Below, one piece after another: positions 1-64,000 of a DNA stretch of 64,000 nucleotides. Position 1 is the first letter of the stretch. Each line of letters starts with the position of its first letter. The position numbers and the translations under genes were made by a program. Origin of the DNA: Terriglobales bacterium (GTDB taxonomy: Bacteria; Acidobacteriota; Terriglobia; Terriglobales; Acidobacteriaceae); assembly GCA_035764005.1 (NCBI GenBank), contig DASTZZ010000019.1:1-64000 (forward strand), given 5' to 3'. Under the pieces are notes generated by a model. The model was not told where the DNA came from. It did no database searches and saw only the letters and a list, made by a program, of their open reading frames with translations.

Positions 1-465
1 GTTTAGCTCGGCTGGATTGAAAACGCGATGAACCGGCTCGATAGGATCTACCGAAACGGGATTTTCCTGGTTCATTTCCAGAATGTCAGTGGGTTCGATA
101 TTGCACTTGCCTGCCGCCTCGTCCTGCCACAGCACGCGATAGTTCTGAACTTTCAGTCGTCCGATTGGCGCAGCCATCCAGCAGTTTTGATCACGATGGT
201 TGTGGATTGAGCTTACTTGCCCGACTTCCCAGCAAATCGCAATGAGTTCGTAGAGAGGCGTCTTATCGATGAGATTTCGCGTGTAGTGCTGGCGATCCCA
301 AACGAGATATGGAGAAAGCGTCTCCGGATTCACCGGATGCATTCGCAGGAAGTTATGCACATCGTCGACTTTGTCGAACGCCGGAGCTGGTAGCTTCCGC
401 AGTTCAGATGTGAACTCTTGAATCGAGACCAGGCTATGGGCCTTGTGCGTTGTCGTCGCAACCAT
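1..465 (-). CDS. cysteine dioxygenase family protein (3' end outside window)
   Basis: The reading frame stays open from the ATG at 465 to the window edge (155 codons). The start has a strong ribosome site, AAGGAGGTG, at 472-480. The protein is a cupin-fold cysteine dioxygenase, the non-heme iron enzyme that oxidises cysteine to cysteine sulfinate. Visible signature: ELIAICWEVGQ followed by the metal-binding HNH (His88 and His90), then Cys95 five residues after His90, where mammalian enzymes carry the Cys of the Cys-Tyr cofactor. The third His and the C-terminus lie outside the window. The gene diverges from the COX3-like gene at 540, so the 74-base gap probably carries both promoters. The family call is firm; the substrate is inferred from the family. 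Confidence 0.85.
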   Translation of the reverse strand, partial: MVATTTHKAHSLVSIQEFTSELRKLPAPAFDKVDDVHNFLRMHPVNPETLSPYLVWDRQHYTRNLIDKTPLYELIAICWEVGQVSSIHNHRDQNCWMAAPIGRLKVQNYRVLWQDEAAGKCNIEPTDILEMNQENPVSVDPIEPVHRVFNPAELN

Positions 466-539
466 CGGATTCACCTCCTTTATCGTCGGATAGAAGAGCC
501 AGGCTTGATTAAACTGCGCGCCAAGCTTATACCACAGCC

Positions 540-1121
540 ATGCTCCGGCGTTATCGCCTTGCTCTTGGCCTTTGGGTTTGCGGCGTTGTCATGCTCTTTG
601 TTGCGTTTATCAGCGCCTCGATAGTCCGGCGGGGCATCCCGGCTTATGAGGCAGGGGCTGGAGCATATTCCACGCAATGGGAGTCGCTCCCGCTTCCAAT
701 TCCCTTATTGGTCCTCGACACATGCATCTTGATCCTTAGCTGCCTATCGCTGGAACTGGCACGCCGGCGATCGGCAGTGGCCTCCTCGCAAGCGCCAGTC
801 AGGCAGAGCACGTCGGCGTGGATTTATTCAGCTATTGCTCTCGGCGTGGCGTTTTTAGCTGGTCAGGCAATGATTTGGCGGCTGCTGCAAGCTCATGGAC
901 TGGCGATGAGCACGAGCGCGCGTGTCGCGTTCTTTTACCTGCTGACCGAAGCTCACGCTATCCAGATTGTCATCGGAGTGCTCGCGCTTATTTGGATCGG
1001 CGCCCGCCAGACAAAGTGGACAGCAGTGGGACGGTACATCTCCGTCGATCTTGCAACGTGGTATTTCGCTGCGATGACCGTCTTGTGGGTGCTTCTGTTT
1101 TGCTTCCTGGTGTTTGTGTGA
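540..1121 (+). CDS. heme-copper oxidase subunit III-like membrane protein
   Basis: 193 residues with about five hydrophobic segments. The segment around residues 130-150 (FYLLTEAHAIQIVIGVLAL) resembles the helix of cytochrome c oxidase subunit III that usually reads FY..TG.H..HV..G. It is close to the length of the small bacterial subunit III (CyoC/CtaE type). No subunit I, II or IV gene is adjacent: the left neighbour is a divergent cysteine dioxygenase and the right neighbour is a convergent HD-GYP gene only 3 bases away. It is therefore either an orphan subunit III or a paralogue with another role, and oxidase function is inferred from similarity alone. Confidence 0.6.
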   Translation: MLRRYRLALGLWVCGVVMLFVAFISASIVRRGIPAYEAGAGAYSTQWESLPLPIPLLVLDTCILILSCLSLELARRRSAVASSQAPVRQSTSAWIYSAIALGVAFLAGQAMIWRLLQAHGLAMSTSARVAFFYLLTEAHAIQIVIGVLALIWIGARQTKWTAVGRYISVDLATWYFAAMTVLWVLLFCFLVFV

Positions 1122-1124
1122 CGC

Positions 1125-1811
1125 TTAGATAACGGCGGTGATGCTCGTTCCGGTAGCGGCAAAGACACCAGCCACTTCGAGTTCGGCGATTTCAAGGAAG
1201 CAGCGCAGCACGTTGGGATCGAACTGCGTTCCGCTACCTGCATTCAGACGGCGAATCGCTTCTCCGTGATCGAGCCCTTTGCGGTAGCAGCGATTTGAGA
1301 TCATCGCGTCAAATGCATCAACGATCGACACGATACGAGAGCCCAACGGGATTTCCTCTCCCTTGAGTCCTCCGGGATAGCCTGCGCCGTCGTACGACTC
1401 GTGATGATGCAGAGCGAACAGACTGGCTTCTTCCAATCCAGGAAACAGCCGCAAGATCGACCAGCTGTACTCCGGATGCTTATTCATGATGGTCCGCTCG
1501 TCGTCTGTGAGTTTACTGGGCTTTTTCAGGATCGCATCGGGCACGCCGATTTTTCCGATATCGTGAAGCAATGCTGCGACTTCGTATTGGTAGAGACTCT
1601 CTTCTTCGATTCCCAGCCTGCGGGCTACGCGTACTGCCCATTCCGCCAAGCGAGTGCTGTGGACTCCGGTGTTGAGGTCTTTCAAATCGAGCAGTTGATT
1701 CAAGGCGCAGATGACTGCCGTGCGCATGGTCACCTGCTGCTCTTCGAGCTCTTTCACCCGAAGGAGCAGCGGGGACCACGAATCAAACGCCTGATGGAGG
1801 CTCATTCCCAT
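1125..1811 (-). CDS. HD-GYP domain protein (probable c-di-GMP phosphodiesterase)
   Basis: 228 residues: an N-terminal helical segment of about 35 residues with no receiver domain, then an HD-GYP domain. The metal-binding His83-Asp84 pair (ALLHDIGKIG), the HHHE cluster near 135-138 and GYP at 144-146 with the following GGLKGEEIPLGSR are all present, so the domain looks catalytically complete. HD-GYP proteins hydrolyse cyclic di-GMP. It begins 15 bases after the stop of the upstream subtilase gene on the same strand, so it is probably the last gene of the sigma factor/CHAT/subtilase locus. Without a sensor domain its activity would have to be set by expression or by a partner. Confidence 0.85.
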   Translation of the reverse strand: MGMSLHQAFDSWSPLLLRVKELEEQQVTMRTAVICALNQLLDLKDLNTGVHSTRLAEWAVRVARRLGIEEESLYQYEVAALLHDIGKIGVPDAILKKPSKLTDDERTIMNKHPEYSWSILRLFPGLEEASLFALHHHESYDGAGYPGGLKGEEIPLGSRIVSIVDAFDAMISNRCYRKGLDHGEAIRRLNAGSGTQFDPNVLRCFLEIAELEVAGVFAATGTSITAVI

Positions 1812-1826
1812 GGACTTGTTCCCAAA

Positions 1827-3254
1827 TTAGAACAGCCCGAGACTGTTCCGCCAGGCCTTGACAGCCTGATACGTGTCCAACACACCCGCACCAAACTGTG
1901 AGTACGGAATCTGCTGCGCGTGGCTCAGAGCCTGTGCGGCAGTCTGCTTGTTCAAGAGCAGCGGGTTCGACTGTGCCATCATTGCTACCGTCCCCGAGAC
2001 CAGCGGCGCGCTGAACGATGTGCCCCATCCAGCCGCATAGGTGTTGAACGGATAGGTCGTCATCACCGCCTCACCTGGGGCTGACAGCCACACGGGAGGC
2101 GCTCCATAGTTCGAGAACGCCGAGGGCGTGTTGTTGTTCGACGTGGAGGCCACGTCGATCACGTTCGACAAACTCGCCGGATACACCGTCTCCATGCTGC
2201 CGTCATTGCCAGCAGAGGCTACGCAGATTACGCCATGATTCGTGGCGTAGTTAATGGCTGTGGCCAATTCTTGTGACGGGCTAGTGAAGTCGAAGCTCAT
2301 GCTGATGATCTTCGCTCCATGGTTGACTGCGTAATAGATGGCACGCAGCACGTCAGAAGCGTATCCCGTGCCGGCCGAGTTAAACGCTTTTAGCGGCATG
2401 ATCTGCGCTTTAGGAGCAACCAGGTGTACGATGCCGGCGGTCATGGTTCCGTGTCCAAATGCCGCGAACTGCGAGCCGTCGAGAACGCCTACCGTCGACT
2501 GATCGAGTACTCCGACAGTCGATTGATTCACCTGCGCCGGTTGTTGCGAGCCGTCGAGCACTCCAACTGTGGACTGGTTGATGTCGGCCATTTCCGATCC
2601 ACCGGTCTGATTACGAGTGAAGTCGTATCCGTACACCAATTGGCTCTTTAAAACCGTATTATTCGGGTCGACACCGGTGTCGATGATGGCGACCTTCACA
2701 CCGCTTCCAGTGGCGGCAAATGCAGATTGCGTCTGCGCTGTGTGGATAATCTGATTAGGCGTCTGCAGAACATAGCCTTCCCACACCGTCGCGCCGTAAT
2801 AGGAAACCGGTGTCTTGTCGGTTAGGTATCCAGGCGTTGATCCGACCGTCGTTCCCTGCGTGTTCACCGCCTGATCTGGCTCGGCGTTGGTAATACCGGC
2901 TCCAGACAAAAGCTGGGTGAGGAAGACAACCGGGCTAAGCAGACTCGATGTAGTCACGACGAACAACTGTCCATCAGGATCGCCGATACCCTCAAGCACC
3001 TTGCAGCCGAACACGAGGCACGTGAGGTTCAGGCCAAGCAAGCCTTTTGTATCGCGAACAATGTATCGACTCGTCGGCAGCAGTCCGCCGCTGCCCAATA
3101 GACCGCCGAGAAGTTGTGCGTTGGCTTTCGGCGCGGGCGACGCGATCGCGAAGCCCGGTTGAACATAAACCGTGAACAGCGCCAGTACCAGAATGATGGA
3201 AATCCCCGCTTTGGATCTGCTGTATTGCTGAGCGAGTTCTTTCGAGCTCTTCAT
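1827..3254 (-). CDS. secreted S8 (subtilisin) family serine protease
   Basis: 475 residues from the ATG at 3254, which has GGAG six bases upstream. A longer TTG-initiated reading to 3350 lacks a ribosome site and would bury the signal sequence. Residues about 14-37 form a signal peptide or membrane anchor (ISIILVLALFTVYV). The catalytic triad is clear: Asp192 (IIDTGVD), His268 (FGHGTMTAG) and Ser413 (GTSFSAP), with the oxyanion Asn350 (SAGNDG). The roughly 150-residue stretch before Asp192 could be a propeptide. Unusually, three copies of QSTVGVLD lie at 227-262, just before the catalytic His. It follows the zinc-finger gene after 115 bases and precedes the HD-GYP gene by 15. The substrate is unknown. 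Confidence 0.92.
   Translation of the reverse strand: MKSSKELAQQYSRSKAGISIILVLALFTVYVQPGFAIASPAPKANAQLLGGLLGSGGLLPTSRYIVRDTKGLLGLNLTCLVFGCKVLEGIGDPDGQLFVVTTSSLLSPVVFLTQLLSGAGITNAEPDQAVNTQGTTVGSTPGYLTDKTPVSYYGATVWEGYVLQTPNQIIHTAQTQSAFAATGSGVKVAIIDTGVDPNNTVLKSQLVYGYDFTRNQTGGSEMADINQSTVGVLDGSQQPAQVNQSTVGVLDQSTVGVLDGSQFAAFGHGTMTAGIVHLVAPKAQIMPLKAFNSAGTGYASDVLRAIYYAVNHGAKIISMSFDFTSPSQELATAINYATNHGVICVASAGNDGSMETVYPASLSNVIDVASTSNNNTPSAFSNYGAPPVWLSAPGEAVMTTYPFNTYAAGWGTSFSAPLVSGTVAMMAQSNPLLLNKQTAAQALSHAQQIPYSQFGAGVLDTYQAVKAWRNSLGLF
2469..2576 (-). repeat. in-frame triple repeat QSTVGVLD(GSQ) inside the subtilase gene
   Basis: Three copies of QSTVGVLD, two of them extended by GSQ, are encoded between the catalytic Asp and His of the S8 protease. 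Copies two and three are directly adjacent and copy one is separated from them by a short linker. The DNA copies are not identical, so this is a maintained or ageing repeat and not an assembly duplication. It probably forms a surface loop at the active-site entrance. Confidence 0.85.
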
Positions 3255-3369
3255 TTGCTTCTCCAGAGACACGTGTCTCGGCAAATCTCGAATGGGGATT
3301 ACAGCGGGGAGGAAACTAAAGTCTATGTCCCGTATCGGCTCTTCGGCCAATTACGAAAGTAACCGATTC

Positions 3370-4017
3370 CTAGTTCGGACCTCGGCTTGGGTCCGATGGC
3401 CGCTTCCGTTCGCTAATGCCTGTAATCGGCAGATAAACCGGCGCCAGATTGCCAACCGTAACCGACAGCCGCAAATTGCTCTTCAGAGCGAATTCCAGAT
3501 GAAACTCGCCATTCGTGTTGCTGATCGTGCTGGCCACGTTCTTTCGGCCATCGAGCAGCACCACCGGCACGCCAGAAACCGGGTGATTCGGATGTGCGCT
3601 GTCGAGCATCTGCCCCACCAGCGCCGCGCGTTCGGAGTTGTTCTCAGAATCGACGCGCATATCTACGTAGACCGTTCCAACTCGGTACAGCAACTGCCGG
3701 GCCGACGCGACAGAAGCTGCACGCGCGCCAGCAGCAACGGGTTGTGCCAGGCTGTCGAAGAGCAATTCAAACGCGGTGGTTGACTGCGGAATTCGGTTCT
3801 GCTCGCTCGCGAAGTACGCTTTCGCTATTTGGATAATTCCCGCTGGCGGCTCGTACGCTAGTTCGCTACCGCCAACACGCAGGACGTCGCGAAATAGCGC
3901 TACAGTTTGCGAGCAATCCGAGCAGCCATTCAGATGTTCGCGAACGGCGGCTATCTCGGCCTGCGGCAAGACCTCTCGAACGAATTCAACCAATTTTTCC
4001 TGCGCGATATGCTTCAT
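3370..4017 (-). CDS. zinc-finger (zf-HC2, anti-sigma-like) protein with C-terminal beta domain
   Basis: 215 residues. The N-terminus is a zinc-binding anti-sigma type helix pair with H-x3-C-x2-C at His28, Cys32 and Cys35 (EHLNGCSDC). Residues about 130-205 (PVVLLDGRKN, SNTNGEFHLEF) look like a carboxypeptidase-regulatory-like beta sandwich. No membrane segment is visible, so it would be a soluble ZAS-type protein. It lies between the CHAT gene (141 bases upstream) and the subtilase gene (115 bases downstream) on the same strand, one gene away from an ECF sigma factor. The likely role is to bind and restrain that sigma factor, perhaps with release by proteolysis. The domain call is seen in the sequence; the partner is inferred. 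Confidence 0.75.
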   Translation of the reverse strand: MKHIAQEKLVEFVREVLPQAEIAAVREHLNGCSDCSQTVALFRDVLRVGGSELAYEPPAGIIQIAKAYFASEQNRIPQSTTAFELLFDSLAQPVAAGARAASVASARQLLYRVGTVYVDMRVDSENNSERAALVGQMLDSAHPNHPVSGVPVVLLDGRKNVASTISNTNGEFHLEFALKSNLRLSVTVGNLAPVYLPITGISERKRPSDPSRGPN

Positions 4018-4158
4018 CGTTTCACCATCCGTCCCAGCAAGGCCCTCTTTTCCCAGAACGTCAGTCAGGGCAAATCAGGTTTTCACTTATTACTGCCCAT
4101 AAGGGCTTCCAGCCAGAGCTGAAATATAGGGGCAGAACAAAAAGTTTTGTTCCCCATT

Positions 4159-7020
4159 TCAACCCGAATACTTGCCCATCAGCACGAATGGAGCCCATTG
4201 ATACGGATGGGGGTAGCTCTTTCTCACCGCTAGCATGGCTTCCCGCATTGCTGCCGCTTTCTGTTCGCCGCTCTGATAGCGCCGATAGAACTCGGCCATG
4301 AAGTCGGCTGTACTCTGGTCGTGGACATCCCACAAGCTGAGCAGTAGCGACTGAGCACCAGCTTGAAATAAGCCACGAGCTAACCCGATTAACTCGTCGC
4401 CTGCTGCCACTACGTTTAGGCCAGTGGCGCAACCACTAAGCGTGACCAGTTCAACGGGCAAATGGAGTTGATAAAGATCGTAAAGACTCAGATACGACTT
4501 TCCCATGCGAATCGACGAGAACATAGGACTGTCTTGCCGGAAATATCCATGGGTGGCGATGTGGACGAGCCGCGCGCTCGGGCCGGCGCTCTTCAGGATG
4601 TACTCGCTCGCGGCATTTCCAACAAACAGCTTCGGATGTGGAACGATGCCGCTTAATGCTCGCAGCTCATCCAGGATCGATGGCGCATTTTGATCCGGAA
4701 CTCCCATAAGCAGCGCGGCGCCTGAAGTATTTACCTGGTTGTTTGCGCAAACCGCGTAGATGCTTGCACTGGGTGCATACGACACCGTGTGATCATCAAT
4801 CAGGTAATGCTCACCATCGAATAGCGCATGAAAAGGTACATAGTGCAGAGCTGCGTGCGGCACAAAGAGAAGGTGCTTCGCATCGAGCCGGTCGCGAACT
4901 GGAGCGAGCAACTCGTCGTACAGCGCCTTCAAATGCGCGTTCGTGGATTGAATCAGAGAATCACGAAATGCCGTCGCGTATTCACTCCCAAGACGGAACT
5001 TCGATAACTGGAACTGCAGCAATCGGAGAACATTGCCAATGCGCGAAGCCAGCGTCACGGGAACGATCTGCAGGCGATCCCGTCCGAGAAGGCACGCAAG
5101 AATGCGATCTCCGATTTGAAAAAACTCAACAATCAATGTTTCCGGCGCGATTGCCGCGCGTATCTCGTCGATGGAAAGAGTGTTGCCGGCTTGCAGCGGC
5201 GCGCTCTCACCTGCAAGATTCGATTCCTGCAGCACGCGAATCAGATCGGTTTCCCGCGCACGAGCTTGTTCTTCTAATCGCCTGATGTGTTCCGGCGAGC
5301 GTTGCTCGGGGCGTAACTGCTCCAGTTCAATCAGGCTGTAGTACCAATTCAGTTCATCGCGCAAATTGCGCATGCGGCGCACAAGATCGCTTTGCCCGTG
5401 ATCTTCTCCCGCCGTGTAAACGGGCTGAAGCATCTGGTCCATTAGCGTGCGCGATTTCGCTTCTTCGATGTAACCAAAGGCTTCGGCCAGCGAATCGGCG
5501 CTGTACTGTCCTCGCAGGCAAGAGTCGACCAGCAGCTCATAGACTTCAAGACGGTTCTTGAGGAAGGCCATCTTGAGATCTTGCCCGCGCAGATTGCCGC
5601 GCAGCGTCTCCAGCGCCTCCCTCGAAGTGCGGAAGCTCTCATACGCTTCTTTCCGACTTCCCGAACTGGAATGAATCTGTCCCATCAGCAGAAACGCCTG
5701 GTGCTTCAGAATCGGCGCCTGAATGCCTTTCACCTTCTCGATTGCTGCAGAGCATTCGCGATATGCTCCGGCAAGATCGCTAGTGCGTTGTGCGATGCGC
5801 GCCAGCAGCAATCGGCAGAGAACTGCTTTTCCGGAAAGCAGGGATGTATCAAAGAATTGCAACGCTGCTTTGGCCAATCGCCGAGCTTCGAACAGACGAG
5901 CCTCGTTGAAGAGCACGAGCGCCTGGTAGAGATCAATCAGAGAAGGCCAGACCTCATTCTTCTCCTTGACGAACATTTCACGCGAGCGCGTGAATAGCTT
6001 CAGGCTTTGAAATGCCTGGCCCTGCTGGCCCATGGCAATGGCTTCGAAGGCCATGCACTTCGCCGCTTCGTAGCCCATGCCCAGCTTGTCAAATTCGGCA
6101 TAGCCCAGCCGTGCAAGTTCCGCGGCCTCAGAGCTGAGATTCAGTTCGAGGTAAAGCTCGGAGAGATCAAGATTGCAGAGGCCATAGTGATAGCGGTCGC
6201 CAACTTCGTCGCAGCGCAGACGAGTCGAGCGCAGCATATCGATGGCTCGACTGTATTCTCCGCGCAGGAAATAGAGATATGCGATGTTGTAGTCCGCTTG
6301 CGCGACCAGCAGCGGCATGTTGTGCTTCGTGCAGTAATCGTGCGTGTGCTGATAGCTGTCGAGTGCTTGCTGGAATTCGCCGAGGCTAATGAGACACACC
6401 GACAAGTTGCTCAGAACAGCAGCGATGCCTTCCGTATTCCCATGCTTGAGAACCACGTCATATGCACGGCGATAGCAGGCGAGCGCCTCAGAAAACCGGT
6501 CCTGCCGGTAAAACACGGTGCCGACGTTAATTTCCAACCGAGCTAAACGCAGCTCATCGCCGGCGGCACTAAAGATTTTGCGTGCGCGGTCGGCAGCGGC
6601 AAACGCCTGTTCGTACTCCCCAGAGAGCGTGAGCGGAAGAATCGAGACACTGAGAGTGCGTCCAAGCTCGGCGTTTTCGCCTAACTTCTCCCAGGCTGCA
6701 ATTGCATACTTGTGCAGCTCGATCGAATCTCGATACTGACCCATCGCATACAGCGCGTTCGCTTTGTTCCGGGTTGCATAGGCGAGTGATCGTTCGTCAC
6801 TGACAATCTGAGCAACCGCGACGGCAGCTTCTGCGAGTGACAGCGCCTGCTGGGTGTTGACGCGTACGCGTTCTCGCGCGGCATCGGCGAGTTGAATCGC
6901 GAATTCGGGCGAGAGATCTGATCGATGCTGCTCGATCAATTCCTGGCGCCGCGTTGCATCGGACGATTCCGCAAGCGAGCGCAGCAACTCCTCGCGTGCG
7001 CTGAATGCGGTAGCGCTCAC
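4159..7020 (-). CDS. TPR-CHAT protein (caspase/separase-like protease)
   Basis: 953 residues. The first 560 or so are tetratricopeptide-like helical repeats (for example ALACYRRAYDVVLKHGN and ALDSYQHTHDYCTKHN), then a helical linker, then a C-terminal CHAT domain from about residue 650. The catalytic dyad of CHAT peptidases is intact: His824 (IATHGYF) and Cys864 (LSGCATG), with the downstream DELIGLARG and LWDV motifs. CHAT domains belong to the caspase-separase clan, and TPR-CHAT proteins act as activated proteases in several bacterial conflict systems. The GTG start overlaps the sigma-factor stop in a GTGA arrangement, which implies coupled translation. No other effector-associated domain is visible. 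Substrate and trigger are unknown. Confidence 0.92.
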   Translation of the reverse strand: MSATAFSAREELLRSLAESSDATRRQELIEQHRSDLSPEFAIQLADAARERVRVNTQQALSLAEAAVAVAQIVSDERSLAYATRNKANALYAMGQYRDSIELHKYAIAAWEKLGENAELGRTLSVSILPLTLSGEYEQAFAAADRARKIFSAAGDELRLARLEINVGTVFYRQDRFSEALACYRRAYDVVLKHGNTEGIAAVLSNLSVCLISLGEFQQALDSYQHTHDYCTKHNMPLLVAQADYNIAYLYFLRGEYSRAIDMLRSTRLRCDEVGDRYHYGLCNLDLSELYLELNLSSEAAELARLGYAEFDKLGMGYEAAKCMAFEAIAMGQQGQAFQSLKLFTRSREMFVKEKNEVWPSLIDLYQALVLFNEARLFEARRLAKAALQFFDTSLLSGKAVLCRLLLARIAQRTSDLAGAYRECSAAIEKVKGIQAPILKHQAFLLMGQIHSSSGSRKEAYESFRTSREALETLRGNLRGQDLKMAFLKNRLEVYELLVDSCLRGQYSADSLAEAFGYIEEAKSRTLMDQMLQPVYTAGEDHGQSDLVRRMRNLRDELNWYYSLIELEQLRPEQRSPEHIRRLEEQARARETDLIRVLQESNLAGESAPLQAGNTLSIDEIRAAIAPETLIVEFFQIGDRILACLLGRDRLQIVPVTLASRIGNVLRLLQFQLSKFRLGSEYATAFRDSLIQSTNAHLKALYDELLAPVRDRLDAKHLLFVPHAALHYVPFHALFDGEHYLIDDHTVSYAPSASIYAVCANNQVNTSGAALLMGVPDQNAPSILDELRALSGIVPHPKLFVGNAASEYILKSAGPSARLVHIATHGYFRQDSPMFSSIRMGKSYLSLYDLYQLHLPVELVTLSGCATGLNVVAAGDELIGLARGLFQAGAQSLLLSLWDVHDQSTADFMAEFYRRYQSGEQKAAAMREAMLAVRKSYPHPYQWAPFVLMGKYSG

Positions 7021-7616
7021 CGGCGCCTCTTTCGCGCGAATCCCAGCGCTTCGAGCTGCTTGCGAAGTTTATCGAGGCAGCGTCCCCGGATGAAGCCAAT
7101 GGATCCGGTGGCGAGTCCAAGCTCGGCAGCGATTTCGTTGTAAGGCCGCGCGGGAGATTCGAAGAACAACATGCGAATCATTTGCGCACACCGCGCCGGC
7201 ACACCGCCGATTGCATCACGAAGAACTTGCTCGCGCTCGACTTCTTCAAGGATCCGGTCGGCTCCTGGACCGAGCGGCATGAGATCATCCGTGATTTCGT
7301 CATCAACAAACCGGCTCTGCTTGTGTTTCAAGCGCGCGCATTTGTGCAGCGTGGTTTGAATCAGCCATTTCGGCAGAGCGCGGGGTTCGCGCAGGCGAGA
7401 CAACTCCGAATAGAGATCGACGCAAACAGCTTGGAAGATATCGTTCGCATCGTCGCGGGAGAGATTCCACTTGACGGGAATGGAATAGATCAGCTTCTTA
7501 TACTTGTCGATGAGCGCACACCACGCCTCTTCGTTGCCGCCAAGGCACTCGCGCACTAGCCGCTCGTCATTCCAGACGCTCTGCTGTTCCCTTTCGGGTT
7601 TTGCTGTTGCAATCAC
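7017..7616 (-). CDS. ECF-type RNA polymerase sigma factor
   Basis: 199 residues with sigma region 2 (LVRECLGGNEEAWCALIDKY, then DDANDIFQAVCVDLY) and region 4 (RCAQMIRMLFF, YNEIAAELGLATGSIGFIRGRCLDKLRKQL). The length is typical of an ECF factor without extra domains. It reads from a GTG at 7616 with no obvious ribosome site; no nearby in-frame start looks better. It is the first gene of the minus-strand run and its TGA overlaps the start of the TPR-CHAT gene. The zinc-finger protein two genes downstream is the natural anti-sigma candidate. The target promoters probably include its own operon, but no duplicated promoter motif could be confirmed by eye. Confidence 0.9.
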   Translation of the reverse strand: MIATAKPEREQQSVWNDERLVRECLGGNEEAWCALIDKYKKLIYSIPVKWNLSRDDANDIFQAVCVDLYSELSRLREPRALPKWLIQTTLHKCARLKHKQSRFVDDEITDDLMPLGPGADRILEEVEREQVLRDAIGGVPARCAQMIRMLFFESPARPYNEIAAELGLATGSIGFIRGRCLDKLRKQLEALGFARKRRR

Positions 7617-7679
7617 TTGCTGAGCTTACTCCTTGTCGCGACAAGCGCCGTCGGCAGCCGTAACAAATATCTAGGTTCT

Positions 7680-8693
7680 CTACGCATAGGTCTTTCCCGC
7701 CTCGATACGTTCGACATCCAATACATCGGCAAGTGCAAAGTAAGAACCTGACACCAGCACCAGGGCGATAATCGGCGCCGCCATCCACCAATAAGAACTC
7801 ATCACCTGAACGTGTTGAAACGCAGACAGCATATTTCCCCAGCTGGGAACAACCTCGTTCATTCCCAATCCGAGAAACGACAACGTCGCTTCAGCAGTGA
7901 TGAATTGAGGCACGAGAATAACCGCCTGCGTGATGATGATTCCCAATGCTTGCGGCAACACGTGACGGCGCAGAAGGTACCATTCGGAAGCGCCAAACCC
8001 GCGTGCTGATACGACGAAAGGACGCTCTCTCGCGCTGAGCACCACGCCTCGAACCAGGCGAGCGGGGCGTGCCCATCCCAAAGCTCCAATCACGGCTGAA
8101 ATGAGCAGAAAAGTCTGTGCGGTACCGAGATGCAGCGGCAGAACGGCGCGCAGCGCAAGCAGCAGGTAAATCCAGGGCAGCGCCAGCGCGAGTTCTGCAG
8201 CCCGCATGACGCCGGCATCAGCGATCCCTCCGAAGTGACCTGCAATGGCACCCATAACCGCACCGATGGTCAGCGACAGCAAGGTCGCAAGCAATGCTGC
8301 TGCAATCGAGATTCTCCCGCCGTAAAGAACGCGCGAGAAGATATCGCGCCCAAATCCGTCGGTTCCAAACAGGAAAATGTTTACTGGGTCCCTAACCGCG
8401 AATGCCTGCAGTTCTGTAGCACGGCGAACAAAGAAGTGAATGGGATATGAGGTGCCCCGATCTTCCCGATATGAGAAAACGTCGCCATCCACCGCAACAG
8501 GTGAGTAGACAAACGGGCGTAGATGGAAGCGGCCGCTTGCGTCTACGAAATGAATCCGAGTCGGCGGAGCATAGGCAAAGTCGCGGTGCTGCTCTGCTGC
8601 CGGATAAGGCGCCAGGAATCCTGCGAGCAGTAAGCAAAGGTTCGCGGCTGCAAAGATCGCGAGTGCGATTGCGACTTTTCGCTGCCTCAGCAT
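7680..8693 (-). CDS. peptide/nickel-type ABC transporter permease (DppC/OppC-like)
   Basis: 337 residues. A first membrane helix near 10-28 is followed by a periplasmic stretch, then about five helices. The conserved N-terminal marker LFGTDGFGRDIFSRVLYG and the cytoplasmic EAA loop (SARGFGASEWYLLRRHVLPQ) identify the C-type subunit of oligopeptide importers. It overlaps the upstream permease gene by 7 bases and is the last gene of the transporter operon. The periplasmic segment between helix one and the DGFGRD motif is somewhat longer than usual. No solute-binding protein is encoded nearby, so the substrate cannot be named. Confidence 0.88.
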   Translation of the reverse strand: MLRQRKVAIALAIFAAANLCLLLAGFLAPYPAAEQHRDFAYAPPTRIHFVDASGRFHLRPFVYSPVAVDGDVFSYREDRGTSYPIHFFVRRATELQAFAVRDPVNIFLFGTDGFGRDIFSRVLYGGRISIAAALLATLLSLTIGAVMGAIAGHFGGIADAGVMRAAELALALPWIYLLLALRAVLPLHLGTAQTFLLISAVIGALGWARPARLVRGVVLSARERPFVVSARGFGASEWYLLRRHVLPQALGIIITQAVILVPQFITAEATLSFLGLGMNEVVPSWGNMLSAFQHVQVMSSYWWMAAPIIALVLVSGSYFALADVLDVERIEAGKTYA

Positions 8694-9637
8694 TCCGCCC
8701 TCATTCGCGGATCAGCAGCGTAGAGAAGCAAGTCGGCAATCAGATTCGCGATGACCAGGAATACCGAAAAGAGCATCACGACGGCCATTACGAGATGAAA
8801 ATCACGGCTGTAGATTGCTTCCAGAAAGAGCGGCCCAACACCCGGCCATCCAGTAATCACTTCCACGAGGAACGATGCGCTCACCAGGCCCGCAAGAGAC
8901 AATCCGAAAAGAGAAATCAATGGATTCGCAGCCGCAGGCAAAGAGTGTCGGAATAACAAACGCATGTTCCCGATTCCGTGACCTCTAGCTGCTTGAATGA
9001 ACGGCGAGTGCCAAGTTTCGTTCACCGCCGAGCGGATGTGGCGAAAGAGAATCGGAAAGGCCGCCAGCGCGAGGACGACAGCCGGACTCCAAATCTCAGC
9101 AACAGCCGATGCGGCTGCCTGTTGGCTTGTTGGAGCATCGCTATTGGCATTCCTGAGATGGGCTGCAATCAACATAAACAGCAGGGCTAATGCTAATTCC
9201 GGCGTTCCCAGCAGCAGCGTGGAACACGCTACGAAGATGCGATCGATCCATCGATGGGCTTTGTAGGCACTCCAAATCCCACACGGCAGCGCCACAATCC
9301 ACGCCAGCACCATCGCAGCCCCGCCAAGCAGCAAAGTGTTGCCGAGGCGATCCCAGATCAGCTTTTTGACTGGCATGTTATAGGCCACCGAATATCCGAA
9401 ATCCCCAACGGCAACCGACTTAAGCCATCGAAAGTAACGGACGGGCAGCGGTTGATCGAGGCCAAACTGCGCACGCAGACCGGCGAGCGTCTGCGCCGAA
9501 ATCTGCGGGTTAAGCCTCATCTCATCGAGAAAGCTGCCGGGCGCAAGCTGCGAGATCGTGAACGCCAAAGCAGAGATCGCGATCAGCAGCGCAGCCGAGT
9601 GCACCAGCCGACGCTCGAAATATCGTGCAGCTTTCAT
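8687..9637 (-). CDS. peptide/nickel-type ABC transporter permease (DppB/OppB-like)
   Basis: 316 residues with the DppB layout: an N-terminal helix, the periplasmic stretch with LRAQFGLDQPLPVRYFRWL and GDFGYS, then five more helices, and the EAA loop ARGHGIGNMRLLFRHSLP. It ends with the expected VLITNLIADLLYAADPR-like tail (DLLLYAADPRMR). The ATG overlaps the TGA of the upstream ATPase gene by 4 bases and its own end overlaps the DppC-like gene, so the three genes form one translational unit. It forms a heterodimeric channel with the next gene product. Confidence 0.88.
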   Translation of the reverse strand: MKAARYFERRLVHSAALLIAISALAFTISQLAPGSFLDEMRLNPQISAQTLAGLRAQFGLDQPLPVRYFRWLKSVAVGDFGYSVAYNMPVKKLIWDRLGNTLLLGGAAMVLAWIVALPCGIWSAYKAHRWIDRIFVACSTLLLGTPELALALLFMLIAAHLRNANSDAPTSQQAAASAVAEIWSPAVVLALAAFPILFRHIRSAVNETWHSPFIQAARGHGIGNMRLLFRHSLPAAANPLISLFGLSLAGLVSASFLVEVITGWPGVGPLFLEAIYSRDFHLVMAVVMLFSVFLVIANLIADLLLYAADPRMRAEC

Positions 9638-11238
9638 TCAGACTCCGCCAGCACCAATTCCTGTTTTGGCAGGGACTCGAGCTTGCTATCATCGCGCCAG
9701 TACTTGAATTGATCGAGGATTTCCTTCCCGTCCAAGTGATCGATTAGTTGTCCCTCGCGCATCGCTGCGACCTCGTCGGCAACGGACGACACGAGCTCCA
9801 GATCGTGCGAGATGAGCAATAGCGTGATCCCAAGCCGATCTTTAATTCCGCGCAGCAACGCAAGAATTCCGGCCTGCGTTTCCGGATCGAGTCCAGACAA
9901 CGATTCGTCAAGAATGAGGAGCTTCGGTTGAAGCGTCAAAGCACGAGCTATGACCAGCCGATGCTTCTGTCCGCCGCTGAATTCGTGACAGGAGCGATCA
10001 GCGGTGGACGGATCCAGTCCCACGCGCTGCAGAAGCTGTTCAACGGTACTGCGGCGTTTTTTGTCATCGGAGATTCCTTGAATCAAGAGCGGCTCCCCGA
10101 CCGCTTCCGCGGCTGACAACCGCGGATTCAGCGCCGCTGCGGGGTCCTGCGGAATGTACTGCAGCATCGGTCGCATCTTGCGTGCTTCACCGCGGGCCAG
10201 TTTGAGAAGGTTGTTGCCCTCAAAAAGCACTTCTCCGCTATCAGCGTCCTCGAGCAAAGCGAGGCAGCGGGCAAGAGTGGATTTCCCAGAGCCGGACGCG
10301 CCAACGAGGCCTGTCAGCGTGCCTCGGTGGAGGTCGAAATTCACACTATCGAGAGCCTGCTTCTCCGAGCGGCCGAAGGCAAATAGACCGCGTGTCCGAT
10401 AGCGCTTGCACAAACTGCGCACAGTAACAAGAGGCTCTTCGTGTCGAACAATGCGCGCCGCCAAACTCTTCTCTGACACACTGCTCTGCGCACTGGCTGG
10501 CACTCTCTTCTGTTGATTGCATAGGTCGATCACACGATCGGCCCTCGAAACAACGCTGCGATCGTGGCTGATGAGAAGAAATGCAGTCCCGAACTCGGCT
10601 CGTAGGCTTTCTATCAACCGCAGAATTTCGCTCTTGAGCGATCCATCGAGGCTCGCTGTCGGCTCATCAGCAATCACCAACCGCGGCTTACAAATGAGCG
10701 CCTGCGCAAGCACCACGCGTTGACGCTCGCCACCGCTGAGTTCGTGCGGATAAGCAACGTAGTACCGCTCTGGTTCCAGGCCGACGCGGTGCAAGATCGC
10801 ATTCACGTCTTCCTTTGCATCCCGTGAGCCGTGCGCGCGCGTGACCTCAGCAACCTGATCTCCAACTCTCATGACGGGATTCAGTGCGAGAGCAGGCTCC
10901 TGATAGATGATCGACATCTGTTTACCGCGAATTCGGCGCAATTCGCGCTCCGACAGTCGGATGAGATCATCGCCCTGAAACATCACAGACCCGCTCACGC
11001 GAGCTTCCGCCGGGAGCAGCTTGAGAATCGCCAGCGCGGTGCTCGTCTTGCCGCATCCCGAACGGCCCTGCATTCCCACGATTTCTCCAGGATCGACATC
11101 GAAGCTCAGATTGGATACCGCAGCTTCACCTTCGCCGCACGTACCTTTTCCATAAGACACACGAAGATCGCGCACCTCGAGCAACGGACGAGATGGGGAC
11201 AGGACCGGCAAACGTGGACACTGCCTCCGCGCGAGCAC
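9634..11238 (-). CDS. fused double ABC ATPase of peptide-type importer (DppD-DppF fusion)
   Basis: 534 residues carrying two complete nucleotide-binding domains. Domain one (about 20-250): Walker A GRSGCGKTS, signature LSGGERQRV, Walker B LVIADEPTASLD. Domain two (about 270-510): Walker A GASGSGKST, signature FSGGQKHRL, Walker B LLILDESLSGLD. Standard Dpp/Opp systems use two separate ATPases; the fusion supplies both. The annotated GTG at 11238 is the longest reading. A TTG or GTG some residues later is possible because residues 1-20 precede the first conserved strand. It leads an operon with the two permease genes, and a binding protein is absent from the window. Confidence 0.88.
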   Translation of the reverse strand: MLARRQCPRLPVLSPSRPLLEVRDLRVSYGKGTCGEGEAAVSNLSFDVDPGEIVGMQGRSGCGKTSTALAILKLLPAEARVSGSVMFQGDDLIRLSERELRRIRGKQMSIIYQEPALALNPVMRVGDQVAEVTRAHGSRDAKEDVNAILHRVGLEPERYYVAYPHELSGGERQRVVLAQALICKPRLVIADEPTASLDGSLKSEILRLIESLRAEFGTAFLLISHDRSVVSRADRVIDLCNQQKRVPASAQSSVSEKSLAARIVRHEEPLVTVRSLCKRYRTRGLFAFGRSEKQALDSVNFDLHRGTLTGLVGASGSGKSTLARCLALLEDADSGEVLFEGNNLLKLARGEARKMRPMLQYIPQDPAAALNPRLSAAEAVGEPLLIQGISDDKKRRSTVEQLLQRVGLDPSTADRSCHEFSGGQKHRLVIARALTLQPKLLILDESLSGLDPETQAGILALLRGIKDRLGITLLLISHDLELVSSVADEVAAMREGQLIDHLDGKEILDQFKYWRDDSKLESLPKQELVLAESE

Positions 11239-11438
11239 ACTACGGCGCCTCTGCGAGATGAGCTAAGTATTTCGAATCCAAGGGAAATTCGCTCAGTAGA
11301 AGCCAGATAGCTGAGTCACTTTAGTAATGTCGGGACGTGATGATTGCCAACTTGAGATGTTTTCGTCTCACTGCGCAATCAGTTTCCCGGGAACTACTTT
11401 GCTCGGCTCGGAGTCTGTACTCCAGGAGGAGCTTGTCT

Positions 11439-11732
11439 ATGCAGCGCCAGCTTCACTTCACACCCGCGATCGCGGCGATCACCTTTGTCCTATGTTTGGC
11501 TGGATTCGCATTTGTGGTTCTGGTGTTATTGCCATCGCCATTTGCGCAGCAACTCGTGCCTGTCAAATCAATTGCAATCGCACACGGCGCGGCTCACTTG
11601 GGCAAAGCGGCTGTATATGTCGTTCTGATCGGTTATGCGGCTGGAATTGTGGGATGGCTTGCCACCTTCGGATTGCAATGCGATGGCATGCACAGACTGG
11701 CGTCTGTGCTCGAACATTTACGCTGCAAATAG
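11439..11732 (+). CDS. small membrane protein, unknown function
   Basis: 97 residues from the ATG at 11439, chosen because AGGAGGAG sits at 11424-11431 with seven bases spacing; a longer in-frame reading from 11337 lacks such a site. Two hydrophobic segments are visible (about 10-32 and 48-72), with a small soluble tail. I do not recognise the family. It stands alone, divergent from the peptide transporter operon, so the roughly 200 bases before it likely serve both directions. Confidence 0.6.
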   Translation: MQRQLHFTPAIAAITFVLCLAGFAFVVLVLLPSPFAQQLVPVKSIAIAHGAAHLGKAAVYVVLIGYAAGIVGWLATFGLQCDGMHRLASVLEHLRCK

Positions 11733-12223
11733 ATTTATTCAGCGCCGGCAACGGCGAGTCGAGTCGGAAGGAAACTCTGGTGCGAGAGTTCGCAGGTTGA
11801 GGTCGCGACCAGAAAAGCGTCTGAGGGAAATTCCCCGCTACTGGCTAGAGCCTTCTCAATACAACCCACATTGGCGGCGTGACGCTCACAGACAAATACA
11901 TGCAGGCGGGAGTTATTGGAGAACTGGAATTCGACTCGGTGGGTGCGGCGACTCGAACAGGGCTGCGGTGGATTCACCAGATTCATCTGACAGATACTGG
12001 AAAATGCGTTCGACATGCCTGTTCGGCCCTCCTGCATTACAGCCTTAATTAAAACGTTTTAGCCGCGACACAGACTACTGGAGGTCGAAGGCTGTGTCAA
12101 GCGGTAATCGGAGTGGAAATTTCGGATATTCGGTCCAACCCACTCGCGCAGAACGCAACATAATCGCACAGCGAAACCGGAATGAACCGTTATTGCGGCA
12201 AATGAAACTGCGGTGATCCGCGT
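11733..12223. other. 491-base gap without a convincing gene
   Basis: Short open frames on both strands here lack ribosome sites and recognisable domains. The region holds AAAACGTTTT at about 12051-12060 and a hairpin at 12063-12104. It separates the small membrane protein from the convergent cupin gene. Confidence 0.6.
12063..12104. other. stem-loop between convergent genes
   Basis: CCGC-GACACAG pairs with CTGTGTC-(AA)-GCGG around an 18-base loop that contains GGAGG. Stem of 11 pairs with a two-base bulge. No U-run follows in either direction, so it is not a standard terminator. Confidence 0.45.
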
Positions 12224-12514
12224 TCAGCTCTCACCAACGACATATCGGCAGCCTTTTGAGCTCATGCGAGCCGAGCGCACGGCTCCAGCGGGAACGTCGC
12301 ACCGTTCTCCTCGACGATAGGTCTGCCTCTTTCCCTGTGAAGTCAATGTCATCTCGCCATCGAGAATAATGTGAGCTGTTTCCGTGGGATGAGTGTATCG
12401 GTCATAAAACGTGTCTGGCGAGTCCTGCCAGACATAAGTTCTCTTAAGACTCTGAGAGCGAAGCTGTGCCTGCAGAGCTTCTTCGTTTGCATGTTGATTC
12501 CTGCAGATGTCCAC
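12224..12514 (-). CDS. small cupin-domain protein
   Basis: 96 residues folding as a single cupin. The stretch YTHPTETAHIILDGEMTLTS corresponds to cupin motif 1 with a reduced ligand set, and RRGERCDVPAGAVRSA to motif 2. Short one-domain cupins of this kind bind small ligands or metal ions; no specific function can be assigned. It lies 95 bases downstream of the stressosome operon end on the same strand but reads as a separate unit. The start at 12514 is the only plausible one. Confidence 0.65.
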   Translation of the reverse strand: MDICRNQHANEEALQAQLRSQSLKRTYVWQDSPDTFYDRYTHPTETAHIILDGEMTLTSQGKRQTYRRGERCDVPAGAVRSARMSSKGCRYVVGES

Positions 12515-12609
12515 AGCGATTGGCAGTACGCAAATTCAAGCGGAGGCGGCTTAGGGCCGATCGCCTGCTACTTATCTCCTAATCCCGGCACTGTTTCCCC
12601 GTGACTCAA

Positions 12610-14103
12610 TCATGCGACTGCGTTCTGTTTGCTCAGCGGTGCGGTCTGCTCTGCTTGCTTCGCGGGCAAAAAGATACAAAAACAACTTCCGCTCTTTCCG
12701 GAACTTGTCGTTGACCGCACCGTAATCCGTCCCCGGTGTTTGCTGACGATTCCCAAACTGAGCCACAATCCCAGGCCGGACCCCTTCAACTCTTTCGTCG
12801 TATAAAACGGCTCAAAGATGCTTCGCCGCACTTCCGGCGTCATTCCCGTCCCGGAATCGACAATGTAGATGCGCACGCCGCGCTGCGAAAGGTTTTTCCA
12901 GTCGAGGGACGGACGCACGTGCACGATCAAACTCCCGTTGGTCGGTGTAGCCTCCAGGGCGTTACGAAGAATGTTTGCGACCACCTGGCGCAATTCCCCG
13001 GGGAACGCAGACACAATCGGCGGCGCGTCATACTTCCGGACTACGTGCAGGCCCTTGCGATTAAATTCCGGCGAAAACAGCGTCACGACTCCATCAAGAA
13101 GTTCGGGCAACTCGACATCCACCGGTTCCTCGCTGTTGCGATTGAACGCGAGCGTCTGCTTGGTGATGCGAGCGATGCGCTCAAGCTCTGCCGAAGCCAT
13201 GTGAACGTATTGCGTGCTGTCAGGATCGAGAGAACTGGTCTTCAGCAGATACAGCAGATTCGTGAGCGCCTCGAGTGGATTATTGATCTCATGCGCGATG
13301 CTGTTTGCTAAGCGACCCATGGCCGCGAGTCGCTCGGAGACGCGGAGGGCTTCTTCGGCCAGCTTGCGATCGGTAATCTCAGTAACGATCAAGATGGCGC
13401 CATGCGCAATCTCGTGATCCCGAATTGGATCGAGGCGCAGGGAGAACCAGCGCCGTCCGTGGTTGATGTCGGCTGCAACGCGCGGAAGATCGCGTTCATC
13501 GAGTTCGTAGTTCAGTTCGCGCTGAAGTAGAACCCTGACATTCTGGTTTTCAATCTGGCTGTACGTTTTGTCGAACAGAGACAGCATCGCGCGATTACAG
13601 CGCGCTACACGCCATTCTGAATCGATCAGAGCGATGCCTTCACTCAACGCGTCGAACGTCGACTGCCATTGCTTGGCAGATAAGCGAGACAGGGCTTCCG
13701 CTTCGCGCAGCCGCAGCAGAGCGCGGACAGTCGCAAGCAGCACCGCAGGTTCCATCGGTTGCGTGAGATATGCATCGGCCCCGCTGTCGAGCGCCTGCAC
13801 GCGGCTCTCGCTTGATACGAAGGACGCTGAGATTTGCAGAACGGGAATGTTCGCCGTCTGCGGATTGGCTTTGATGCGGCGGCAAACCTCGTAACCGATA
13901 ATGTCGGGCAGGCGGACGTCAAGAATAACCAGTGCCGGATTTTCGAGCACCTTCTGCAGCGCCTCACGGCCGCTGGTTGCTTCGGCAACGGGGTAGCCGG
14001 CATTCTTCAGAATGCGCGAAGAAATGTAGCGGTTGTCCTCACGATCGTCGACGATCAGGATCACCGCCCCACTCTCAGGCATGATGCCCCCCGAACATTT
14101 CAA
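12610..14103 (-). CDS. REC-PAS-histidine kinase (stressosome operon, gene 6)
   Basis: 497 residues. Receiver domain at about 10-125 with phospho-acceptor Asp in LVILDVRLPD; PAS-like domain at about 145-255; dimerisation/phospho-acceptor segment with His in SIAHEINNPLEAL; catalytic ATP-binding domain with N-box RNALEAT, G1 DSGTGM and G2 GSGLGLWLSLG. No membrane segment, so the kinase is cytoplasmic. Its start lies 29 bases inside the preceding hybrid kinase gene, so the two are translated together. A receiver at the front of a kinase fits a phosphorelay in which the upstream kinase or its receivers feed this one. The final output (DNA-binding regulator) is not encoded here. Confidence 0.9.
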   Translation of the reverse strand: MKCSGGIMPESGAVILIVDDREDNRYISSRILKNAGYPVAEATSGREALQKVLENPALVILDVRLPDIIGYEVCRRIKANPQTANIPVLQISASFVSSESRVQALDSGADAYLTQPMEPAVLLATVRALLRLREAEALSRLSAKQWQSTFDALSEGIALIDSEWRVARCNRAMLSLFDKTYSQIENQNVRVLLQRELNYELDERDLPRVAADINHGRRWFSLRLDPIRDHEIAHGAILIVTEITDRKLAEEALRVSERLAAMGRLANSIAHEINNPLEALTNLLYLLKTSSLDPDSTQYVHMASAELERIARITKQTLAFNRNSEEPVDVELPELLDGVVTLFSPEFNRKGLHVVRKYDAPPIVSAFPGELRQVVANILRNALEATPTNGSLIVHVRPSLDWKNLSQRGVRIYIVDSGTGMTPEVRRSIFEPFYTTKELKGSGLGLWLSLGIVSKHRGRITVRSTTSSGKSGSCFCIFLPAKQAEQTAPLSKQNAVA

Positions 14104-16213
14104 GGTCGAACCCGACGTTCGCTAGCGCACGCGTTACATGAGCGAGCGCTTCGGGCCCGGAGGTATCGGTTTTGGCCAGCAGAGTTACGCGTGGAAGTCG
14201 CAGGCGAGCTTTCTCTTCATCGGTCAGATCTTTCGAGCTGTGAATGACGACAGGGATCTCCCGCGCTTCACGCTTCGTCCGCAATTCGTTCAGCACATCA
14301 AAGCCCGATATGTCCGGCATTAGCAAATCCAGGAAGATTGCATCCGGCTGCTCTTCCACCGCCATGCGCAGGCCTTCGCGCCCACTGCGCGCTTCCATAA
14401 TCTCGACTTTCGCCGGACCTAGCAGTTCGCGCAAGGAATAGCGCGCGAGTTCACTGTCTTCCACAAGCAGAAGCTTGCGCACGGTGCCCCGATGGGTAAT
14501 GGTGCGCAGCGCCTTCAACAGCGGTTCGCGAGAGACTGGTTTGTGCAGGAATGCGCTCGCGCCCATGGCGAATGCTTTTACTTCTTCGACATCCGTGATG
14601 CTCATGCTCAGTACAGGAATGTCGCGCGCTTTGATTTGATTCAACAGCTCCCATGAGCTTTCGCCATCGAGCAGGACGTCGAGGACGACTGCCGCCGGAT
14701 GCGCACGCGTCACGAATTCAAGGCCAATTTCGGCATCATATGCGGACAGAACTTGAAATTCCGTGTTCTCGAGCAGCTTCGTAATCAGAAACGCGGTTTC
14801 CCGATTGTCTTCGATCAGCACAATCGGCACGCGGCCCCTTTCCAGGTCGGGGAGGTCACGCTGTCTTTGCGACTTCGTGCTCGGATAGGCCGCGGGAACG
14901 CGGACGGAGAAAGTGGAGCCCAAGCCTACCGTGCTTTCCAAACTGACCTTGCCGCCGAGCAGACGGGCAAGATTGCGGCACAGCGGCAAACCAAGCCCCG
15001 TGCCTTTCGTTTTCTTCTGGAGGTGAGTTTCTACCTGCACAAATTCGTCGAAGATGCGCTCGCGGTCTTCGGGAGCGATTCCGATTCCCGTATCGGAAAC
15101 GGAGAAGACAATGCAGTTGCCTTCCTCCAGATGAGCCGAGACGCGCACTTCACCGCGCTCGGTAAATTTCAGCGCATTAGAAATGAAGTTGCGCAGAATC
15201 TGCGAAAGCTTGCCTTCATCGGTGTACATCGTGGGCAGCTCAGGAAGTTCATCGAACACCAGGTTCACCGATGACGTCTGCAGAATCGGTTTCAGCATTC
15301 CACGGAGCGCGCCAAACAAATCTTCGATTTCGAACTCGCGCGGTTTTACTTCCACCTTGCCGGCTTCCACCTTGGCGATGTCGAGCAGATCGTTCACCAT
15401 CTCCTGCAGTCCCTGAGCCGAACGACGGATGAACGAGACCTGCTTTTCCTGTTCCGGCGTTAACTCGCCGTCGAGCCGCTGCATCAGCATTTGCGAGAGC
15501 GACAAGATGGAATTCAGCGGAGTCCGGAACTCGTGCGACATGTTTGACAGAAACGAGGTCTTTGCGTCGGACATGCGTCGCAGCGCATCGGCGCGGTCAT
15601 CGAGCTCAGCGTAGAGTGCGACCACACCGCGATTTGTGTCCTCGAGTTCATGATTCAGGTCAACAAGCTCTTCCTGACGCCCGCGCAGGTCGGCAAGGGT
15701 TCGCAACAGCTCCTGGTTCTGGCGCTCCACCTCTTCATAAGGATTTTCCGGCCGCTTCTGCGCGATCTTCTGTGCGATCTCCTCTATGCGCATCGATGTG
15801 AGCGCACGAGTCGTACCGGAAATCAGCTTTGACATCTCAATCACCGTGCCGGAGCCGTCGGTCTGGATGTCGAAGAAGTCCATCAGCCGCCGGGTGCCGA
15901 GGATGCCTTTTCCCAATCCGGTACTCGACCGGTAGCGGCCGTCGAGAATCTCATCGAGATTCGTAATTCCCGGACCGGAATCGCTGATGCGAATGGTGAG
16001 CTTGGGCGGCGGGTCGCGATCGAGAAGAAATTCGACCCTTCCCGAGCGGGCATAACGAAATGCATTGCGTGCCATTTCCGACGTAGCAGTGGCAAGGCGG
16101 ATTTGCTCGGAATGATCGAATCCGAGCAATTCGGCGATCTCCCGCGCGCGCTGGCGCGCCAGGACCACATCCTGCTCGAAGCGCAGATTGATTGTGACCA
16201 ACGACTTTTTCAT
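14075..16213 (-). CDS. hybrid histidine kinase with extra N-terminal RsbT-like ATPase domain (stressosome operon, gene 5)
   Basis: 712 residues. Domain order: RsbW/RsbT-type HATPase at 1-140 (ATSEMARNAFRYA, DSGPGI, GKGILGTRRL); coiled coil at about 140-215; HisKA with the His in SNMSHEFRTPLNSIL; second HATPase (NFISNALKFTERG, DTGIGI, GTGLGLPLCRNL); then two receiver domains with acceptor Asps in AVVLDVLLDG and AIFLDLLMPD. No transmembrane segment. The ATG overlaps the previous gene by 4 bases. The N-terminal domain is the kind that binds STAS partners, so this protein is the likely bridge between the stressosome core and two-component phosphotransfer. This is inferred from domain order and linkage. 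Confidence 0.92.
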   Translation of the reverse strand: MKKSLVTINLRFEQDVVLARQRAREIAELLGFDHSEQIRLATATSEMARNAFRYARSGRVEFLLDRDPPPKLTIRISDSGPGITNLDEILDGRYRSSTGLGKGILGTRRLMDFFDIQTDGSGTVIEMSKLISGTTRALTSMRIEEIAQKIAQKRPENPYEEVERQNQELLRTLADLRGRQEELVDLNHELEDTNRGVVALYAELDDRADALRRMSDAKTSFLSNMSHEFRTPLNSILSLSQMLMQRLDGELTPEQEKQVSFIRRSAQGLQEMVNDLLDIAKVEAGKVEVKPREFEIEDLFGALRGMLKPILQTSSVNLVFDELPELPTMYTDEGKLSQILRNFISNALKFTERGEVRVSAHLEEGNCIVFSVSDTGIGIAPEDRERIFDEFVQVETHLQKKTKGTGLGLPLCRNLARLLGGKVSLESTVGLGSTFSVRVPAAYPSTKSQRQRDLPDLERGRVPIVLIEDNRETAFLITKLLENTEFQVLSAYDAEIGLEFVTRAHPAAVVLDVLLDGESSWELLNQIKARDIPVLSMSITDVEEVKAFAMGASAFLHKPVSREPLLKALRTITHRGTVRKLLLVEDSELARYSLRELLGPAKVEIMEARSGREGLRMAVEEQPDAIFLDLLMPDISGFDVLNELRTKREAREIPVVIHSSKDLTDEEKARLRLPRVTLLAKTDTSGPEALAHVTRALANVGFDLEMFGGHHA

Positions 16214-17217
16214 GCTGCGTTTCTGCCCTTGCTGATTACCACGGTCGCATCATCGCGTCCGCGTTTGAAGTCGCGATAGAGCACGGCCGCGATCAGCGTC
16301 GCCGGTTTGGCAGCAAGCCCGGGGTATTGCTCCAAACTGCACCGGGTATTGATTCCATCCGAATGCATGAGCAGCATGGCATCGGCCTGCCAGGGAAACG
16401 TGAACTCCTGAATCCTTGAAGTCTGATGGCCAACGATGCCGTTGTGGGAAATCATGCTGCGAGTTTTTCCCGTGCCTACGATCGCGCTGGCAATATTCCC
16501 AATTCCGGAATAACGGACCACCTGCCGCTCGAAATCGATTTCGGCGACTGCAACTGCGGCTCCACGAGTTTTCTGCAGGCGGGCATGGGCGGCTGCGATC
16601 ATCTCTTCCGGATGGCGATGGGCATTGGCGCGAAATGCTGCGAGAGCTTCCTGCGCCGCGTCCGAGGCTGCTGCTCCGTGCCCAAGTCCATCGGCCACGA
16701 TTACCACGCGCCTAGCCGACTCATCATGGTAATCCCATGCATCTCCCGATAAAGATTCTCCTGCCACCGGCACGCACACGGAACCAATGTCGGGCCAATC
16801 GAACTCACGTTTTCCACCGGCGTGTACTCTGGCCAGAATTGCTGTTCCCTGAGCTGAAGCGGTGTACGTCGCGCATTTCGACGTGAGTCTCTGCACCGCG
16901 CCAAATCCCGTGCCCGGCGTTCCTGCGGAAGAATATCCGTCCTGAAGCGCGAGTCCCATATCAGCAATGCCACGGCCCTGATCGACCGCAATGAGATCGA
17001 TTGCCGGTACATCCGTGTGCTCGACGGGCTGGAGAACCATATCACCGCCTTCGCCGTGCAGAAGAACATTGCGGGCGAGTTCGGTGGCCACAATTGCCAG
17101 ATTCCCTTCAGCAGTTGGGTCGAAGCCTAACTGCTGGGCCAGGCGTACGGCCGCCCGTCGTGCCTCGCTTACATGGGTGTTCTCCGAGATGGGGACTGCG
17201 ATTTGTTCGCGGGACAC
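16210..17217 (-). CDS. RsbT-like kinase domain fused to SpoIIE/RsbX-type PP2C phosphatase (stressosome operon, gene 4)
   Basis: 335 residues. Residues 1-135 form an anti-sigma-type HATPase (IVATELARNVLLHG, DQGRGI, GTGFGAVQRL). Residues 145-330 form a SpoIIE-family PP2C phosphatase with VADGLGHG, MHSDGINTR and GRDDATVV, which supply the metal-binding Asp residues. In Bacillus the separate RsbX phosphatase resets phosphorylated RsbR and RsbS; here a kinase and a phosphatase domain are on one chain. The gene starts 6 bases after rsbT and overlaps the following kinase gene by 4 bases. The reset role is inferred from the family. Confidence 0.88.
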   Translation of the reverse strand: MSREQIAVPISENTHVSEARRAAVRLAQQLGFDPTAEGNLAIVATELARNVLLHGEGGDMVLQPVEHTDVPAIDLIAVDQGRGIADMGLALQDGYSSAGTPGTGFGAVQRLTSKCATYTASAQGTAILARVHAGGKREFDWPDIGSVCVPVAGESLSGDAWDYHDESARRVVIVADGLGHGAAASDAAQEALAAFRANAHRHPEEMIAAAHARLQKTRGAAVAVAEIDFERQVVRYSGIGNIASAIVGTGKTRSMISHNGIVGHQTSRIQEFTFPWQADAMLLMHSDGINTRCSLEQYPGLAAKPATLIAAVLYRDFKRGRDDATVVISKGRNAA

Positions 17218-17223
17218 GCGGCG

Positions 17224-17631
17224 CTATTTCCAACGAACTACAGTGACTCGAGTACCTTCTCCCGGCTTAGATGCAATTTGGAACTCATTCACCAGCCTTT
17301 TGCTGCCGCTCAGACCTAATCCCATTCCCGAGCCGGTGGAATATCCATCTTTCAGCGCAAGCTCGATGTCTGGAATGCCCGGTCCCTGATCTTCAAACGT
17401 GAGCTTCAGGCCGCTGCGGATGTCGTTGCTGATGACCTCCATCAGGCAGGCGCCGCCTCCACCATGGCTGACCGTGTTTCGCCCCAATTCGCTGGAAGCG
17501 GTGATCATCTTCGTCTGGTCGACCAGGCTAAACTTCAGCTCCGCAGTCCAGGCGCGGACCTTCTGGCGCAGCGTGACCACGTCAGCGGAGCTTCTGAGAG
17601 GAACCGACTCAGATTTGAGAGTCGTCATCAT
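17224..17631 (-). CDS. rsbT: RsbT-type serine/threonine kinase
   Basis: 135 residues, a single HATPase domain: N-box SSELGRNTVSHGG, G1 EDQGPGI, G2 GSGMGLGLSGSKRL. The length and lack of extra domains match RsbT, the switch kinase that phosphorylates RsbS and RsbR and, once released from the stressosome, activates a partner. The start lies 23 bases within rsbS. The classical partner RsbU and the SigB-RsbV-RsbW set are not in the window; the HATPase-bearing kinases downstream are the nearest candidates. Confidence 0.92.
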   Translation of the reverse strand: MMTTLKSESVPLRSSADVVTLRQKVRAWTAELKFSLVDQTKMITASSELGRNTVSHGGGGACLMEVISNDIRSGLKLTFEDQGPGIPDIELALKDGYSTGSGMGLGLSGSKRLVNEFQIASKPGEGTRVTVVRWK

Positions 17632-18007
17632 CCCCGGTCTCCAGGTGGTGCGCTTTCACCAACTCTCGCAGTAATTCCATGCCGGCTTCCACGTTCAGAG
17701 CTGTCCTCACTCCCGGCATCGACATGCCCAGCTCAACGAGTGTGATCGCCACAGCAGGCTGCATTCCTACAAGAACCGTTTGCGCGTCGAGAATCCTAGC
17801 CATCGCAGAGATGTTGGCCAGCATGCGTCCGATGAACGAATCGACGATCTCGAGCGAGGAGATATCGATCAGCACACCGCGCGAGCCGTGTTTCGAAATT
17901 GCACTAGTGAGATCGTCCTGCAGGGTGAGGGCTAGCTGGTCATGCATATCCACCTGAATCGTGACCAGCAGGAAATTGCCCATGCGGAGAATGGGGATGC
18001 GTTCCAC
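17609..18007 (-). CDS. rsbS: RsbS-type STAS scaffold protein
   Basis: 132 residues, one STAS domain. The phosphorylation loop LIDISSLEIVDSFIGRML is the RsbS hallmark, with the conserved Ser of DISS equivalent to the RsbT target; LVGMQPAVAITLVELGM is the second conserved block. It begins 3 bases after the rsbR stop and overlaps rsbT. It would form the core of the stressosome with the RsbR product. Confidence 0.93.
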   Translation of the reverse strand: MERIPILRMGNFLLVTIQVDMHDQLALTLQDDLTSAISKHGSRGVLIDISSLEIVDSFIGRMLANISAMARILDAQTVLVGMQPAVAITLVELGMSMPGVRTALNVEAGMELLRELVKAHHLETGDDDDSQI

Positions 18008-18010
18008 GAG

Positions 18011-18925
18011 CTACGCTCCCTTCTTTTCCGTTAGTTCTTTATCGTCGACTCCGTCTTTGCGTTCGCCTGGTTTTTGATTCGCGCGATCGATTCTCACGAC
18101 AGCTTTGCCGGTCTTCTGCAGAGCCAGCGCCAAAGCGTCGGCGAGAGACGCCTTTGTAATCACGTCGCTTAGATTGATGCCGAGGTGAACGATGGTCTGC
18201 GCAATCTGCGGACGGATGCCACTCAGGATGCACTCAGCTCCCATTAGCTTCGCGGCCGTGATGGTCTTGAGCAGATGCTGCGCGACGAGCGTATCTACGG
18301 CAGGCACGCCAGTGATGTCGATTACCGCGACCTTCGAATTTGTGGCCACGATCGTGCTCAGCAGCGATTCCATTACGACCTGCGTTCGATTGCTGTCGAG
18401 CGTGCCAATCAGAGGAATAGCAACGATCCCCTGCCACAGCTTTACCACCGGAGTGGAAAGTTCGAGCATCTCTTCCGCTTGCTTCGCGATCAACTGTTCT
18501 TTGGTTTTCACGTAAGCTTCGGTGGTCATAAGCCCAAGCTTGTCGATCATGACGTTCGCGTTCCAGATCTCCGCAAACAGGGCCTCGGGATCTTTTGCCA
18601 GGTCCGATCGAAGCCGCCTGAACAGTGGCTGCTTGAGCGAGAAGACAAATGTCGCTGTTTCCGACGGGCTGAACCCTTGTTTGGCACGCGATGACGAGAT
18701 CTCAGTCAGCCGATCTCGCACGGGCGTCCACTCGCTACGCGAGAGTTCGGTAACGTTGCCGTTCTTCGCTGCCTGAGTGATAGCGCGCAGCAATTCGGCG
18801 GATTGCGCCTGCAGATCGACGTCATTCATCAAGTCGCGACGACGCACCGCCGCAAGCTGCTCGTTCATCCAGTCGGAAAGTAAATCAGACTCGTTCTTCT
18901 GAAGAATTTCTGCGAGTTTACTCAT
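18011..18925 (-). CDS. rsbR: RsbR-type stressosome protein (helical sensor plus STAS)
   Basis: 304 residues. The N-terminal 160 or so are all-helical (RsbRD-like or globin-like sensor fold, no heme ligand obvious). Residues about 165-280 are a STAS domain with STPVVKLW, the phospho-loop IDITGVPAVDT and ILSGIRPQIAQTIVHLGI, all typical of RsbR. A basic-acidic tail of 25 residues (RANQKPGERKDG) is extra. It is the first gene of the six-gene operon. The ATG at 18925 is preceded by a G-rich stretch (GGGGG in CGGGGGTTCC) that may act as ribosome site. Confidence 0.93.
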   Translation of the reverse strand: MSKLAEILQKNESDLLSDWMNEQLAAVRRRDLMNDVDLQAQSAELLRAITQAAKNGNVTELSRSEWTPVRDRLTEISSSRAKQGFSPSETATFVFSLKQPLFRRLRSDLAKDPEALFAEIWNANVMIDKLGLMTTEAYVKTKEQLIAKQAEEMLELSTPVVKLWQGIVAIPLIGTLDSNRTQVVMESLLSTIVATNSKVAVIDITGVPAVDTLVAQHLLKTITAAKLMGAECILSGIRPQIAQTIVHLGINLSDVITKASLADALALALQKTGKAVVRIDRANQKPGERKDGVDDKELTEKKGA

Positions 18926-19420
18926 GGAACCCCCGGGGCGCAGGCTGGGTGTAGCCTTCTCTCGCGAATTAGAGAGCTTGAGGCAAAACAGTGATTATAA
19001 GCAAACAGCCGATCTTGCGTTCCTGGTACCCCTCCCCCCTCCCTCTTCGCACAGGATTGATAAGACAATCAAAGACTTAGCTGTTATTTGCAGCTCTTTT
19101 TCGCTGTTAGCACCACAATATGTTGTGATTTCAAAATTGGAATCAGAACATCTTGTAATTAGCCAAATCGGAGATCGTCCGCATCGCGTTCATCTTGGTC
19201 TTCCTCGTTCCATAACAGCGTCGACTCCCGGCCGTTTTACCGTCCCGTTCCCAAAATGAAACCAGAAATCTTCGGCGGAGTCAAAGACGATAAGTGTGGA
19301 AATTTCAACGAAGATTCAGTGACTTACATGGTGAAGAACGACGGTATTTTGCTCCGTCGCTCGCGGCAGATTTGGACCGCAAGAGCAGATTCATCCAGCA
19401 ACGTCAGTAACTTGCGGAGC
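18926..19420. promoter_or_regulatory. upstream region of the stressosome operon
   Basis: 495 bases without a convincing gene on either strand. It contains a pyrimidine run near 19027-19046 and a dyad CACAA-N4-TTGTG at 19114-19127, about 190 bases before rsbR. This region must hold the operon promoter. The dyad is a possible operator, but no regulator can be named. Confidence 0.4.
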
Positions 19421-19837
19421 CTAGACGCGCTGGGCCGATTGTTTGTTTGCTTCCGGCGCAAGAAAAGCTGCGAGCGACTTCTTCAATGTCGTCGGTCCGC
19501 TGTTCTTAGAGATGAGTTTCTTCGCTCCCATCCATGTGGTCAGCTTCTGGTCGGTTTCACCGTCCATAACGGACCAAACAACGAGGGGAATCTCGTGGCA
19601 GTTAGGATGGGAGTGGTAGTACCTGAGGAGTTCGTATCCGCTCGAATTCGGCAGATTCAAGTCGACAATGATGAGCTTCGGCTTCTCCTTACCCTCTTGG
19701 AACGTCGACGAAAGATGCTCGACGGCCTGCGAGGCAGCACGATAGCTGCGCAGCTCAAAATCGCCAATTTCACGCAAAGCAGCTTGCAGTTCGCGCACGT
19801 CGCTGTCGAGGTCTTCGACCATCAAAACTTGGGACAT
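19421..19837 (-). CDS. single-domain response regulator
   Basis: 138 residues from the ATG at 19837; a longer reading to 19867 only adds residues ahead of the first receiver strand. It is a stand-alone receiver: acidic pair in MVEDLDSD, acceptor Asp in LIIVDLNLPNSSG, the conserved Ser/Thr region at VVWSVMD and Lys in KKLISKN. No output domain. Linked but not fused to the stressosome operon (about 500 bases away, same strand), it could shuttle phosphate from the hybrid kinases. That link is inference. Confidence 0.88.
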   Translation of the reverse strand: MSQVLMVEDLDSDVRELQAALREIGDFELRSYRAASQAVEHLSSTFQEGKEKPKLIIVDLNLPNSSGYELLRYYHSHPNCHEIPLVVWSVMDGETDQKLTTWMGAKKLISKNSGPTTLKKSLAAFLAPEANKQSAQRV

Positions 19838-19878
19838 AGGGTTTGTGAATATTGTGAACTGCCGCAAGGGAAATTACA

Positions 19879-20108
19879 ACAGAACCGGCGGCGGTATCGG
19901 GGCCCCCAACAGACGCCGATTTTGCGGCCGTTGGGGTGAGGGTAGCCGCTGGGGCAGCCGCGCGGTTGCGGCTGCGCTCTCGATACTTCCAACATAGTCG
20001 TGTCACTCGGAGCTGGCCATTCGGCCATCTCCGACCCAGCGCCAATCCCACCCCAACAGCCGCAACACCGGCGTCTGTCGGGGACCCCGGTACCGGCGCC
20101 GGTTCTGT
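19879..20108. repeat. 230-base imperfect palindrome with two inner hairpins
   Basis: The left arm at 19879-19953 (begins ACAGAACCGGCG, ends CGCTGGG) is matched by the reverse complement of 20035-20108 over about 75 bases, with roughly a dozen mismatches and one indel. Between the arms lie a perfect 8-bp hairpin (GCAGCCGC/GCGGCTGC, 19954-19975) and a 12-bp hairpin with one mismatch (19-20 kb side, 20007-20034). The element starts exactly at the stop codon of the radical SAM gene and ends about 40 bases before the response regulator start. No open frame inside is credible. Confidence 0.9.
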
Positions 20109-21601
20109 CACATATACACACGTTCCTGCATGCGAATAGCTCTGTAGCGCTCGAATGCCTTGCGCTCGTCTTCAAGGCCCAGGAGCGTGCGCCAGGTGCA
20201 GCCGCGGAAGGTGTGCAGCAGCATCTTGATCCCCTGCTTTAGAACAAACTTGGGATTCCGGACGAGCGCGATGGGGAAATGCGACAGCTTCATCCATCGC
20301 TCGGCGCGCCAGCGCAGGAATTCAATCTCTTCGGCCGGCAGCTTCTCCGAGCGTACGACTGCAGTGGTTCCGTCGTATTCCTCAACGCGTTCATTAATGA
20401 TGAGATTGCGCTCCCGGAAATCTACCGTCATGGGAGTGCCGGGATACGGTGTGGGATGTTGAATGTACGGCCAATCGATGTAGCGTTGCGCAAAGCGCAG
20501 ATTCGCTTCCACTGATTCACGAGTGTCACCGGGACTGCCCACGATCAAGCCACCGACTACATACATCTTGTTGCGATGAATATGCTCGATGGCGCGCATG
20601 GTGGCATTGCCGATCTTCTGCCCATTGTCCCGCAGGATGTTCTTCGAGCTGGCACGCAGAAATTGGAGATCGTCTTCAAGAATGTTCTCGATTCCCAAGA
20701 AGACATACTTGAATCCCGCCTTGCGCATGAGCGGCGCAAGCGTCTCGCCATGATTCGCAATCGCCGAGGTCATTCCCTGGATGATGTATTCGACATCGTT
20801 CAGGCCGGCAGCGACTACGGCTTTGCACAGCTCTTCGAAGCGATGCACGTTGAGAGTGATGTTGTCATCAACAAGGAAGATCGTCTGAGCGCCATGTTCG
20901 CGAGCGTCGCGAATGTCGGCGAGCACGCGGTCGAACGAGTATGTGTGGAAGTTTCGTCCGCGCATCTGGATAATCGAGCAGAAGCTGCAATCGAAGGTGC
21001 AGCCACGCGAGGTTTCGATTACATCAACTTGCCTTCCCAGCATCGTATAGCCGCGCAGAATCCGCGAGTCCCGATTCGGGAGTCGAATCTCGTCGCCTTC
21101 GAGGCTATGTACGCCGCGGGCAGGAGTCTCGTGCCACTCGCCACCTTCCCGAAATGACAGGCCAGCGATCTGCTCGAAGCATTCGCCATTCTCGATGGCG
21201 CGCACGAGCTCGCGAAACGTAATCTCCCCCTCGCCGCGAACGATAAAGTCCACATTGGAACCTGTGTACTCGTAGGCTTCGGGAGCGAGGCTGGGATCGT
21301 AACCGCCCATCACGATCTTTACCTCCGGCTTTAGCGAGCGCAGCAGGTCGGCAATCTTCAATGCAGTCTTGCGCTGAAAGGTCATTACCGAGAGCCCGAC
21401 AATCTCGGGATCAAGTTCACCCATCAGCCTTTCAATCGTGGCGCGCACATTGTTCTGCACAAGAATCAAATCGGCCACAGCAACACGGTGATGGAAGTCA
21501 ACATTTCCCGCGAGTGAAGCCAATGCGCCGTTGGGCATGCGAATGGCAACGGTAGGCATGTGCTCGAAGGAATCGGGCATGGAGAGCAGGAGGATGTTCA
21601 T
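20108..21601 (-). CDS. B12-binding-type radical SAM protein
   Basis: 497 residues. The N-terminal 140 form a Rossmann-like cobalamin-binding-type domain (VGLSVMTFQRKTALKIADLL, VMGGYDPS, IVRGEGE), without the classical DxHxxG histidine. The radical SAM core follows with the cluster motif C-x3-C-x2-C at Cys201, Cys205 and Cys208 (SRGCTFDCSFCSI), then IFLVDDN and FLGIEN. The C-terminus (HTFRGCTWRTLLG) carries an extra region typical of the BchE/hopanoid-modifying and methyltransferase groups. The reaction cannot be assigned. Gene neighbours give no pathway clue. Confidence 0.88.
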   Translation of the reverse strand: MNILLLSMPDSFEHMPTVAIRMPNGALASLAGNVDFHHRVAVADLILVQNNVRATIERLMGELDPEIVGLSVMTFQRKTALKIADLLRSLKPEVKIVMGGYDPSLAPEAYEYTGSNVDFIVRGEGEITFRELVRAIENGECFEQIAGLSFREGGEWHETPARGVHSLEGDEIRLPNRDSRILRGYTMLGRQVDVIETSRGCTFDCSFCSIIQMRGRNFHTYSFDRVLADIRDAREHGAQTIFLVDDNITLNVHRFEELCKAVVAAGLNDVEYIIQGMTSAIANHGETLAPLMRKAGFKYVFLGIENILEDDLQFLRASSKNILRDNGQKIGNATMRAIEHIHRNKMYVVGGLIVGSPGDTRESVEANLRFAQRYIDWPYIQHPTPYPGTPMTVDFRERNLIINERVEEYDGTTAVVRSEKLPAEEIEFLRWRAERWMKLSHFPIALVRNPKFVLKQGIKMLLHTFRGCTWRTLLGLEDERKAFERYRAIRMQERVYM

Positions 21602-21742
21602 GCGCAGTCCTGACGAATGGAGCCCGGGCCGGGTTATCAGAAGTAAAGATACGCTTATTTCGCAAGCCGGAGGAGAGTGGAAAGGAGGTTGTGTGACGCG
21701 CCGGAAGAATGGACTCGCTTAGCTGCGCCTTTTCACCTCAAA

Positions 21743-21913
21743 CACTGTCATCCCTGCGAGCGCTGCGACGCTGCAAGAATCGTCTAAAAGCTGCTGTTGC
21801 GCACGCGGGGACCTGCTGTCGGTGACCATGCGAGGAACAGCAGGTCCCCCTCAGCGCAAAAACAAATCTTGAAAAGTGAAAGCGTTTTCGCGGCGCTGAG
21901 AGGGATGACAGTG
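21743..21913. repeat. 171-base palindromic element with CACTGTCATCCCT ends
   Basis: Perfect 13-base terminal inverted repeats (21743-21755 and 21901-21913), extended imperfectly by GCGAGCGCTGCG against CGGCGCTGAG. Inside is a 13-bp perfect stem GGGGACCTGCTGT at 21807-21819 against 21837-21849. It fills most of the 355-base gap between the radical SAM gene and the next genes. No open frame. Its ends resemble those of the elements at 27612, 52620 and 57661. Confidence 0.8.
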
Positions 21914-21956
21914 ATTGTGGGCGTTGAATGCGAACTTAAAACGACAAAGCACCGGG

Positions 21957-22133
21957 CTAGTGCTTAATCACCCACATCACCCAACTAGCCACAATCGTAC
22001 CCACAACGAAGAACGCAAAGCACTTGGCACCGTACTGGGCCATGTCGCGCGGAGTTGTGCGCTGGGTGATGCCGAAGACGATCGAAGCGAAGAAGGCGAA
22101 GATGAGCGCGGCGCTGAAGTGGGAGAGTTGCAT
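21957..22133 (-). CDS. small two-helix membrane protein
   Basis: 58 residues from the ATG at 22133 (AAGGAATAGGACG upstream). Two transmembrane helices (about 5-22 and 36-55) with a short loop TQRTTPRDMAQYGAK. It follows the next gene upstream by only 4 bases, so the two small membrane proteins are probably co-expressed and may interact. Family not recognised. Confidence 0.7.
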   Translation of the reverse strand: MQLSHFSAALIFAFFASIVFGITQRTTPRDMAQYGAKCFAFFVVGTIVASWVMWVIKH

Positions 22134-22137
22134 CGTC

Positions 22138-22554
22138 CTATTCCTTCTTCCCGATGGCGATGTCGTAGGCGTCCACGGCACTGATAACGTTCAGAAGGCC
22201 GGCAACGATGATGTACTTGGTGCCGTAGTCGGCGGAGGCCAGCTGAATGGCTCCCTTGCCCCAGTCCATCATGTGCGTAACAAAGTAGAGAGCGCCGGCG
22301 CCGAGATCGCCGACGAAGCCGAGCATATCGAGCAGATCGCCGCCGTTCGGGCCATAGACTTTACCTTCCATCAGCACGCCGAGAACGAACATGGCGAATA
22401 CGCACGCCATAAGAATGAGTCCGCGCACCCAGCGCCGCTGGATCAGATGACCGGCTCCGGGCACAAGCCAGCCGACCACCGGGGCCACAATCGCCATGGT
22501 ATTCGGCTCCTGCTCAGCAAGAATGGCGTCAGCTTTCGATCGAGGATGGGGCAT
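22138..22554 (-). CDS. membrane protein, DUF6677/TM2-like
   Basis: 138 residues with three to four hydrophobic segments. The start of the membrane part (VAPVVGWLVPGAGHLIQRRWVRG) resembles the PG-x-G-x-x-Y/I-x-x-R/K pattern of TM2-like and DUF6677 proteins, found commonly in Acidobacteriota. A polar segment with EGKVYGPNGGD lies in the middle. Forms a two-gene unit with the 58-residue protein downstream. No function known to me. Confidence 0.65.
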   Translation of the reverse strand: MPHPRSKADAILAEQEPNTMAIVAPVVGWLVPGAGHLIQRRWVRGLILMACVFAMFVLGVLMEGKVYGPNGGDLLDMLGFVGDLGAGALYFVTHMMDWGKGAIQLASADYGTKYIIVAGLLNVISAVDAYDIAIGKKE

Positions 22555-22619
22555 GTTTCTGGGTACGTAAGAGGCTTAAAGGAAGTTTATCAGCTTGGAA
22601 GCTTTCAGGGGGCGAGGGA

Positions 22620-22716
22620 GTCAGGACCTACGGCCGCCCTCGGCCGGGTTTCTGGTCGCGAGTCAATTTACCGGCCCCGAAACGAAAACCCGCGCGAGGG
22701 CGCGCGTCGGTCCGAC
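22620..22716. repeat. imperfect palindrome between antiporter and membrane protein genes
   Basis: Left arm 22620-22652 (GTCAGGACCTACGGCC...) and right arm 22684-22716 (...GTCGGTCCGAC) pair imperfectly over 33 bases around a 31-base loop. It lies in the 179-base gap after the antiporter gene and could act as a transcript end for it. Confidence 0.6.
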
Positions 22717-22733
22717 AACTATCGCGCCTGAGA

Positions 22734-24008
22734 TTATGCCGCCAGCACATCCGGCTGAGCTACCTTCACAACATCTTCTTCCGCACTCTCAGTCAACAGC
22801 GGCTTGCCTTTATGCAGGACGTGCTCGAGCCATGCTCCGGCTGCCTGAGAGGTGATTACGGCCAAAAGAATGAGGGTGGTGTAGAACGGCGCGTTGATGA
22901 TGCCCGCTTCATACGCGACGCTGGCGAGCACGATGCCCGGACCTCCGCGCGCGTTCGTGGCAATTGCCAGATTAAGGCAGCTCGGGATAGAGAATCCTGC
23001 GAGCTTCGCACCAGCAAGCACCGAGATCAACTTGATCACGCAAGCCGCAACGAGAAATCCGGCGACCATCGTCAGATTGAAGGTCTTGCCCAGATCGAGC
23101 TTGTATCCCACCAGCGCGAAATACAGCGGAATAAAACAGCCAAAGGCGACGCCCTTCACTTCATCCAGAGATTTCGTCATGCGCAGCGAATCATTCGGCA
23201 CCGCGAAGCCGGCAAGAAAGGCCGCGAGCACCAGGCTCACATTCATCGCCGCCGCGAGCGCTACATAAGCAAATAGCAGCAGGATCAGATATGCGGTGGT
23301 CGAATGCTGCGCAAAGATGTTCCAGCGCGCCTGATGCAGTTTTCGCGCGAGTCGAGGGAACAGCACAAGTCCGGCAGCGAAGTACAGAAGTGTAAGCGTC
23401 ACGCGCTGGGCAATTACGTGCGTGGGCAGCGCCTTCGACTCTGCGAGGGCGGTCGCAATGGCCAGCACTGCCCAGAGCACTACGTCTTCCATTACGGCGA
23501 CGCCCAGAATCAACTTCGCGAATCGCGTGTGCAGGATGTGCAAATCGTGGAAGATGCGCGAGATTACTGGAATCGAGGTCACTGCCGTGCCGATTCCGAT
23601 CACCAGCACCAGGGCAAATCGATTCTGTGCCGTTCCCATTAAGGAATCGAGCTTCAGACGCATGCTCAAGAGCAGCGCAATGATGAACGGCAATCCTGTG
23701 CCGACAATTCCGATCCATGCGACCGGCTTGCGCTCTTCTCGGCGAAAGAGTCCTTGCGTCTCCGCCCCGGAGAGAAACATCAGCATGAGCAGCCCGATCC
23801 AGTAAAGAACATCGAGCGCAGGACGCGAGAGCGCGGTGCTTGTGCCCGCCTGCAGCTTCAACAGCGATGGACCGACCAGCAGTCCGCCCAGAATCTCGCC
23901 AATCACTCGCGGCTGCCGCAGGCGCGCGAACAAACCGCCAAAAAGATGAGCAGAAGCAAGAATGATGAGTACGAACAGGATAAGTTGACCAACAGCTAGT
24001 TCAGACAT
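22734..24008 (-). CDS. CPA2-family cation:proton antiporter
   Basis: 424 residues with about twelve membrane helices. Features of the KefB/NapA group: QPRVIGEILGGLLVGPSLL in the second helix, GIGTAVTSIPVISRIF and the MEDVVLW segment (position of the functional acidic residue), and ATNARGGPGIVLASVAYEAGII near the end. No C-terminal TrkA-N or USP domain, so it is a bare transporter of about the minimum family length. It likely exchanges Na+ or K+ for protons at the inner membrane; the ion is not predictable. The ATG at 24008 is the only good start. Confidence 0.88.
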   Translation of the reverse strand: MSELAVGQLILFVLIILASAHLFGGLFARLRQPRVIGEILGGLLVGPSLLKLQAGTSTALSRPALDVLYWIGLLMLMFLSGAETQGLFRREERKPVAWIGIVGTGLPFIIALLLSMRLKLDSLMGTAQNRFALVLVIGIGTAVTSIPVISRIFHDLHILHTRFAKLILGVAVMEDVVLWAVLAIATALAESKALPTHVIAQRVTLTLLYFAAGLVLFPRLARKLHQARWNIFAQHSTTAYLILLLFAYVALAAAMNVSLVLAAFLAGFAVPNDSLRMTKSLDEVKGVAFGCFIPLYFALVGYKLDLGKTFNLTMVAGFLVAACVIKLISVLAGAKLAGFSIPSCLNLAIATNARGGPGIVLASVAYEAGIINAPFYTTLILLAVITSQAAGAWLEHVLHKGKPLLTESAEEDVVKVAQPDVLAA

Positions 24009-24082
24009 AGGGCCCGTGGATCGGCAGGCGAGGTGAGCACCTGCGCAAAATCATGAGATGAGAGTCAGAGCTGCTGTGCTGC

Positions 24083-24240
24083 CTACTAGCTTCTAGCTAC
24101 CAGCTGCCAGCTACCAGCAAAAGCGGAAAGATAAACCTTCTGTAATTCTCTCGCGCAATCAGCGCGTTCCAGCATCCGCGAATCTTCTCGCCATGCTTTT
24201 TGGTGTTAGCTGGAAGCTGGCAGCTGGTAGCTGGCAGCTC
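24083..24240. repeat. palindrome built from 7-base units (CCAGCTA type)
   Basis: Left arm 24083-24118 reads as heptamers CTAGCTA, CCAGCTG, CCAGCTA, CCAGC; right arm 24205-24240 reads TAGCTGG, AAGCTGG, CAGCTGG, TAGCTGG, CAGCTC. The arms are inverted copies around an 86-base spacer. It occupies the gap between the antiporter and pyruvate kinase, which otherwise contains only the pyk promoter region. Confidence 0.85.
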
Positions 24241-24332
24241 CTTCTCAATCGATTTTCTTGCGTACTCCCGCAGACCCTACGATCTTCCATGCCTTGTGAA
24301 ATGATTTAGGATAAAAATGATCCCAGAACGTA

Positions 24333-25874
24333 ATGACAGCTTCTCCACTAGTCCCGCCACCCGCTACCACGAAACGCAAGGCCAAGATTGTTTGTACCTT
24401 AGGGCCGTCGAGCAGCTCAGCCTCGATGATTCGCGACCTGATCCGCAGCGGCATGGATGTTGCCCGCCTGAACTTCTCTCACGGAACACATGAAGAGAAG
24501 GCCCGCTTAATTGCGACTATCCGCGAGATCGCGACAGCAGAAAACAAACCCATCTGCATACTTCAGGATCTGCAAGGGCCAAAAATTCGTACGGGGCGTT
24601 TGAAGTACCGCACGCCGGTCGCTTTGAAAGCTGGTTCTCGCATCACCATCACTCCACGCGATGTTTCCGGAACATCCACCGTAATCTCCACAACATTTAA
24701 GACGCTTGGCCGCGAAGTTCAGCCCGGCGCTCGCATCCTGCTTTCGGACGGACTGATCGAGCTGCGTGTTCGTTCCATTCAGGGCGACGACGTGGAATGC
24801 GACGTGGTCAACGGTGGCATGCTCGGCGAGCACAAAGGAATCAATCTGCCGGGAACCATTGTCAGCGTTCCGTCGCTCACGGAAAAAGACGAAAAGGACC
24901 TTGAGTTTGGCCTCGCGCACGGCGTGGACATCATCGCGGTGTCATTCATTCGCACCGCCGCCGATGTACAGGCGGTTCGCGAAAAGATCCGTCTGGCGCA
25001 CGCCGATGTGTGGGTGGTCGCGAAGCTGGAGAAACCGCAAGCGATTGAGCATCTCGAAGAGATTCTGGAGATTTCCGATGCGGTGATGGTGGCGCGCGGC
25101 GATCTCGGCGTGGAGATGCCGCCCGAGAAAGTTCCCATCATTCAGAAACACGTGATTCGCCGCGCGGCAGCCTGGCGCAAGCCGGTAATCACGGCGACGC
25201 AGATGCTGGAATCGATGATCGAGAATCCGCGCCCTACGCGCGCGGAAGCCAGCGACGTTGCTAATGCGATCTTCGACGGCAGCGATGCAGTGATGCTCTC
25301 CGCCGAAACGGCCAGCGGCAAATATCCGCGTGAGGCTGTCCGCATGATGGCCAAGATCGTCAGCGAAACTGAAGCTCAGGTTGCTGCTGAACCCGCGCAT
25401 CGCCGCCGCTCCAACGGCAAGCTCTCGATTTCGGAAACGATTTGCGAATCCGTCGCGCACGCTGCCCAGGAACTCGATATGCGTGCTATCTCCGTCTATA
25501 CCGAAACGGGGACCACGGCGCGACTCATCTCCAAGTACCGTCCCAAAACGGACATTTACGCCTTCTCTTACGTCCCCACAGTATGCAGCCGCGCGAACCT
25601 GCTCTGGGGAGTCACTCCGATTCAGTGCGATCACACGCCGGCAACCGAAGACATGGTGCGGGGCGCTGAGCGTCTGCTGTGGCAACGCGGAATCGTCCAC
25701 AACGGCGACGTTATTGGCATCGTCGCCGGAACGCGTACTGCTAGTGGTTCGACGAACTTCCTACGTCTGCACGTCGTCGGCAGCATGGACTTCGCATTGG
25801 ATGGTACGGGCGATCGTCGGCGGACACCGCGCGCTTCCACGGCGAAAGCCGGAGCTGAGAAACGGCGCAGCTAA
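24333..25874 (+). CDS. pyk: pyruvate kinase
   Basis: 513 residues. Pyruvate kinase transfers phosphate from phosphoenolpyruvate to ADP, the last step of glycolysis. Seen: KIVCTLGPSS and MDVARLNFSHG at the N-terminus, LQDLQGPKIRTG, the B-domain, AVSFIRTAADV, the active-site block VMVARGDLGVEMPPE, ITATQMLESM and SAETASGKYP, then the C-terminal allosteric domain. The N-terminus carries about 15 extra residues and the C-terminus a basic tail of about 25 residues. Stands alone between two repeat-filled gaps. Confidence 0.96.
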   Translation: MTASPLVPPPATTKRKAKIVCTLGPSSSSASMIRDLIRSGMDVARLNFSHGTHEEKARLIATIREIATAENKPICILQDLQGPKIRTGRLKYRTPVALKAGSRITITPRDVSGTSTVISTTFKTLGREVQPGARILLSDGLIELRVRSIQGDDVECDVVNGGMLGEHKGINLPGTIVSVPSLTEKDEKDLEFGLAHGVDIIAVSFIRTAADVQAVREKIRLAHADVWVVAKLEKPQAIEHLEEILEISDAVMVARGDLGVEMPPEKVPIIQKHVIRRAAAWRKPVITATQMLESMIENPRPTRAEASDVANAIFDGSDAVMLSAETASGKYPREAVRMMAKIVSETEAQVAAEPAHRRRSNGKLSISETICESVAHAAQELDMRAISVYTETGTTARLISKYRPKTDIYAFSYVPTVCSRANLLWGVTPIQCDHTPATEDMVRGAERLLWQRGIVHNGDVIGIVAGTRTASGSTNFLRLHVVGSMDFALDGTGDRRRTPRASTAKAGAEKRRS

Positions 25875-26421
25875 TCCCTTCCGCCTCCCCTTCTTTTAGC
25901 AAATAGCAGAAAACTCACATGCGGGGCGCGAGCTTCTCGATCGACTATCTCGGGCGAGTTCCAAAACGGGACTCCCGATGCGCGATGAATTCGCTTGACT
26001 TTCTTTCAGAAACGTCATAGCACAGTAAATAAGGCTGAAAAATGGATGCTTGGCATGATAATTCGGCTTACAGCTCCAGCAGGTTGGCTACGCTTCTTTC
26101 CGATCTGGCTGGCCCTGCTCTTGTGAGCCGGAGCGAATCGATGGATGAGATCTCATGGGATCAGATGAGATCGGATGAGATCAAAGGCATGAGATATGTC
26201 ATCCGCTCCCATGAGATATCTGATGAGATCGCATGAGATTTGATGAGATCGGATGAGATCGTCGCAATGTTTGAGACCGGTATTCGCGCTTCGCTCAGTG
26301 CTTCCCTTGGCTCCTGTTTTGAGCGCAGGAAGTAAATCACCCTGGCGTGAGGTTTCAGCGCCGACAGTCGCTTTGAATCTCGATCGCTGGATGTAATCTT
26401 CCGAATGCTAATCTGGTTCGC
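25875..26421. other. 547-base gap with a decamer repeat tract
   Basis: No credible gene on either strand. The central part is a run of ten-base units (26144-26261); the last 60 bases before ridA are the likely promoter region. Confidence 0.6.
26144..26261. repeat. imperfect 10-base tandem repeat (GATGAGATCG)
   Basis: Units such as GATGAGATCG, GATGAGATCA, CATGAGATAT and CATGAGATTT follow each other with a ten-base phase, interrupted once near 26197-26208. Copies are mostly in the same orientation. Units are too short and lack distinct spacers, which rules out a CRISPR array. Confidence 0.85.
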
Positions 26422-26805
26422 ATGAAAGAACAGGTACGCACACAACGCGCGCCGCAGGCGATTGGTCCTTACTCTCAGGCGGTGAAGTGCGGAGGATTTG
26501 TTTTCGCTTCCGGACAAGTGGCGCTCGATCCCAGCGGCAACATGATCAAAGGCGGCATCGTCGAGCAGACGGATCAGGTGCTGAAGAACATCTCTGCCGT
26601 CCTCGCGGCTGCGGGTACGAGCCTCGATAAGGTCGTCAAATCGACGGTCTTCCTGAAAGACATGAACGATTTCGCGAAGATGAACGAAGTCTACGCGCGA
26701 TACCTGTCGGGCGACGGCAAGATCTCACCGGCTCGCTCCACGGTTGAAGTCGCACGCCTACCCAAGGACTCGCTGGTCGAGATCGAAGTGATCGCTCTCC
26801 TCTGA
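26422..26805 (+). CDS. ridA: RidA family enamine/imine deaminase
   Basis: 127 residues, the usual length of the YjgF/RidA/UK114 family, which hydrolyses reactive enamine and imine intermediates released by PLP enzymes. Seen: [13 protein letters not shown] near the N-terminus, the substrate-binding Arg in [13 protein letters not shown] and the C-terminal [10 protein letters not shown]. It is probably active because the key Arg and the terminal Glu are kept. The stop overlaps the start of the downstream SDR gene by one base (TGATG), so the pair is co-translated. Confidence 0.95.
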
Positions 26806-27602
26806 TGGCAGATCGTTCCCATAATGGAATCCAGCTTTCGCTGGCCGGCAAAGTTGCGCTCATCACCGGAGGCTCGCGGGGCATTGGCGCCGCTGCGGTG
26901 AAAATGTTTTGCGCTGCCGGCGCGAAGGTCCTCTTCAATTATCGGAAGGCGAAGGATGCTGCCGAGCAGATTGTCTCCGAGTGCGGAGCGCAGGTCTGTG
27001 TTGCCGTGCAGCAGGAGTTGTCATCGGCGGAACAAGCGAAGCAGTTAGTCGAATTCGCGGTCAAGAAATTCGGAAGAATCGATTGTTTGGTTGCGAATCA
27101 CGGCATCTGGCCGGTGAGCGATTTGCCCATCGATCAGATGGGTGACGACCACTGGCAGCGCACGATTGCCATCAATCTCGACAGCGTCTTCGGCCTCATC
27201 AAGTACAGCGTGGCGCAGATGAAGCGCCAGGGCCGGAGTGGCGGAGTTGCTGGACGAATCGTCATCGTCAGCTCAACCGCCGGTCAGCGAGGAGAAGCCT
27301 TCCATTGCGATTACGCCGCCAGCAAAGGTGCGGTGATCAGCATGGTGCGCGGTCTCAGCACCGAACTGGCGCGCGATGGAATTTATGTCAATTGCGTGGC
27401 GCCAGGCTGGGTGCAGACTGACATGTCGGAGCCAGCGCTGCAAGATCCAAAGACTCGCGATCGTGTCTTCGCAGCCATTCCTCTGGGACGCGTCGGCAAA
27501 CCGGAGGAGATCGCAGCGCCCATTCTTTTCTTATGTACCGAACATGCTGGGTTTATGACTGGAAGTGTTGTGAGCGTGAACGGCGGCGCGGTGCTGGCGT
27601 AG
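26805..27602 (+). CDS. short-chain dehydrogenase/reductase
   Basis: 265 residues with the classical SDR layout: TGGSRGIGAAAV cofactor loop at about 20-31, the NHG motif, catalytic Ser in VIVSSTAG, and the Y-x3-K pair in CDYAASKGAVI. After it, CVAPGWVQTDM and the C-terminal GSVVSVNGGAVLA match FabG-like 3-oxoacyl reductases, but the family is too broad to name the substrate. Arg in FNYRKAKD after strand two suggests NADPH. Coupled to ridA. Confidence 0.9.
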   Translation: MADRSHNGIQLSLAGKVALITGGSRGIGAAAVKMFCAAGAKVLFNYRKAKDAAEQIVSECGAQVCVAVQQELSSAEQAKQLVEFAVKKFGRIDCLVANHGIWPVSDLPIDQMGDDHWQRTIAINLDSVFGLIKYSVAQMKRQGRSGGVAGRIVIVSSTAGQRGEAFHCDYAASKGAVISMVRGLSTELARDGIYVNCVAPGWVQTDMSEPALQDPKTRDRVFAAIPLGRVGKPEEIAAPILFLCTEHAGFMTGSVVSVNGGAVLA

Positions 27603-27611
27603 GTTCTTCTG

Positions 27612-27745
27612 TTGTCATTCCGAAGGCCAGTGTTTCGGCCTGAGGAATCCATACAAACTGCTACACCTGAAGTTCATGGGAGATCGTAGGGATTCCTCAC
27701 TCCTGCTCACGCAAACTGCGCGTGAGCCTCCGTTCGGAATGACAA
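27612..27745. repeat. 134-base palindromic element, TTGTCATTCCGAA ends
   Basis: Perfect 13-base terminal inverted repeats (27612-27624, 27733-27745). Just inside is GAGGAATCC at 27642-27650 matched by GGATTCCTC at 27690-27698, and small hairpins lie in both flanks. Non-coding. It sits between the convergent SDR and metallo-hydrolase genes and shares end sequence and layout with 52620-52754. Confidence 0.85.
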
Positions 27746-27753
27746 GCGAAGTG

Positions 27754-28692
27754 CTAAGCGGCGTCTTCGAGTCTGTGTTCTTCTGAGCGGCTTGGCCAAG
27801 TCTTGCGCAGAATCACTCCAGCGGCAACTCCAACGCCTGCACCCGCGGCAATCCAGGCTCCAATTTTGACTGGATCAGCAGCCGGCGGCGGCAGGTACAC
27901 GATTCCGCTTTCGTTGGTTCGCGCAGCTTCGCGCACGTAGCGTCCATCTTCCGGAATTGGGAAGTTGTTGGCGAGGGCGCGCAATTGCGTGGTCGCTGCG
28001 GCGCCGCGCATTGGAATGCCATGGCCGGCGGCGAGAACCTTAGGACGCAACTCGGCAAGCGTTCTCACGGAGCGCTCCGCAGCCTGCCAATCACAGGTGT
28101 AATACGGCGGCGGAATCGAGACGCTCTGCCGCTGCTGGAGCGTATCCACCATCGAGTTCTGATTGACGGTGCAGAAAGCATCGCCGGCGATAAGTACGGA
28201 ATCCTCGCTACGGAAGTACGAGACATGTCCAGGCGAGTGCCCGGGGGTTTCGATGATTTCCCATTCTGGCAACGCAGGCACACGTCCGGCGCTGAACTCG
28301 CGCAGATTCGGGCCGACATCTATCTTCTTATTCGGCAGAAAGCGAATCACCTGCGACATGAATCCGCCGACGGTCGGATCCGGCGGCGGATATTTGCTGG
28401 TTCCATTCAGGAACGGGGTCTCGAGACGATGAGCGTAAATGGCCACGTCCCAGTGCTCGGCGAGTTCGCGCGCAGAGCCGGCATGATCGAAGTGTCCGTG
28501 GGTAAGAAAGATCGCCGCGGGAGGCATGTCACTCCCGATGTGGTCTTCCACAGCTTGCAGGATGTTCTTCGCGTTGCCCTCCGTTCCGGCGTCGATTAAG
28601 ACCCATCGCTCACGCTTGCCGAGGATGTAGCAGTTGGCAATACCCGTCGGGACTCGCACCACTTTCGCGGCAATTAGTTCGGAGTTGCTCAT
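27754..28692 (-). CDS. metallo-beta-lactamase-fold hydrolase with C-terminal membrane anchor
   Basis: 312 residues. Metal ligands are visible: THGHFDHAG (HxHxDH), ETPGHSPGHVSY, the bridging Asp in IAGDAFC and His in AAGHGIP. This is the glyoxalase-II/RNase-Z superfamily fold; the substrate is not predictable. Residues about 275-298 are a hydrophobic segment (WIAAGAGVGVAAGVI) followed by positively charged residues, which suggests C-terminal anchoring. AGGTG lies upstream of the ATG at 28692. Divergent from the zinc-ribbon gene at 28790. Confidence 0.85.
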   Translation of the reverse strand: MSNSELIAAKVVRVPTGIANCYILGKRERWVLIDAGTEGNAKNILQAVEDHIGSDMPPAAIFLTHGHFDHAGSARELAEHWDVAIYAHRLETPFLNGTSKYPPPDPTVGGFMSQVIRFLPNKKIDVGPNLREFSAGRVPALPEWEIIETPGHSPGHVSYFRSEDSVLIAGDAFCTVNQNSMVDTLQQRQSVSIPPPYYTCDWQAAERSVRTLAELRPKVLAAGHGIPMRGAAATTQLRALANNFPIPEDGRYVREAARTNESGIVYLPPPAADPVKIGAWIAAGAGVGVAAGVILRKTWPSRSEEHRLEDAA

Positions 28693-28789
28693 GATTCACC
28701 TGAAAGCCGTGAGATGCGAGGCATTTGACTGGCGTTGCGGATGAACTGTTCACGCCTTTTATCTACGTGCACTGAATAGGAGGCGCAAC

Positions 28790-29050
28790 TTGTCCCATCT
28801 ACTCGGGCGAGCAGACGACTACTCTCGAACTGAACGGTTCTTGAGGCGCCCCATGGAACCCCTTCCACTCCGCGGTAAGTGTCCCATCTGCGGACAAGGC
28901 CCACTCCGTCCTCTTCCTATGGACTACCGCGTTCAGGTGACAAAACGGGATAACCCGCAGCAGGTGGGCGGACTAATCGTGTATCAGTGCGTGAAGGAAG
29001 GTCATGTCTTCTTTGTGATGGCGAAGGACGCAGAAGAAAACGTGGCGTGA
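28790..29050 (+). CDS. small zinc-ribbon protein
   Basis: 86 residues starting at TTG 28790. AGGAGG at 28778-28783 is six bases upstream, which supports TTG over the ATG at 28853. A metal-binding CPICG at about 31-35 pairs with C-V-K-E-G-H near residue 70; the rest is polar. Such proteins bind zinc in one ribbon, and I do not recognise a specific family. It precedes the LolC/E-type permease by 48 bases on the same strand. Confidence 0.65.
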   Translation: MSHLLGRADDYSRTERFLRRPMEPLPLRGKCPICGQGPLRPLPMDYRVQVTKRDNPQQVGGLIVYQCVKEGHVFFVMAKDAEENVA

Positions 29051-29098
29051 GACTCGCCAGCTTACTCACAAGCAGGTTTTTAGTATTCTGCTCTGCGA

Positions 29099-30370
29099 GT
29101 GACTTTCGAGCTCTTCATCGCGGCGCGATATCTGCGGGCAAAACGCCGCCAGGCCGTTATTGGCGTCGTCACTGTCATTTCGATCATCGGCGTTGCTGCC
29201 GGTGTCGCGTCGTTGATCATTGCTCTCGCCATCAACACCGGCTTCCGCCAGGATCTTCAGGATCGTCTGCTTGGCTCCACTGCGCACATTGGATTGGAAC
29301 GTGCTCAGGCCGATGGCATCCGCAACTGGCGTCCGCTGCTGGAAAAAGTTCGGCATCAGCCGCATGTTGTTGCCGCCGCGCCTGCGCTCTATGAGCAGGT
29401 CTTGGTTTCCCGCGGGGCTCGCGCCAGCGGATTGCTTCTTAAAGGCATTGTCCCTCGTTATGAGGTCCAGGTAAGTGACTTGCTGAAAGCCGTGAGTGTG
29501 GGTTCAGCTGACCCATTGAAAGCTAGTGAATCGTTCGTGAACGGATCGGGCTCGCCGACCGAGGCGACAGCATCGACGTATCCACCCATTGTTCTCGGTT
29601 CAGATGTCGCCGACAACATTGGAGCTACCGTGGGATCTGTAGTTCTGGTGACGAGCCCACAAAATAATCTGACTCCTTTCGGAATGGTTCCCGGCTTTCG
29701 ACGCTTCAGAGTGGCAGGACTTTTCAAGTCGGGTTTTTACGACTATGACAGCTCCTGGGGACTTATCGCGCTCGAAGATGCGCAAGTCTTGTTTGGGCTC
29801 GGCGATGTAATTTCGGTAATTGAGGTCAAGGTAGACGACATCTACAAAGCTCCCCAGATCGGCACTGAGATCGAGAATGTCGCGGGGCCGGGATTCATGA
29901 CTACGAACTGGGAAGAGCAGAACCGCTCCCTATTTCGAGCTCTGAAAACGGAAGGTGTCGTGACCTTTATCACTATCAGCCTGATCGTCTTCGTCGCCGC
30001 GCTGAACATCCTTATCTCACTAACCATGATGGTCATGGAAAAGACCAAAGACATCGCGGTGTTGATGTCGATGGGAACGCGCAAATCCCAAATCCGGCGA
30101 ATCTTCACCTATCAAGGTCTGCTGATCGGAATCGTGGGAACAGCTATCGGCTTAGTGGTCGGATACGTGCTCTCGTATTTGGGCGGACACTATCACTGGA
30201 TTCACCTCTCCGCTGAGGTCTATTCCATTGATTATGTGCCATTCGCTCCTAAGGCCGTGCATGGCGTAATCGTGGCAGGAACCGCCATCGCCGTTTCTTT
30301 GCTGGCAACGGTGTATCCGTCCTGGTCAGCAGCTAGGATTCTGCCTGCAGAGGCTTTGAGATATGAGTGA
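29099..30370 (+). CDS. LolC/LolE-family ABC permease
   Basis: 423 residues, GTG start at 29099. Four membrane helices in the MacB/FtsX topology: one near residue 22-45, then a large periplasmic domain (about 50-270) and three at the C-terminus. The N-terminal FELFIAARYLRAKRR and TGFRQDLQDRLLG match the LolCE lipoprotein-release family, which extracts lipoproteins from the inner membrane. A single permease would form a homodimer. The ATPase partner is encoded after a 324-base repeat-containing gap. Confidence 0.9.
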   Translation: MTFELFIAARYLRAKRRQAVIGVVTVISIIGVAAGVASLIIALAINTGFRQDLQDRLLGSTAHIGLERAQADGIRNWRPLLEKVRHQPHVVAAAPALYEQVLVSRGARASGLLLKGIVPRYEVQVSDLLKAVSVGSADPLKASESFVNGSGSPTEATASTYPPIVLGSDVADNIGATVGSVVLVTSPQNNLTPFGMVPGFRRFRVAGLFKSGFYDYDSSWGLIALEDAQVLFGLGDVISVIEVKVDDIYKAPQIGTEIENVAGPGFMTTNWEEQNRSLFRALKTEGVVTFITISLIVFVAALNILISLTMMVMEKTKDIAVLMSMGTRKSQIRRIFTYQGLLIGIVGTAIGLVVGYVLSYLGGHYHWIHLSAEVYSIDYVPFAPKAVHGVIVAGTAIAVSLLATVYPSWSAARILPAEALRYE

Positions 30371-30378
30371 GGCGGTAA

Positions 30379-30521
30379 TAAGCAATAGGCAATTGGCAAT
30401 AGGCCAACGTTGGGAGGACCTGCGTGTCTCGTCGATTTTCATGGGGCGATCGCGAAACGGAAATAGGACGATCCATCATGCTCAGGTTTTGCCTATTGCC
30501 TATTGCCTATTGCCTATTGCC
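30379..30521. repeat. palindrome built from 7-base units (GCCTATT type)
   Basis: Left arm 30379-30404 is GCAATAG, GCAATTG, GCAATAG; right arm 30491-30521 is four perfect GCCTATT units followed by GCCCG. Inverted orientation, 86-base spacer. It sits between the LolC/E-type gene and its ATPase gene. The same unit recurs near 49221, 49516 and 54384. Confidence 0.9.
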
Positions 30522-30694
30522 CGCTCCCGCACTGCAATTCCTTGCACAGTAACGCATCTGTACACTTCGGTAACCACACTGCCTCTTGTCGAAAGTGGTC
30601 TAATTATTGTAGGCAGAGCCATTGGCCGATGGGCTGAAACAGTGGCGAACCGCGGTTTTGGCTTGGCTGCGCATTGCTCCTTTCACGAGGGCAT

Positions 30695-31408
30695 GTGCAT
30701 CCAATAATCCAAGCTGAAGTTGTGCTTCAGGTCGAGAACCTGAAGAAGGAATACCGGACCGGCGAGAGCCCTCTGGTGGTCTTTGAAAATTTGTCCTTCC
30801 AGGTGAGGAAGGGAGAGATGTTGGCGATTGTCGGCGAGTCCGGCACTGGGAAGAGTTCGCTGCTGCATGTGCTGGGAACTCTTGATAGGGCTTCCGATGG
30901 TGACATATACTGCGCGCAACTCTCGTTGAAATCGTTATCCGACGAAGCGGCGGCGGACTTCCGCAACCGCAAAATCGGATTTGTTTGGCAGTTCCATTAT
31001 CTTTTGCCGGAGTTCGACGCGCTGGAGAATGTTGCGATGCCGCTGTTAGCGCGCGGGGAAAATCCCAAGCAAGCTCAGGCACGGGCGGCCAACTGGCTGC
31101 GGGAAGTGGGACTGGCTGACCGGATGCATCATCGCGCAGGCGAGCTCTCCGGCGGAGAGCAGCAGCGAGTCGCGTTGGCGCGGGCCTTGGTCACAGAACC
31201 AAAGCTCCTTCTCGCCGACGAGCCCACAGGCGATCTCGATACCGCCACGGCAGAGCGCATTTTCGATCTCATTGCGCAATTGCATAGTCAACATCAACTC
31301 ACCTCGATTATTGTTACTCACAACCTGGACTTCGCCCGACGCTGCGGACGAATTTTGCGTCTCCAGCGAGGCAGACTGGAGGAAGTCGCACCGGGCAAGG
31401 TGATGTGA
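30695..31408 (+). CDS. lolD: LolD-type ABC ATPase
   Basis: 237 residues from GTG 30695 (GAGGG a few bases before); a GTG at 30722 is also possible. A single nucleotide-binding domain: Walker [11 protein letters not shown]-loop in [16 protein letters not shown], signature [15 protein letters not shown], Walker [13 protein letters not shown] and H-loop VTHNLDFA. The LLPEF.A.ENV stretch is typical of LolD. It provides energy for the LolC/E-type permease upstream. The gap between the two genes is occupied by a heptamer palindrome, so co-transcription is likely but not proven. Confidence 0.9.
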
Positions 31409-31639
31409 GCTGAGGAAGCACAAAGATTCGGAAGCTCAAAATCGAGTACGAAGGACAGATGAACGAAAGAGAGCTGAGGTAATCGAAAACGATACTCTCA
31501 GAGATGTGTTAAATAGGAGTAAATAGAGGTAAGTTCTTCCCGAAGAGCAGGCCAGCGGGTCGGCACAGCGGTAGAAGACGCAACCAGGGCCGTTCAGCAA
31601 TGGGGGCGGCAGTAACAGGGGACGTTCACAAGGGGGAAC

Positions 31640-34087
31640 ATGTTTGAACGCTACACAGAAAAGGCGCGGCGAGTAATCTTTTTTGCTCGTTACGAAGCCA
31701 GCCAGTTCGGCTCGCCTTACATCGAGACCGAACACCTTTTGCTGGGCTTGCTGCGCGAAGACAAAGCATTGACGAATCGGTTCTTGCGTTCGCATGCCTC
31801 GGTGGAGTCAATCCGCAAACAAATCGAAGGCCACACCACGATTCGGGAAAAAGTCTCGACCTCGGTGGACCTGCCGCTAAGTAACGAGTGCAAGCGCGTG
31901 CTCGCCTATGCCGCCGAAGAAGCCGAGCGGCTTTCACACAAACACATTGGAACGGAACATCTACTCCTCGGTCTGCTGCGCGAAGAAAAGTGCTTCGCCG
32001 CCGAGATTCTCCATGAACGTGGACTGCGCCTGAGCGCGATCCGCGAAGAACTCGCTCGCACCACACAGGAAAAAGCGCAGCCGCAGCGTTCGCGCGAATC
32101 TTCTTTACTCAGCGAATTCTCCCGCGACCTCACCCAGGCCGCCATGGACAACCAGCTCGATCCGCTGGTCGGACGTGAAGGTGAAGTCGAGCGTGTCATC
32201 CAGATTCTCTGCCGTCGCACAAAGAACAATCCTGTTCTGATCGGTGAGCCTGGAGTTGGAAAGACTGCAATCGTCGAAGGTCTTGCACAGCGCATCGCGG
32301 ATGGCGATGTGCCTTCGTTCCTCGCTGAGAAACGCATTTTGGCGCTCGATCTCTCGCTGATCGTCGCCGGCACAAAATATCGCGGACAGTTTGAAGAGCG
32401 TCTAAAGACCATCATGAAAGAGCTGATGGAGAATCAGCAATCGATCATCTTCATCGATGAGCTGCACACGTTAGTTGGAGCAGGTTCAGCGGAAGGTTCG
32501 CTCGATGCCGCCAACATTCTCAAGCCGGCTCTCTCACGCGGCGAGATTCAGTGCATCGGCGCGACGACTCCTGGCGAGTATCGCAAGTCGATCGAAAAAG
32601 ATCGTTCGCTCGAGCGCCGCTTCCAGTCCGTAAAAGTTCCACCGCCGAACGAGAGCGATGCGGTAAAAATCATCAACGGCATCAAGGATCGCTACGAGAA
32701 GTTCCACGCGGTCACTTACACGGAAGAAGCCATCGAGTTCTCGGTATCGCATTCCAACCGTTACATTCCAGACCGCTTCCTGCCGGACAAGGCTATTGAC
32801 CTAATCGACGAAGCCGGCGCGCGCGTAAAGCTGCGCCAGACTTCGCTGCCTGACGAGATCACCGATGTGCAGAAGCGAATCAAGTTCATCGTGCATCGCA
32901 TGGAGAACGCCATCGCGAGCCACGAGTTCGAGAAGGCGCGCTTCTACTCCGACGAAGAACGCAAAGAGCGCGAGAACCTGCGCGGTCTCCGCGAGAAATA
33001 TCATCTCGACGAGTCGTCGACCGGTGTAGTCACGCGCGAAGACATCGAAGACGTAGTCTCTCGCTGGACCGGAGTACCGATCACTTCGATCAAAGAGGAA
33101 GAGACGCAGAAGCTGTTGCGCATCGAAGAAGAGCTGCATCGCCGCGTGATCTCGCAGGAGAAAGCTATCTCCGCGCTTGCACGCGCGATCCGCCGTTCGC
33201 GTGCCGGACTCAAGAGCCCGCACCGCCCCATTGGTTCGTTCCTGTTCCTCGGACCGACAGGCGTCGGAAAAACCGAAGTGGCCCGCACACTGGCTCAGTT
33301 CCTTTTCGGAAGCGAGAAGTCGCTGATCCGCTTTGACATGTCGGAGTTCATGGAGAAGCACTCGGTTTCGAAGCTGATCGGATCGCCCCCGGGATACGTT
33401 GGCTACGAAGAGGGCGGACAGCTCACTGAACGTGTGAAGCGCGCTCCGTACTCGGTGGTACTGCTCGACGAAATCGAGAAGGCGCATCCGGATGTCTTCA
33501 ATATCCTGCTGCAGGTCTTCGAAGACGGACAGCTCACCGACGGCCTCGGCAACACGGTCGATTTTAAGAACACGATCATCGTGATGACGTCGAATATAGG
33601 GGCTCGTCATTTGATGAAGCGCACGGGCCTTGGCTTCCAGTCCGAGAAAGAAGACGTGGTCTCCACGAAGGTCGAGGACTTGGTAAAGAACGAAGTCAAG
33701 CGCACGTTCAACCCAGAGTTCCTGAACCGTATCGACGAGATCATTCTCTTCAACGCCCTGACGGATGCCGATCTGATCCAGATCGTCGAACTGATGGTTC
33801 AGCAGCTCAACGCGAACCTCGCGCAGAAGGCGATCACGATCTCGGTCACTGACGAAGCCAAGAAGTGGGTGCTCGACAAGACGCTAGGCGATCGCAGCTA
33901 CGGCGCACGTCCGCTGCGCCGCGCACTGCAGCGCTACATCGAAGACCCGCTGTCAGAAGCAATGATCCAGGGCACAATCACCACGCGCCCGGCATTCATC
34001 GAAGTCTTCCTTGAAGGCGACAAACTCTTCTATCGCCCAGTCGGCGAAGAGAAGCAGGAAGGCGTGCTGCTGTATAGCAACGGATAA
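31640..34087 (+). CDS. clpC: ATP-dependent Clp protease ATPase subunit ClpC
   Basis: 815 residues. Two Clp-N repeats occupy residues 1-145, followed by AAA+ domain one with Walker A GEPGVGKT near 210, a middle coiled region with a UVR-type segment ([13 protein letters not shown]), AAA+ domain two with GPTGVGKT near 540, and the C-terminal D2 small domain. The GGGGGA ribosome site precedes the ATG. ClpC unfolds substrates for ClpP, which is not in this window. A short I/LGF-like loop near [11 protein letters not shown] (about residue 665) fits ClpP docking. Confidence 0.96.
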
Positions 34088-34103
34088 ACGGTACCATTCA
34101 GCA

Positions 34104-34129
34104 AAATGGCCGCCGAAAGGCGGCCATTT
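34104..34129 (+). terminator. hairpin after clpC
   Basis: AAATGGCCGCC pairs perfectly with GGCGGCCATTT around a GAAA loop, 17 bases after the clpC stop. The A-rich left and T-rich right edges make it a bidirectional terminator shape. Confidence 0.8.
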
Positions 34130-34171
34130 GCATTTCCATGTGGACCGTGTGCATATTGGGAACGAAGGCAT

Positions 34172-34396
34172 ATGTCGGTTCCAAATCCACTAGTAACTCG
34201 GTGCAAAGACGTGATGAGCGGAGCGGTCGTGTTCGCGGGTACGCGAGTTCCCGTTCAGACGCTGATCGACTACATAGAAGAAGGCGACACCCTTGTTAGT
34301 TTTCTTGAGGATTTTCCGACCGTAACGCGCCACCACGCTTTGGCGGTCTTGGAAGCAGCAAAGGAACTCTTTTTCAGCCATGCGCATTCTTTTTGA
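34172..34396 (+). CDS. DUF433-family antitoxin
   Basis: 74 residues from the ATG at 34172 (GAAGG just upstream). The motif VMSGAVVFAGTRVPVQTLIDYIEEGDTL is the DUF433 core, a helix-turn-helix-like fold that commonly pairs with DUF5615 PIN-like toxins. It overlaps the downstream toxin gene by 17 bases, the usual arrangement of such pairs. Confidence 0.9.
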   Translation: MSVPNPLVTRCKDVMSGAVVFAGTRVPVQTLIDYIEEGDTLVSFLEDFPTVTRHHALAVLEAAKELFFSHAHSF

Positions 34397-34718
34397 TGAA
34401 TGCGTTCCACGCCGTTTACGAAAATCGCTTCTTGAACACGACGTACGAACCGTACCACAAATGGGCTGGACATCCCTTCTCAACGGTGCTCTGGTCACCT
34501 CGGCTCAGAACGAGTTTCAGGCGTTCGTTACTAATCGGCATTTACCGAGTCAGCAGAACCTTTCAAAGTTCACGATCTTCGTCGTTGTACTCGTGGCGAA
34601 GAGAAATAAGCTCGAATTCCTTTTGCCGTTGGTTCCAGAATTAAAACGGGCGCTCTCGGAATTCAAGTCGGGAGAAGCTCGTTTTGTTCGGGGACCCCAA
34701 GTCCCACCAGCGGGTTAG
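34380..34718 (+). CDS. DUF5615 PIN-like toxin
   Basis: 112 residues. Starts MRILFDECVPRRLRKSL, with the acidic pair of PIN-like nucleases, and has TVPQMGWTSLLNGALV and the AFVTNRHLPSQQN strand. The Asp expected in the FVTxDxN position reads FVTNRHL, so one acidic residue of the active site is replaced. If the remaining acids suffice it is an RNase toxin; otherwise it may be weak or inactive. Partner: the DUF433 gene. Confidence 0.85.
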   Translation: MRILFDECVPRRLRKSLLEHDVRTVPQMGWTSLLNGALVTSAQNEFQAFVTNRHLPSQQNLSKFTIFVVVLVAKRNKLEFLLPLVPELKRALSEFKSGEARFVRGPQVPPAG

Positions 34719-34856
34719 ATTTGCCGAGATTCCGAAAGAAACTGGCCGTGCCCGATGGCACACGCGATCCGAGCGTTGTTCCCGTGCCGGATCGTCAGGT
34801 AGAGTCTCTGCATCGATCATGGCGCTACGCGGCCGACTTTATGTCACAATGTGTTC

Positions 34857-35168
34857 ATGGCGAACACACGAAGTGCCACCCTCAGTGTGCGACTCAAACC
34901 TGAGATCAAGCGGAAGTTGGCGAAGATGGCGAAGGCATCCGGCAGGAGCGCGAATTTCTTGATTTCCGATGCTGTCGAATCTTATCTGCTCGACCAGGAA
35001 CGTCTCATCAGCGAAGTCCGACAAGGCGAAGCGCAAGTCGTTTCGGGACACTATGTCTCACAAAAGGCAATGAAGGAGTGGCTTCTCTCCTGGGGCACAG
35101 ATCAGGAATTGCCTCCACCGAAGTGTGCCTGCGGCAAAGAGCATAACGACGAGGAACTTTGCCGCTAG
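34857..35168 (+). CDS. ribbon-helix-helix antitoxin (ParD/CopG type)
   Basis: 103 residues from the ATG at 34857. Residues 5-45 form a ribbon-helix-helix DNA-binding fold (SATLSVRLKPEIKRKLAKMA, SANFLISDAV). The C-terminus is unusually long, with a Cys-rich tail (PPKCACGKEHNDEELCR) that may bind a metal. It overlaps the following toxin gene by 10 bases, and the pair begins 138 bases after the first toxin-antitoxin pair. Confidence 0.85.
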   Translation: MANTRSATLSVRLKPEIKRKLAKMAKASGRSANFLISDAVESYLLDQERLISEVRQGEAQVVSGHYVSQKAMKEWLLSWGTDQELPPPKCACGKEHNDEELCR

Positions 35169-35443
35169 AGGTTGTCTGGTCAGCGTTGGCCAGACGAAGA
35201 CTCCAAGAGATTCGGGATTATGTTGCCTTGGACAAGCCTCAAGCTGCCGCCAGACTGGCAACACGCTTAGTGGCGATCACGGAGTTGCTGCCGGCGAATC
35301 CGCATTTGGGAAGGCCTGGCGCGCACTCTGGAGTGCGCGAGCTGGTAGTTCCCGATACGCCATACATTCTGATTTACCGCCTTCAGAAGCGGCGTATTGT
35401 CATCAGCACAATCGTCCATGGAGCTCAACGCCGAAGACGTTGA
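35159..35443 (+). CDS. ParE/RelE-type toxin
   Basis: 94 residues, TTG start with GAGGA upstream. Matches the ParE/RelE fold: VVWSALARRRLQEIRDYVA, ITELLPANPHLGRPG, VRELVVPDTPYILIYRL and IVISTIVHGAQRRR. The Arg, Tyr and basic C-terminal residues used by the family are present, so it looks intact. ParE members target DNA gyrase and RelE members mRNA; the sequence alone does not decide. Confidence 0.88.
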   Translation: MPLEVVWSALARRRLQEIRDYVALDKPQAAARLATRLVAITELLPANPHLGRPGAHSGVRELVVPDTPYILIYRLQKRRIVISTIVHGAQRRRR

Positions 35444-35451
35444 GGCGGAAC

Positions 35452-37080
35452 TTACACACCCACTGGGAAAGGCTTCGTGTGGGGCTCGCCCAAGCTCGTG
35501 AGCCGATCGAATCGTCCCTGCAGCAGTGACATCAGCCCCGTGTACCAATAGCCGATCACGAAGATGATCAGGAATGGGACGGTAATGTAGTTCTCGTTTG
35601 AAATCGCGTAGTACACGGCAGCAGCGAAGTACGTGCCGATGGCGAGTTCAATCCATGGCACTACGCCGAGTCTCTTGCGATATTTCCGAGCGGCGACCGA
35701 CTTCTCGCCTTTCGCCTGCACGCGATACTTTGGCGTGCGCTTGAACGCCGATTGCACACCAAACAGCGCTTCTAGAACTGCCCGCGTATTCGTCACCGTC
35801 AACCCAATACCCAGCGCCATCAGAAATGGCAGGTACAAGAATGTCTTCGGCCAGCGCTTCGGAAACAACTCCTTCTGCGAGACGAGATAAAACGACGAGA
35901 TCGAAAACGTCGACGCCATAAACAGCGGCAGATCGATCAGCAGCATCTGGAACCATCCTTGATAGAAGCGAATGATCATCGCCGGCAACAGCAACGTCGA
36001 GAGCACGACCATGAACGGATAGCTGATGTTGGCCGTCAAGTGGTACCAGGCTTCGAGCTTGATCCGGAATGGAACGTCAGAGCGCATTACCGCCGGCAGA
36101 ATTTTCTTGGCGGTCTGGATCAGTCCCTTGGCCCAGCGCGCCTGTTGCGTCTTGAACGCCGTCATCTCGATTGGCAGTTCGGCAGGACACTCGACATTTT
36201 GCAGGTACTTAAATTTCCATCCTTTGAGCTGCGAACGATAAGAGAGATCGGTGTCTTCAGTAAGCGTGTCATGCTGCCACCCGCCGGCGTCTTCAATGGC
36301 CTGCCGACGCCACATGCCTGCCGTGCCGTTGAAATTGAAGAAGGCCCGGCTGCGGGAGCGGCCACCGTGTTCGAGGATGAAGTGCCCATCGAGCAGAATG
36401 GCTTCGACGTTGGTAAGGAATGAATAATCGCGGTTCAGGTGCGTCCATCGCGTCTGCACCATTCCAATTTCGGGATCGGCGAAATGATGCACCACACGCA
36501 TGAGCCAATCGGGAGGGGGCACGAAGTCGGCGTCGAAGATGGCGATAAATTCGCCCTTCGCTGATTTCATTCCATCCTGCAAAGCGCCGGCCTTGAATCC
36601 ATGCCGGTTTGTGCGGTGATGATACGAAATCGGATAACCCAGTGCGGCATAGCGCTGCACCACCGCATTTGCGACTTCGACGGTCTCGTCAGTCGAGTCG
36701 TCGAGTACCTGGATCTCCAGCTTCTCCCGCGGATACTCCATCTTGCAGACGGCATCGACCAATCGATCGATCACAAACTGCTCGTTGAAAATCGGAAGCT
36801 GAACTGTGACTCGCGGCAGCTCGGAAAAACGGTGGTCCGGCTCGTCCGCCCGGTTCCTGCGGTGCTTGTAATAGAGGTAAACCAGCACATACCGATGTAT
36901 GCCGTACGAGGCGAGGATGATGAGAACGACGAAATAAGGGATTAACAACGCAAGGTCAAAAGCGTTTGGGACATACAGGCCCTTGAACGTCGTATCGCCA
37001 AAATGAGTCTTGAAATAGTGCGCGAGGCTATGCGGCGCCAGCACGGCAAAGCTCAACAAAGCAGGAAGGAAAGCGGGCAT
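35452..37080 (-). CDS. family 2 glycosyltransferase (cellulose/hyaluronan-synthase-like)
   Basis: 542 residues. Two N-terminal hydrophobic segments, a cytoplasmic GT-A domain (about 95-330) and four or five C-terminal membrane helices. Catalytic residues are present: DDSTDET, FDADFVPPPDW, TEDTDLSYR and QQARWAKG (the QxxRW motif), so processive transfer is expected. No PilZ domain. The neighbours do not define the polymer. Its stop lies 8 bases from the convergent toxin gene. Confidence 0.88.
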   Translation of the reverse strand: MPAFLPALLSFAVLAPHSLAHYFKTHFGDTTFKGLYVPNAFDLALLIPYFVVLIILASYGIHRYVLVYLYYKHRRNRADEPDHRFSELPRVTVQLPIFNEQFVIDRLVDAVCKMEYPREKLEIQVLDDSTDETVEVANAVVQRYAALGYPISYHHRTNRHGFKAGALQDGMKSAKGEFIAIFDADFVPPPDWLMRVVHHFADPEIGMVQTRWTHLNRDYSFLTNVEAILLDGHFILEHGGRSRSRAFFNFNGTAGMWRRQAIEDAGGWQHDTLTEDTDLSYRSQLKGWKFKYLQNVECPAELPIEMTAFKTQQARWAKGLIQTAKKILPAVMRSDVPFRIKLEAWYHLTANISYPFMVVLSTLLLPAMIIRFYQGWFQMLLIDLPLFMASTFSISSFYLVSQKELFPKRWPKTFLYLPFLMALGIGLTVTNTRAVLEALFGVQSAFKRTPKYRVQAKGEKSVAARKYRKRLGVVPWIELAIGTYFAAAVYYAISNENYITVPFLIIFVIGYWYTGLMSLLQGRFDRLTSLGEPHTKPFPVGV

Positions 37081-37215
37081 TCAGACAGGAATCCAACCAA
37101 GACATTGTAGCTGAATGGCTTGTCCTCCAACTTGCGTGCAGCCGTCGCGGGTCTAATGCTAATTTCCTGCATTCGCCGGCGTCTTCATGTCCGTATTTCT
37201 CTGAGGAGATTCGCC

Positions 37216-38055
37216 ATGTTTCGCTTTGTTCTGTTCTTTGCTGCCTTCGCCAGTGGTTCTCTGGGCGCACAGACCAATCCACCTCTTACCGCCCACCAGA
37301 TCATGCAGCAAGTCGGCACCAATCAGGACCGATCAGACGCGCTTCGGCGTACCTACGTGTATCGACAACACATTCGCGTCACCAGCCACAAAAGCAACGG
37401 CAAGCTGATGCGGGATGAAGCGGCCGATTATCTGGTCGTGCCTAACGCTGGAGGGTCGACCAAGAAACTCACGGCGTTAAGTGGCAAGTACTGGCAGAAA
37501 GACAGGTACGTCGATTACTCGGGCGAACAAACCGCCGACTATGATGGCTTGGACGGTGACCTGGTGAGCGATCTTCGCAATGATCTGGCCAATGAAAGCC
37601 GCACCAAAGACGGAATTGCCACCAACCTGTTTCCGCTCAGGTCGAAAGAGCAGGAAAAGTATGTTTTCAGACTCATGGGCGAGGAAAGCACAAACGGACG
37701 CAAAACATACCGCATTGCCTTCCGTCCCAAGGAGAAAGGCGACACAGTATGGAAGGGCGAGGCTCTAATCGATGCCGAGGAATTCCAACCAGTAACTGTC
37801 TTCACCAAACTCGCTCGTCGCGTTCCATTTTGGATTCGCACAAGTCTAGGCACAGACTTACCGGATGTAGGCTTCAGCGTAACTTACAAGCGACAACCAG
37901 ACGGAGTCTGGTTCCCAGTCTCATTCGGAACCGAGTTCCACCTGCATGCAGTCTTCTTTATCAACCGCGAAATTACCGTCTCATTGCAGAACAGCGATTT
38001 CGAGAAGACACACGTGGATTCCATCGTTCATTACGAAAAATCGAGTCTGTACTGA
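37216..38055 (+). CDS. secreted protein of unknown function (LolA-like beta fold possible)
   Basis: 279 residues from the ATG at 37216, chosen for TGAGGAG at 37202-37208; a longer frame from 37120 adds a non-signal-like leader. Signal peptide with hydrophobic core FVLFFAAFASGSL and cleavage near GAQ. The mature part alternates short strands; RKTYRIAFRPKEKGDTVWKG and FQPVTVFTKLAR recall the outer-membrane lipoprotein carrier/DUF fold, but I do not recognise the family with certainty. Divergent from the glycosyltransferase gene. Confidence 0.65.
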   Translation: MFRFVLFFAAFASGSLGAQTNPPLTAHQIMQQVGTNQDRSDALRRTYVYRQHIRVTSHKSNGKLMRDEAADYLVVPNAGGSTKKLTALSGKYWQKDRYVDYSGEQTADYDGLDGDLVSDLRNDLANESRTKDGIATNLFPLRSKEQEKYVFRLMGEESTNGRKTYRIAFRPKEKGDTVWKGEALIDAEEFQPVTVFTKLARRVPFWIRTSLGTDLPDVGFSVTYKRQPDGVWFPVSFGTEFHLHAVFFINREITVSLQNSDFEKTHVDSIVHYEKSSLY

Positions 38056-38439
38056 TTTCGGTCTGATCCGCCATTAGCCGCAATCAACGCTGCTCGCCTC
38101 ATTCCTCTGGAAACACCGGCATGCGTTTCGCTCGGATGTCGCTCTTTTGCAGCACGGAATTTGATGATCCCGCCTTCAGACAACGCAGATTAGCGCAACG
38201 GCGTTCTTGACGAACCGCGACCTGCAGACTAGCCTGTCGCAGAAAACGTTTTCACAAAACCGGCAAACCGTGCCTGACTAGGCGCACTCACGAGCGCTCG
38301 ACAAGTTTTCTGCTTTAAAACCCCGGCTAGTTCGGTTTTAGGAAAAATGAGGTTCTTACAAGGATTCAGACGCCTAGATTAGCCCGGCCTCTCTGAGGTG
38401 TTGAATACTCTTTGAAGAAGACGGAGTGCCTTCGACCGA
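38056..38439. promoter_or_regulatory. gap upstream of araA with a 12-base palindrome
   Basis: No gene seen. The perfect palindrome GAAAACGTTTTC at 38242-38253 resembles LacI-family operators in form and lies about 190 bases before araA. Distance to the start is large for a simple repressor site, so it is only a candidate. Confidence 0.4.
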
Positions 38440-39939
38440 ATGATCGATCTTAAGAAGCTGGAAGCCTGGTTCGTTACTGGAAGTCAGCACCTCTATGGGG
38501 AAGAAACCCTGAAGCAAGTCGCTGCGCATTCTCAGCAGATCGCGCAATATCTTTCGCAATCGCCCTCAATTCCAGTGAAGGTTGTTTTCAAGCCGGTGCT
38601 CACGACACCGGAATCGATTTATCAACTTTGTCTTGAGGCGAACAACACGCCCAACTGTATCGGGCTGATCACGTGGATGCACACGTTTTCGCCAGCCAAG
38701 ATGTGGATTTCCGGATTGAAAGCGCTGCAACGGCCATTCGCCCACCTCCACACGCAATTCAACCGCGACTTGCCGTGGTCTACGATCGACATGGATTTTA
38801 TGAACCTGAATCAGTCAGCGCATGGTGATCGCGAGTTCGGGTTCCTGGGCAGCCGAGCGCGCAAGCGGCGAAAGGTGATTGTTGGCTTTTGGCGGGATCA
38901 GGAGGTTGCCACCGAACTGGCGACTTGGCTGAGGGCTGCCAGTGCATGGCACGACACTCAGCGCCTTAAAGTCGCCCGTTTCGGCGACAACATGCGGAAG
39001 GTCGCTGTCACCGAAGGTGACAAAGTAGAAGCGCAGATGCGCTTCGGATACTCGGTGAACGGATACGGAGTGGGTGACCTCGTCGATCGGTTCGGCAAAG
39101 TCTCGGACTCGGACATCGATAAGCTAATTTCCACCTACGAACAGTCCTATACCGTTGCCGAGCCGCTTCGCATCCGCGGCGAAAAACGCGCCTCACTTCG
39201 CGAAGCTGCGCGCATTGAGCTGAGCCTGCGAAATTTCCTCGAGGAGGGAGATTTCAAAGCCTTCACGGATACCTTTGAAGACCTGCACGGGCTCGCGCAG
39301 CTTCCAGGTATTGCCGTGCAACGCCTCATGGCGGACGGATACGGCTTCGGCGCGGAGGGCGACTGGAAGACCGCCGCGCTGGTCCGCGCTATGAAAGTTA
39401 TGAGTGCCGGGCTCAAAGGCGGGACTTCCTTCATGGAGGACTACACCTACGATTTTGGCAATGGGGGCAAGGTTCTCGGCGCCCATATGCTCGAAATTTG
39501 CCTGTCGATTGCGGCCGACCGGCCTTCGATGGAAATTCATCCTCTCGGCATCGGCGGCAAGGCCGATCCCGTGCGACTCGTCTTCAACGCCCAGGCCGGA
39601 CCGGCGGTAAACGCCTCCATTGTGGACATGGGCGACCGCTTTCGCATGATCGTCAACGAAGTCGATACGATCGCTCCCGAACATCCATTGCCCAAGCTGC
39701 CTGTGGCCCGCGCGGTCTGGATTCCCAGGCCGAACCTCAAAGTCGGCGCGGCAGCATGGATCCTGGCTGGGGGTGCACATCACACCGGTTTCAGCCATGC
39801 TCTGACGTCGCAGCATTTGGAAGACTTCGCCGCCATGGCCGACATTGAGTTCTTGTTAATCGACAGCGGCACGACGGTGCGTTCATTCGAAAACGAAATA
39901 CGTTGGAATGACATGTACTACGGCGTGATGCGGCGCTAA
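38440..39939 (+). CDS. araA: L-arabinose isomerase
   Basis: 499 residues, the family length. L-arabinose isomerase converts L-arabinose to L-ribulose. Characteristic blocks: [13 protein letters not shown] at the N-terminus, [21 protein letters not shown], then [26 protein letters not shown] containing a metal-binding Glu/His set, and [12 protein letters not shown] near the end. araB and araD are not adjacent, so the rest of the pathway must lie elsewhere. The downstream aldo/keto reductase at 40152 may be co-regulated. Confidence 0.96.
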
Positions 39940-40151
39940 CAGCTTTTGGCTTCTGGATGGATCAGCCTCGCCTTCGGACTCTTCATCGCGTACCAAATCG
40001 GAATATTCCGACGGTCTGTTTACAGTCATCCGCAGTCGATGCCTCACTAATCTTCTAAAACGCTTGCACGGACAAGCTCCAGCGCTCACAACAGGTCTCT
40101 CGAATAGAATTCATGTGAATCGGCTCTGAAAGGGAGGGCATCTACTGCGCC

Positions 40152-41186
40152 ATGGAATTCAGACAGCTCGGCAATTCTGGTTTGAAGGTTCCGGTTCTCA
40201 GCTTTGGCACCGGAACCTTTGGTGGGCGCGGCGAATTTTTCAAAGCCTGGGGCAGCACCGACGTGAAAGAGGCCACGCGATTGGTGGACATCTGTCTCGA
40301 AGCCGGAGTGAACTTCTTCGACACTGCAGACATTTACTCCCACGGTGCGTCGGAAGAGATTCTCGGCAAGGCGGTCGCTGGCCGCCGCGGTTCAGTGCTG
40401 ATTTCCACCAAAGCGAGCTTCCGCATGGGAGAAGGTCCCAACGACCTCGGTTCTTCGCGCTATCACCTGATTCAAGCCTGCGAAGCCAGCCTGCGCCGAC
40501 TCGGCACCGATTACATCGACGTCTACCACCTCCACGGCTTCGACCTCACGACTCCGATTGAAGAAACGCTCCAGACGCTGAATACTCTGGTGCAGTCCGG
40601 CAAAGTGCGCTACATCGCCTGTTCCAACTTTTCCGGATGGCATCTGATGAAATCGCTAGCCATTGCCGAGAGATATGGATGGCCGCGCTATGTCGCTCAT
40701 CAGGCTTATTATTCGCTCATCGGACGCGAGTACGAATGGGAGCTCCTGCCGCTCGCCATCGATCAAAGGATAGGAACCATCGTGTGGAGTCCGCTCGGCT
40801 GGGGACGCCTCACCGGCAAAATCCGCCGCAACCAGCCGCTGCCCAAAGTCAGCCGCCTGCACTCAACCGCCGAACAAGGACCTCCAGTCGACGACGAATA
40901 TCTCTACAAAGTTGTCGACGTGCTCGACGACATCGCGCGCGAAACCGGAAAGACCGTTCCCCAGATCGCGCTGAACTGGCTGCTGCAGCGCCCGACTGTG
41001 GCGAACGTGATCATCGGCGCACGCAACGAAGAACAACTCCGCCAGAACCTGGCTGCAGTCGGATGGAACCTGAGCACGGAACAAGTCGAACGGTTAAACG
41101 CAGCAAGCTATCGGGTGCCGATTTATCCATACTGGCATCAGGTGCAGTTCGTCGAACGAAATCCGCTCGCCGCCTTTGCTGCTTGA
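40152..41186 (+). CDS. aldo/keto reductase
   Basis: 344 residues in the (beta/alpha)8 fold. The tetrad is present: Asp and Tyr in FDTADIYSHGASEEILG, Lys in LISTKASF, His in VYHLHGFD. The C-terminal NVIIGARNEEQLRQNLAA is typical of AKR family 11-like/YdhF proteins that use NADPH. Substrate unknown; linkage to araA makes a sugar aldehyde possible but this is speculative. Confidence 0.92.
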   Translation: MEFRQLGNSGLKVPVLSFGTGTFGGRGEFFKAWGSTDVKEATRLVDICLEAGVNFFDTADIYSHGASEEILGKAVAGRRGSVLISTKASFRMGEGPNDLGSSRYHLIQACEASLRRLGTDYIDVYHLHGFDLTTPIEETLQTLNTLVQSGKVRYIACSNFSGWHLMKSLAIAERYGWPRYVAHQAYYSLIGREYEWELLPLAIDQRIGTIVWSPLGWGRLTGKIRRNQPLPKVSRLHSTAEQGPPVDDEYLYKVVDVLDDIARETGKTVPQIALNWLLQRPTVANVIIGARNEEQLRQNLAAVGWNLSTEQVERLNAASYRVPIYPYWHQVQFVERNPLAAFAA

Positions 41187-41197
41187 TCGGCGGCTTC

Positions 41198-41458
41198 CTA
41201 AACTGCGCCTTGGATGCGCCAGGCGTACGTCTCCAGCTCCGGGCGATGCGCAAACCATCGCTCCATCATGGCAAGGCTCCAATTCGCGCCGGGCCGATCA
41301 ATGCTGGCCCCGACATGGCTCTCCTCTTCTGTGAGAACCTCAAGCACTACCTGCCAAGCTCCTTCGCTGCCTTCGAACACGGGGATTCTCCTCGGGGGAG
41401 GATGCTCATGGTAGGGCAAGTACACAGCCAACCTAAGCTGCTGAAAATGTTGGACCAC
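41198..41458 (-). CDS. small hypothetical protein
   Basis: 86 residues starting at GTG 41458, with GGGGAG seven bases upstream. The sequence is rich in Glu, Arg and Trp near the end (ANWSLAMMERWFAHRPELETY) and has no membrane segment. I do not recognise it. The convincing ribosome site and the convergent position after the aldo/keto reductase support a real gene; its short length argues for caution. Confidence 0.45.
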   Translation of the reverse strand: MVQHFQQLRLAVYLPYHEHPPPRRIPVFEGSEGAWQVVLEVLTEEESHVGASIDRPGANWSLAMMERWFAHRPELETYAWRIQGAV

Positions 41459-41676
41459 GTCTCTCTCCCCAGCTCGATACTGTGGAGTTTTTCCCTAATC
41501 GGCCGCAAGTAGAGTGTTTTTTGCCGATGACATTTTTTGTCGGCCTGTGCGCAGTTAGCCGGTAGCGGTGAGCTGGATCCTCCTTTAGCTCAAATCGCTC
41601 AGAAGCATAGAAGGCCAGCGATCCGCCTAGACATCCAGCTTGACCTCCACAACGTGTAGCCATATAGTTACGCATT

Positions 41677-42096
41677 ATGCGTATCCGTTCGGTTACAGAT
41701 TCGCGGGACGCTGTTTTCCAGGCACTGGCCGATCCCACGCGACGCGCCGTGCTTGACTTGCTTCGCTCTGGCAGCCAACCGGCCGGCCAGATCGCGCGGG
41801 CTTTTCCCATTTCGCGCCCAGCGATTTCCAAACACCTGCAGCTGCTCGGTCGTGCGCATCTCGTTACAGGAGAGCGCAGAGGACGCCACCGCTACTACGG
41901 GCTGAACGCCGCTCCGCTCGCGTCGGTTGACTCGTGGCTTAACGAATATCGAACGTTTTGGAAATCGAGCCTCGCAGGTCTCAGGACGTTCGTCGAAGCG
42001 GAGAACAAATCCAAAGCACAGGGCACGAGTACTGCACGCGACACAAATGCGCAGCGCAACGAACGTCCGCAGAACCACAGGGGAACCCGCCGATGA
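41677..42096 (+). CDS. ArsR-family transcriptional regulator
   Basis: 139 residues with a winged helix: AVFQALADPTRRAVLDLL, PAGQIARAFPISRPAISKHLQLL (recognition helix) and RRGRHRYYGLN (wing). No metal-binding Cys pair is visible. The pairing of such regulators with an SRPBCC protein is a common genomic theme, and the stop overlaps the start of that gene by 4 bases (ATGA). Confidence 0.9.
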   Translation: MRIRSVTDSRDAVFQALADPTRRAVLDLLRSGSQPAGQIARAFPISRPAISKHLQLLGRAHLVTGERRGRHRYYGLNAAPLASVDSWLNEYRTFWKSSLAGLRTFVEAENKSKAQGTSTARDTNAQRNERPQNHRGTRR

Positions 42097-42563
42097 CATC
42101 CAGCTCCGAACGTGCCCAGCAAGATGCCGTTACCGCAGAAATCGAGATCGCCGCTTCGCCCGAGCGCGTCTTCCAAGCCTTGATCGACCCGGCGCAGGTT
42201 CCGCAATGGTGGGGAGGAGAAGGAGCCGGACAGGTCTACCGCTGTACGAACTTTGAAGCCGACCTGCGTGTCGGAGGCAAATGGCGCAGCTCCGGCATCA
42301 CCGGTAATGGGAACTTCGAGGTAAGCGGCGAATTCCTGGAACTCGATCCGCCGCGTGTTGTGTCGTATTCCTGGGTAGCGAGCTGGACGGGCACCGCCAA
42401 AACCACGGTCCGCTGGGAGCTCATCCCGATCCAAAATGGAACGTTAGTCAGACTCCGCCACAGTGGCTTGGCCGCTCACCCAGAGATCGCCCGCGCGTAT
42501 CAAGGCTGGCCCCGAATGCTGCATTGGCTGCAGAGCTATTTAGAACCGAACCGTCCGCGATAG
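42093..42563 (+). CDS. SRPBCC/AHSA1-domain protein
   Basis: 156 residues from the ATG at 42093 inside the regulator stop. Activator-of-Hsp90-type START-like fold: AEIEIAASPERVFQALIDP, QWWGGEG, GGKWRSSG, SGEFLELDPPRVVSYSW and HWLQSYLE. These bind hydrophobic ligands; partner and ligand are not known. Probably autoregulated together with the ArsR protein. Confidence 0.9.
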   Translation: MTSSSERAQQDAVTAEIEIAASPERVFQALIDPAQVPQWWGGEGAGQVYRCTNFEADLRVGGKWRSSGITGNGNFEVSGEFLELDPPRVVSYSWVASWTGTAKTTVRWELIPIQNGTLVRLRHSGLAAHPEIARAYQGWPRMLHWLQSYLEPNRPR

Positions 42564-42804
42564 TGCGTTGGTGATTTTCATGTTTCGGGTCCCGCGAAAT
42601 ACCTCGCCTTGAATTCGGGGGCTGCGCTCACACAGGGGATGCTGGGCTTGCGTCTGGCTAGGGCAATCTCGTGCTAAAGTCGCGGTAAGAACCGTCGAAG
42701 TTGATTGATTGCGCTAGAGTCTACCCGGGAAGCGAAGTCGAGCAAGAAGAGCGACGCGCATCACTAAGCAGATACGCGACGCGAGCTCGGCGGCAGCAGT
42801 ATCG

Positions 42805-43965
42805 ATGTTTACTGAGGCACAAATCAGTCCGCGCAGCGTCTTGCCGATGCAGTTGGCCTTTAGCCTTACTGGCGTCGGGACGACGCTTCTCGGTTCCTTA
42901 CTCCCGACGCTGAGCGTGAATTGCCGGCTCGATGACCGCCGCGCAGGATTTCTCTTTGCCGCCCAGTTCTGTGGATCGGCCCTGGGCGCTCTGCTGGTCG
43001 GCTCACGCTTTTTTCGAAGCGCCCTGCGCGGTTATCTGCTGCTGGTGATCAGCGCTCTCTCGATTGCATTCGTGCGCGGTCAGGCGCGGATGCTCCTGTT
43101 TTTTACCTTTGGCCTCGGTCTTGGGCTCGCCATGACGTCCACCAGCATGTGGATGGGCAAAGTGTTTCCGGCTCGTCGCGGCGCCGTGCTTTCTGTTCTC
43201 AACGCCTGGTGGTGCTTCGGCGCGGTGATCTCGGCCCCGCTTGCGTCCATCTGGGTCAGGCGATTTTCGCCTGAGTACTTCTATCCGGTATTGGGAGCCG
43301 CGATCATCGTCACGCTAATCCCGGTCTTCGGCCGACACCGAGCTGCCGTCGATGCGGAACCGGATCATGAGAGCCGTCTGAGCGAGATCGAATGGAAGCG
43401 GGTGGCAATTTTTGCCCTGATAGCGTTTCTGTACGTCGGAAGTGAGACCTCCGTGGGCGGGTGGTTGATGAGCTACGTTCATCGTCTTGCGGTCTCGAAT
43501 ACTCTTCTGGCTCCGCTTGCGACCTCGTGCTTCTGGCTGGCGCTTTTGTGTGGACGCACAGTGTCCCCGTGGCTACTGCGCCGCACGGATGAGCTGCAGC
43601 TGCTTACCGCCTCTATTCTGGGCGCCTTCCTGAGTGTCCTTATGTTTCTGCTGTTGCGAACACCTCTCGTAACGGTGTTCAGCGCGACGTGTACCGGGCT
43701 CATGCTTGGGCCGATCTTCCCTCTTTGCATGGCGAGGATTCTGGCCCTCATGCACGATTCGCCAAAATCGAAGTGGACTTTCTCGCTTTCAGGGATTGGA
43801 GCTGCCACTCTGCCGGCCCTGACCGGGGAAGTCTCCACACGCGCCGGGTCACTCCATTCCGGACTGCTCGTACCGGCATTTGCGTTATTGCTAATGAGCG
43901 TGATGGTGATGTTCGATCGCGCAGCCAGGCCGAAAGCAGTTGCAGCACAGGCCAAAGCGCGCTAG
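42805..43965 (+). CDS. MFS transporter
   Basis: 386 residues with about twelve helices. Weak MFS markers are visible: a loop two/three region around GSRFFRSALRG and the conserved central arrangement FALIAFLYVGSETSVGGWL. The family looks like the fucose permease/FucP-like group. Substrate unknown. The ATG at 42805 has no strong ribosome site; later starts would remove the first helix, so 42805 is kept. Confidence 0.8.
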   Translation: MFTEAQISPRSVLPMQLAFSLTGVGTTLLGSLLPTLSVNCRLDDRRAGFLFAAQFCGSALGALLVGSRFFRSALRGYLLLVISALSIAFVRGQARMLLFFTFGLGLGLAMTSTSMWMGKVFPARRGAVLSVLNAWWCFGAVISAPLASIWVRRFSPEYFYPVLGAAIIVTLIPVFGRHRAAVDAEPDHESRLSEIEWKRVAIFALIAFLYVGSETSVGGWLMSYVHRLAVSNTLLAPLATSCFWLALLCGRTVSPWLLRRTDELQLLTASILGAFLSVLMFLLLRTPLVTVFSATCTGLMLGPIFPLCMARILALMHDSPKSKWTFSLSGIGAATLPALTGEVSTRAGSLHSGLLVPAFALLLMSVMVMFDRAARPKAVAAQAKAR

Positions 43966-44085
43966 CAGCCATGCCTCTGGCATGCTCACCTGAATGCTTG
44001 TGTGATCGATGCGATTACAGAGACTGATGCCAATGCACCGCAGGCAAGGACGCGCGAAACAAAACAGCACAGAGGCCGGGGTCAT

Positions 44086-44240
44086 CGGGTGAAGAAATCA
44101 AAACACGACGCGGACTCCGCGGATGCTTCGCCGCGGATCAACGCAGGATTCTTTTCTTAGATTTTGGGAAAGTAGCCTTCCGCGTTCATCCGCGTCCCAT
44201 CCGCGCAATCCGCGTCTGGTTTGGATTTTCACTTGACCCG
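44086..44240. repeat. palindrome with CCGCG-rich tandem units
   Basis: Outer arms: 44086-44114 (CGGGTGAAGAAATC...) and 44209-44240 (...GATTTTCACTTGACCCG), imperfect inverted copies. Inside are a 7-bp hairpin TCCGCGG/CCGCGGA at 44116-44137 and a tract of 9- to 10-base TCCGCGTNN units at about 44179-44216. It fills the gap between the convergent MFS and MacB-like genes. Confidence 0.8.
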
Positions 44241-44251
44241 ATGGCAGGCCG

Positions 44252-45568
44252 TTACTCGTACCTTAATGCCTCAACCGTGTCCATCTGCGCTGCGCGGGTG
44301 GCCGGTACCGTACCGAAGATAATGCCCACGCCCGAGGCCACAAGGATGGCGATGATTGCCGAGAGTCCCGAAATGGGGATTCTGTATTCGCTAAAGAAGC
44401 GGACCGAAAGAGGCACGCAGAGCCCGATGATAGTCCCCAGCAGCCCACCGGTGAGAGAGATGAATACTGCTTCGGTGAGGAACTGCAGTCGAATCTCCTG
44501 ACGGGTAGCACCGACTGCTTTGCGAATGCCAATCTCGCGAATGCGCGAGCGCACATTCGCGAGCATGATGTTCATAATTCCCACGCCGCTTACAACCAGT
44601 GTGACCGTAGCAATCAGCAACAGCACGACCGTCAAAGCGTTTGCGGTCTGCGCAGCCACAGAAAGCAATTGTTGCAGGTTTTCGACGTGATACACCGATT
44701 GCGCACGATGGCGCGATTGCAGAACTCGGTGGATTTCCTGAGTCGCTCGATCTACTTCGCTGGCATCAGCCATCGAGAAGAACAGTTGCTTCACCGCGTC
44801 GGTTCCGGTGAAGTACTTGGCTACGGTGTACGGAATGAGAATGGTGTCTTCTGCAATTTCGGATTGACCAAATGTCTCTACGCGTTCTTTAAACGTTCCA
44901 ATAATCGTGAACGGTAGATTGCTGATCTTAATGGTCTGTCCCACCGCAGAATCTTCATTGCCGTAGAGTCGCCGTGCAAGCTGGACAGTGACGCAGGCAA
45001 CTTTGGTGCGCGTCTGCGATTCTTCGGAGTCAAAGAATCTACCAGAAGGAATCAGCAGATTACGCACTGTCTCGTATTCCGCCGAAACGCCAAGTACCAG
45101 CAGGTCGCGCTCTCTTCCCTCCCCCACGGAAATTCGATCGTGCAGTTCGATCATCGGAGAGGACGCAATGATGTCTGGAACTTCGTTGCGAACGGCGCGT
45201 TCGTCATCTTCCGTGAGCTCGTCTTTCTGAACTGTGCTGAAAGAAGAGTTGCTGCCGCCTTCGTAATAAGCGTAGATCATGTTGGCGCCGATCGCCTGAA
45301 TTTGATTCAGGATGTACTGCTTTCCGGTAAGGCCGATGGTCACGACCAGAATCAGCGAGGCGGTGCCGATCACCATGCCGAGCGCGGTGAGCGCGAAGCG
45401 AACTTTGCTGGAGCGGAAGGAATCGACCGCCAGCTTGGCGATCTCTCCGAAGACCATCGTCTTGGTCGCGCTCTCCAGCGTCTGCTCGAACGAGCGGATG
45501 CGCTCCATCGTGCTCTGATGATGCTCAGCCGCCTTCTGCTCTTCGAGTTGCAGCTCTTCAGGGGACAT
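44252..45568 (-). CDS. MacB/FtsX-type ABC transporter permease
   Basis: 438 residues. Residues 1-40 are a Glu-rich helix, unusual at this position. Then a helix (ALTALGMVIGTASLILVVTIGL), a periplasmic MacB domain (about 90-290) and three C-terminal helices ending VPATRAAQMDTVEALRYE, the family's conserved tail. No ATPase or membrane fusion partner is encoded nearby, so the partner is elsewhere. Confidence 0.9.
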   Translation of the reverse strand: MSPEELQLEEQKAAEHHQSTMERIRSFEQTLESATKTMVFGEIAKLAVDSFRSSKVRFALTALGMVIGTASLILVVTIGLTGKQYILNQIQAIGANMIYAYYEGGSNSSFSTVQKDELTEDDERAVRNEVPDIIASSPMIELHDRISVGEGRERDLLVLGVSAEYETVRNLLIPSGRFFDSEESQTRTKVACVTVQLARRLYGNEDSAVGQTIKISNLPFTIIGTFKERVETFGQSEIAEDTILIPYTVAKYFTGTDAVKQLFFSMADASEVDRATQEIHRVLQSRHRAQSVYHVENLQQLLSVAAQTANALTVVLLLIATVTLVVSGVGIMNIMLANVRSRIREIGIRKAVGATRQEIRLQFLTEAVFISLTGGLLGTIIGLCVPLSVRFFSEYRIPISGLSAIIAILVASGVGIIFGTVPATRAAQMDTVEALRYE

Positions 45569-45679
45569 TCAGGGGCTTGCGAAAGACAACAACTCCTTCA
45601 GTCCCATCCTAAACCGGGTTGAGACGAGAAGTTGCTTCTGGATTGGATGACAGGGATGACTGAGAAGCTTCACGGAGAG

Positions 45680-45845
45680 AAAGGCGTTTCGGGTTTCGAG
45701 TTTCAAGTTTCGGCAAAGCCGGACGCTTACACCAAGATAGAATGCGAACACGGTTTCGCCGCGACATATGACAAGGCAAAGGAGCGTCATCCAGCCGGAA
45801 GACTGGCTTTTGCCGAAACTTGAAACCTGAAACCCGAAACGCCTT
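45680..45845. repeat. palindrome built from 7-base units (GTTTCGG type)
   Basis: Left arm 45680-45717 runs AAAGGC, GTTTCGG, GTTTCGA, GTTTCAA, GTTTCGG; right arm 45808-45845 is its inverted copy with about two mismatches in 38 bases. 90-base spacer. The right arm ends 8 bases before the dinB start. Confidence 0.92.
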
Positions 45846-45853
45846 TTGCCCCT

Positions 45854-47101
45854 ATGGATCAGCGCATCATCTTCCACCTCGACATGGACGCCTTCTTCGT
45901 CTCGGTCGAAGAGCTGCTCGATCCATCGCTCAAGGGTAAACCCGTCATCGTAGGCGGAGCCAAGGATCAGCGCGGCGTTGTAGCAGCGGCTTCTTACGCT
46001 GCTCGCAAATTCGGCGTGCATTCTGCTATGCCGCTGCGTACTGCGGCGAAGCTCTGTCCTGATGGCATCTATCTTGACGGACATCCTCATCTTTATCGCG
46101 AGTATTCAGGTAAGGTGCACACGATCCTCTGCCGCTTCTCTCCCAAAGTGGAAATGGCCTCTGTAGACGAAGCTTATCTTGATATGACCGGCACCGCGCG
46201 ACTGCTCGGTCCGCCATTGAGGTCGGCGGACGTTCTGCATCAGCAAATCAAAAGCGAGCTGAATCTGAACTGCTCGATCGGAATTGGCACTGCGCGAGTT
46301 GTTGCCAAAATTGCCTCTGACTTGGCGAAGCCGAACGGCGTGCTCTTCGTCTGGCCCGGACACGAGGCCCGGCTCTTTGCCGATCTGCCGGTGCGCAAGA
46401 TGCCGGGAATCGGCAAAGTCTCAGAAGCGCGTTTACATGAACTCGGCATTCGCACTTTTGCCGATCTCACCGCACGCGAAGATCTCGATCATCACTTCGG
46501 CGCATACGGCGCCGCGATGGTGGGCAAAGCTCGCGGCGAAGACGCAGGCGGATGGTTCGACGAAGAAATCGGCGAGAGCACGGCAAAATCAATCAGCCAC
46601 GAGCACACGTATGGCGAGGACACCGCGAACCTGCAAATCCTCGAAACCACGCTCGCTCGATTGACCGAAATGGTCTGCCGGCGCCTACGAGAACAGCAAT
46701 TCGAAGCGCGCACTATTCAACTCAAACTGCGCTATTCCGACTTCACGACGATCACGCGCGCGCATTCAGTACCAGAGCCCACGAGCAGCGATCACGTAAT
46801 CCTCACGAATATTCGCAAGCTCTTTCACGACAACTGGAAGCCTGGAGCCAAAGTGCGTCTGTTAGGAGTGCATGTTTCAGGCTTCGACAGCACTCCAGCA
46901 TCGCTGTCCTTCGATTTCGCGACTCCCGATCGTTGGAATAAAGCCCTTTCAGCGGCCGATCGACTGCGCGATAAATTCGGAGACGCGGCCGTCCACCTCG
47001 GCAGCGCGCTGAAGGCAAACATCCGCGAACGCACGCACGAAAATCCCGCGGGCGTACCTGGAAAGAACAAAAAACAGAACGGCGAACACGAAGGTCACTA
47101 A
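45854..47101 (+). CDS. dinB: DNA polymerase IV
   Basis: 415 residues. Y-family polymerase: FHLDMDAFFVSVEE, VAAASYAARKFGVHSAMP, catalytic Asp-Glu in SVDEAYLDMTG, thumb KMPGIGKVSEARLHELGI, then the little-finger domain. A clear beta-clamp binding motif at the very end is not visible; the tail (NKKQNGEHEGH) is encoded by an intergenic repeat arm, which includes the stop codon. It stands alone with no LexA site recognised. Confidence 0.95.
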   Translation: MDQRIIFHLDMDAFFVSVEELLDPSLKGKPVIVGGAKDQRGVVAAASYAARKFGVHSAMPLRTAAKLCPDGIYLDGHPHLYREYSGKVHTILCRFSPKVEMASVDEAYLDMTGTARLLGPPLRSADVLHQQIKSELNLNCSIGIGTARVVAKIASDLAKPNGVLFVWPGHEARLFADLPVRKMPGIGKVSEARLHELGIRTFADLTAREDLDHHFGAYGAAMVGKARGEDAGGWFDEEIGESTAKSISHEHTYGEDTANLQILETTLARLTEMVCRRLREQQFEARTIQLKLRYSDFTTITRAHSVPEPTSSDHVILTNIRKLFHDNWKPGAKVRLLGVHVSGFDSTPASLSFDFATPDRWNKALSAADRLRDKFGDAAVHLGSALKANIRERTHENPAGVPGKNKKQNGEHEGH

Positions 47102-47172
47102 GCTCGACTGAGAGAGGTCACGAAGATTTCTTTGTGGCCTCTTGTGTTCCCTTCGTGACCTTCGTGTTCGCC
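47081..47172. repeat. nested palindrome of GAAGGTCAC type, copy 1
   Basis: Perfect 18-bp outer arms GGCGAACACGAAGGTCAC at 47081-47098 and its complement at 47155-47172, with an inner pair near 47115-47142 (GAGGTCAC against GTGGCCTC). The left arm overlaps the last codons of dinB. Same layout as 50378-50466. Confidence 0.92.
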
Positions 47173-47206
47173 TTTCCCTCGGTTCTGCGAAAATTGATGT
47201 AGTCCC

Positions 47207-49150
47207 ATGATTCAACTTTCCGGCGCGGGGAAGCGCTACGGCCACAAGCTGCTCTTTGAAGGTCTCGATTGGCTGATCACGCCGAACGACCGCGTCGGAG
47301 TTGTCGGAGCGAACGGGACTGGAAAATCCACGTTGCTGAAAGTGCTTGCCGGAATCGAGACCCTCGATTACGGAACGATTGTCCGCACGAAAGGCATCAG
47401 CGCCGGATATCTGCCACAGGACGGGCTTTCCCTAAGCGGGCGGACTGTTTTCGCTGAGTGCATGTCTGTATTCGCTGAATTGCAGAGCATGGAGCACGAG
47501 CTTGAGCAGCTCACAGCACAAATGTCGGAACTGGATCATGCTGGCGCGGACTACGCGCAAGTCGCCGAGCGCTTTCACTCGCTCGAAGCCCACTTTCGCG
47601 CACGCGATGGTTACGCACTCGAGGCTCAGGTTGGAACCGTTCTCGCCGGACTCGGATTCCGCAAGGATGATTGGCACCGAGCGACAGAAGAGTTCTCGGG
47701 CGGATGGCAGATGCGTATCGCACTCGCCAAGCTGTTGCTGCAAAAACCGAATCTTCTCCTGCTCGATGAGCCCACGAATCATCTCGATCTCGAAACCCGC
47801 AACTGGCTGGAAGAATATCTCGCGAATTATCCGAATGCCTTCGTCCTGATTTCTCACGACCGCTACTTCCTCGATGTGACCGTTAAGAAGACAATCGAAA
47901 TCTGGAACAAGCGCGTGCAGTTCTATTCCGGGAACTACGAGAAGTATCTGGCACAGCGCGAAGAGCGCAAGACGCAGCTTGAATCCTCCTACCGCAATCA
48001 ACGCGAAAAGATCGAGCAGCTTGAGGCATTCATCAATCGATTTCGTTATCAGGCGACGAAAGCCAAGCAGGTACAGAGCCGCATCAAGGAACTCGAACGC
48101 ATGGAGCGCATCGAAGTTCCTCCGGAAGAAAAGACGATCCACTTTCGCTTTCCTCAGCCCAAGCCGAGCGGGCGCATCGTTGCCGAATTCAAAAATGTGG
48201 TTAAAAGCTACGGCGAGAAAGAAGTCTTCCGCGATGTGAACTTCATGATTGAGCGTGGAGACCGGGTTGCGCTGGTAGGCCTGAATGGTGCGGGAAAATC
48301 GACGCTCATCCGCATGCTGGCAAATGATGAACCGCTTACGGCAGGCGAGTACGCTCTCGGACACAACGCGCAGCCGGATTACTTCGCGCAAGATCAATAC
48401 AAGGTTCTTGATCCCGAGCGCCGCATGTTGGACGACCTCGAAGAAGTCGCGCCGCGCGCAACCACAACGGAACTGCGGAACCTGCTGGGTTGTTTTCTGT
48501 TTTCAGATGATGAGGTCTTCAAGCAGCTCGGCGTCCTCTCCGGCGGAGAACGCAATCGCTACGCTCTCGCGCGAATGCTGCTGCATCCCTCGAACTTCCT
48601 CCTGCTCGACGAACCGACGAACCATCTGGACCTGCGCGCAAAAGACGTTCTCTTAAATGCGCTCCAGGACTTCAGCGGAACGGTTGTATTCGTTTCGCAC
48701 GATCGCTATTTCATTGACAAGCTCGCAACTCGAATCTTCGAAGTCGGGAATGGCAAAGTCGAGGTGTTCCCAGGGAATTACGAAGATTATCTCTGGCGCA
48801 AGCAAGGCGGAGCCTCGCGGATCGCAGCCGGTGTGACTGAAGCCGCTCCGACGACCAGCACTCCTGAACCGGCGATCACGAACAACGGCGATTCTGCCCA
48901 GCCTGCCTCAGAGCCTAAGCAGGGACGAATGAACCCGATCAAGCTGCGTCAGATGAAAGAGCGAGTGGGCGAGATCGAGGAAGAAATCACGAAGCTCGAA
49001 ACAGGAATTGCGGAATGCGAGCAGGCGCTACAAACATTTGTGAGTGCGCAAGAAACCGCTCGACTAACGCAGCTACTCGAAACCCGGCGCCACGATTTGG
49101 AATCGCTGATGAAAGAGTGGGCGGAGATTTCTTCGGCTATCGAAGGGTGA
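47207..49150 (+). CDS. ABC-F family ATPase (Uup/EttA-like)
   Basis: 647 residues, two ATPase domains on one chain without membrane segments. Domain one: GANGTGKST, FSGGWQMRIALAK, LLLLDEPTNHLDL. The interdomain linker (coiled, KKTIEIWNKRVQF, RNQREKIEQLEAF) is the ABC-F signature. Domain two: GLNGAGKST, LSGGERNRYALARML, LLLDEPTNHLDL. The C-terminal coiled coil (about 585-647) is Uup-like. ABC-F proteins act at the ribosome; this could aid stalled translation or resist an antibiotic. Confidence 0.93.
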   Translation: MIQLSGAGKRYGHKLLFEGLDWLITPNDRVGVVGANGTGKSTLLKVLAGIETLDYGTIVRTKGISAGYLPQDGLSLSGRTVFAECMSVFAELQSMEHELEQLTAQMSELDHAGADYAQVAERFHSLEAHFRARDGYALEAQVGTVLAGLGFRKDDWHRATEEFSGGWQMRIALAKLLLQKPNLLLLDEPTNHLDLETRNWLEEYLANYPNAFVLISHDRYFLDVTVKKTIEIWNKRVQFYSGNYEKYLAQREERKTQLESSYRNQREKIEQLEAFINRFRYQATKAKQVQSRIKELERMERIEVPPEEKTIHFRFPQPKPSGRIVAEFKNVVKSYGEKEVFRDVNFMIERGDRVALVGLNGAGKSTLIRMLANDEPLTAGEYALGHNAQPDYFAQDQYKVLDPERRMLDDLEEVAPRATTTELRNLLGCFLFSDDEVFKQLGVLSGGERNRYALARMLLHPSNFLLLDEPTNHLDLRAKDVLLNALQDFSGTVVFVSHDRYFIDKLATRIFEVGNGKVEVFPGNYEDYLWRKQGGASRIAAGVTEAAPTTSTPEPAITNNGDSAQPASEPKQGRMNPIKLRQMKERVGEIEEEITKLETGIAECEQALQTFVSAQETARLTQLLETRRHDLESLMKEWAEISSAIEG

Positions 49151-49157
49151 CAGAGAA

Positions 49158-49248
49158 GAGCGAACGCGAAGGTCACAAAGGTTCAAAAGCAAGGTCACGG
49201 ACAACGAAACCAAAGACTGAGCGCCTATTGCTTATTGCCTATTGCGGC
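49158..49248. repeat. single arms of two repeat types after the ABC-F gene
   Basis: GAGCGAACGCGAAGGTCAC at 49158-49176 matches one arm of the GAAGGTCAC palindromes, without an inverted partner nearby. At 49221-49248 a tract of GCCTATT-like heptamers follows. Read as partial or decayed copies. Confidence 0.7.
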
Positions 49249-49250
49249 CT

Positions 49251-49421
49251 TTACATCACGTGCAAACGAAAGATTGCGTCTTCGCGGCAGCGCCCCTTGC
49301 AGCGCGTGGCCAGAACAGCGCATACCACGAAAATGCTAACCGTAACCGCGGTTCCCAAATGTGAGAAGCCGGCGAGCAGGCTCGTGGCATCGAAGGCCGT
49401 GGCTGGAAATGTGAAGAGCAT
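49251..49421 (-). CDS. possible small membrane protein (56 residues)
   Basis: ATG 49421 to TAA 49251. One strongly hydrophobic segment (about residues 22-40, GTAVTVSIFVVCAVLATRC) and a basic Cys-rich tail (CKGRCRED). No good ribosome site. It could be a genuine small membrane protein or chance; no family recognised. Confidence 0.35.
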   Translation of the reverse strand: MLFTFPATAFDATSLLAGFSHLGTAVTVSIFVVCAVLATRCKGRCREDAIFRLHVM

Positions 49422-49515
49422 AACGATCTTTGTACGATTAGAAGGCGGGTCGCAGGGAAAGGCTGGCCAGAGATAAGAATTTTAAGTAGGGGTGCAAGTA
49501 ATTGAAAAGGAAGCT

Positions 49516-49614
49516 AGCAATAGGCATGGCCATAGGCAATAGGCGAAAAAGCAGCCGCTAGATCGAACAGGCCCGCTGTCTGCTGCTTATTGCCGATTGC
49601 CTATTGCCGCTTTT
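49516..49614. repeat. palindrome of GCAATAGGC/GCCTATT type
   Basis: Left arm 49516-49553 and right arm 49580-49614 are inverted, each with two or three heptamer-like units (GCAATAGGC; GCCGATTGCCTATTGCC) and a matching GCAG/CTGC base. The right end touches the stop codon of the DUF2461 gene. Confidence 0.85.
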
Positions 49615-50357
49615 CAAAACGCCATGAACGGCAGCTTGCGCGGGCGGGTTTGCTGCACGAAAGGCTGAGCGAGAAATTCGACAAACGGAGCTGCTGCTCG
49701 GAAGTGGCTCACGATTTCCGGCAACATTCGCGCAGTGTTTATGACTGATCCGTCTATGGTGTGCTCGAAGAACCATTGCTTTCCGCGAATCAGATCTTCT
49801 GCCGGATGCTCTTTGTCAAAGCCCTTCGGGATACGCGAGAGCTTCTCGCCTTGCAATTCTCCGAAGGCATTTCGCAGCGCTCGACCGCGCACAAGCGTGC
49901 GAAATTCTTCGTGGCGTTCCGCGAGCAAGCTGCGGATTTTCAACAGCTCGTCGCGCTCGGGCATATACACGCCGGCGAAGATCAGCAGCTCTTTGGGAGT
50001 GAAGTGAAAATAGAAACAAGGCCCGGCAGCCTTACACATACTTTGCAGGTAAAAGGTCGCGGCAATGTGGGTCTTGTACGGCCGCTTATCTTTCGAGAAG
50101 CGCGTGTCGCGGTAAATGCGGAAGACAGCCTTCTTAATCGGAGTCACATAGCGCGGAGCGAAATCAGCCAGTTCGGAATTGATCGCATTCACCAGCGCTT
50201 CAAGCGGAGTGCGAACTTGCTCCTCGTAGATGTGCTTGCGGGGCTGGAACCATTCCCGCTTGTTGTTGCGCTCGAGACCGCGAAGGAAGCTGATAGCCTC
50301 AGGCGAAAAGCCGGGAAAGCGTCTGGCGGTCAGGACGGCTTGCAATGCAGTTGACAT
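49614..50357 (-). CDS. DUF2461 family protein
   Basis: 247 residues. The family (TIGR02453) is marked by RFPGFSPEAISFLRGLERNNKREWF, IKKAVFRIYRDTRFSKDKRPYKTHIAA and the downstream FYFHFTPKELLIFAGVYMP. Function is unknown. The ATG at 50357 lacks a clear ribosome site. Both sides of the gene are bounded by palindromic repeats. Confidence 0.88.
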   Translation of the reverse strand: MSTALQAVLTARRFPGFSPEAISFLRGLERNNKREWFQPRKHIYEEQVRTPLEALVNAINSELADFAPRYVTPIKKAVFRIYRDTRFSKDKRPYKTHIAATFYLQSMCKAAGPCFYFHFTPKELLIFAGVYMPERDELLKIRSLLAERHEEFRTLVRGRALRNAFGELQGEKLSRIPKGFDKEHPAEDLIRGKQWFFEHTIDGSVINTARMLPEIVSHFRAAAPFVEFLAQPFVQQTRPRKLPFMAF

Positions 50358-50377
50358 AATTTAAGTTTGCCAGAAGA

Positions 50378-50466
50378 GCGAACACGAAGGTCACAAGGGA
50401 CAACAAAAGAGGTCACAAAGAATTTTTCGTGACCTCCTCAGTTGCCTCCGTGACCTTCGTGTTCGC
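50378..50466. repeat. nested palindrome of GAAGGTCAC type, copy 2
   Basis: Perfect 17-bp outer arms GCGAACACGAAGGTCAC (50378-50394 and 50450-50466) and perfect 8-bp inner arms GAGGTCAC at 50409-50416 and 50429-50436. Lies between convergent or back-to-back ends of the DUF2461 gene start and the stop of the E1-rhodanese gene. Confidence 0.92.
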
Positions 50467-50472
50467 CGTTCC

Positions 50473-51636
50473 TCAGTATTTCGGCATTCGCGGGTCAACC
50501 CGATCGGCCCACGCCAGAATGCCTCCTGCGAGATTACGCACTTTCTTGAACCCCGCCTGCCTCAGGAAATCGACCGCCTTGCCACTGCGCACGCCGGAGC
50601 GGCAGTGCGCGACGATCTCTCGGCTGGAGTCGAGTTCGTTCATGCGCTTGGGCAGATCGCCGAGCGGAATCAAATATCCATTCAGGTTGCAAATCTGATA
50701 TTCGTGCGGCTCGCGTACGTCGAGGACAAAGATGTCCTCTCCGGCATCGAGTCGCTGCTTCAGCTCTTCGGGTTGAATCTCGGGCACGTTGACGGTCACT
50801 GGCGCTTCTTCTCCGCGGATACCACAGAACTCCTGATAATCAATCAGCTCTGTGATTGTACGATTCGGACCGCAAATCGGGCACTCCGGATTCTTGCGCA
50901 GCTTCAATTCGCGGAAGCGCATGCCGAGCGCATCGACCAGCAGCAGACGTCCAACGAGCGGATCACCTTTGCCGAGGATCAGCTTGATCGTTTCGGTCGC
51001 CTGAATGATGCCAACGAGTCCTGGCAGAATTCCAAGCACTCCGCCTTCGGCGCACGATGGCACGAGGCCTGGTGGCGGCGGTTCGGGATACAAGCAGCGA
51101 TAGCACGGGCCGTCTTTCAACCCGAACACGCTCGCCTGGCCTTCGAAGCGGAAGATCGATCCGTAGACGTTCGGCTTGCCGCTGAGCACGCAGGCATCGT
51201 TCACGAGGTAGCGTGTCGGAAAATTGTCGGTGCCATCGACGACGATGTCGAAGTCTTCGAAGATGCGCAGCGCGTTATCGCTGCTGAGCCGCGTTTCATA
51301 GCGAACGACTTCGACGTAGGGATTGATCGCCTCGATCTTGTCGGCAGCCGAGTCGAGCTTCTTGCGGCCAACATCAGAAGTCGAGTGGATGATCTGCCGC
51401 TGCAGATTCGTAAAGTCCACCACGTCGAAATCGACGAGGCCGAGCGTACCGATTCCAGCGGCGGCAAGATACATCGCGAGAGGCGAGCCAAGCCCGCCGG
51501 TACCAATGCAGAGCACGCGCGCGGCTTTCAGCTTTTGCTGACCTTCGAGTCCCACTTCGGGCATAATGAGATGCCGCGAATAGCGGAGAATTTCGTCTTT
51601 GCTGAGCGCGTTAGAGAGGAGTGTGGATGTAGCCAT
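50473..51636 (-). CDS. E1-like adenylyltransferase/sulfurtransferase with rhodanese domain (MoeZ-like)
   Basis: 387 residues from the ATG at 51636 (AAGGCGA upstream). ThiF/MoeB domain at about 10-250: GTGGLGSPLAMYLAAAG nucleotide loop, VDGTDNFPTRYL, and a zinc pair CPICG. C-terminal rhodanese domain at about 285-385 with catalytic Cys in VAHCRSGVRSGK. This architecture activates ubiquitin-like sulfur carriers by adenylation and then thiocarboxylation. It follows the small carrier gene by 107 bases on the same strand, and cysM and a JAMM protease lie upstream. Confidence 0.93.
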   Translation of the reverse strand: MATSTLLSNALSKDEILRYSRHLIMPEVGLEGQQKLKAARVLCIGTGGLGSPLAMYLAAAGIGTLGLVDFDVVDFTNLQRQIIHSTSDVGRKKLDSAADKIEAINPYVEVVRYETRLSSDNALRIFEDFDIVVDGTDNFPTRYLVNDACVLSGKPNVYGSIFRFEGQASVFGLKDGPCYRCLYPEPPPPGLVPSCAEGGVLGILPGLVGIIQATETIKLILGKGDPLVGRLLLVDALGMRFRELKLRKNPECPICGPNRTITELIDYQEFCGIRGEEAPVTVNVPEIQPEELKQRLDAGEDIFVLDVREPHEYQICNLNGYLIPLGDLPKRMNELDSSREIVAHCRSGVRSGKAVDFLRQAGFKKVRNLAGGILAWADRVDPRMPKY

Positions 51637-51743
51637 AAATTCGCCTTGTGATCGTCGACTGAATGCGTCAGTACCGTCCGCGGTACCGAATGGGGGAGTC
51701 GCCCGCTGACCCATCTGCTACCGCAGACGGTACTGACTTAATA

Positions 51744-52028
51744 TCAGCCGATTTCGCTTCCGCCTGCGATCGAGGGAATGATCGACAACTGATCTCCGTC
51801 TTTCACCGGCGTCTGCTCTTTCGTCGCGAGATAGCGCACGTCTTCATCGTTCAAATAGACGTTTACGAATGCGCGCAGCTTGCCGTCATCCGTGTAAAGA
51901 TGCCGTTTCAAATCAGGATGCGTGCTGGTGAGTTTTGATAACGCATCGTTCACTGTGGATGCATGAACTTCAACTGCATCCTGTTTACCTGCATACTGCC
52001 GGAGTGGTGTAGGTATGAAGATTTTCAT
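51744..52028 (-). CDS. ubiquitin-like sulfur carrier protein (MoaD/ThiS/CysO-like) with extended C-terminus
   Basis: 94 residues with the beta-grasp fold: IFIPTPLRQYAGKQ, DALSKLTSTHPDLKRHL, LRAFVNVYLNDEDVRYL and VKDGDQLSIIPSIAGG. The di-glycine needed for thiocarboxylate formation is followed by four residues, SEIG. Known carriers with such tails (Pseudomonas QbsE, Wolinella HcyS) need a JAMM protease to expose the glycines, and a JAMM gene lies immediately upstream. Its mature partner is expected to be the E1-rhodanese protein, and its sulfur acceptor CysM. Confidence 0.9.
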   Translation of the reverse strand: MKIFIPTPLRQYAGKQDAVEVHASTVNDALSKLTSTHPDLKRHLYTDDGKLRAFVNVYLNDEDVRYLATKEQTPVKDGDQLSIIPSIAGGSEIG

Positions 52029-52036
52029 ATCAAAAC

Positions 52037-52112
52037 AATTTCGCGATTTTCTGATTTCGCGATTTCGTGATTTGAAAAAACCGAATCACGAAATCACGCA
52101 ATCGCGAAATTT
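52037..52112. repeat. hairpin of GATTTCGC-type units
   Basis: Left arm 52037-52073 holds units of 8 bases (GATTTCGC, GATTTCGT, GATTTG); right arm 52084-52112 is inverted (AATCACG, AAATCACG, CAATCGCGAAATT). A 10-base loop gives a strong stem. It lies between the JAMM and sulfur-carrier genes. Confidence 0.85.
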
Positions 52113-52149
52113 CAAGCTCCTGTTTGATGTCCTAACTCGTAAACCCGCT

Positions 52150-52602
52150 TCATCCTGCTGCACGAGCCAAACCGTCTACGTTTACCGGCTCGTCTTCAAA
52201 ATGCTTGTTCTCTTCGTCCGCACCTGCCAGCAGGAATGAATTCGTAATTTTTGCCGTTCCCTTTTCGACACTTGTGATCACATACGAACAGCCGATCCAA
52301 TGGGCCTCTGCGAGATCGGTTTGCGACCAGCGCGCCGGATGGTCGGGGTGCGAATGATAGAAGCCGACGATCTCCAGTCCTGCTTCGCGCGCCTGCCGCT
52401 GAATGCGCACCAGCTCTTGCGGGGCAATGTGATAGCGGTTGTGTGGCGAGTCGGAACGCGTGTTACCGCATCGAACGGTTTGCTCAACCGTCCGCGAATC
52501 CTCGCCCGAGCGCCCGAGGAGCACTCCGCAGCATTCGTGCGGGTAGGTTTGCTCGCCATGCTGGCGAATCGCGGTGTAGTCGTGTTGGTTGATCTTCAGC
52601 AT
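52150..52602 (-). CDS. JAMM/MPN+ metalloprotease (Mec-like)
   Basis: 150 residues from the ATG at 52602. An earlier ATG at 52626 falls inside the neighbouring repeat end and is not favoured. JAMM motif complete: Glu in HECCGVLLG, His-x-His in GFYHSHPDHP and Ser-x2-Asp in WSQTDLAEA. In Mycobacterium the homologous Mec+ releases cysteine from the carrier CysO; other members trim carrier tails. Placed between cysM and the carrier gene, either role is possible here, and both may apply. Confidence 0.93.
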   Translation of the reverse strand: MLKINQHDYTAIRQHGEQTYPHECCGVLLGRSGEDSRTVEQTVRCGNTRSDSPHNRYHIAPQELVRIQRQAREAGLEIVGFYHSHPDHPARWSQTDLAEAHWIGCSYVITSVEKGTAKITNSFLLAGADEENKHFEDEPVNVDGLARAAG

Positions 52603-52619
52603 CGTTTTGCTAGTAAGCC

Positions 52620-52754
52620 TTGTCATTCCGAACCGCCGACTTTTGGCGGTGAGGAATCCCTATCGACTTCGAAAATCTCAATCTGGCACATGCAAACCTG
52701 TTAGAAGTCCCTAGGGATTCCTCCGGCCAAAAAACCCGGCCGTTCGGAATGACA
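52620..52754. repeat. 135-base palindromic element, TTGTCATTCCGAAC ends
   Basis: Terminal inverted repeats of 13-14 bases (52620-52633, 52742-52754), inner arms GAGGAATCCC/GGGATTCCTC (52651-52660, 52714-52723) and one hairpin in each flank (ACCGCC/GGCGGT; CGGCC/GGCCG). Same layout as 27612-27745. Between cysM and the JAMM gene. Confidence 0.88.
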
Positions 52755-52765
52755 GAGCGTTAAAG

Positions 52766-53740
52766 TCATTCCTCCCACAATCGATCACTCAAATACTTAT
52801 CCGCCGAGTCGCACAGGATCGTCACAATCACGGCCTCGCCGTTTTCCTCAATCCAGCCGCTCTTCTCTAAATGTCGAGCTAATTCCACCGCTCCAACCAC
52901 CGCCGCACCTGATGAAATCCCCACCAGCAAACCTTCCTCGCGTGCGAGCCGCTTGAGCATCGCATAGGCCGCCTCGGTGGAAATTCCATGATCTTCATCC
53001 GCCAGTGACGGATCGTAAATCCTGGGGACGATCGCCGTCGCCATGTGCTTGAGCCCCTCAAGGCCATGGAATGGCGAATCCGGCTGGAGCGAAATGCATT
53101 TGATATCCGGATTCAGCTCGCGCAATCTCCGCGTGCAGCCCACAAATGTTCCGCTGGTTCCGAGCGTGGCGACAAAGTGCGTAATCCGGCCGTCAGTCTG
53201 GTTCCAGATTTCGTTTGCGGTGGAATTGTAGTGCGCCCGCCAGTTGGCCTCGTTCGAGTATTGATCGGCGTAGAAGTATCTCTCCGGCTCAGCGGCAGCC
53301 AACTCGCGCGCTTTGCGGATCGCCCCATCGGAGCCATCATTCGGATCGGTAAAAACGATCTCGGCCCCATAAGCCTTCAAAATCCGCTTCCGTTCCAGCG
53401 AGACGTTGGAAGGCATGCATAGCTTCACCGGAAACCCTTTAGCCGCGCCAATCATCGCGTAAGCGATTCCCGTATTGCCACTGGTGGCATCCAGCAGCGT
53501 CTTCCCCGGACGAAGCTGCCCGTTCCGCTCCGCGTCGCGCACGATGTTGAACGCCGGACGGTCCTTCACCGATCCGCCCGGGTTCACCCACTCCGCCTTC
53601 CCCAGAATCTGAACTCCGCGCAGCCCGTCCGCGATTCGCCCGAGGCGCAACAGCGGAGTATTTCCGACACGCTCAAGTTGTGTGTTCCCAAGCAGTTGGC
53701 GAGCTGTCCTGGCACTGAATTGTGAAGTAATGGCACTCAC
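52766..53740 (-). CDS. cysM: cysteine synthase, CysM type
   Basis: 324 residues of the PLP-dependent beta-replacement family. The PLP lysine motif NPGGSVKDRPAFNI, the substrate loop DATSGNTGIAYAMIG, the LGTSGTFVGC phosphate-binding segment and GISSGAAVVGA are all present. Linkage to a JAMM protease, a ubiquitin-like carrier and an E1-rhodanese suggests it uses carrier-bound thiocarboxylate as sulfur donor, like the mycobacterial CysM-CysO system, and probably O-phosphoserine as acceptor. The last point is inference from synteny. Confidence 0.93.
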   Translation of the reverse strand: MSAITSQFSARTARQLLGNTQLERVGNTPLLRLGRIADGLRGVQILGKAEWVNPGGSVKDRPAFNIVRDAERNGQLRPGKTLLDATSGNTGIAYAMIGAAKGFPVKLCMPSNVSLERKRILKAYGAEIVFTDPNDGSDGAIRKARELAAAEPERYFYADQYSNEANWRAHYNSTANEIWNQTDGRITHFVATLGTSGTFVGCTRRLRELNPDIKCISLQPDSPFHGLEGLKHMATAIVPRIYDPSLADEDHGISTEAAYAMLKRLAREEGLLVGISSGAAVVGAVELARHLEKSGWIEENGEAVIVTILCDSADKYLSDRLWEE

Positions 53741-53934
53741 GTAATTTGCTCTGATCCTCTCTCGTGTGCGAAAGTAGCCGCTTACCGTTGCTGAACGTAT
53801 TTAGGAATGTGAAGCGGCGGACAACGAACCCGGCTGAATGGGCTATCTACAACAACAACACAGCAGCCGGAACCCCGAGCTCCCGTAGCTCGCGGGGTTG
53901 AGATGAGCAGGAGCAGGGAGCGATAACGAGATCG

Positions 53935-54393
53935 ATGGCGACCAAAGTTGAATCCGTGACATACGACCAGGCGCTCGCTTGGTTACGAGATCACCAATTC
54001 GATGTTCTGGATGCACCTGGCGTTTCAAATCGTGTATTCCTGAAGAAATACGGGGTCTCAGCAGCCATCCAGCGCGACGATGAAGGCGGCATCCGTCTGT
54101 TTGCCAAGCCCGGATACCTCATCGGCGGCGAAATAGCACGCCTCGTGGACAAAGGGTACCAGAAGTTCCTCAAGACCACAAAAACAGAGATTCCGGCCTC
54201 GGCCGACCACCTTAAGGCTATCCACAACTTCTCCGAGGAGCTGAAGGAAGCCACCGGCTCGATCAGCCTCTACAATGAGAGCCTGGGAACAGTGAGCGAC
54301 CGCTACATGTATGACCGCGTGGAAGACCGCGACGAGCCGAGCTCGGTGCGTCCGGCAAGGCCGTGGGAAAAGAAGAAGGGCAGTAAGCAATAG
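53935..54393 (+). CDS. hypothetical protein
   Basis: 152 residues, ATG at 53935. Mixed alpha/beta, no membrane segment, no signal peptide: YDQALAWLRDHQFDVL, KKYGVSAAIQRDDEGGIRLFAKPGYLIGGEI and SVSDRYMYDRVEDRDE-like C-terminus. A basic tail (PWEKKKGSKQ) ends at TAG within a GCAATAGGC repeat arm. Not a family I recognise; probably lineage-specific. Confidence 0.7.
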   Translation: MATKVESVTYDQALAWLRDHQFDVLDAPGVSNRVFLKKYGVSAAIQRDDEGGIRLFAKPGYLIGGEIARLVDKGYQKFLKTTKTEIPASADHLKAIHNFSEELKEATGSISLYNESLGTVSDRYMYDRVEDRDEPSSVRPARPWEKKKGSKQ

Positions 54394-54417
54394 GCGGCAG
54401 GCACTAGGCAATAGGCT
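54384..54417. repeat. single arm of GCAATAGGC heptamers
   Basis: GCAATAG, GCGGCAG, GCACTAG, GCAATAG follow with a seven-base phase; no inverted partner nearby. Its first unit carries the stop codon of the preceding gene. Confidence 0.8.
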
Positions 54418-54427
54418 CAAAAACAAG

Positions 54428-54448
54428 AATCCGGCCCTCGGCCGGATT
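54428..54448 (+). terminator. hairpin with T-rich tail
   Basis: AATCCGGCC pairs with GGCCGGATT around CTC, then TCGCTTTT. Lies 35 bases after the preceding gene and is a good rho-independent terminator shape. Confidence 0.75.
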
Positions 54449-54482
54449 TCGCTTTTAATACGCATATCACTCCTCGGGCGGC

Positions 54483-54558
54483 GTCCACTCCGTCCACCAA
54501 GTCCACTGAGTCCACTACAAACTCAGTGGACACAGTGGACTTGGTGGTCGCCGTGGAC
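54483..54558. repeat. palindrome built from 9-base units (GTCCACTGA type)
   Basis: Left arm 54483-54515: GTCCACTCC, GTCCACCAA, GTCCACTGA, GTCCAC. Right arm 54523-54558: TCAGTGGAC, ACAGTGGAC, TTGGTGGTC, GCCGTGGAC. Short seven-base loop. Non-coding, between convergent genes. Confidence 0.9.
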
Positions 54559-54585
54559 ACCGAAAACTACGTGCCTACCATCGCT

Positions 54586-55404
54586 CTAGTTCACCCACCC
54601 GCCGCGTCCATCATCGCGCTTATCGTCCGGCGGCTTGTAATTGCCGTACTCGTCGAAATACACGTTGCGGTCGTGCTTGCGCATATACACCTGAAACTTT
54701 TTCGCCGCACGGCGACGCTTCCAGCGATAGTACGCGTTGCGCATTCCGTAGAGTCGCTCTGAAATTCCTGGCGAAACCCGCCTGCGCGCAAATATCGCAA
54801 ACCACACGTAACCCCCGAGCAAACCGAGCAGGATCACGCAGAACTGCAAAGCAAAGTGCGAGAGCAGCAGATACGCAGTTTCAAGCGCGGCGATTCCAAC
54901 CACAATCCACTTCACCGGAATCTGGATTGGAATCGGAAACAGCATGATTGGCGCGTTGCGATTGAAGAGGTAGAAGACCATCAGGATCGCGTCTGCAGCA
55001 GCCCCTGAGCCCATTGCCGGCCCCTGTGCGATCACGCCGGTCAATGAGAGCCCATAACCAACAACTCCGGCAAAGACGAGGCTGCCGAAGAAGAGACCAT
55101 AGAACCTTCCCCAGCCAATCTGGTCTTCGACTGCGCCGCCGATGAAGTAAATACCCACCAGCGACAGTACGAAATCCAGCGGATCCTGATACATGAACGC
55201 ATAGGTCACGAACTGCCAGAGCCAACCCTCGTGAATGCGCTGCGGCTGCAGCACTCCCAACGCGAAGACCAAATTGCCGATGTTCGGCGCAAACGAGAGA
55301 AGGAGCAGCAGCACGATGTAGATCGCGGTGCTGGCAAGGATGATCTGCTTTACGGCGCCGCGAAAGGGAGGCAGACCCATTTCAAAAGACGTATTACGAG
55401 GCAT
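54586..55404 (-). CDS. rhomboid-fold membrane protein, probably not catalytic
   Basis: 272 residues from the ATG at 55404; the upstream M28 gene ends at 55409, which supports this start. Six helices in the rhomboid arrangement (WLWQFVTYAFMYQDPLDFVLSLVGIYFIGG, then GSLVFAGVVGYGLSL). Active-site motif GxSG reads MGSGAAAD, with Met in place of the first Gly, and the last helix has LGLLGGYVW where the catalytic His is expected. So it is likely a pseudoprotease. The C-terminal 60 residues are cytosolic, basic and Tyr-rich. Confidence 0.78.
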   Translation of the reverse strand: MPRNTSFEMGLPPFRGAVKQIILASTAIYIVLLLLLSFAPNIGNLVFALGVLQPQRIHEGWLWQFVTYAFMYQDPLDFVLSLVGIYFIGGAVEDQIGWGRFYGLFFGSLVFAGVVGYGLSLTGVIAQGPAMGSGAAADAILMVFYLFNRNAPIMLFPIPIQIPVKWIVVGIAALETAYLLLSHFALQFCVILLGLLGGYVWFAIFARRRVSPGISERLYGMRNAYYRWKRRRAAKKFQVYMRKHDRNVYFDEYGNYKPPDDKRDDGRGGWVN

Positions 55405-55408
55405 AAGC

Positions 55409-56893
55409 TCACATTCCGGACGAAGACGGCGCCTGACTTCTGCCCGGTATTCCGATTCTACCGCTCGGAGTGGGCACAACCGCCAAACTGATGTGCCCTT
55501 TTGCGTCAATCGCGCGCAAAGCGAAAAAGACGTTGTCTTTCGAGATCGGCAGTGTGATTGTCGTGCTGCTTGCAGGCACGCTCATCGCATGTTGCCAATA
55601 CGGCTGATCGCCATCGCGCCACAGCACCTGATATCCAGTAGCCAGGCCGCCCGGCGAGGCTTCCCACGTGAGTGTCGTGTCGTTTGTGAGCCCGCGCGTC
55701 TCGATGTGCACATTCGCCGGCGGAGCCGGAGCCGACGCCAGTGAAGCCAGCGTTGCTGCATTCGTTCGCGCCACATTCGCGACATAGTTGAAATCGACGA
55801 ACTTCACCAGATCGCCGTACTCGATTCCATCTTCGGTGCGTAGATTTTGATGCTGATGATGGAAGTCCTCGCGGTACTCGGTCACGCGCACGGCAGCGAA
55901 TCCTTCTTCGTTGAACGACGTGTGATCGCCGCCACGCAGGAAGCGATCGCGACGAAAGATGAGCGTTGGTTGAAATTTCGGCAGGTACTCTTTCGACGTA
56001 GTCCGCACATAGCGAGCCAACTCGCGAGAAGTCGAATCGTTCTCCAGTCCGAGGTTGCGAAAGCGATTCAGTTCCTCAGGCTTGAGCGTCGCGGGAACGC
56101 CTTCCGAGAAGATGCGCACGGTGTCCTTGCGCTGGAGCGTGTCGCCAGGCGTAGTGTTGCCGCCGACGATATCGTTGTTCAGCGCTCCCTGAATGTCCCA
56201 TCCTTGTTCATGTGCCATCTGCGCGAAGTGCTTCGACCCGTCAAGGCCCTGCTCTTCACCGGCGACGGTCAGAAAAATAATGGTCGCGGGGAACTTGTGT
56301 TTGCTCAGCACGCGCGCGCATTCAATGCTCACCGAGGTGCCGCTGGCATCGTCATTAGCTCCAGGCGCAGGATCTTTCGTGTTCAAAACGTCGGTGTTGC
56401 GGGAATCATAATGTCCGGTGACAAGGTAAATCCGTTTCGCGTTCTCTTGATCGGTGCCGCGCAGAATTGCGTAAACATTCGTCAGCGGAGTCGGCGTAGG
56501 CACGCGCGGACCCACGGGCTGAGTGAAGGAATCGGTCTTCACCTCCAGACATCCACCACATGCTTTCGAATAACTCTCGAACTGCTCCTGAATCCACTTG
56601 GCCGCAGCCGTCACGCCGAGCCCCTGCGAGATCATCTCCTGATCGTTCGAGGACAGCGTGTTGCGGTTCTTGAAAGAAACCAGCTTCTCGTCGATGGCGC
56701 GGATGTGCTCAGGAGAAATCTCTTTCAGCGCCGCCACTATCTGCGGATCGAGCTTCGTAGGTTGTGGGTTGACCTCCACAACAGCCACCGGCTTCGGAGG
56801 CGGCGTGCGCTGCGGATTTTCCTGAGCAACGCTGGTGAAAGAGCAAAACATCAGAGGGAGAACGAGCGCGAGAGAACGGGATGTTATAAGCAC
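55409..56893 (-). CDS. secreted M28-family aminopeptidase with C-terminal Fn3-like domain
   Basis: 494 residues from the GTG at 56893; the frame is open to 57028 but that part overlaps the divergent promoter and is not signal-like. A hydrophobic leader (LALVLPLMFCSFT) marks secretion. Metal ligands: His in VTGHYDSRNT, Asp in GANDDASGT, Glu-Glu in AGEEQGLDGS, Asp in LNNDIVGG, His in GGDHTSFNEEG. Residues about 400-490 form a beta domain. The next gene follows after 4 bases, so the rhomboid-like protein is co-expressed. Confidence 0.9.
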   Translation of the reverse strand: MLITSRSLALVLPLMFCSFTSVAQENPQRTPPPKPVAVVEVNPQPTKLDPQIVAALKEISPEHIRAIDEKLVSFKNRNTLSSNDQEMISQGLGVTAAAKWIQEQFESYSKACGGCLEVKTDSFTQPVGPRVPTPTPLTNVYAILRGTDQENAKRIYLVTGHYDSRNTDVLNTKDPAPGANDDASGTSVSIECARVLSKHKFPATIIFLTVAGEEQGLDGSKHFAQMAHEQGWDIQGALNNDIVGGNTTPGDTLQRKDTVRIFSEGVPATLKPEELNRFRNLGLENDSTSRELARYVRTTSKEYLPKFQPTLIFRRDRFLRGGDHTSFNEEGFAAVRVTEYREDFHHQHQNLRTEDGIEYGDLVKFVDFNYVANVARTNAATLASLASAPAPPANVHIETRGLTNDTTLTWEASPGGLATGYQVLWRDGDQPYWQHAMSVPASSTTITLPISKDNVFFALRAIDAKGHISLAVVPTPSGRIGIPGRSQAPSSSGM

Positions 56894-57033
56894 CTTGAGT
56901 GCAGGCTCCTTGCGGCAGACGCGTTGACTTGACTGCGAAAACCCATAGATTCTAAAACTACGACAGCAATAATCACCACCCGGCCCTCCGGAAGGGCGGG
57001 ATAATTTGGGAGTGATTCCCGGAGGCAAGCGAA

Positions 57034-57237
57034 ATGGTTCTCTGTCCTGAATGCGAAACCGACCTGGACATCGAAGAAGATGACATGGAAGAAGGCGACG
57101 TAGTCTCGTGCTCGGAGTGTGGCAGCGACTTTGAGGTCGTCACCACCAATCCTCTCGAGCTGAACAAGGTCGAAGACGAAGAAGAAGACGACGAAGACGA
57201 AGATGAAGACGAGGAAGACGAAGACGGTGATTACTGA
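57034..57237 (+). CDS. LysW-like zinc ribbon with polyacidic tail
   Basis: 67 residues. Cys4, Cys7, Cys26 and Cys29 form a zinc ribbon closely resembling LysW, the amino-group carrier of lysine/arginine biosynthesis in Thermus and archaea (CPECE, CSECGSDFEVV, NPLELN). From residue 47 to the end it is almost only Asp and Glu. The EDWGE C-terminus that carries the substrate in LysW is missing (ends EDGDY). So it is a LysW-fold protein whose carrier role is doubtful. Overlaps the next gene. Confidence 0.85.
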   Translation: MVLCPECETDLDIEEDDMEEGDVVSCSECGSDFEVVTTNPLELNKVEDEEEDDEDEDEDEEDEDGDY

Positions 57238-57601
57238 TCGCCGTTCCATAGTCCGAACTCTCGCGCTCGTTCTCGCAATCGCGAACGTAGCCGTATGCGT
57301 GCGCGCCGACTCCAGGCAGCATGCCCGCGATCCCTACGCCCTGCTCTTCGGCACCGTCTATGGACCGGATCAACGACCTGAGTACGGCGTCCATATCAAA
57401 ATCCGCCGTGCCGACCAGAAAAGACCAAAATGGGAATTGATGTCAGACCATCAAGGCGAATTCGCGCAGCGCGTCCCTGCAGGCAAGGCGGATTACATCA
57501 TCACCGCCGACGTAAAAACTCCCAAAGGCCAACCCAAACCCGAACTCACCATCCATGTAGATAACGACGAGCGCAAGGATTTCGTGCTGCACTTGAAATA
57601 G
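57227..57601 (+). CDS. secreted carboxypeptidase-regulatory-like domain protein
   Basis: 124 residues from GTG 57227, which overlaps the LysW-like gene by 11 bases. Signal peptide (IVRTLALVLAIANVAVCVRA), then a single beta-sandwich of the CarboxypepD_reg type (LLFGTVYGPDQRPEYGVHIKI, DHQGEFAQRVPAG, DERKDFVLHL). Such domains occur in secreted and outer-membrane proteins of Acidobacteriota. Role unknown. Confidence 0.75.
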   Translation: MITDRRSIVRTLALVLAIANVAVCVRADSRQHARDPYALLFGTVYGPDQRPEYGVHIKIRRADQKRPKWELMSDHQGEFAQRVPAGKADYIITADVKTPKGQPKPELTIHVDNDERKDFVLHLK

Positions 57602-57660
57602 GTGTCAGGGCATTTCACGCGCAGTAAATCTGTCATCCTCAAGATTGCGCTCCACCCACC

Positions 57661-58219
57661 TGTCATCCTGAAGGCCCTCTTTTGGCCGAAGGATCTCCCG
57701 CGATGTTTCATTCTTAATCGCCGCCGGTAAGGCTCCTCCAGCATGCAGAGTACAATGCTCCGCCGAATGCGAGAGCACCTCTATTCCGTGTACATCATGG
57801 CGAGCCTCTCCGGTGTGCTCTACATCGGCGTAACCAGCGACTTCAAACGCGCGTGCGCGAGCACAAAGCAGGCACATTCGAAGGCTTCTCCAAAAAATAT
57901 CGGTGCCACCGGCTCGTCTATTACGAACGCTATGACTACATCCAGGCGGCTATCGGACGTGAGAAACAACTGAAGGGCATCACTCGAAAGAAGAAGATCG
58001 CATTGATCGAATCCATGAATCCGCGGTGGCAGGATTTGAGCGAGACCTGGGAACGGGAGCATCTGGTCCCGCGGCAATCGATGAAAGAGGCAGATGAAGC
58101 CAGCGCCCGCCGAATCAAACTCTCCATCGACGGTTCTAAGCCGAAGAGCCTTGTTGACGGCAATTAAGTCCGAAAGATTACGGGAGATCCTTCGACCAAA
58201 GGAGGGCCTCAGGATGACA
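57661..58219. mobile_element. putative GIY-YIG-encoding element with 40-base terminal inverted repeats
   Basis: The left end 57661-57700 (begins TGTCATCCTGAAGGCC, ends GATCTCCCG) and the right end 58181-58219 are near-perfect inverted repeats (one gap, two mismatches in 40 bases); weaker similarity continues inward to about 57725. Between them is one gene, a frameshifted GIY-YIG nuclease. A further partial end (CTGTCATCCTC) sits at 57630. Terminal sequence and internal layout resemble the short non-coding elements at 21743, 27612 and 52620. No target-site duplication could be confirmed. Confidence 0.7.
57743..58167 (+). pseudogene. GIY-YIG nuclease gene with a frameshift
   Basis: Reading starts at 57743 with LYSVYIMASLSGVLYIGVTSDFKR, the GIY-YIG motif of the UPF0213/YhbQ group. 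Around 57848-57852 one base is missing, and the rest of the protein continues in another frame as VREHKAGTFEGFSKKYRCHRL, then LVYYERYDYIQAAIGREKQLKG and PRWQDLSETW. All conserved positions (Tyr-Ile-Gly, Arg, His, Glu-Lys) are present once frames are joined, so inactivation is recent or the deletion is a sequencing error. Inside the inverted-repeat element. Confidence 0.85.
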
Positions 58220-58239
58220 GTTCTTGAGTGTGTAGGTTC

Positions 58240-58291
58240 AATTCAATGAGAGTAGTGCACGATAGCCAGAATTCAAGGCGCGAAGTGCGTC
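58240..58291 (-). pseudogene. remnant of a toxin start after the antitoxin gene
   Basis: Following the antitoxin stop, the minus strand reads TTG-THFA, then in shifted frames LEFW and YRALL, which resembles the first 15-17 residues of RelE/ParE-like toxins (FAS..FW..YRALP). The gene then breaks off about 20 bases from the right end of the GIY-YIG element. Very short, so the call is tentative. Confidence 0.35.
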
Positions 58292-58490
58292 AAATCTCGC
58301 GACTCTTGCCGGCCCGATGATCCGCCAGAGATTTCTCGAAGAGTTTTTCCAACTTTCCTGACGCCGCATCCGCATCCAGCTCTTTGTCCCATTGTTCGGC
58401 GTCTCGTTCCAGGAACCACTCACGGAGCTGCCCGAGCTCTTCCGGCGAGAGCTTCTTGATCTCTTCTTCGATAAGTTGAACCTTAGTCAT
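58290..58490 (-). CDS. antitoxin-like small protein (orphan)
   Basis: 66 residues: KVQLIEEEIKKLSPEELGQLREWFLERD and LEKLFEKSLADHRAGKSREI match a widespread family of small helical antitoxins that precede RelE/ParE-type toxins. The toxin gene is missing except for a possible start remnant at 58240-58291. Ribosome site not clear. Confidence 0.8.
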   Translation of the reverse strand: MTKVQLIEEEIKKLSPEELGQLREWFLERDAEQWDKELDADAASGKLEKLFEKSLADHRAGKSREI

Positions 58491-58625
58491 AGGGCGTTAG
58501 ATCATGCTACTCAACAAGCGATGCAAGCTTCTTGCGGACGGCGAAGTTGCAACGGAGGTGACGCGGGCAGTCCACAGACATCGTTGCAGTGAAACTCAAC
58601 CTCATAGCTCAAGTTGTTAGACGAA

Positions 58626-58883
58626 GTCCCGCCAATCGGCGGGACGCATGGAAGTAGCCCGCCATGCAGCGAAGCGGAATGGCGGGTGAAATGACAGAAC
58701 GGGATCGAGTCCGGCTTTCAGCCGGACGATTGAGAATCTCGGTTCCGAGGCGGGAATGAGATTAACCCAAAAGTCTCATTCGTCCGGCTAGAAGCCGGAC
58801 TCGGACTTGTAACCATCGTTACCCACCATTCTGCTTCGCTGCATGGTGGGCTATTTTCATTCGTCCCCCACAAAACGCGGGAC
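58626..58883. repeat. composite of nested palindromes
   Basis: Hairpin GTCCCGCC/GGCGGGAC at 58626-58645; CCCGCCATGCAGCG... at 58658-58686 inverted against CCCACCATTCTGC... at 58822-58850; hairpins GTCCGGCTTTCAGCCGGAC at 58709-58727 and GTCCGGCTAGAAGCCGGAC at 58782-58800. The pairs nest symmetrically about 58755. No gene. Lies between the two orphan antitoxin genes. Confidence 0.88.
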
Positions 58884-58975
58884 TCGGAATGTGGAGACAT
58901 ACCAGTCCACGTATGTCTACACTAACAACAAAAATGCTCTAGTCTGACTACCCGGTAAGAAAGGTGCGGAGGTCG

Positions 58976-59302
58976 ATGACGAAAACTGCTAAAAAGCGAA
59001 GGACTCGAGATCCTTTTTCTAAATCGAGCTTCCAAAAGAGTCCCGAAAAAGCATGGCAGATTCAGACTGCCAAAGCGCAATTTAGCGAGATATTTCACTT
59101 GGCGCGAACTGCTGGACCGCAACGTATCACGCTGCGGGGAAAAGAGGGTGTAGTGATGATTTCGGACGAGCAGTATGAGCAGCTCGTGGGCCGTTCTCAT
59201 CAACGAAAGAATCTAGTCGAGTTTTTTCGGGAATCACCGCTGGTTGGCATTGAACTGAAGCTCGAACGCCCCAAAGGCGGAGTGCGCGATATCGACCTAT
59301 GA
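58976..59302 (+). CDS. Phd/YefM-type antitoxin (orphan)
   Basis: 108 residues from the ATG at 58976; GGAGG lies just three bases upstream, and a GTG at 58964 is an alternative. Residues 32-80 (WQIQTAKAQFSEIFHLARTAGPQRITLRGKEGVV plus EQYEQLVG) are the Phd/YefM fold. The 30-residue basic extension before it is not usual. It overlaps the start of a broken VapC-type gene by ATGA. Confidence 0.88.
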   Translation: MTKTAKKRRTRDPFSKSSFQKSPEKAWQIQTAKAQFSEIFHLARTAGPQRITLRGKEGVVMISDEQYEQLVGRSHQRKNLVEFFRESPLVGIELKLERPKGGVRDIDL

Positions 59303-59345
59303 GCGCTTCTTGCTCGATCCAAATTGTATTTGTGAAATTGTATTG
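59299..59345 (+). pseudogene. VapC (PIN toxin) N-terminal remnant
   Basis: ATG 59299 overlaps the antitoxin stop as in intact pairs. After a one-base shift the sequence reads FLLDPNCICEIV, close to the PIN start LLDTNVISEIV. It then runs into the leader of the deacetylase gene, so all but about 15 codons are lost. Confidence 0.55.
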
Positions 59346-59387
59346 ATCCAGTTGTTCGGCGCAATCGGCGAGATTCGAAAGGCGCAG

Positions 59388-60284
59388 ATGAAATTTGCAG
59401 TGATCTTCTTCTTTCTTTGCATTATCCCCTGTTTCGCTCAGAAGGTTGCGATCACATTCGATGACCTGCCTCTGAACGGCGATCTGCCGCCGGGAGTCAC
59501 CCGAGTTCAAATTGCGCGCGATACGATCGCAATTCTGAAGGCTCGGCGCCTTCCTCCGGCGTATGGATTCATCAATGGCAAGAAGCTGGAAGGCAATGAG
59601 GATGCTTCAAACGCTTTGAAGATGTGGGCTGCCTCCGAGCCGTTTGGAAATCACACCTATCGACATCTGGATCTAAACGCGAATCCCGTTGAAAGCTTCG
59701 AGCAGGAAATTGCCGAGAACGAACCGGTTCTGGAACTGCTCGGAAGACCTGGCGCGAACTGGCGTTGGCTCCGCTATCCATTCCTGCGGGAAGGAGACAC
59801 TGTCGAGAAGCGGCGCGCCGTTCGCGCTTATCTTCACGCGCATGGATACCGAGTGGCGCAGGTGACGCTCGACTGGGAAGACTATCTCTGGAACAGCGCC
59901 TACGCACACTGTGTCGCTAAGAACGACGCACAATCGATGGCGTGGTTGCATTCGAGCTACTTGCAAGTTGAATCCTCATACCTCGATCTTGATCGTCAAC
60001 TGGCGCAATTGGTGTATGGGCACGATATCAATCACGTTCTGCTGCTTCACCTCGGCGCTTTCAGCAGCACGATATTGCCGGATGCACTCGACATGCTGGA
60101 GAAGAAAGGATTCAAGCCCGTCACGTTAGAAGAAGCAGAGAGTGACCCGGCGGACGAGAGTGATCCGGACGTGGGATCAAAGTATGGTGGAACACTGCTG
60201 GAGTTGTGGATGCAGGCGAAGCAGATCAAATTTCCACCGGCAATGGAAAAGCCGTATAAACGTCTGCAAGAGATTTGTAGGTAA
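59388..60284 (+). CDS. secreted polysaccharide deacetylase-like protein
   Basis: 298 residues from the ATG at 59388 (AAAGGCGCAG upstream); a longer in-frame reading starts in the toxin remnant. Signal peptide KFAVIFFFLCIIPCFAQ. NodB-homology features: ITFDDLP (Asp pair), GNHTYRHLDL (His-x3-His metal site), RYPFLREGD and HVLLLHLGAF. Probably removes acetyl groups from a cell-wall or exported polysaccharide; substrate not predictable. Confidence 0.9.
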   Translation: MKFAVIFFFLCIIPCFAQKVAITFDDLPLNGDLPPGVTRVQIARDTIAILKARRLPPAYGFINGKKLEGNEDASNALKMWAASEPFGNHTYRHLDLNANPVESFEQEIAENEPVLELLGRPGANWRWLRYPFLREGDTVEKRRAVRAYLHAHGYRVAQVTLDWEDYLWNSAYAHCVAKNDAQSMAWLHSSYLQVESSYLDLDRQLAQLVYGHDINHVLLLHLGAFSSTILPDALDMLEKKGFKPVTLEEAESDPADESDPDVGSKYGGTLLELWMQAKQIKFPPAMEKPYKRLQEICR

Positions 60285-60347
60285 ACCTAACCAGATCTTA
60301 CGCTGTGAGCAGCGAAAGCAGGCTTTCAAGCTCAAACGGAGTAGTCG

Positions 60348-60794
60348 ATGTTCACCTCGCGTCCGATTGGATTCGTGCGCAGCCAGTACACGGCGACCAA
60401 CGAAGTTCCCAAAGGCCTGGGCGCGAAGCACGAGGTAGACGGCGTACTCAGTATTCTGCCGGAATTCGGTACGGGACTGACCGATGTCGAAGGTTTCTCT
60501 CACTTGTACGTTCTGTGGGAGTTTGACCGGAGTAGCGGGTTTGAGCTGCTCGGCAGTCCGCCTTCCGACAATCGTCCGCACGGAGTATTTGCCACGCGAT
60601 CACCGCGGCGTCCGAATCCGATTGCGCTGACTGTGGTCGAGCTGCGGCGGCGAGATGGTCTTGAGCTGCACGTGCGCGGGGTCGACATGCTCGACGGAAC
60701 GCCGATTCTCGACATCAAGCCATACCTCTCCAGCATTCCTGCTGAGAAGCTGCGGCGTGGATGGCTCGCTGAGGCCGAAGCGCGGCAGAAGTGA
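60348..60794 (+). CDS. trmO: tRNA methyltransferase TrmO (TsaA family)
   Basis: 148 residues. TsaA-type beta-barrel: SPRRPNPIALTVVEL and DGTPILDIKPYLSS are the family's most conserved blocks; the N-terminal RPIGFVRSQY and RGFATRSPRR-like segment are also present. TrmO methylates t6A37 in tRNA. Shorter than E. coli TrmO, as it lacks the C-terminal domain, like many bacterial and archaeal members. Confidence 0.92.
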   Translation: MFTSRPIGFVRSQYTATNEVPKGLGAKHEVDGVLSILPEFGTGLTDVEGFSHLYVLWEFDRSSGFELLGSPPSDNRPHGVFATRSPRRPNPIALTVVELRRRDGLELHVRGVDMLDGTPILDIKPYLSSIPAEKLRRGWLAEAEARQK

Positions 60795-60848
60795 GCCCCA
60801 GCTCGGGTTCAATCCAACCCGCGGGCAGAGACAATCTTCTATGCTGAT

Positions 60849-61403
60849 GTGAAGAACTCGACTATTTCCAGTCTGCCCGCCCGCAATTCGAATGGCGAAG
60901 TCACGGTTGTGATCGAGACGCCAAAAGGTCATCGCAATAAGTTCAAGTACGACGAAGAGAAGAACGTCTTCACACTCAGTGGCGTTCTGCCCGTCGGCAG
61001 CAGCTTTCCGTACGACTTTGGCTTCATTCCATCGACGAAAGCTCCCGATGGCGATCCAATCGACGTTCTGCTGCTGATGGATGAGCCCGCATTTCCTGGC
61101 TGTCTGATCGACGCGCGGCTCGTCGGCGTGATCGAGGCCGAGCAGACGGAAGATGGCAAGACCACACGTAACGATCGGCTGATTGCGGTCGCCGCACATT
61201 CTAATGACTATTCAGACTTGCGGTCGTTGCGCGACGTGAATCCGCATTTGATCGAAGAAATTCAGCACTTTTTCGTCAGCTACAACCAGGTTCGCGGAAA
61301 GCAGTTCAATCCGCTTGGCGTACATGGCCCAAAACGGGCTATGAAGCTGCTGGAACAATGCATGAAAGATGCTGGCGACCACAGGAAGAAACGCGCAGCC
61401 TGA
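60849..61403 (+). CDS. ppa: inorganic pyrophosphatase, family I
   Basis: 184 residues, GTG start at 60849. Pyrophosphate is hydrolysed with metal bound by DGDPIDVL and the Asp after TTRNDRL; KFKYDEE and FPYDFGFIP complete the site. Length matches the family. It precedes rdgB by 22 bases, so both housekeeping phosphatases may share a transcript. Confidence 0.94.
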   Translation: MKNSTISSLPARNSNGEVTVVIETPKGHRNKFKYDEEKNVFTLSGVLPVGSSFPYDFGFIPSTKAPDGDPIDVLLLMDEPAFPGCLIDARLVGVIEAEQTEDGKTTRNDRLIAVAAHSNDYSDLRSLRDVNPHLIEEIQHFFVSYNQVRGKQFNPLGVHGPKRAMKLLEQCMKDAGDHRKKRAA

Positions 61404-61425
61404 ACCGCATTTATGATGAGCAGCG

Positions 61426-62049
61426 ATGACTCGCGTGCTCGTCGCCAGTTCCAATCCCGGCAAGCTGGCTGACTTCGCTGCCGCCGCCCGGGTATTCGAA
61501 ATAGACGTTGCGCCGCTGCCCGGCATCAAGCAAATCCAACCTCCCGAAGAGACTGGAACTACGTTCGAGGAGAATGCCCGTCTCAAAGCCGAGTACTACA
61601 GCCGGCATGCGCCCGGTGAAATTCTGATCGCGGACGATTCCGGGTTAGTAGTTGACGCACTCGGAGGCGAACCGGGCGTGCGCTCTGCCCGATACGCCGA
61701 AGATGCAGGAATCTCCACCCACGATCCCGATGCTGCCAACAATGCTTTACTGCTGAGAAACGCCGAACGAATTTCCGATCCGCAGCGTCAATGCGCGTTC
61801 GTGTGCGCCATCGCAGCGGCCCAGAATGGAACTACTCTTCGTACCTTCACAGCACGCGCCAACGGTATGCTGCTGCGTGAGGCTCGAGGCAGGAACGGCT
61901 TTGGCTATGATCCGCTGTTTTTCTTTCCGCAGCTCAGCAAGTCGTTCGCGGAGCTCTCGCGAGAGGAAAAGCTAATGGTGAGTCATCGCGGAGCGGCTTT
62001 TCGTATGTTTCTCGAGTGGATGAACGCGCGCAAGCACGCCCATGTTTAG
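61426..62049 (+). CDS. rdgB: XTP/dITP diphosphatase (HAM1/RdgB)
   Basis: 207 residues. Removes non-canonical purine nucleotides (dITP, XTP). Seen: VASSNPGKLADF, FEENARLKAEYYS, LIADDSGLVVDALGGEPGVRSARYA and FGYDPLFFFPQLSKSFAEL. Stop overlaps the next gene by 8 bases. Confidence 0.95.
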   Translation: MTRVLVASSNPGKLADFAAAARVFEIDVAPLPGIKQIQPPEETGTTFEENARLKAEYYSRHAPGEILIADDSGLVVDALGGEPGVRSARYAEDAGISTHDPDAANNALLLRNAERISDPQRQCAFVCAIAAAQNGTTLRTFTARANGMLLREARGRNGFGYDPLFFFPQLSKSFAELSREEKLMVSHRGAAFRMFLEWMNARKHAHV

Positions 62050-62800
62050 AACGAGAATCGGCAAAGACATCGTCGTGGAGTTTCTTCCGCCTGCGCGTCG
62101 ATCGCGAAAAGAAAAGGTCATCGTCTTGTGCGACGGCATGCCGTCGATTCCACGCAAGCAGGGCCTGGCGAACTTTCTCGCTGACAAGGGCTTTTGGGTG
62201 TTCTATCCGCGCTATCGCGGAGCTTGGGAGAGCGGAGGACAGTTTCTGGCGCTCTCTCCCCATGAAGACATTCTGGATGTTATCGACGCTCTCAAGAAAC
62301 CAATCTGCGAAGTCACGTTCGGCAAGCGATTTCGCGTGAATGCAGGCGAGATATTCGTGATCGGCGGCAGCTTTGGCGGAGCGGCTGCGATTCTATGCTC
62401 GCTTGATCCGAGAGTGAAAAAAGTCGTCGCGAATTGTCCGGTCGTGGATTGGTCGATTCTTTCCCATTCGGAACGCGCGGAGACTTCCAATCCCAGTTAC
62501 GTTGCGTACATTCAAGAAGCATTCGGCACCGCTTACAGACTCACCCAACGAAATTGGAACAAATTGCGATCGGGAACCTTTTACAATCCCGCCCATCACA
62601 TTGAAGAGATTACGTCCACAAAAATACTGATCTTCCATGCCAAAGATGATCCATACGTCCCATACATTTCAGTGAAACGTTTTGCCGACAATACCAGCGT
62701 GGCCCTAAAATCCTTCGCGCGAGGAGGACACATTGGAACTGAATACATCGTGCGGCGGCGCTGGCGACAGATCGAACGCTTCTTCAACAAGGAGGATTGA
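62042..62800 (+). CDS. alpha/beta-hydrolase
   Basis: 252 residues with the nucleophile elbow GGSFGGAAA; possible acid in FHAKDDPYVPY and His in FARGGHIG. The fold matches peptidase S9/acyl-hydrolase members without signal peptide. Starts inside rdgB, so co-translated. Substrate unknown. Confidence 0.85.
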   Translation: MFRTRIGKDIVVEFLPPARRSRKEKVIVLCDGMPSIPRKQGLANFLADKGFWVFYPRYRGAWESGGQFLALSPHEDILDVIDALKKPICEVTFGKRFRVNAGEIFVIGGSFGGAAAILCSLDPRVKKVVANCPVVDWSILSHSERAETSNPSYVAYIQEAFGTAYRLTQRNWNKLRSGTFYNPAHHIEEITSTKILIFHAKDDPYVPYISVKRFADNTSVALKSFARGGHIGTEYIVRRRWRQIERFFNKED

Positions 62801-63938
62801 AACAACTGCGAGCCTCTGCTCTCCGGCCGATCCTTTTAGAACCTGTTTCTGGACCGCCTTACTTCTTTTGCTGCCGCTCTTGTGCTTCGGTCAGCAGTCA
62901 ACTCCGCCCAGCAACCTCCCTGCTCCGCAGGAAGGCGATTACATCGCCCACGACTTCCATTTTCGTTCCGGCGAAACTCTACAAGAACTGAGACTGCATT
63001 ACACGACCTTCGGCAAACCGCACCGCAACGCCAATGGTCTCGTCGACAATGCGGTGCTGATCCTGCATGGTACCGGAGGAAGTGGACACCAGTTCCTGGC
63101 GCCGCAATTCGCAGGCGTGCTGTTCGGGCCAGGACAACTGCTCGACGTGAATCGCTACTTCATCGTCCTTCCCGACAACGTCGGCCACGGAAAATCGAGC
63201 AAGCCGAGCGACGGTATGCACGCGCATTTTCCCCAATACGATTACGACGACATGATTGCCGCACAGCACGAGATGCTGGAAAAAGGCCTTGGCGTGAACC
63301 ATCTGCGTCTCGTAATGGGAACATCGATGGGCTGCATGCATTCGTGGGTGTGGGGAGAGACATATCCGGACTTTATGGATGCACTCATGCCGCTTGCGTG
63401 CCAACCAGTGCAGATCGCCGGCCGCAATCGCATCTGGCGCAAGATGGTGATCGACGGCATCCGCAACGATCCGGATTGGAAGAATGGCGACTACACGACC
63501 GAACCTCGCGCGGCTCTGGAGATCGCAACCGACTTCCTGCTGATCGCCGGCAGCGCACCGCTGCCAATGCAGATCCAGTACCCCACGCGCGATGCCGCGG
63601 ACCAGTACTTGGAAAACTATCGCAAGCGCGTCACACACACGCTCGATGCAAACGACCTCCTCTACGCGGTGAACTCTTCGCGCAACTACGATCCATCGCC
63701 CAATCTTGAGAAGATCACGGTCCCAGTGATGTACATTAACTCCGCCGACGATTTCATCAATCCTCCCGAATTAGGAATCGCACAGCGCGAGATCAAGCGC
63801 GTCAAGCGCGGGCACTTTGTCCTTATTCCCGCCTCGGCTCAGACTCACGGACATGGGACTCATACCTGGGCGATCTTCTGGCAGCAGTACCTGAAGCAAT
63901 TATTGGAGGAATCGGCGCCACCCGCCGGAGCTCCTTAA
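62733..63938 (+). CDS. secreted or anchored alpha/beta-hydrolase, MetX (homoserine acetyltransferase)-like
   Basis: 401 residues. TTG start at 62733 has AGGAGG five to six bases upstream but lies 68 bases inside the previous gene; no in-frame ATG exists before the conserved part. A hydrophobic stretch (TALLLLLPLLCFG) at about 40-55 is a signal or anchor. MetX-like core: LILHGTGGSGHQF, PDNVGHGKSSKPS, nucleophile in GTSMGCMHSW, INSADDFINPPE and HGTHTWAIFW. Secreted MetX-like hydrolases are unlikely to make O-acetylhomoserine, so the reaction is unclear. Confidence 0.82.
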   Translation: MELNTSCGGAGDRSNASSTRRIETTASLCSPADPFRTCFWTALLLLLPLLCFGQQSTPPSNLPAPQEGDYIAHDFHFRSGETLQELRLHYTTFGKPHRNANGLVDNAVLILHGTGGSGHQFLAPQFAGVLFGPGQLLDVNRYFIVLPDNVGHGKSSKPSDGMHAHFPQYDYDDMIAAQHEMLEKGLGVNHLRLVMGTSMGCMHSWVWGETYPDFMDALMPLACQPVQIAGRNRIWRKMVIDGIRNDPDWKNGDYTTEPRAALEIATDFLLIAGSAPLPMQIQYPTRDAADQYLENYRKRVTHTLDANDLLYAVNSSRNYDPSPNLEKITVPVMYINSADDFINPPELGIAQREIKRVKRGHFVLIPASAQTHGHGTHTWAIFWQQYLKQLLEESAPPAGAP

Positions 63939-64000
63939 CGAGTGGCGAAAGAGAAGTTCGAAGCTGATACATTTATTTGCGCTTTCCATTCATCTCTTGA

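Follow-up and report, generated by a model that had tools for sequence, protein, structure and literature searches.

The window, the 64,000-nucleotide stretch of DNA that was analysed, carries a unit that consists of a REP-like end, the remnant of a GIY-YIG nuclease gene and a second, inverted REP-like end. The initial annotation had described inverted ends around one GIY-YIG gene, and both ends are confirmed at 57661-57699 and 58181-58219. The features of the window are as follows.

57661..58219, plus strand, 559 bp: coding element, composed of a REP-like end, a GIY-YIG gene remnant and an inverted REP-like end
57661..57699, plus strand: left end, with a TGTC tag, the stem ATCCT/AGGAT and GA on both inner sides (hairpin 57661-57694), followed by TCTCCCG
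57743..57973, plus strand: GIY-YIG ORF, N-terminal frame (ORF translation), which leaves the frame before the domain ends
57853..58167, plus strand: GIY-YIG ORF, C-terminal frame (ORF translation and profile matches)
58181..58219, minus strand: right end, with the same plan as the left end (hairpin 58187-58219)
27613..27744, no strand assigned: short non-coding element, a head-to-head pair of TGTCATTCCGA hairpins
52621..52754, no strand assigned: short non-coding element, a head-to-head pair of TGTCATTCCGA hairpins
57631..57641, plus strand: lone TGTCATCCTCA just beyond the outer edge of the coding element, a possible REP remnant

Both ends of the unit read as TGTC, the ATCCT...AGGAT stem and a C, with GA on each inner side of the stem. 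The inverted repeat of the unit (I2) spans 23 nt at 83% complementarity, and its longer arms (57672-57738 and 58143-58209) extend over 67 nt at 79%. The ends had been said to share the plan of the short elements, which is borne out at 27613-27744 and 52621-52754. The motif TGTCATYCTGA, with at most one mismatch, occurs nine times in the window against 2.1 expected, a count that none of 100 shuffles reached; the tail motif CGAAGGATCT taken alone is not above chance in the window (8 versus 6.1 expected). As the initial annotation had also stated, the local gene is frameshifted, since its two halves (57743-57973 and 57853-58167) lie in different frames. Each ORF piece taken singly gave no match in a Pfam search; one genome-wide profile search matches the gene at 57838-57996, exactly at the 22.6-bit cut-off, and another matches it over 57838-58065. 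Because of the frameshift, the window copy would depend on another copy in order to move. A second, unrelated repeat lies downstream of the unit at 58613-58941, with arms at 58641-58687 and 58821-58867. Similar sequence occurs widely in the genome, among other places on both flanks of a Y1_Tnp gene (G000:C4:36056-36391), and the repeat thus resembles a RAYT/TIRYT-type repeat that lies beside the GIY-YIG element.

The host genome (5.1 Mb in 131 contigs) contains six GIY-YIG matches by profile search. All four genes of the window subtype are enclosed by TGTCAT inverted repeats whose inner sequence differs from pair to pair, and such repeats are absent around UvrC and one other GIY-YIG gene. TGTCATYCTGA occurs 81 times in the genome, compared with one occurrence of the reversed pattern. 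Head-to-head tag pairs of 148-184 bp, counted by eye, number 17, and short elements outnumber coding copies. Six short elements of 170-181 bp, picked by script from the loci, all match the end of the coding element over 40-87 bp at 79-92% identity, which supports the earlier hypothesis that the coding element belongs to a family with short relatives. The short elements are MITE-like, with the ends of the coding element and without its interior. In the host copy on contig C38 (L004, 597-1252), the gene is broken and partly duplicated, and three copies of a nearly identical REP are found.

The nuclease is about 100 residues long. Y11, Y21, G23, R31, E68 and N87 are invariant in 38 of 38 relatives, and we take Y11, Y21, R31, E68 and N87 to be the catalytic residues of GIY-YIG enzymes. 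PF01541 is the only Pfam match of the two intact own-genome copies (46.1 and 47.5 bits, cut-off 22.6). At an E-value of 0.01, the profile matches no solved structures other than the UPF0213 proteins 1zg2 (BH0048) and 1ywl (EF2693), with E-values of 5e-11 and 2e-7. The earlier label "UPF0213-type" is thus no more than a loose fit: it agrees with the nearest structures, but the two intact own-genome relatives match no NCBIfam model, and the REP-flanked group differs from UPF0213 proteins in a conserved C-terminal EKQIKGW..NPxWxDL part. Among phage sequences, the nuclease matched no PHROGs family and gave only three distant matches in phage records.

Hairpin ends around homologues in many phyla

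A five-protein alignment, A1, combines two own-genome copies with three relatives from the phylum; because its members were chosen partly for having ends, they were left out of the evidence. Scanning a single genome for each species yielded at least 538 confirmed relatives, from which the 80 most similar to one own-genome protein (the best 80) were selected. Record titles assign 76 of these 80 to 17 phyla, including Chloroflexota (22), Acidobacteriota (12), Pseudomonadota (8), Verrucomicrobiota (5) and Bacillota (5). An inverted-repeat score of at least 14 was obtained for 45 of 79 genes, one of the 80 being too close to a contig end, compared with 3 of 487 control positions taken from these loci. 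The initial annotation had named two findings that would speak against its proposal, namely that genes of this group mostly lack such ends, or that the ends are no more frequent near them than near other genes; both comparisons favour the proposal. Among the best 80, at least one correctly oriented GTCAT hairpin lies within 400 bp in 64 loci; 44 have a plus-strand hairpin upstream together with a minus-strand hairpin downstream, 20 have one of the two and 16 have neither. Hairpins of the form GTCAT(NNN)...(complement)AT number 238 within 400 bp of the genes (3.84 per kb) versus 107 elsewhere in the same loci (0.19 per kb, about 20 times sparser). Compared with other ORFs of at least 80 amino acids in the same loci, excluding those less than 600 bp from the gene or near contig ends, the 73 usable genes of the best 80 have hairpins on both sides within 250 bp in 47 cases, against 3 of 321 ORFs, and inward-oriented hairpins in 34 cases, against none of 321. 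The search had been proposed for Acidobacteriota; the pattern holds there and reaches far beyond that phylum.

Samples closer to the host give a similar picture. GA-like hairpins are found within 450 bp in 24 of 30 loci of the class sample and are missing in six. Exact inverted repeats of at least 15 bp are present at 13 of 20 further loci from the family of the host; the other seven have no exact inverted repeat of at least 10 bp, and two of these seven carry two same-direction hairpins (L214) or a pair on one side (L216). The detector recognizes three of the seven subtype genes in the phylum sample, and five of the seven (L050, L054, L056, L058 and L060) have inverted repeats of 15-53 bp. 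The GIY-YIG gene at L058 (about 1425-1794, minus strand) deviates slightly in subtype (REAQLKRWRREKK) and has the 20-bp inverted repeat CCCCGAGCGAAGTCGAGGGG on its two sides, which is perhaps another end type of the same system. At loci from a Nitrospina bin (L160) and a Chloroflexi bin (L147), several same-strand REPs flank the gene on both sides, unlike the simple pairs.

Are these hairpins a companion of GIY-YIG genes in general? Apart from one chance hit (L005), no GA-like hairpins were found near 24 GIY-YIG loci outside the subtype (profile score below 62 or none) from the phylum sample and the own genome, and this broader partnership was rejected. Most of these 24 genes come from lineages of the phylum other than that of the host, where such REPs may be rarer; therefore, the own-genome pair and the other-ORF control carry more weight.

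The hairpins were also considered with their stem triplets left free. The pattern GTCAT(NNN)GA..GA(NNN)AT yields 71 distinct instances in 42 of the best-80 loci. The two triplets are complementary in 65 of these 71, whereas shuffles give a mean of 11.5 and a maximum of 22; the complementary triplets fall into eight types, seven of them with three or more cases, and in 59 of the 65 the complementarity extends to the inner two base pairs. As judged from the sequences, the hairpin is under selection. Calculated DNA folding energies clearly beat shuffles for four of seven ends, namely those whose stems are long or uninterrupted (z -3.4 to -4.9). The window left end as a free DNA strand folds no better than its shuffles (z -0.74; 43 of 200 as good), nor do the two shortest GA-form ends (z about 0.2). 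Energy models are not known to reward GA/GA pairs.

A poorly resolved tree of the 80 proteins, with the end triplet assigned for 70, requires 33 triplet changes; full shuffles give a mean of 45.0 and within-phylum shuffles one of 39.3, and in neither case were any of 300 as low. One group of five, all with TGC, unites Cyanobacteriota, Chloroflexota, Bacteroidota and two records without an assigned phylum. The triplet is the same as that of the nearest neighbour in another phylum in 21 of 70 cases, compared with 10.7 in full shuffles (p=0.007). With the host phylum held, the expectation is 16.7 and the difference is not significant (p=0.125), so that host effects explain part of the link between protein and end type. 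On this tree, the end type tracks the proteins, and within the hairpins the stem triplets covary.

Relation of the ends to CGTC REPs

CGTC-tagged REPs were described by Di Nocera, De Gregorio and Rocco in 2013 (PMC3733652). In the part of that report drawn on here, the tag is often TGTC or CCTC, the stems are 8-9 bp and almost always begin with AT, the tails are mostly CCA, and the repeats are known in five phyla and include the Neisseria dRS3 and Rickettsia RPE-4/6 repeats. The same part describes them as apparently lacking a dedicated transposase and mentions no tyrosine transposase gene flanked by them (PMC3733652).

Plasmid records were searched at the protein level and the nuclease was matched in 37 of them; ten of these, some of chromosome size, were examined for the strict published form (8-bp stem, loops of 3-8; both strands counted, so that a perfect palindrome counts as 2). 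In these ten records, 34 copies lie within 500 bp of the gene and 8 lie farther away. Strict CGTC REPs are near the gene at nine of the ten named loci, including those of Rhizobium sp. CIAT894, Shinella and Aeromonas caviae, whereas four control tags gave none. The stems in Novosphingobium and Sphingobium begin with GC and AC and are exceptions to the AT-first rule; the tenth locus, that of Planktothrix, has the GA form of the end. With the strict form at nine loci and the GA form at the tenth, the ends can be identified as CGTC REPs and a looser GA/GA relative. In Neisseria gonorrhoeae, the nuclease gene is located inside a cluster of CGTCATTCCCGCG..CGGGAATC palindromes, which we take to be dRS3. 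dRS3 is counted as CGTC-1 in the cited part of the report (PMC3733652). Two plasmid contexts were recorded. On Azospirillum lipoferum 4B plasmid AZO_p3 (L176, 2998-3291), a GIY-YIG gene with CGTC REPs is located between sufB and sufC, and on Planktothrix agardhii plasmid p1 (L182, 2998-3282) the unit has an MmeI-type restriction enzyme gene on one side and the DISARM gene drmA on the other.

The ends thus resemble published CGTC REPs in the unpaired CGTC, TGTC or CCTC tag, the mostly AT-first stem, the short loop, the CCA-like tail, the head-to-head pairs and the occurrence in several phyla. They differ in two respects. Instead of one continuous stem of 8-9 bp, many loci of the wider set show a 5-bp stem, then GA/GA and another short stem; the window ends, with their TGTC tag and AT-first stem, are among them. 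In addition, the published REPs come without a dedicated transposase, as far as the cited part of the report goes (PMC3733652), whereas here a GIY-YIG gene is enclosed. The remark in the initial annotation that no such element was known to its author therefore needs qualification: the ends belong with a described REP superfamily, and it is the enzyme that its describers, in the cited part, did not find.

REP number was compared with gene presence in 151 genomes of the class by counting the pattern GTCATYCYGARC and grouping the genomes by their A1 match (strong, at most 2.6e-14; weak, at least 1.1e-13; none). The median is 63 copies in the 52 genomes with a strong match, 19 in the 14 with a weak match and 10 in the 85 without a match. 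Strong and no-match genomes differ (Mann-Whitney p=2e-16), also under within-family permutation (p=2e-4) and within the individual families f1 (p=0.02), f52 (p=0.0005) and f54 (p=0.03); in family f55, four genomes with the gene and three without it show no difference. Among the 85 genomes without a match, 21 have at least 20 copies and 8 have at least 40, suggesting that REPs can outlive the gene or that draft assemblies miss it.

Probable mobility of the unit and alternative readings

Considering the sequence evidence as a whole, we find it rather likely that this GIY-YIG nuclease is a dedicated partner of CGTC REPs. The account builds on the observed ends and unit boundaries, the dispersal of the unit, the co-occurrence of gene and REPs, the covariation in pairing, the link between end type and protein tree, and the conserved residues. 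By analogy with RAYTs, which are thought to mobilize GTAG REPs, the nuclease probably mobilizes CGTC REPs. In the mechanism that we propose, a GIY-YIG REP unit consists of two inverted CGTC-type REP hairpins around the gene of a dedicated nuclease. The nuclease would recognize the tag and hairpin ([CT]GTC-AT-stem), most likely on single-stranded or cruciform DNA that is exposed in replication, and would cut at or near the tag, allowing excision of the hairpin-bounded unit or its copying to other sites. Here the coding unit would be autonomous, and the REP pairs that carry its ends (about 150-185 bp) would be non-autonomous forms derived from it, in the way that REPINs relate to RAYTs. As the initial annotation had suggested, we infer that the ends are nicked or moved by the nuclease.

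The unit is found at unrelated places with its ends as borders. In a search with a 3-kb query around the window copy, query positions 1261-1822 (window 57660-58221, within two bases) align end to end in congeneric genomes at G245:C28, G245:C109, G241:C24 and G242:C354 with 66-70% identity. The alignments at these four loci stop at the ends of the element; a fifth, at G242:C363, is partial. Some genomes carry several copies of the coding unit. The Shinella unit with its ends recurs elsewhere in Sinorhizobium meliloti Ak57 (78% over 387 columns), and outside this shared unit the sole matches are more REP copies and a stretch like the right part of the unit. No clean empty site of the kind hoped for in the initial annotation was found at the window unit: four congeneric genomes share its left flank up to 57598-57602 and then diverge. 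Sinorhizobium M103, compared with Ak57, resembled an empty site by length and was rejected, because the flanks can be aligned across the gene and an upstream REP-bearing duplication accounts for the difference. A REP pair on S. meliloti pSymB (L293, L294 and L298) is present in HM006, 1021 and B399, absent from Rm41 and K101 and reduced to a remnant in SM11; it represents a strain-level change, with loss at least in SM11. At the sites compared, which include no clean ancestral site, neither a target-site duplication nor a target rule was found, and apart from a C at position -1 (21 of 31 tags) no clear target preference was seen.

Much of the same evidence would also be accounted for if the nuclease were a homing-like parasite that cuts REPs, with its gene being copied into REP pairs by repair and the REPs spreading by other means. 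In that case, REPs would lie on both sides of the gene because it lands in them, and a gene inserted into the middle of a REP pair would likewise share its outer halves with the short elements. Among self-spreading proteins with the GIY-YIG fold, the homing endonucleases are the best known. In Sphingobium plasmids, where the unit is covered in 7 of the 11 records with the locus, the aligned records show that MM7A, MM15 and TYG46 hold REP-gene-REP at a site where TYG64 and TYG74 hold a lone CGTC REP (imperfect in TYG74) and TYG72 and TYG65 hold neither. This case is compatible with insertion into a REP, as the homing-like reading expects, and equally with excision that leaves one end behind. 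A second junction, in a sister genus, argues against a REP as the landing site. A search of 60 genomes gave 30 loci for examination, with the unit present in G205, where it has a 31-bp perfect inverted repeat, and in G277. No hairpin lies between the flanks at any of the seven loci where these are 30-505 bp apart (G162, 30 bp; G036, 40; G286, 70; G255, 100; G249, 221; G201, 414; G291, 505). At the other 21 loci, including G247, which matches the left flank and the unit, the flanks are at least 948 bp apart or the right flank is not nearby. Furthermore, the within-family rise in REP number with the gene would require reverse causation, in which REP-rich genomes alone are able to host the gene. 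We consider the homing-like reading unlikely.

The nuclease could instead be a domesticated caretaker that the host keeps to resolve REP cruciforms, its closeness to REPs being regulatory or historical. Five of the host-family loci (L211, L212, L213, L221 and L222) look as domesticated genes would: neither inverted ends nor GA-like hairpins were detected there, and the subtype genes have no stop in the matched stretch, which makes them candidate domesticated copies. However, the presence of the unit at unrelated loci with hairpin borders, in multiple copies and in broken copies is the behaviour of a mobile element, and a caretaker role seems quite improbable.

In another reading, the REPs are moved by a RAYT/TIRYT-type tyrosine transposase and the GIY-YIG gene is cargo. 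Y1_Tnp genes are common enough in the class (49 of 61 genomes), but among 30 Y1_Tnp loci, seven of which are cut by contig ends, a hairpin closer than 450 bp was found at one, on a single side, and a hairpin anywhere in the locus at three. With hairpins on both sides at none of the 30, a RAYT was rejected as the partner of CGTC-type hairpins, and the absence of reports of a tyrosine transposase gene between CGTC REPs in the cited part of PMC3733652 points the same way. We regard cargo status as very improbable. That the ends are ordinary intergenic hairpins possible at any gene is hardly tenable and was rejected: REPs do lie mainly downstream of coding regions, according to the cited part of PMC3733652, but the window shuffles, the control positions, the two-sided comparison with ORFs of the same loci and the control tags all disagree with chance.

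Known mobile systems and implications

The proposed dedicated partnership of the nuclease with CGTC REPs has its closest counterpart in the REP/RAYT systems (REPtrons and REPINs). Both arrangements have one small gene between inverted tagged palindromes and many non-coding pairs with the same ends, and in both, REP-rich genomes without the gene exist. The RAYT is an HUH tyrosine transposase (PF01797) that acts on GTAG REPs, whereas the present enzyme is a PF01541 nuclease and the tag is TGTC, CGTC or CCTC. GIY-YIG homing endonucleases such as I-TevI and I-BmoI share the catalytic domain, and their genes spread themselves. Homing genes are located in introns or at fixed sites and are not known to have terminal inverted hairpins of their own, unlike the REP unit, which has such hairpins and sits at unrelated loci. 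IS200/IS605 elements also have hairpins at or near their ends and act through single strands (PMC6006769, in part), but the nuclease has no HUH/Y1 domain, PF01541 being the sole Pfam match of the two intact own-genome copies. The unit departs from REPtrons and IS200/IS605 by its enzyme and from homing genes by its anatomy and thus fits no mobile-element family known to us. Its mode of action may be REPtron-like. REPs and the nuclease fold are each known already, and their pairing appears to be new. No earlier link between GIY-YIG and REPs was found in the open-licence literature searched, which contains no preprints and few subscription journals, so that an unseen report is possible; a literature search with the end sequences returned no relevant record.

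CGTC REPs are one of the two described REP superfamilies, and the cited part of PMC3733652 leaves their mobilizing enzyme open. The GIY-YIG nuclease is a specific and widespread candidate for this enzyme and makes the question testable. We lean, by a narrow measure, towards a class of DNA transposable elements in many bacterial phyla that is responsible for CGTC REPs and has as its sole enzyme a GIY-YIG nuclease, about 100 residues long, acting on hairpin ends. The stem triplets and the protein tree provide natural pairs for the study of hairpin recognition by the nuclease. If the nuclease does move its ends, GIY-YIG would join the known chemistries of transposition, and many proteins annotated simply as "GIY-YIG nuclease family protein" would acquire a function.
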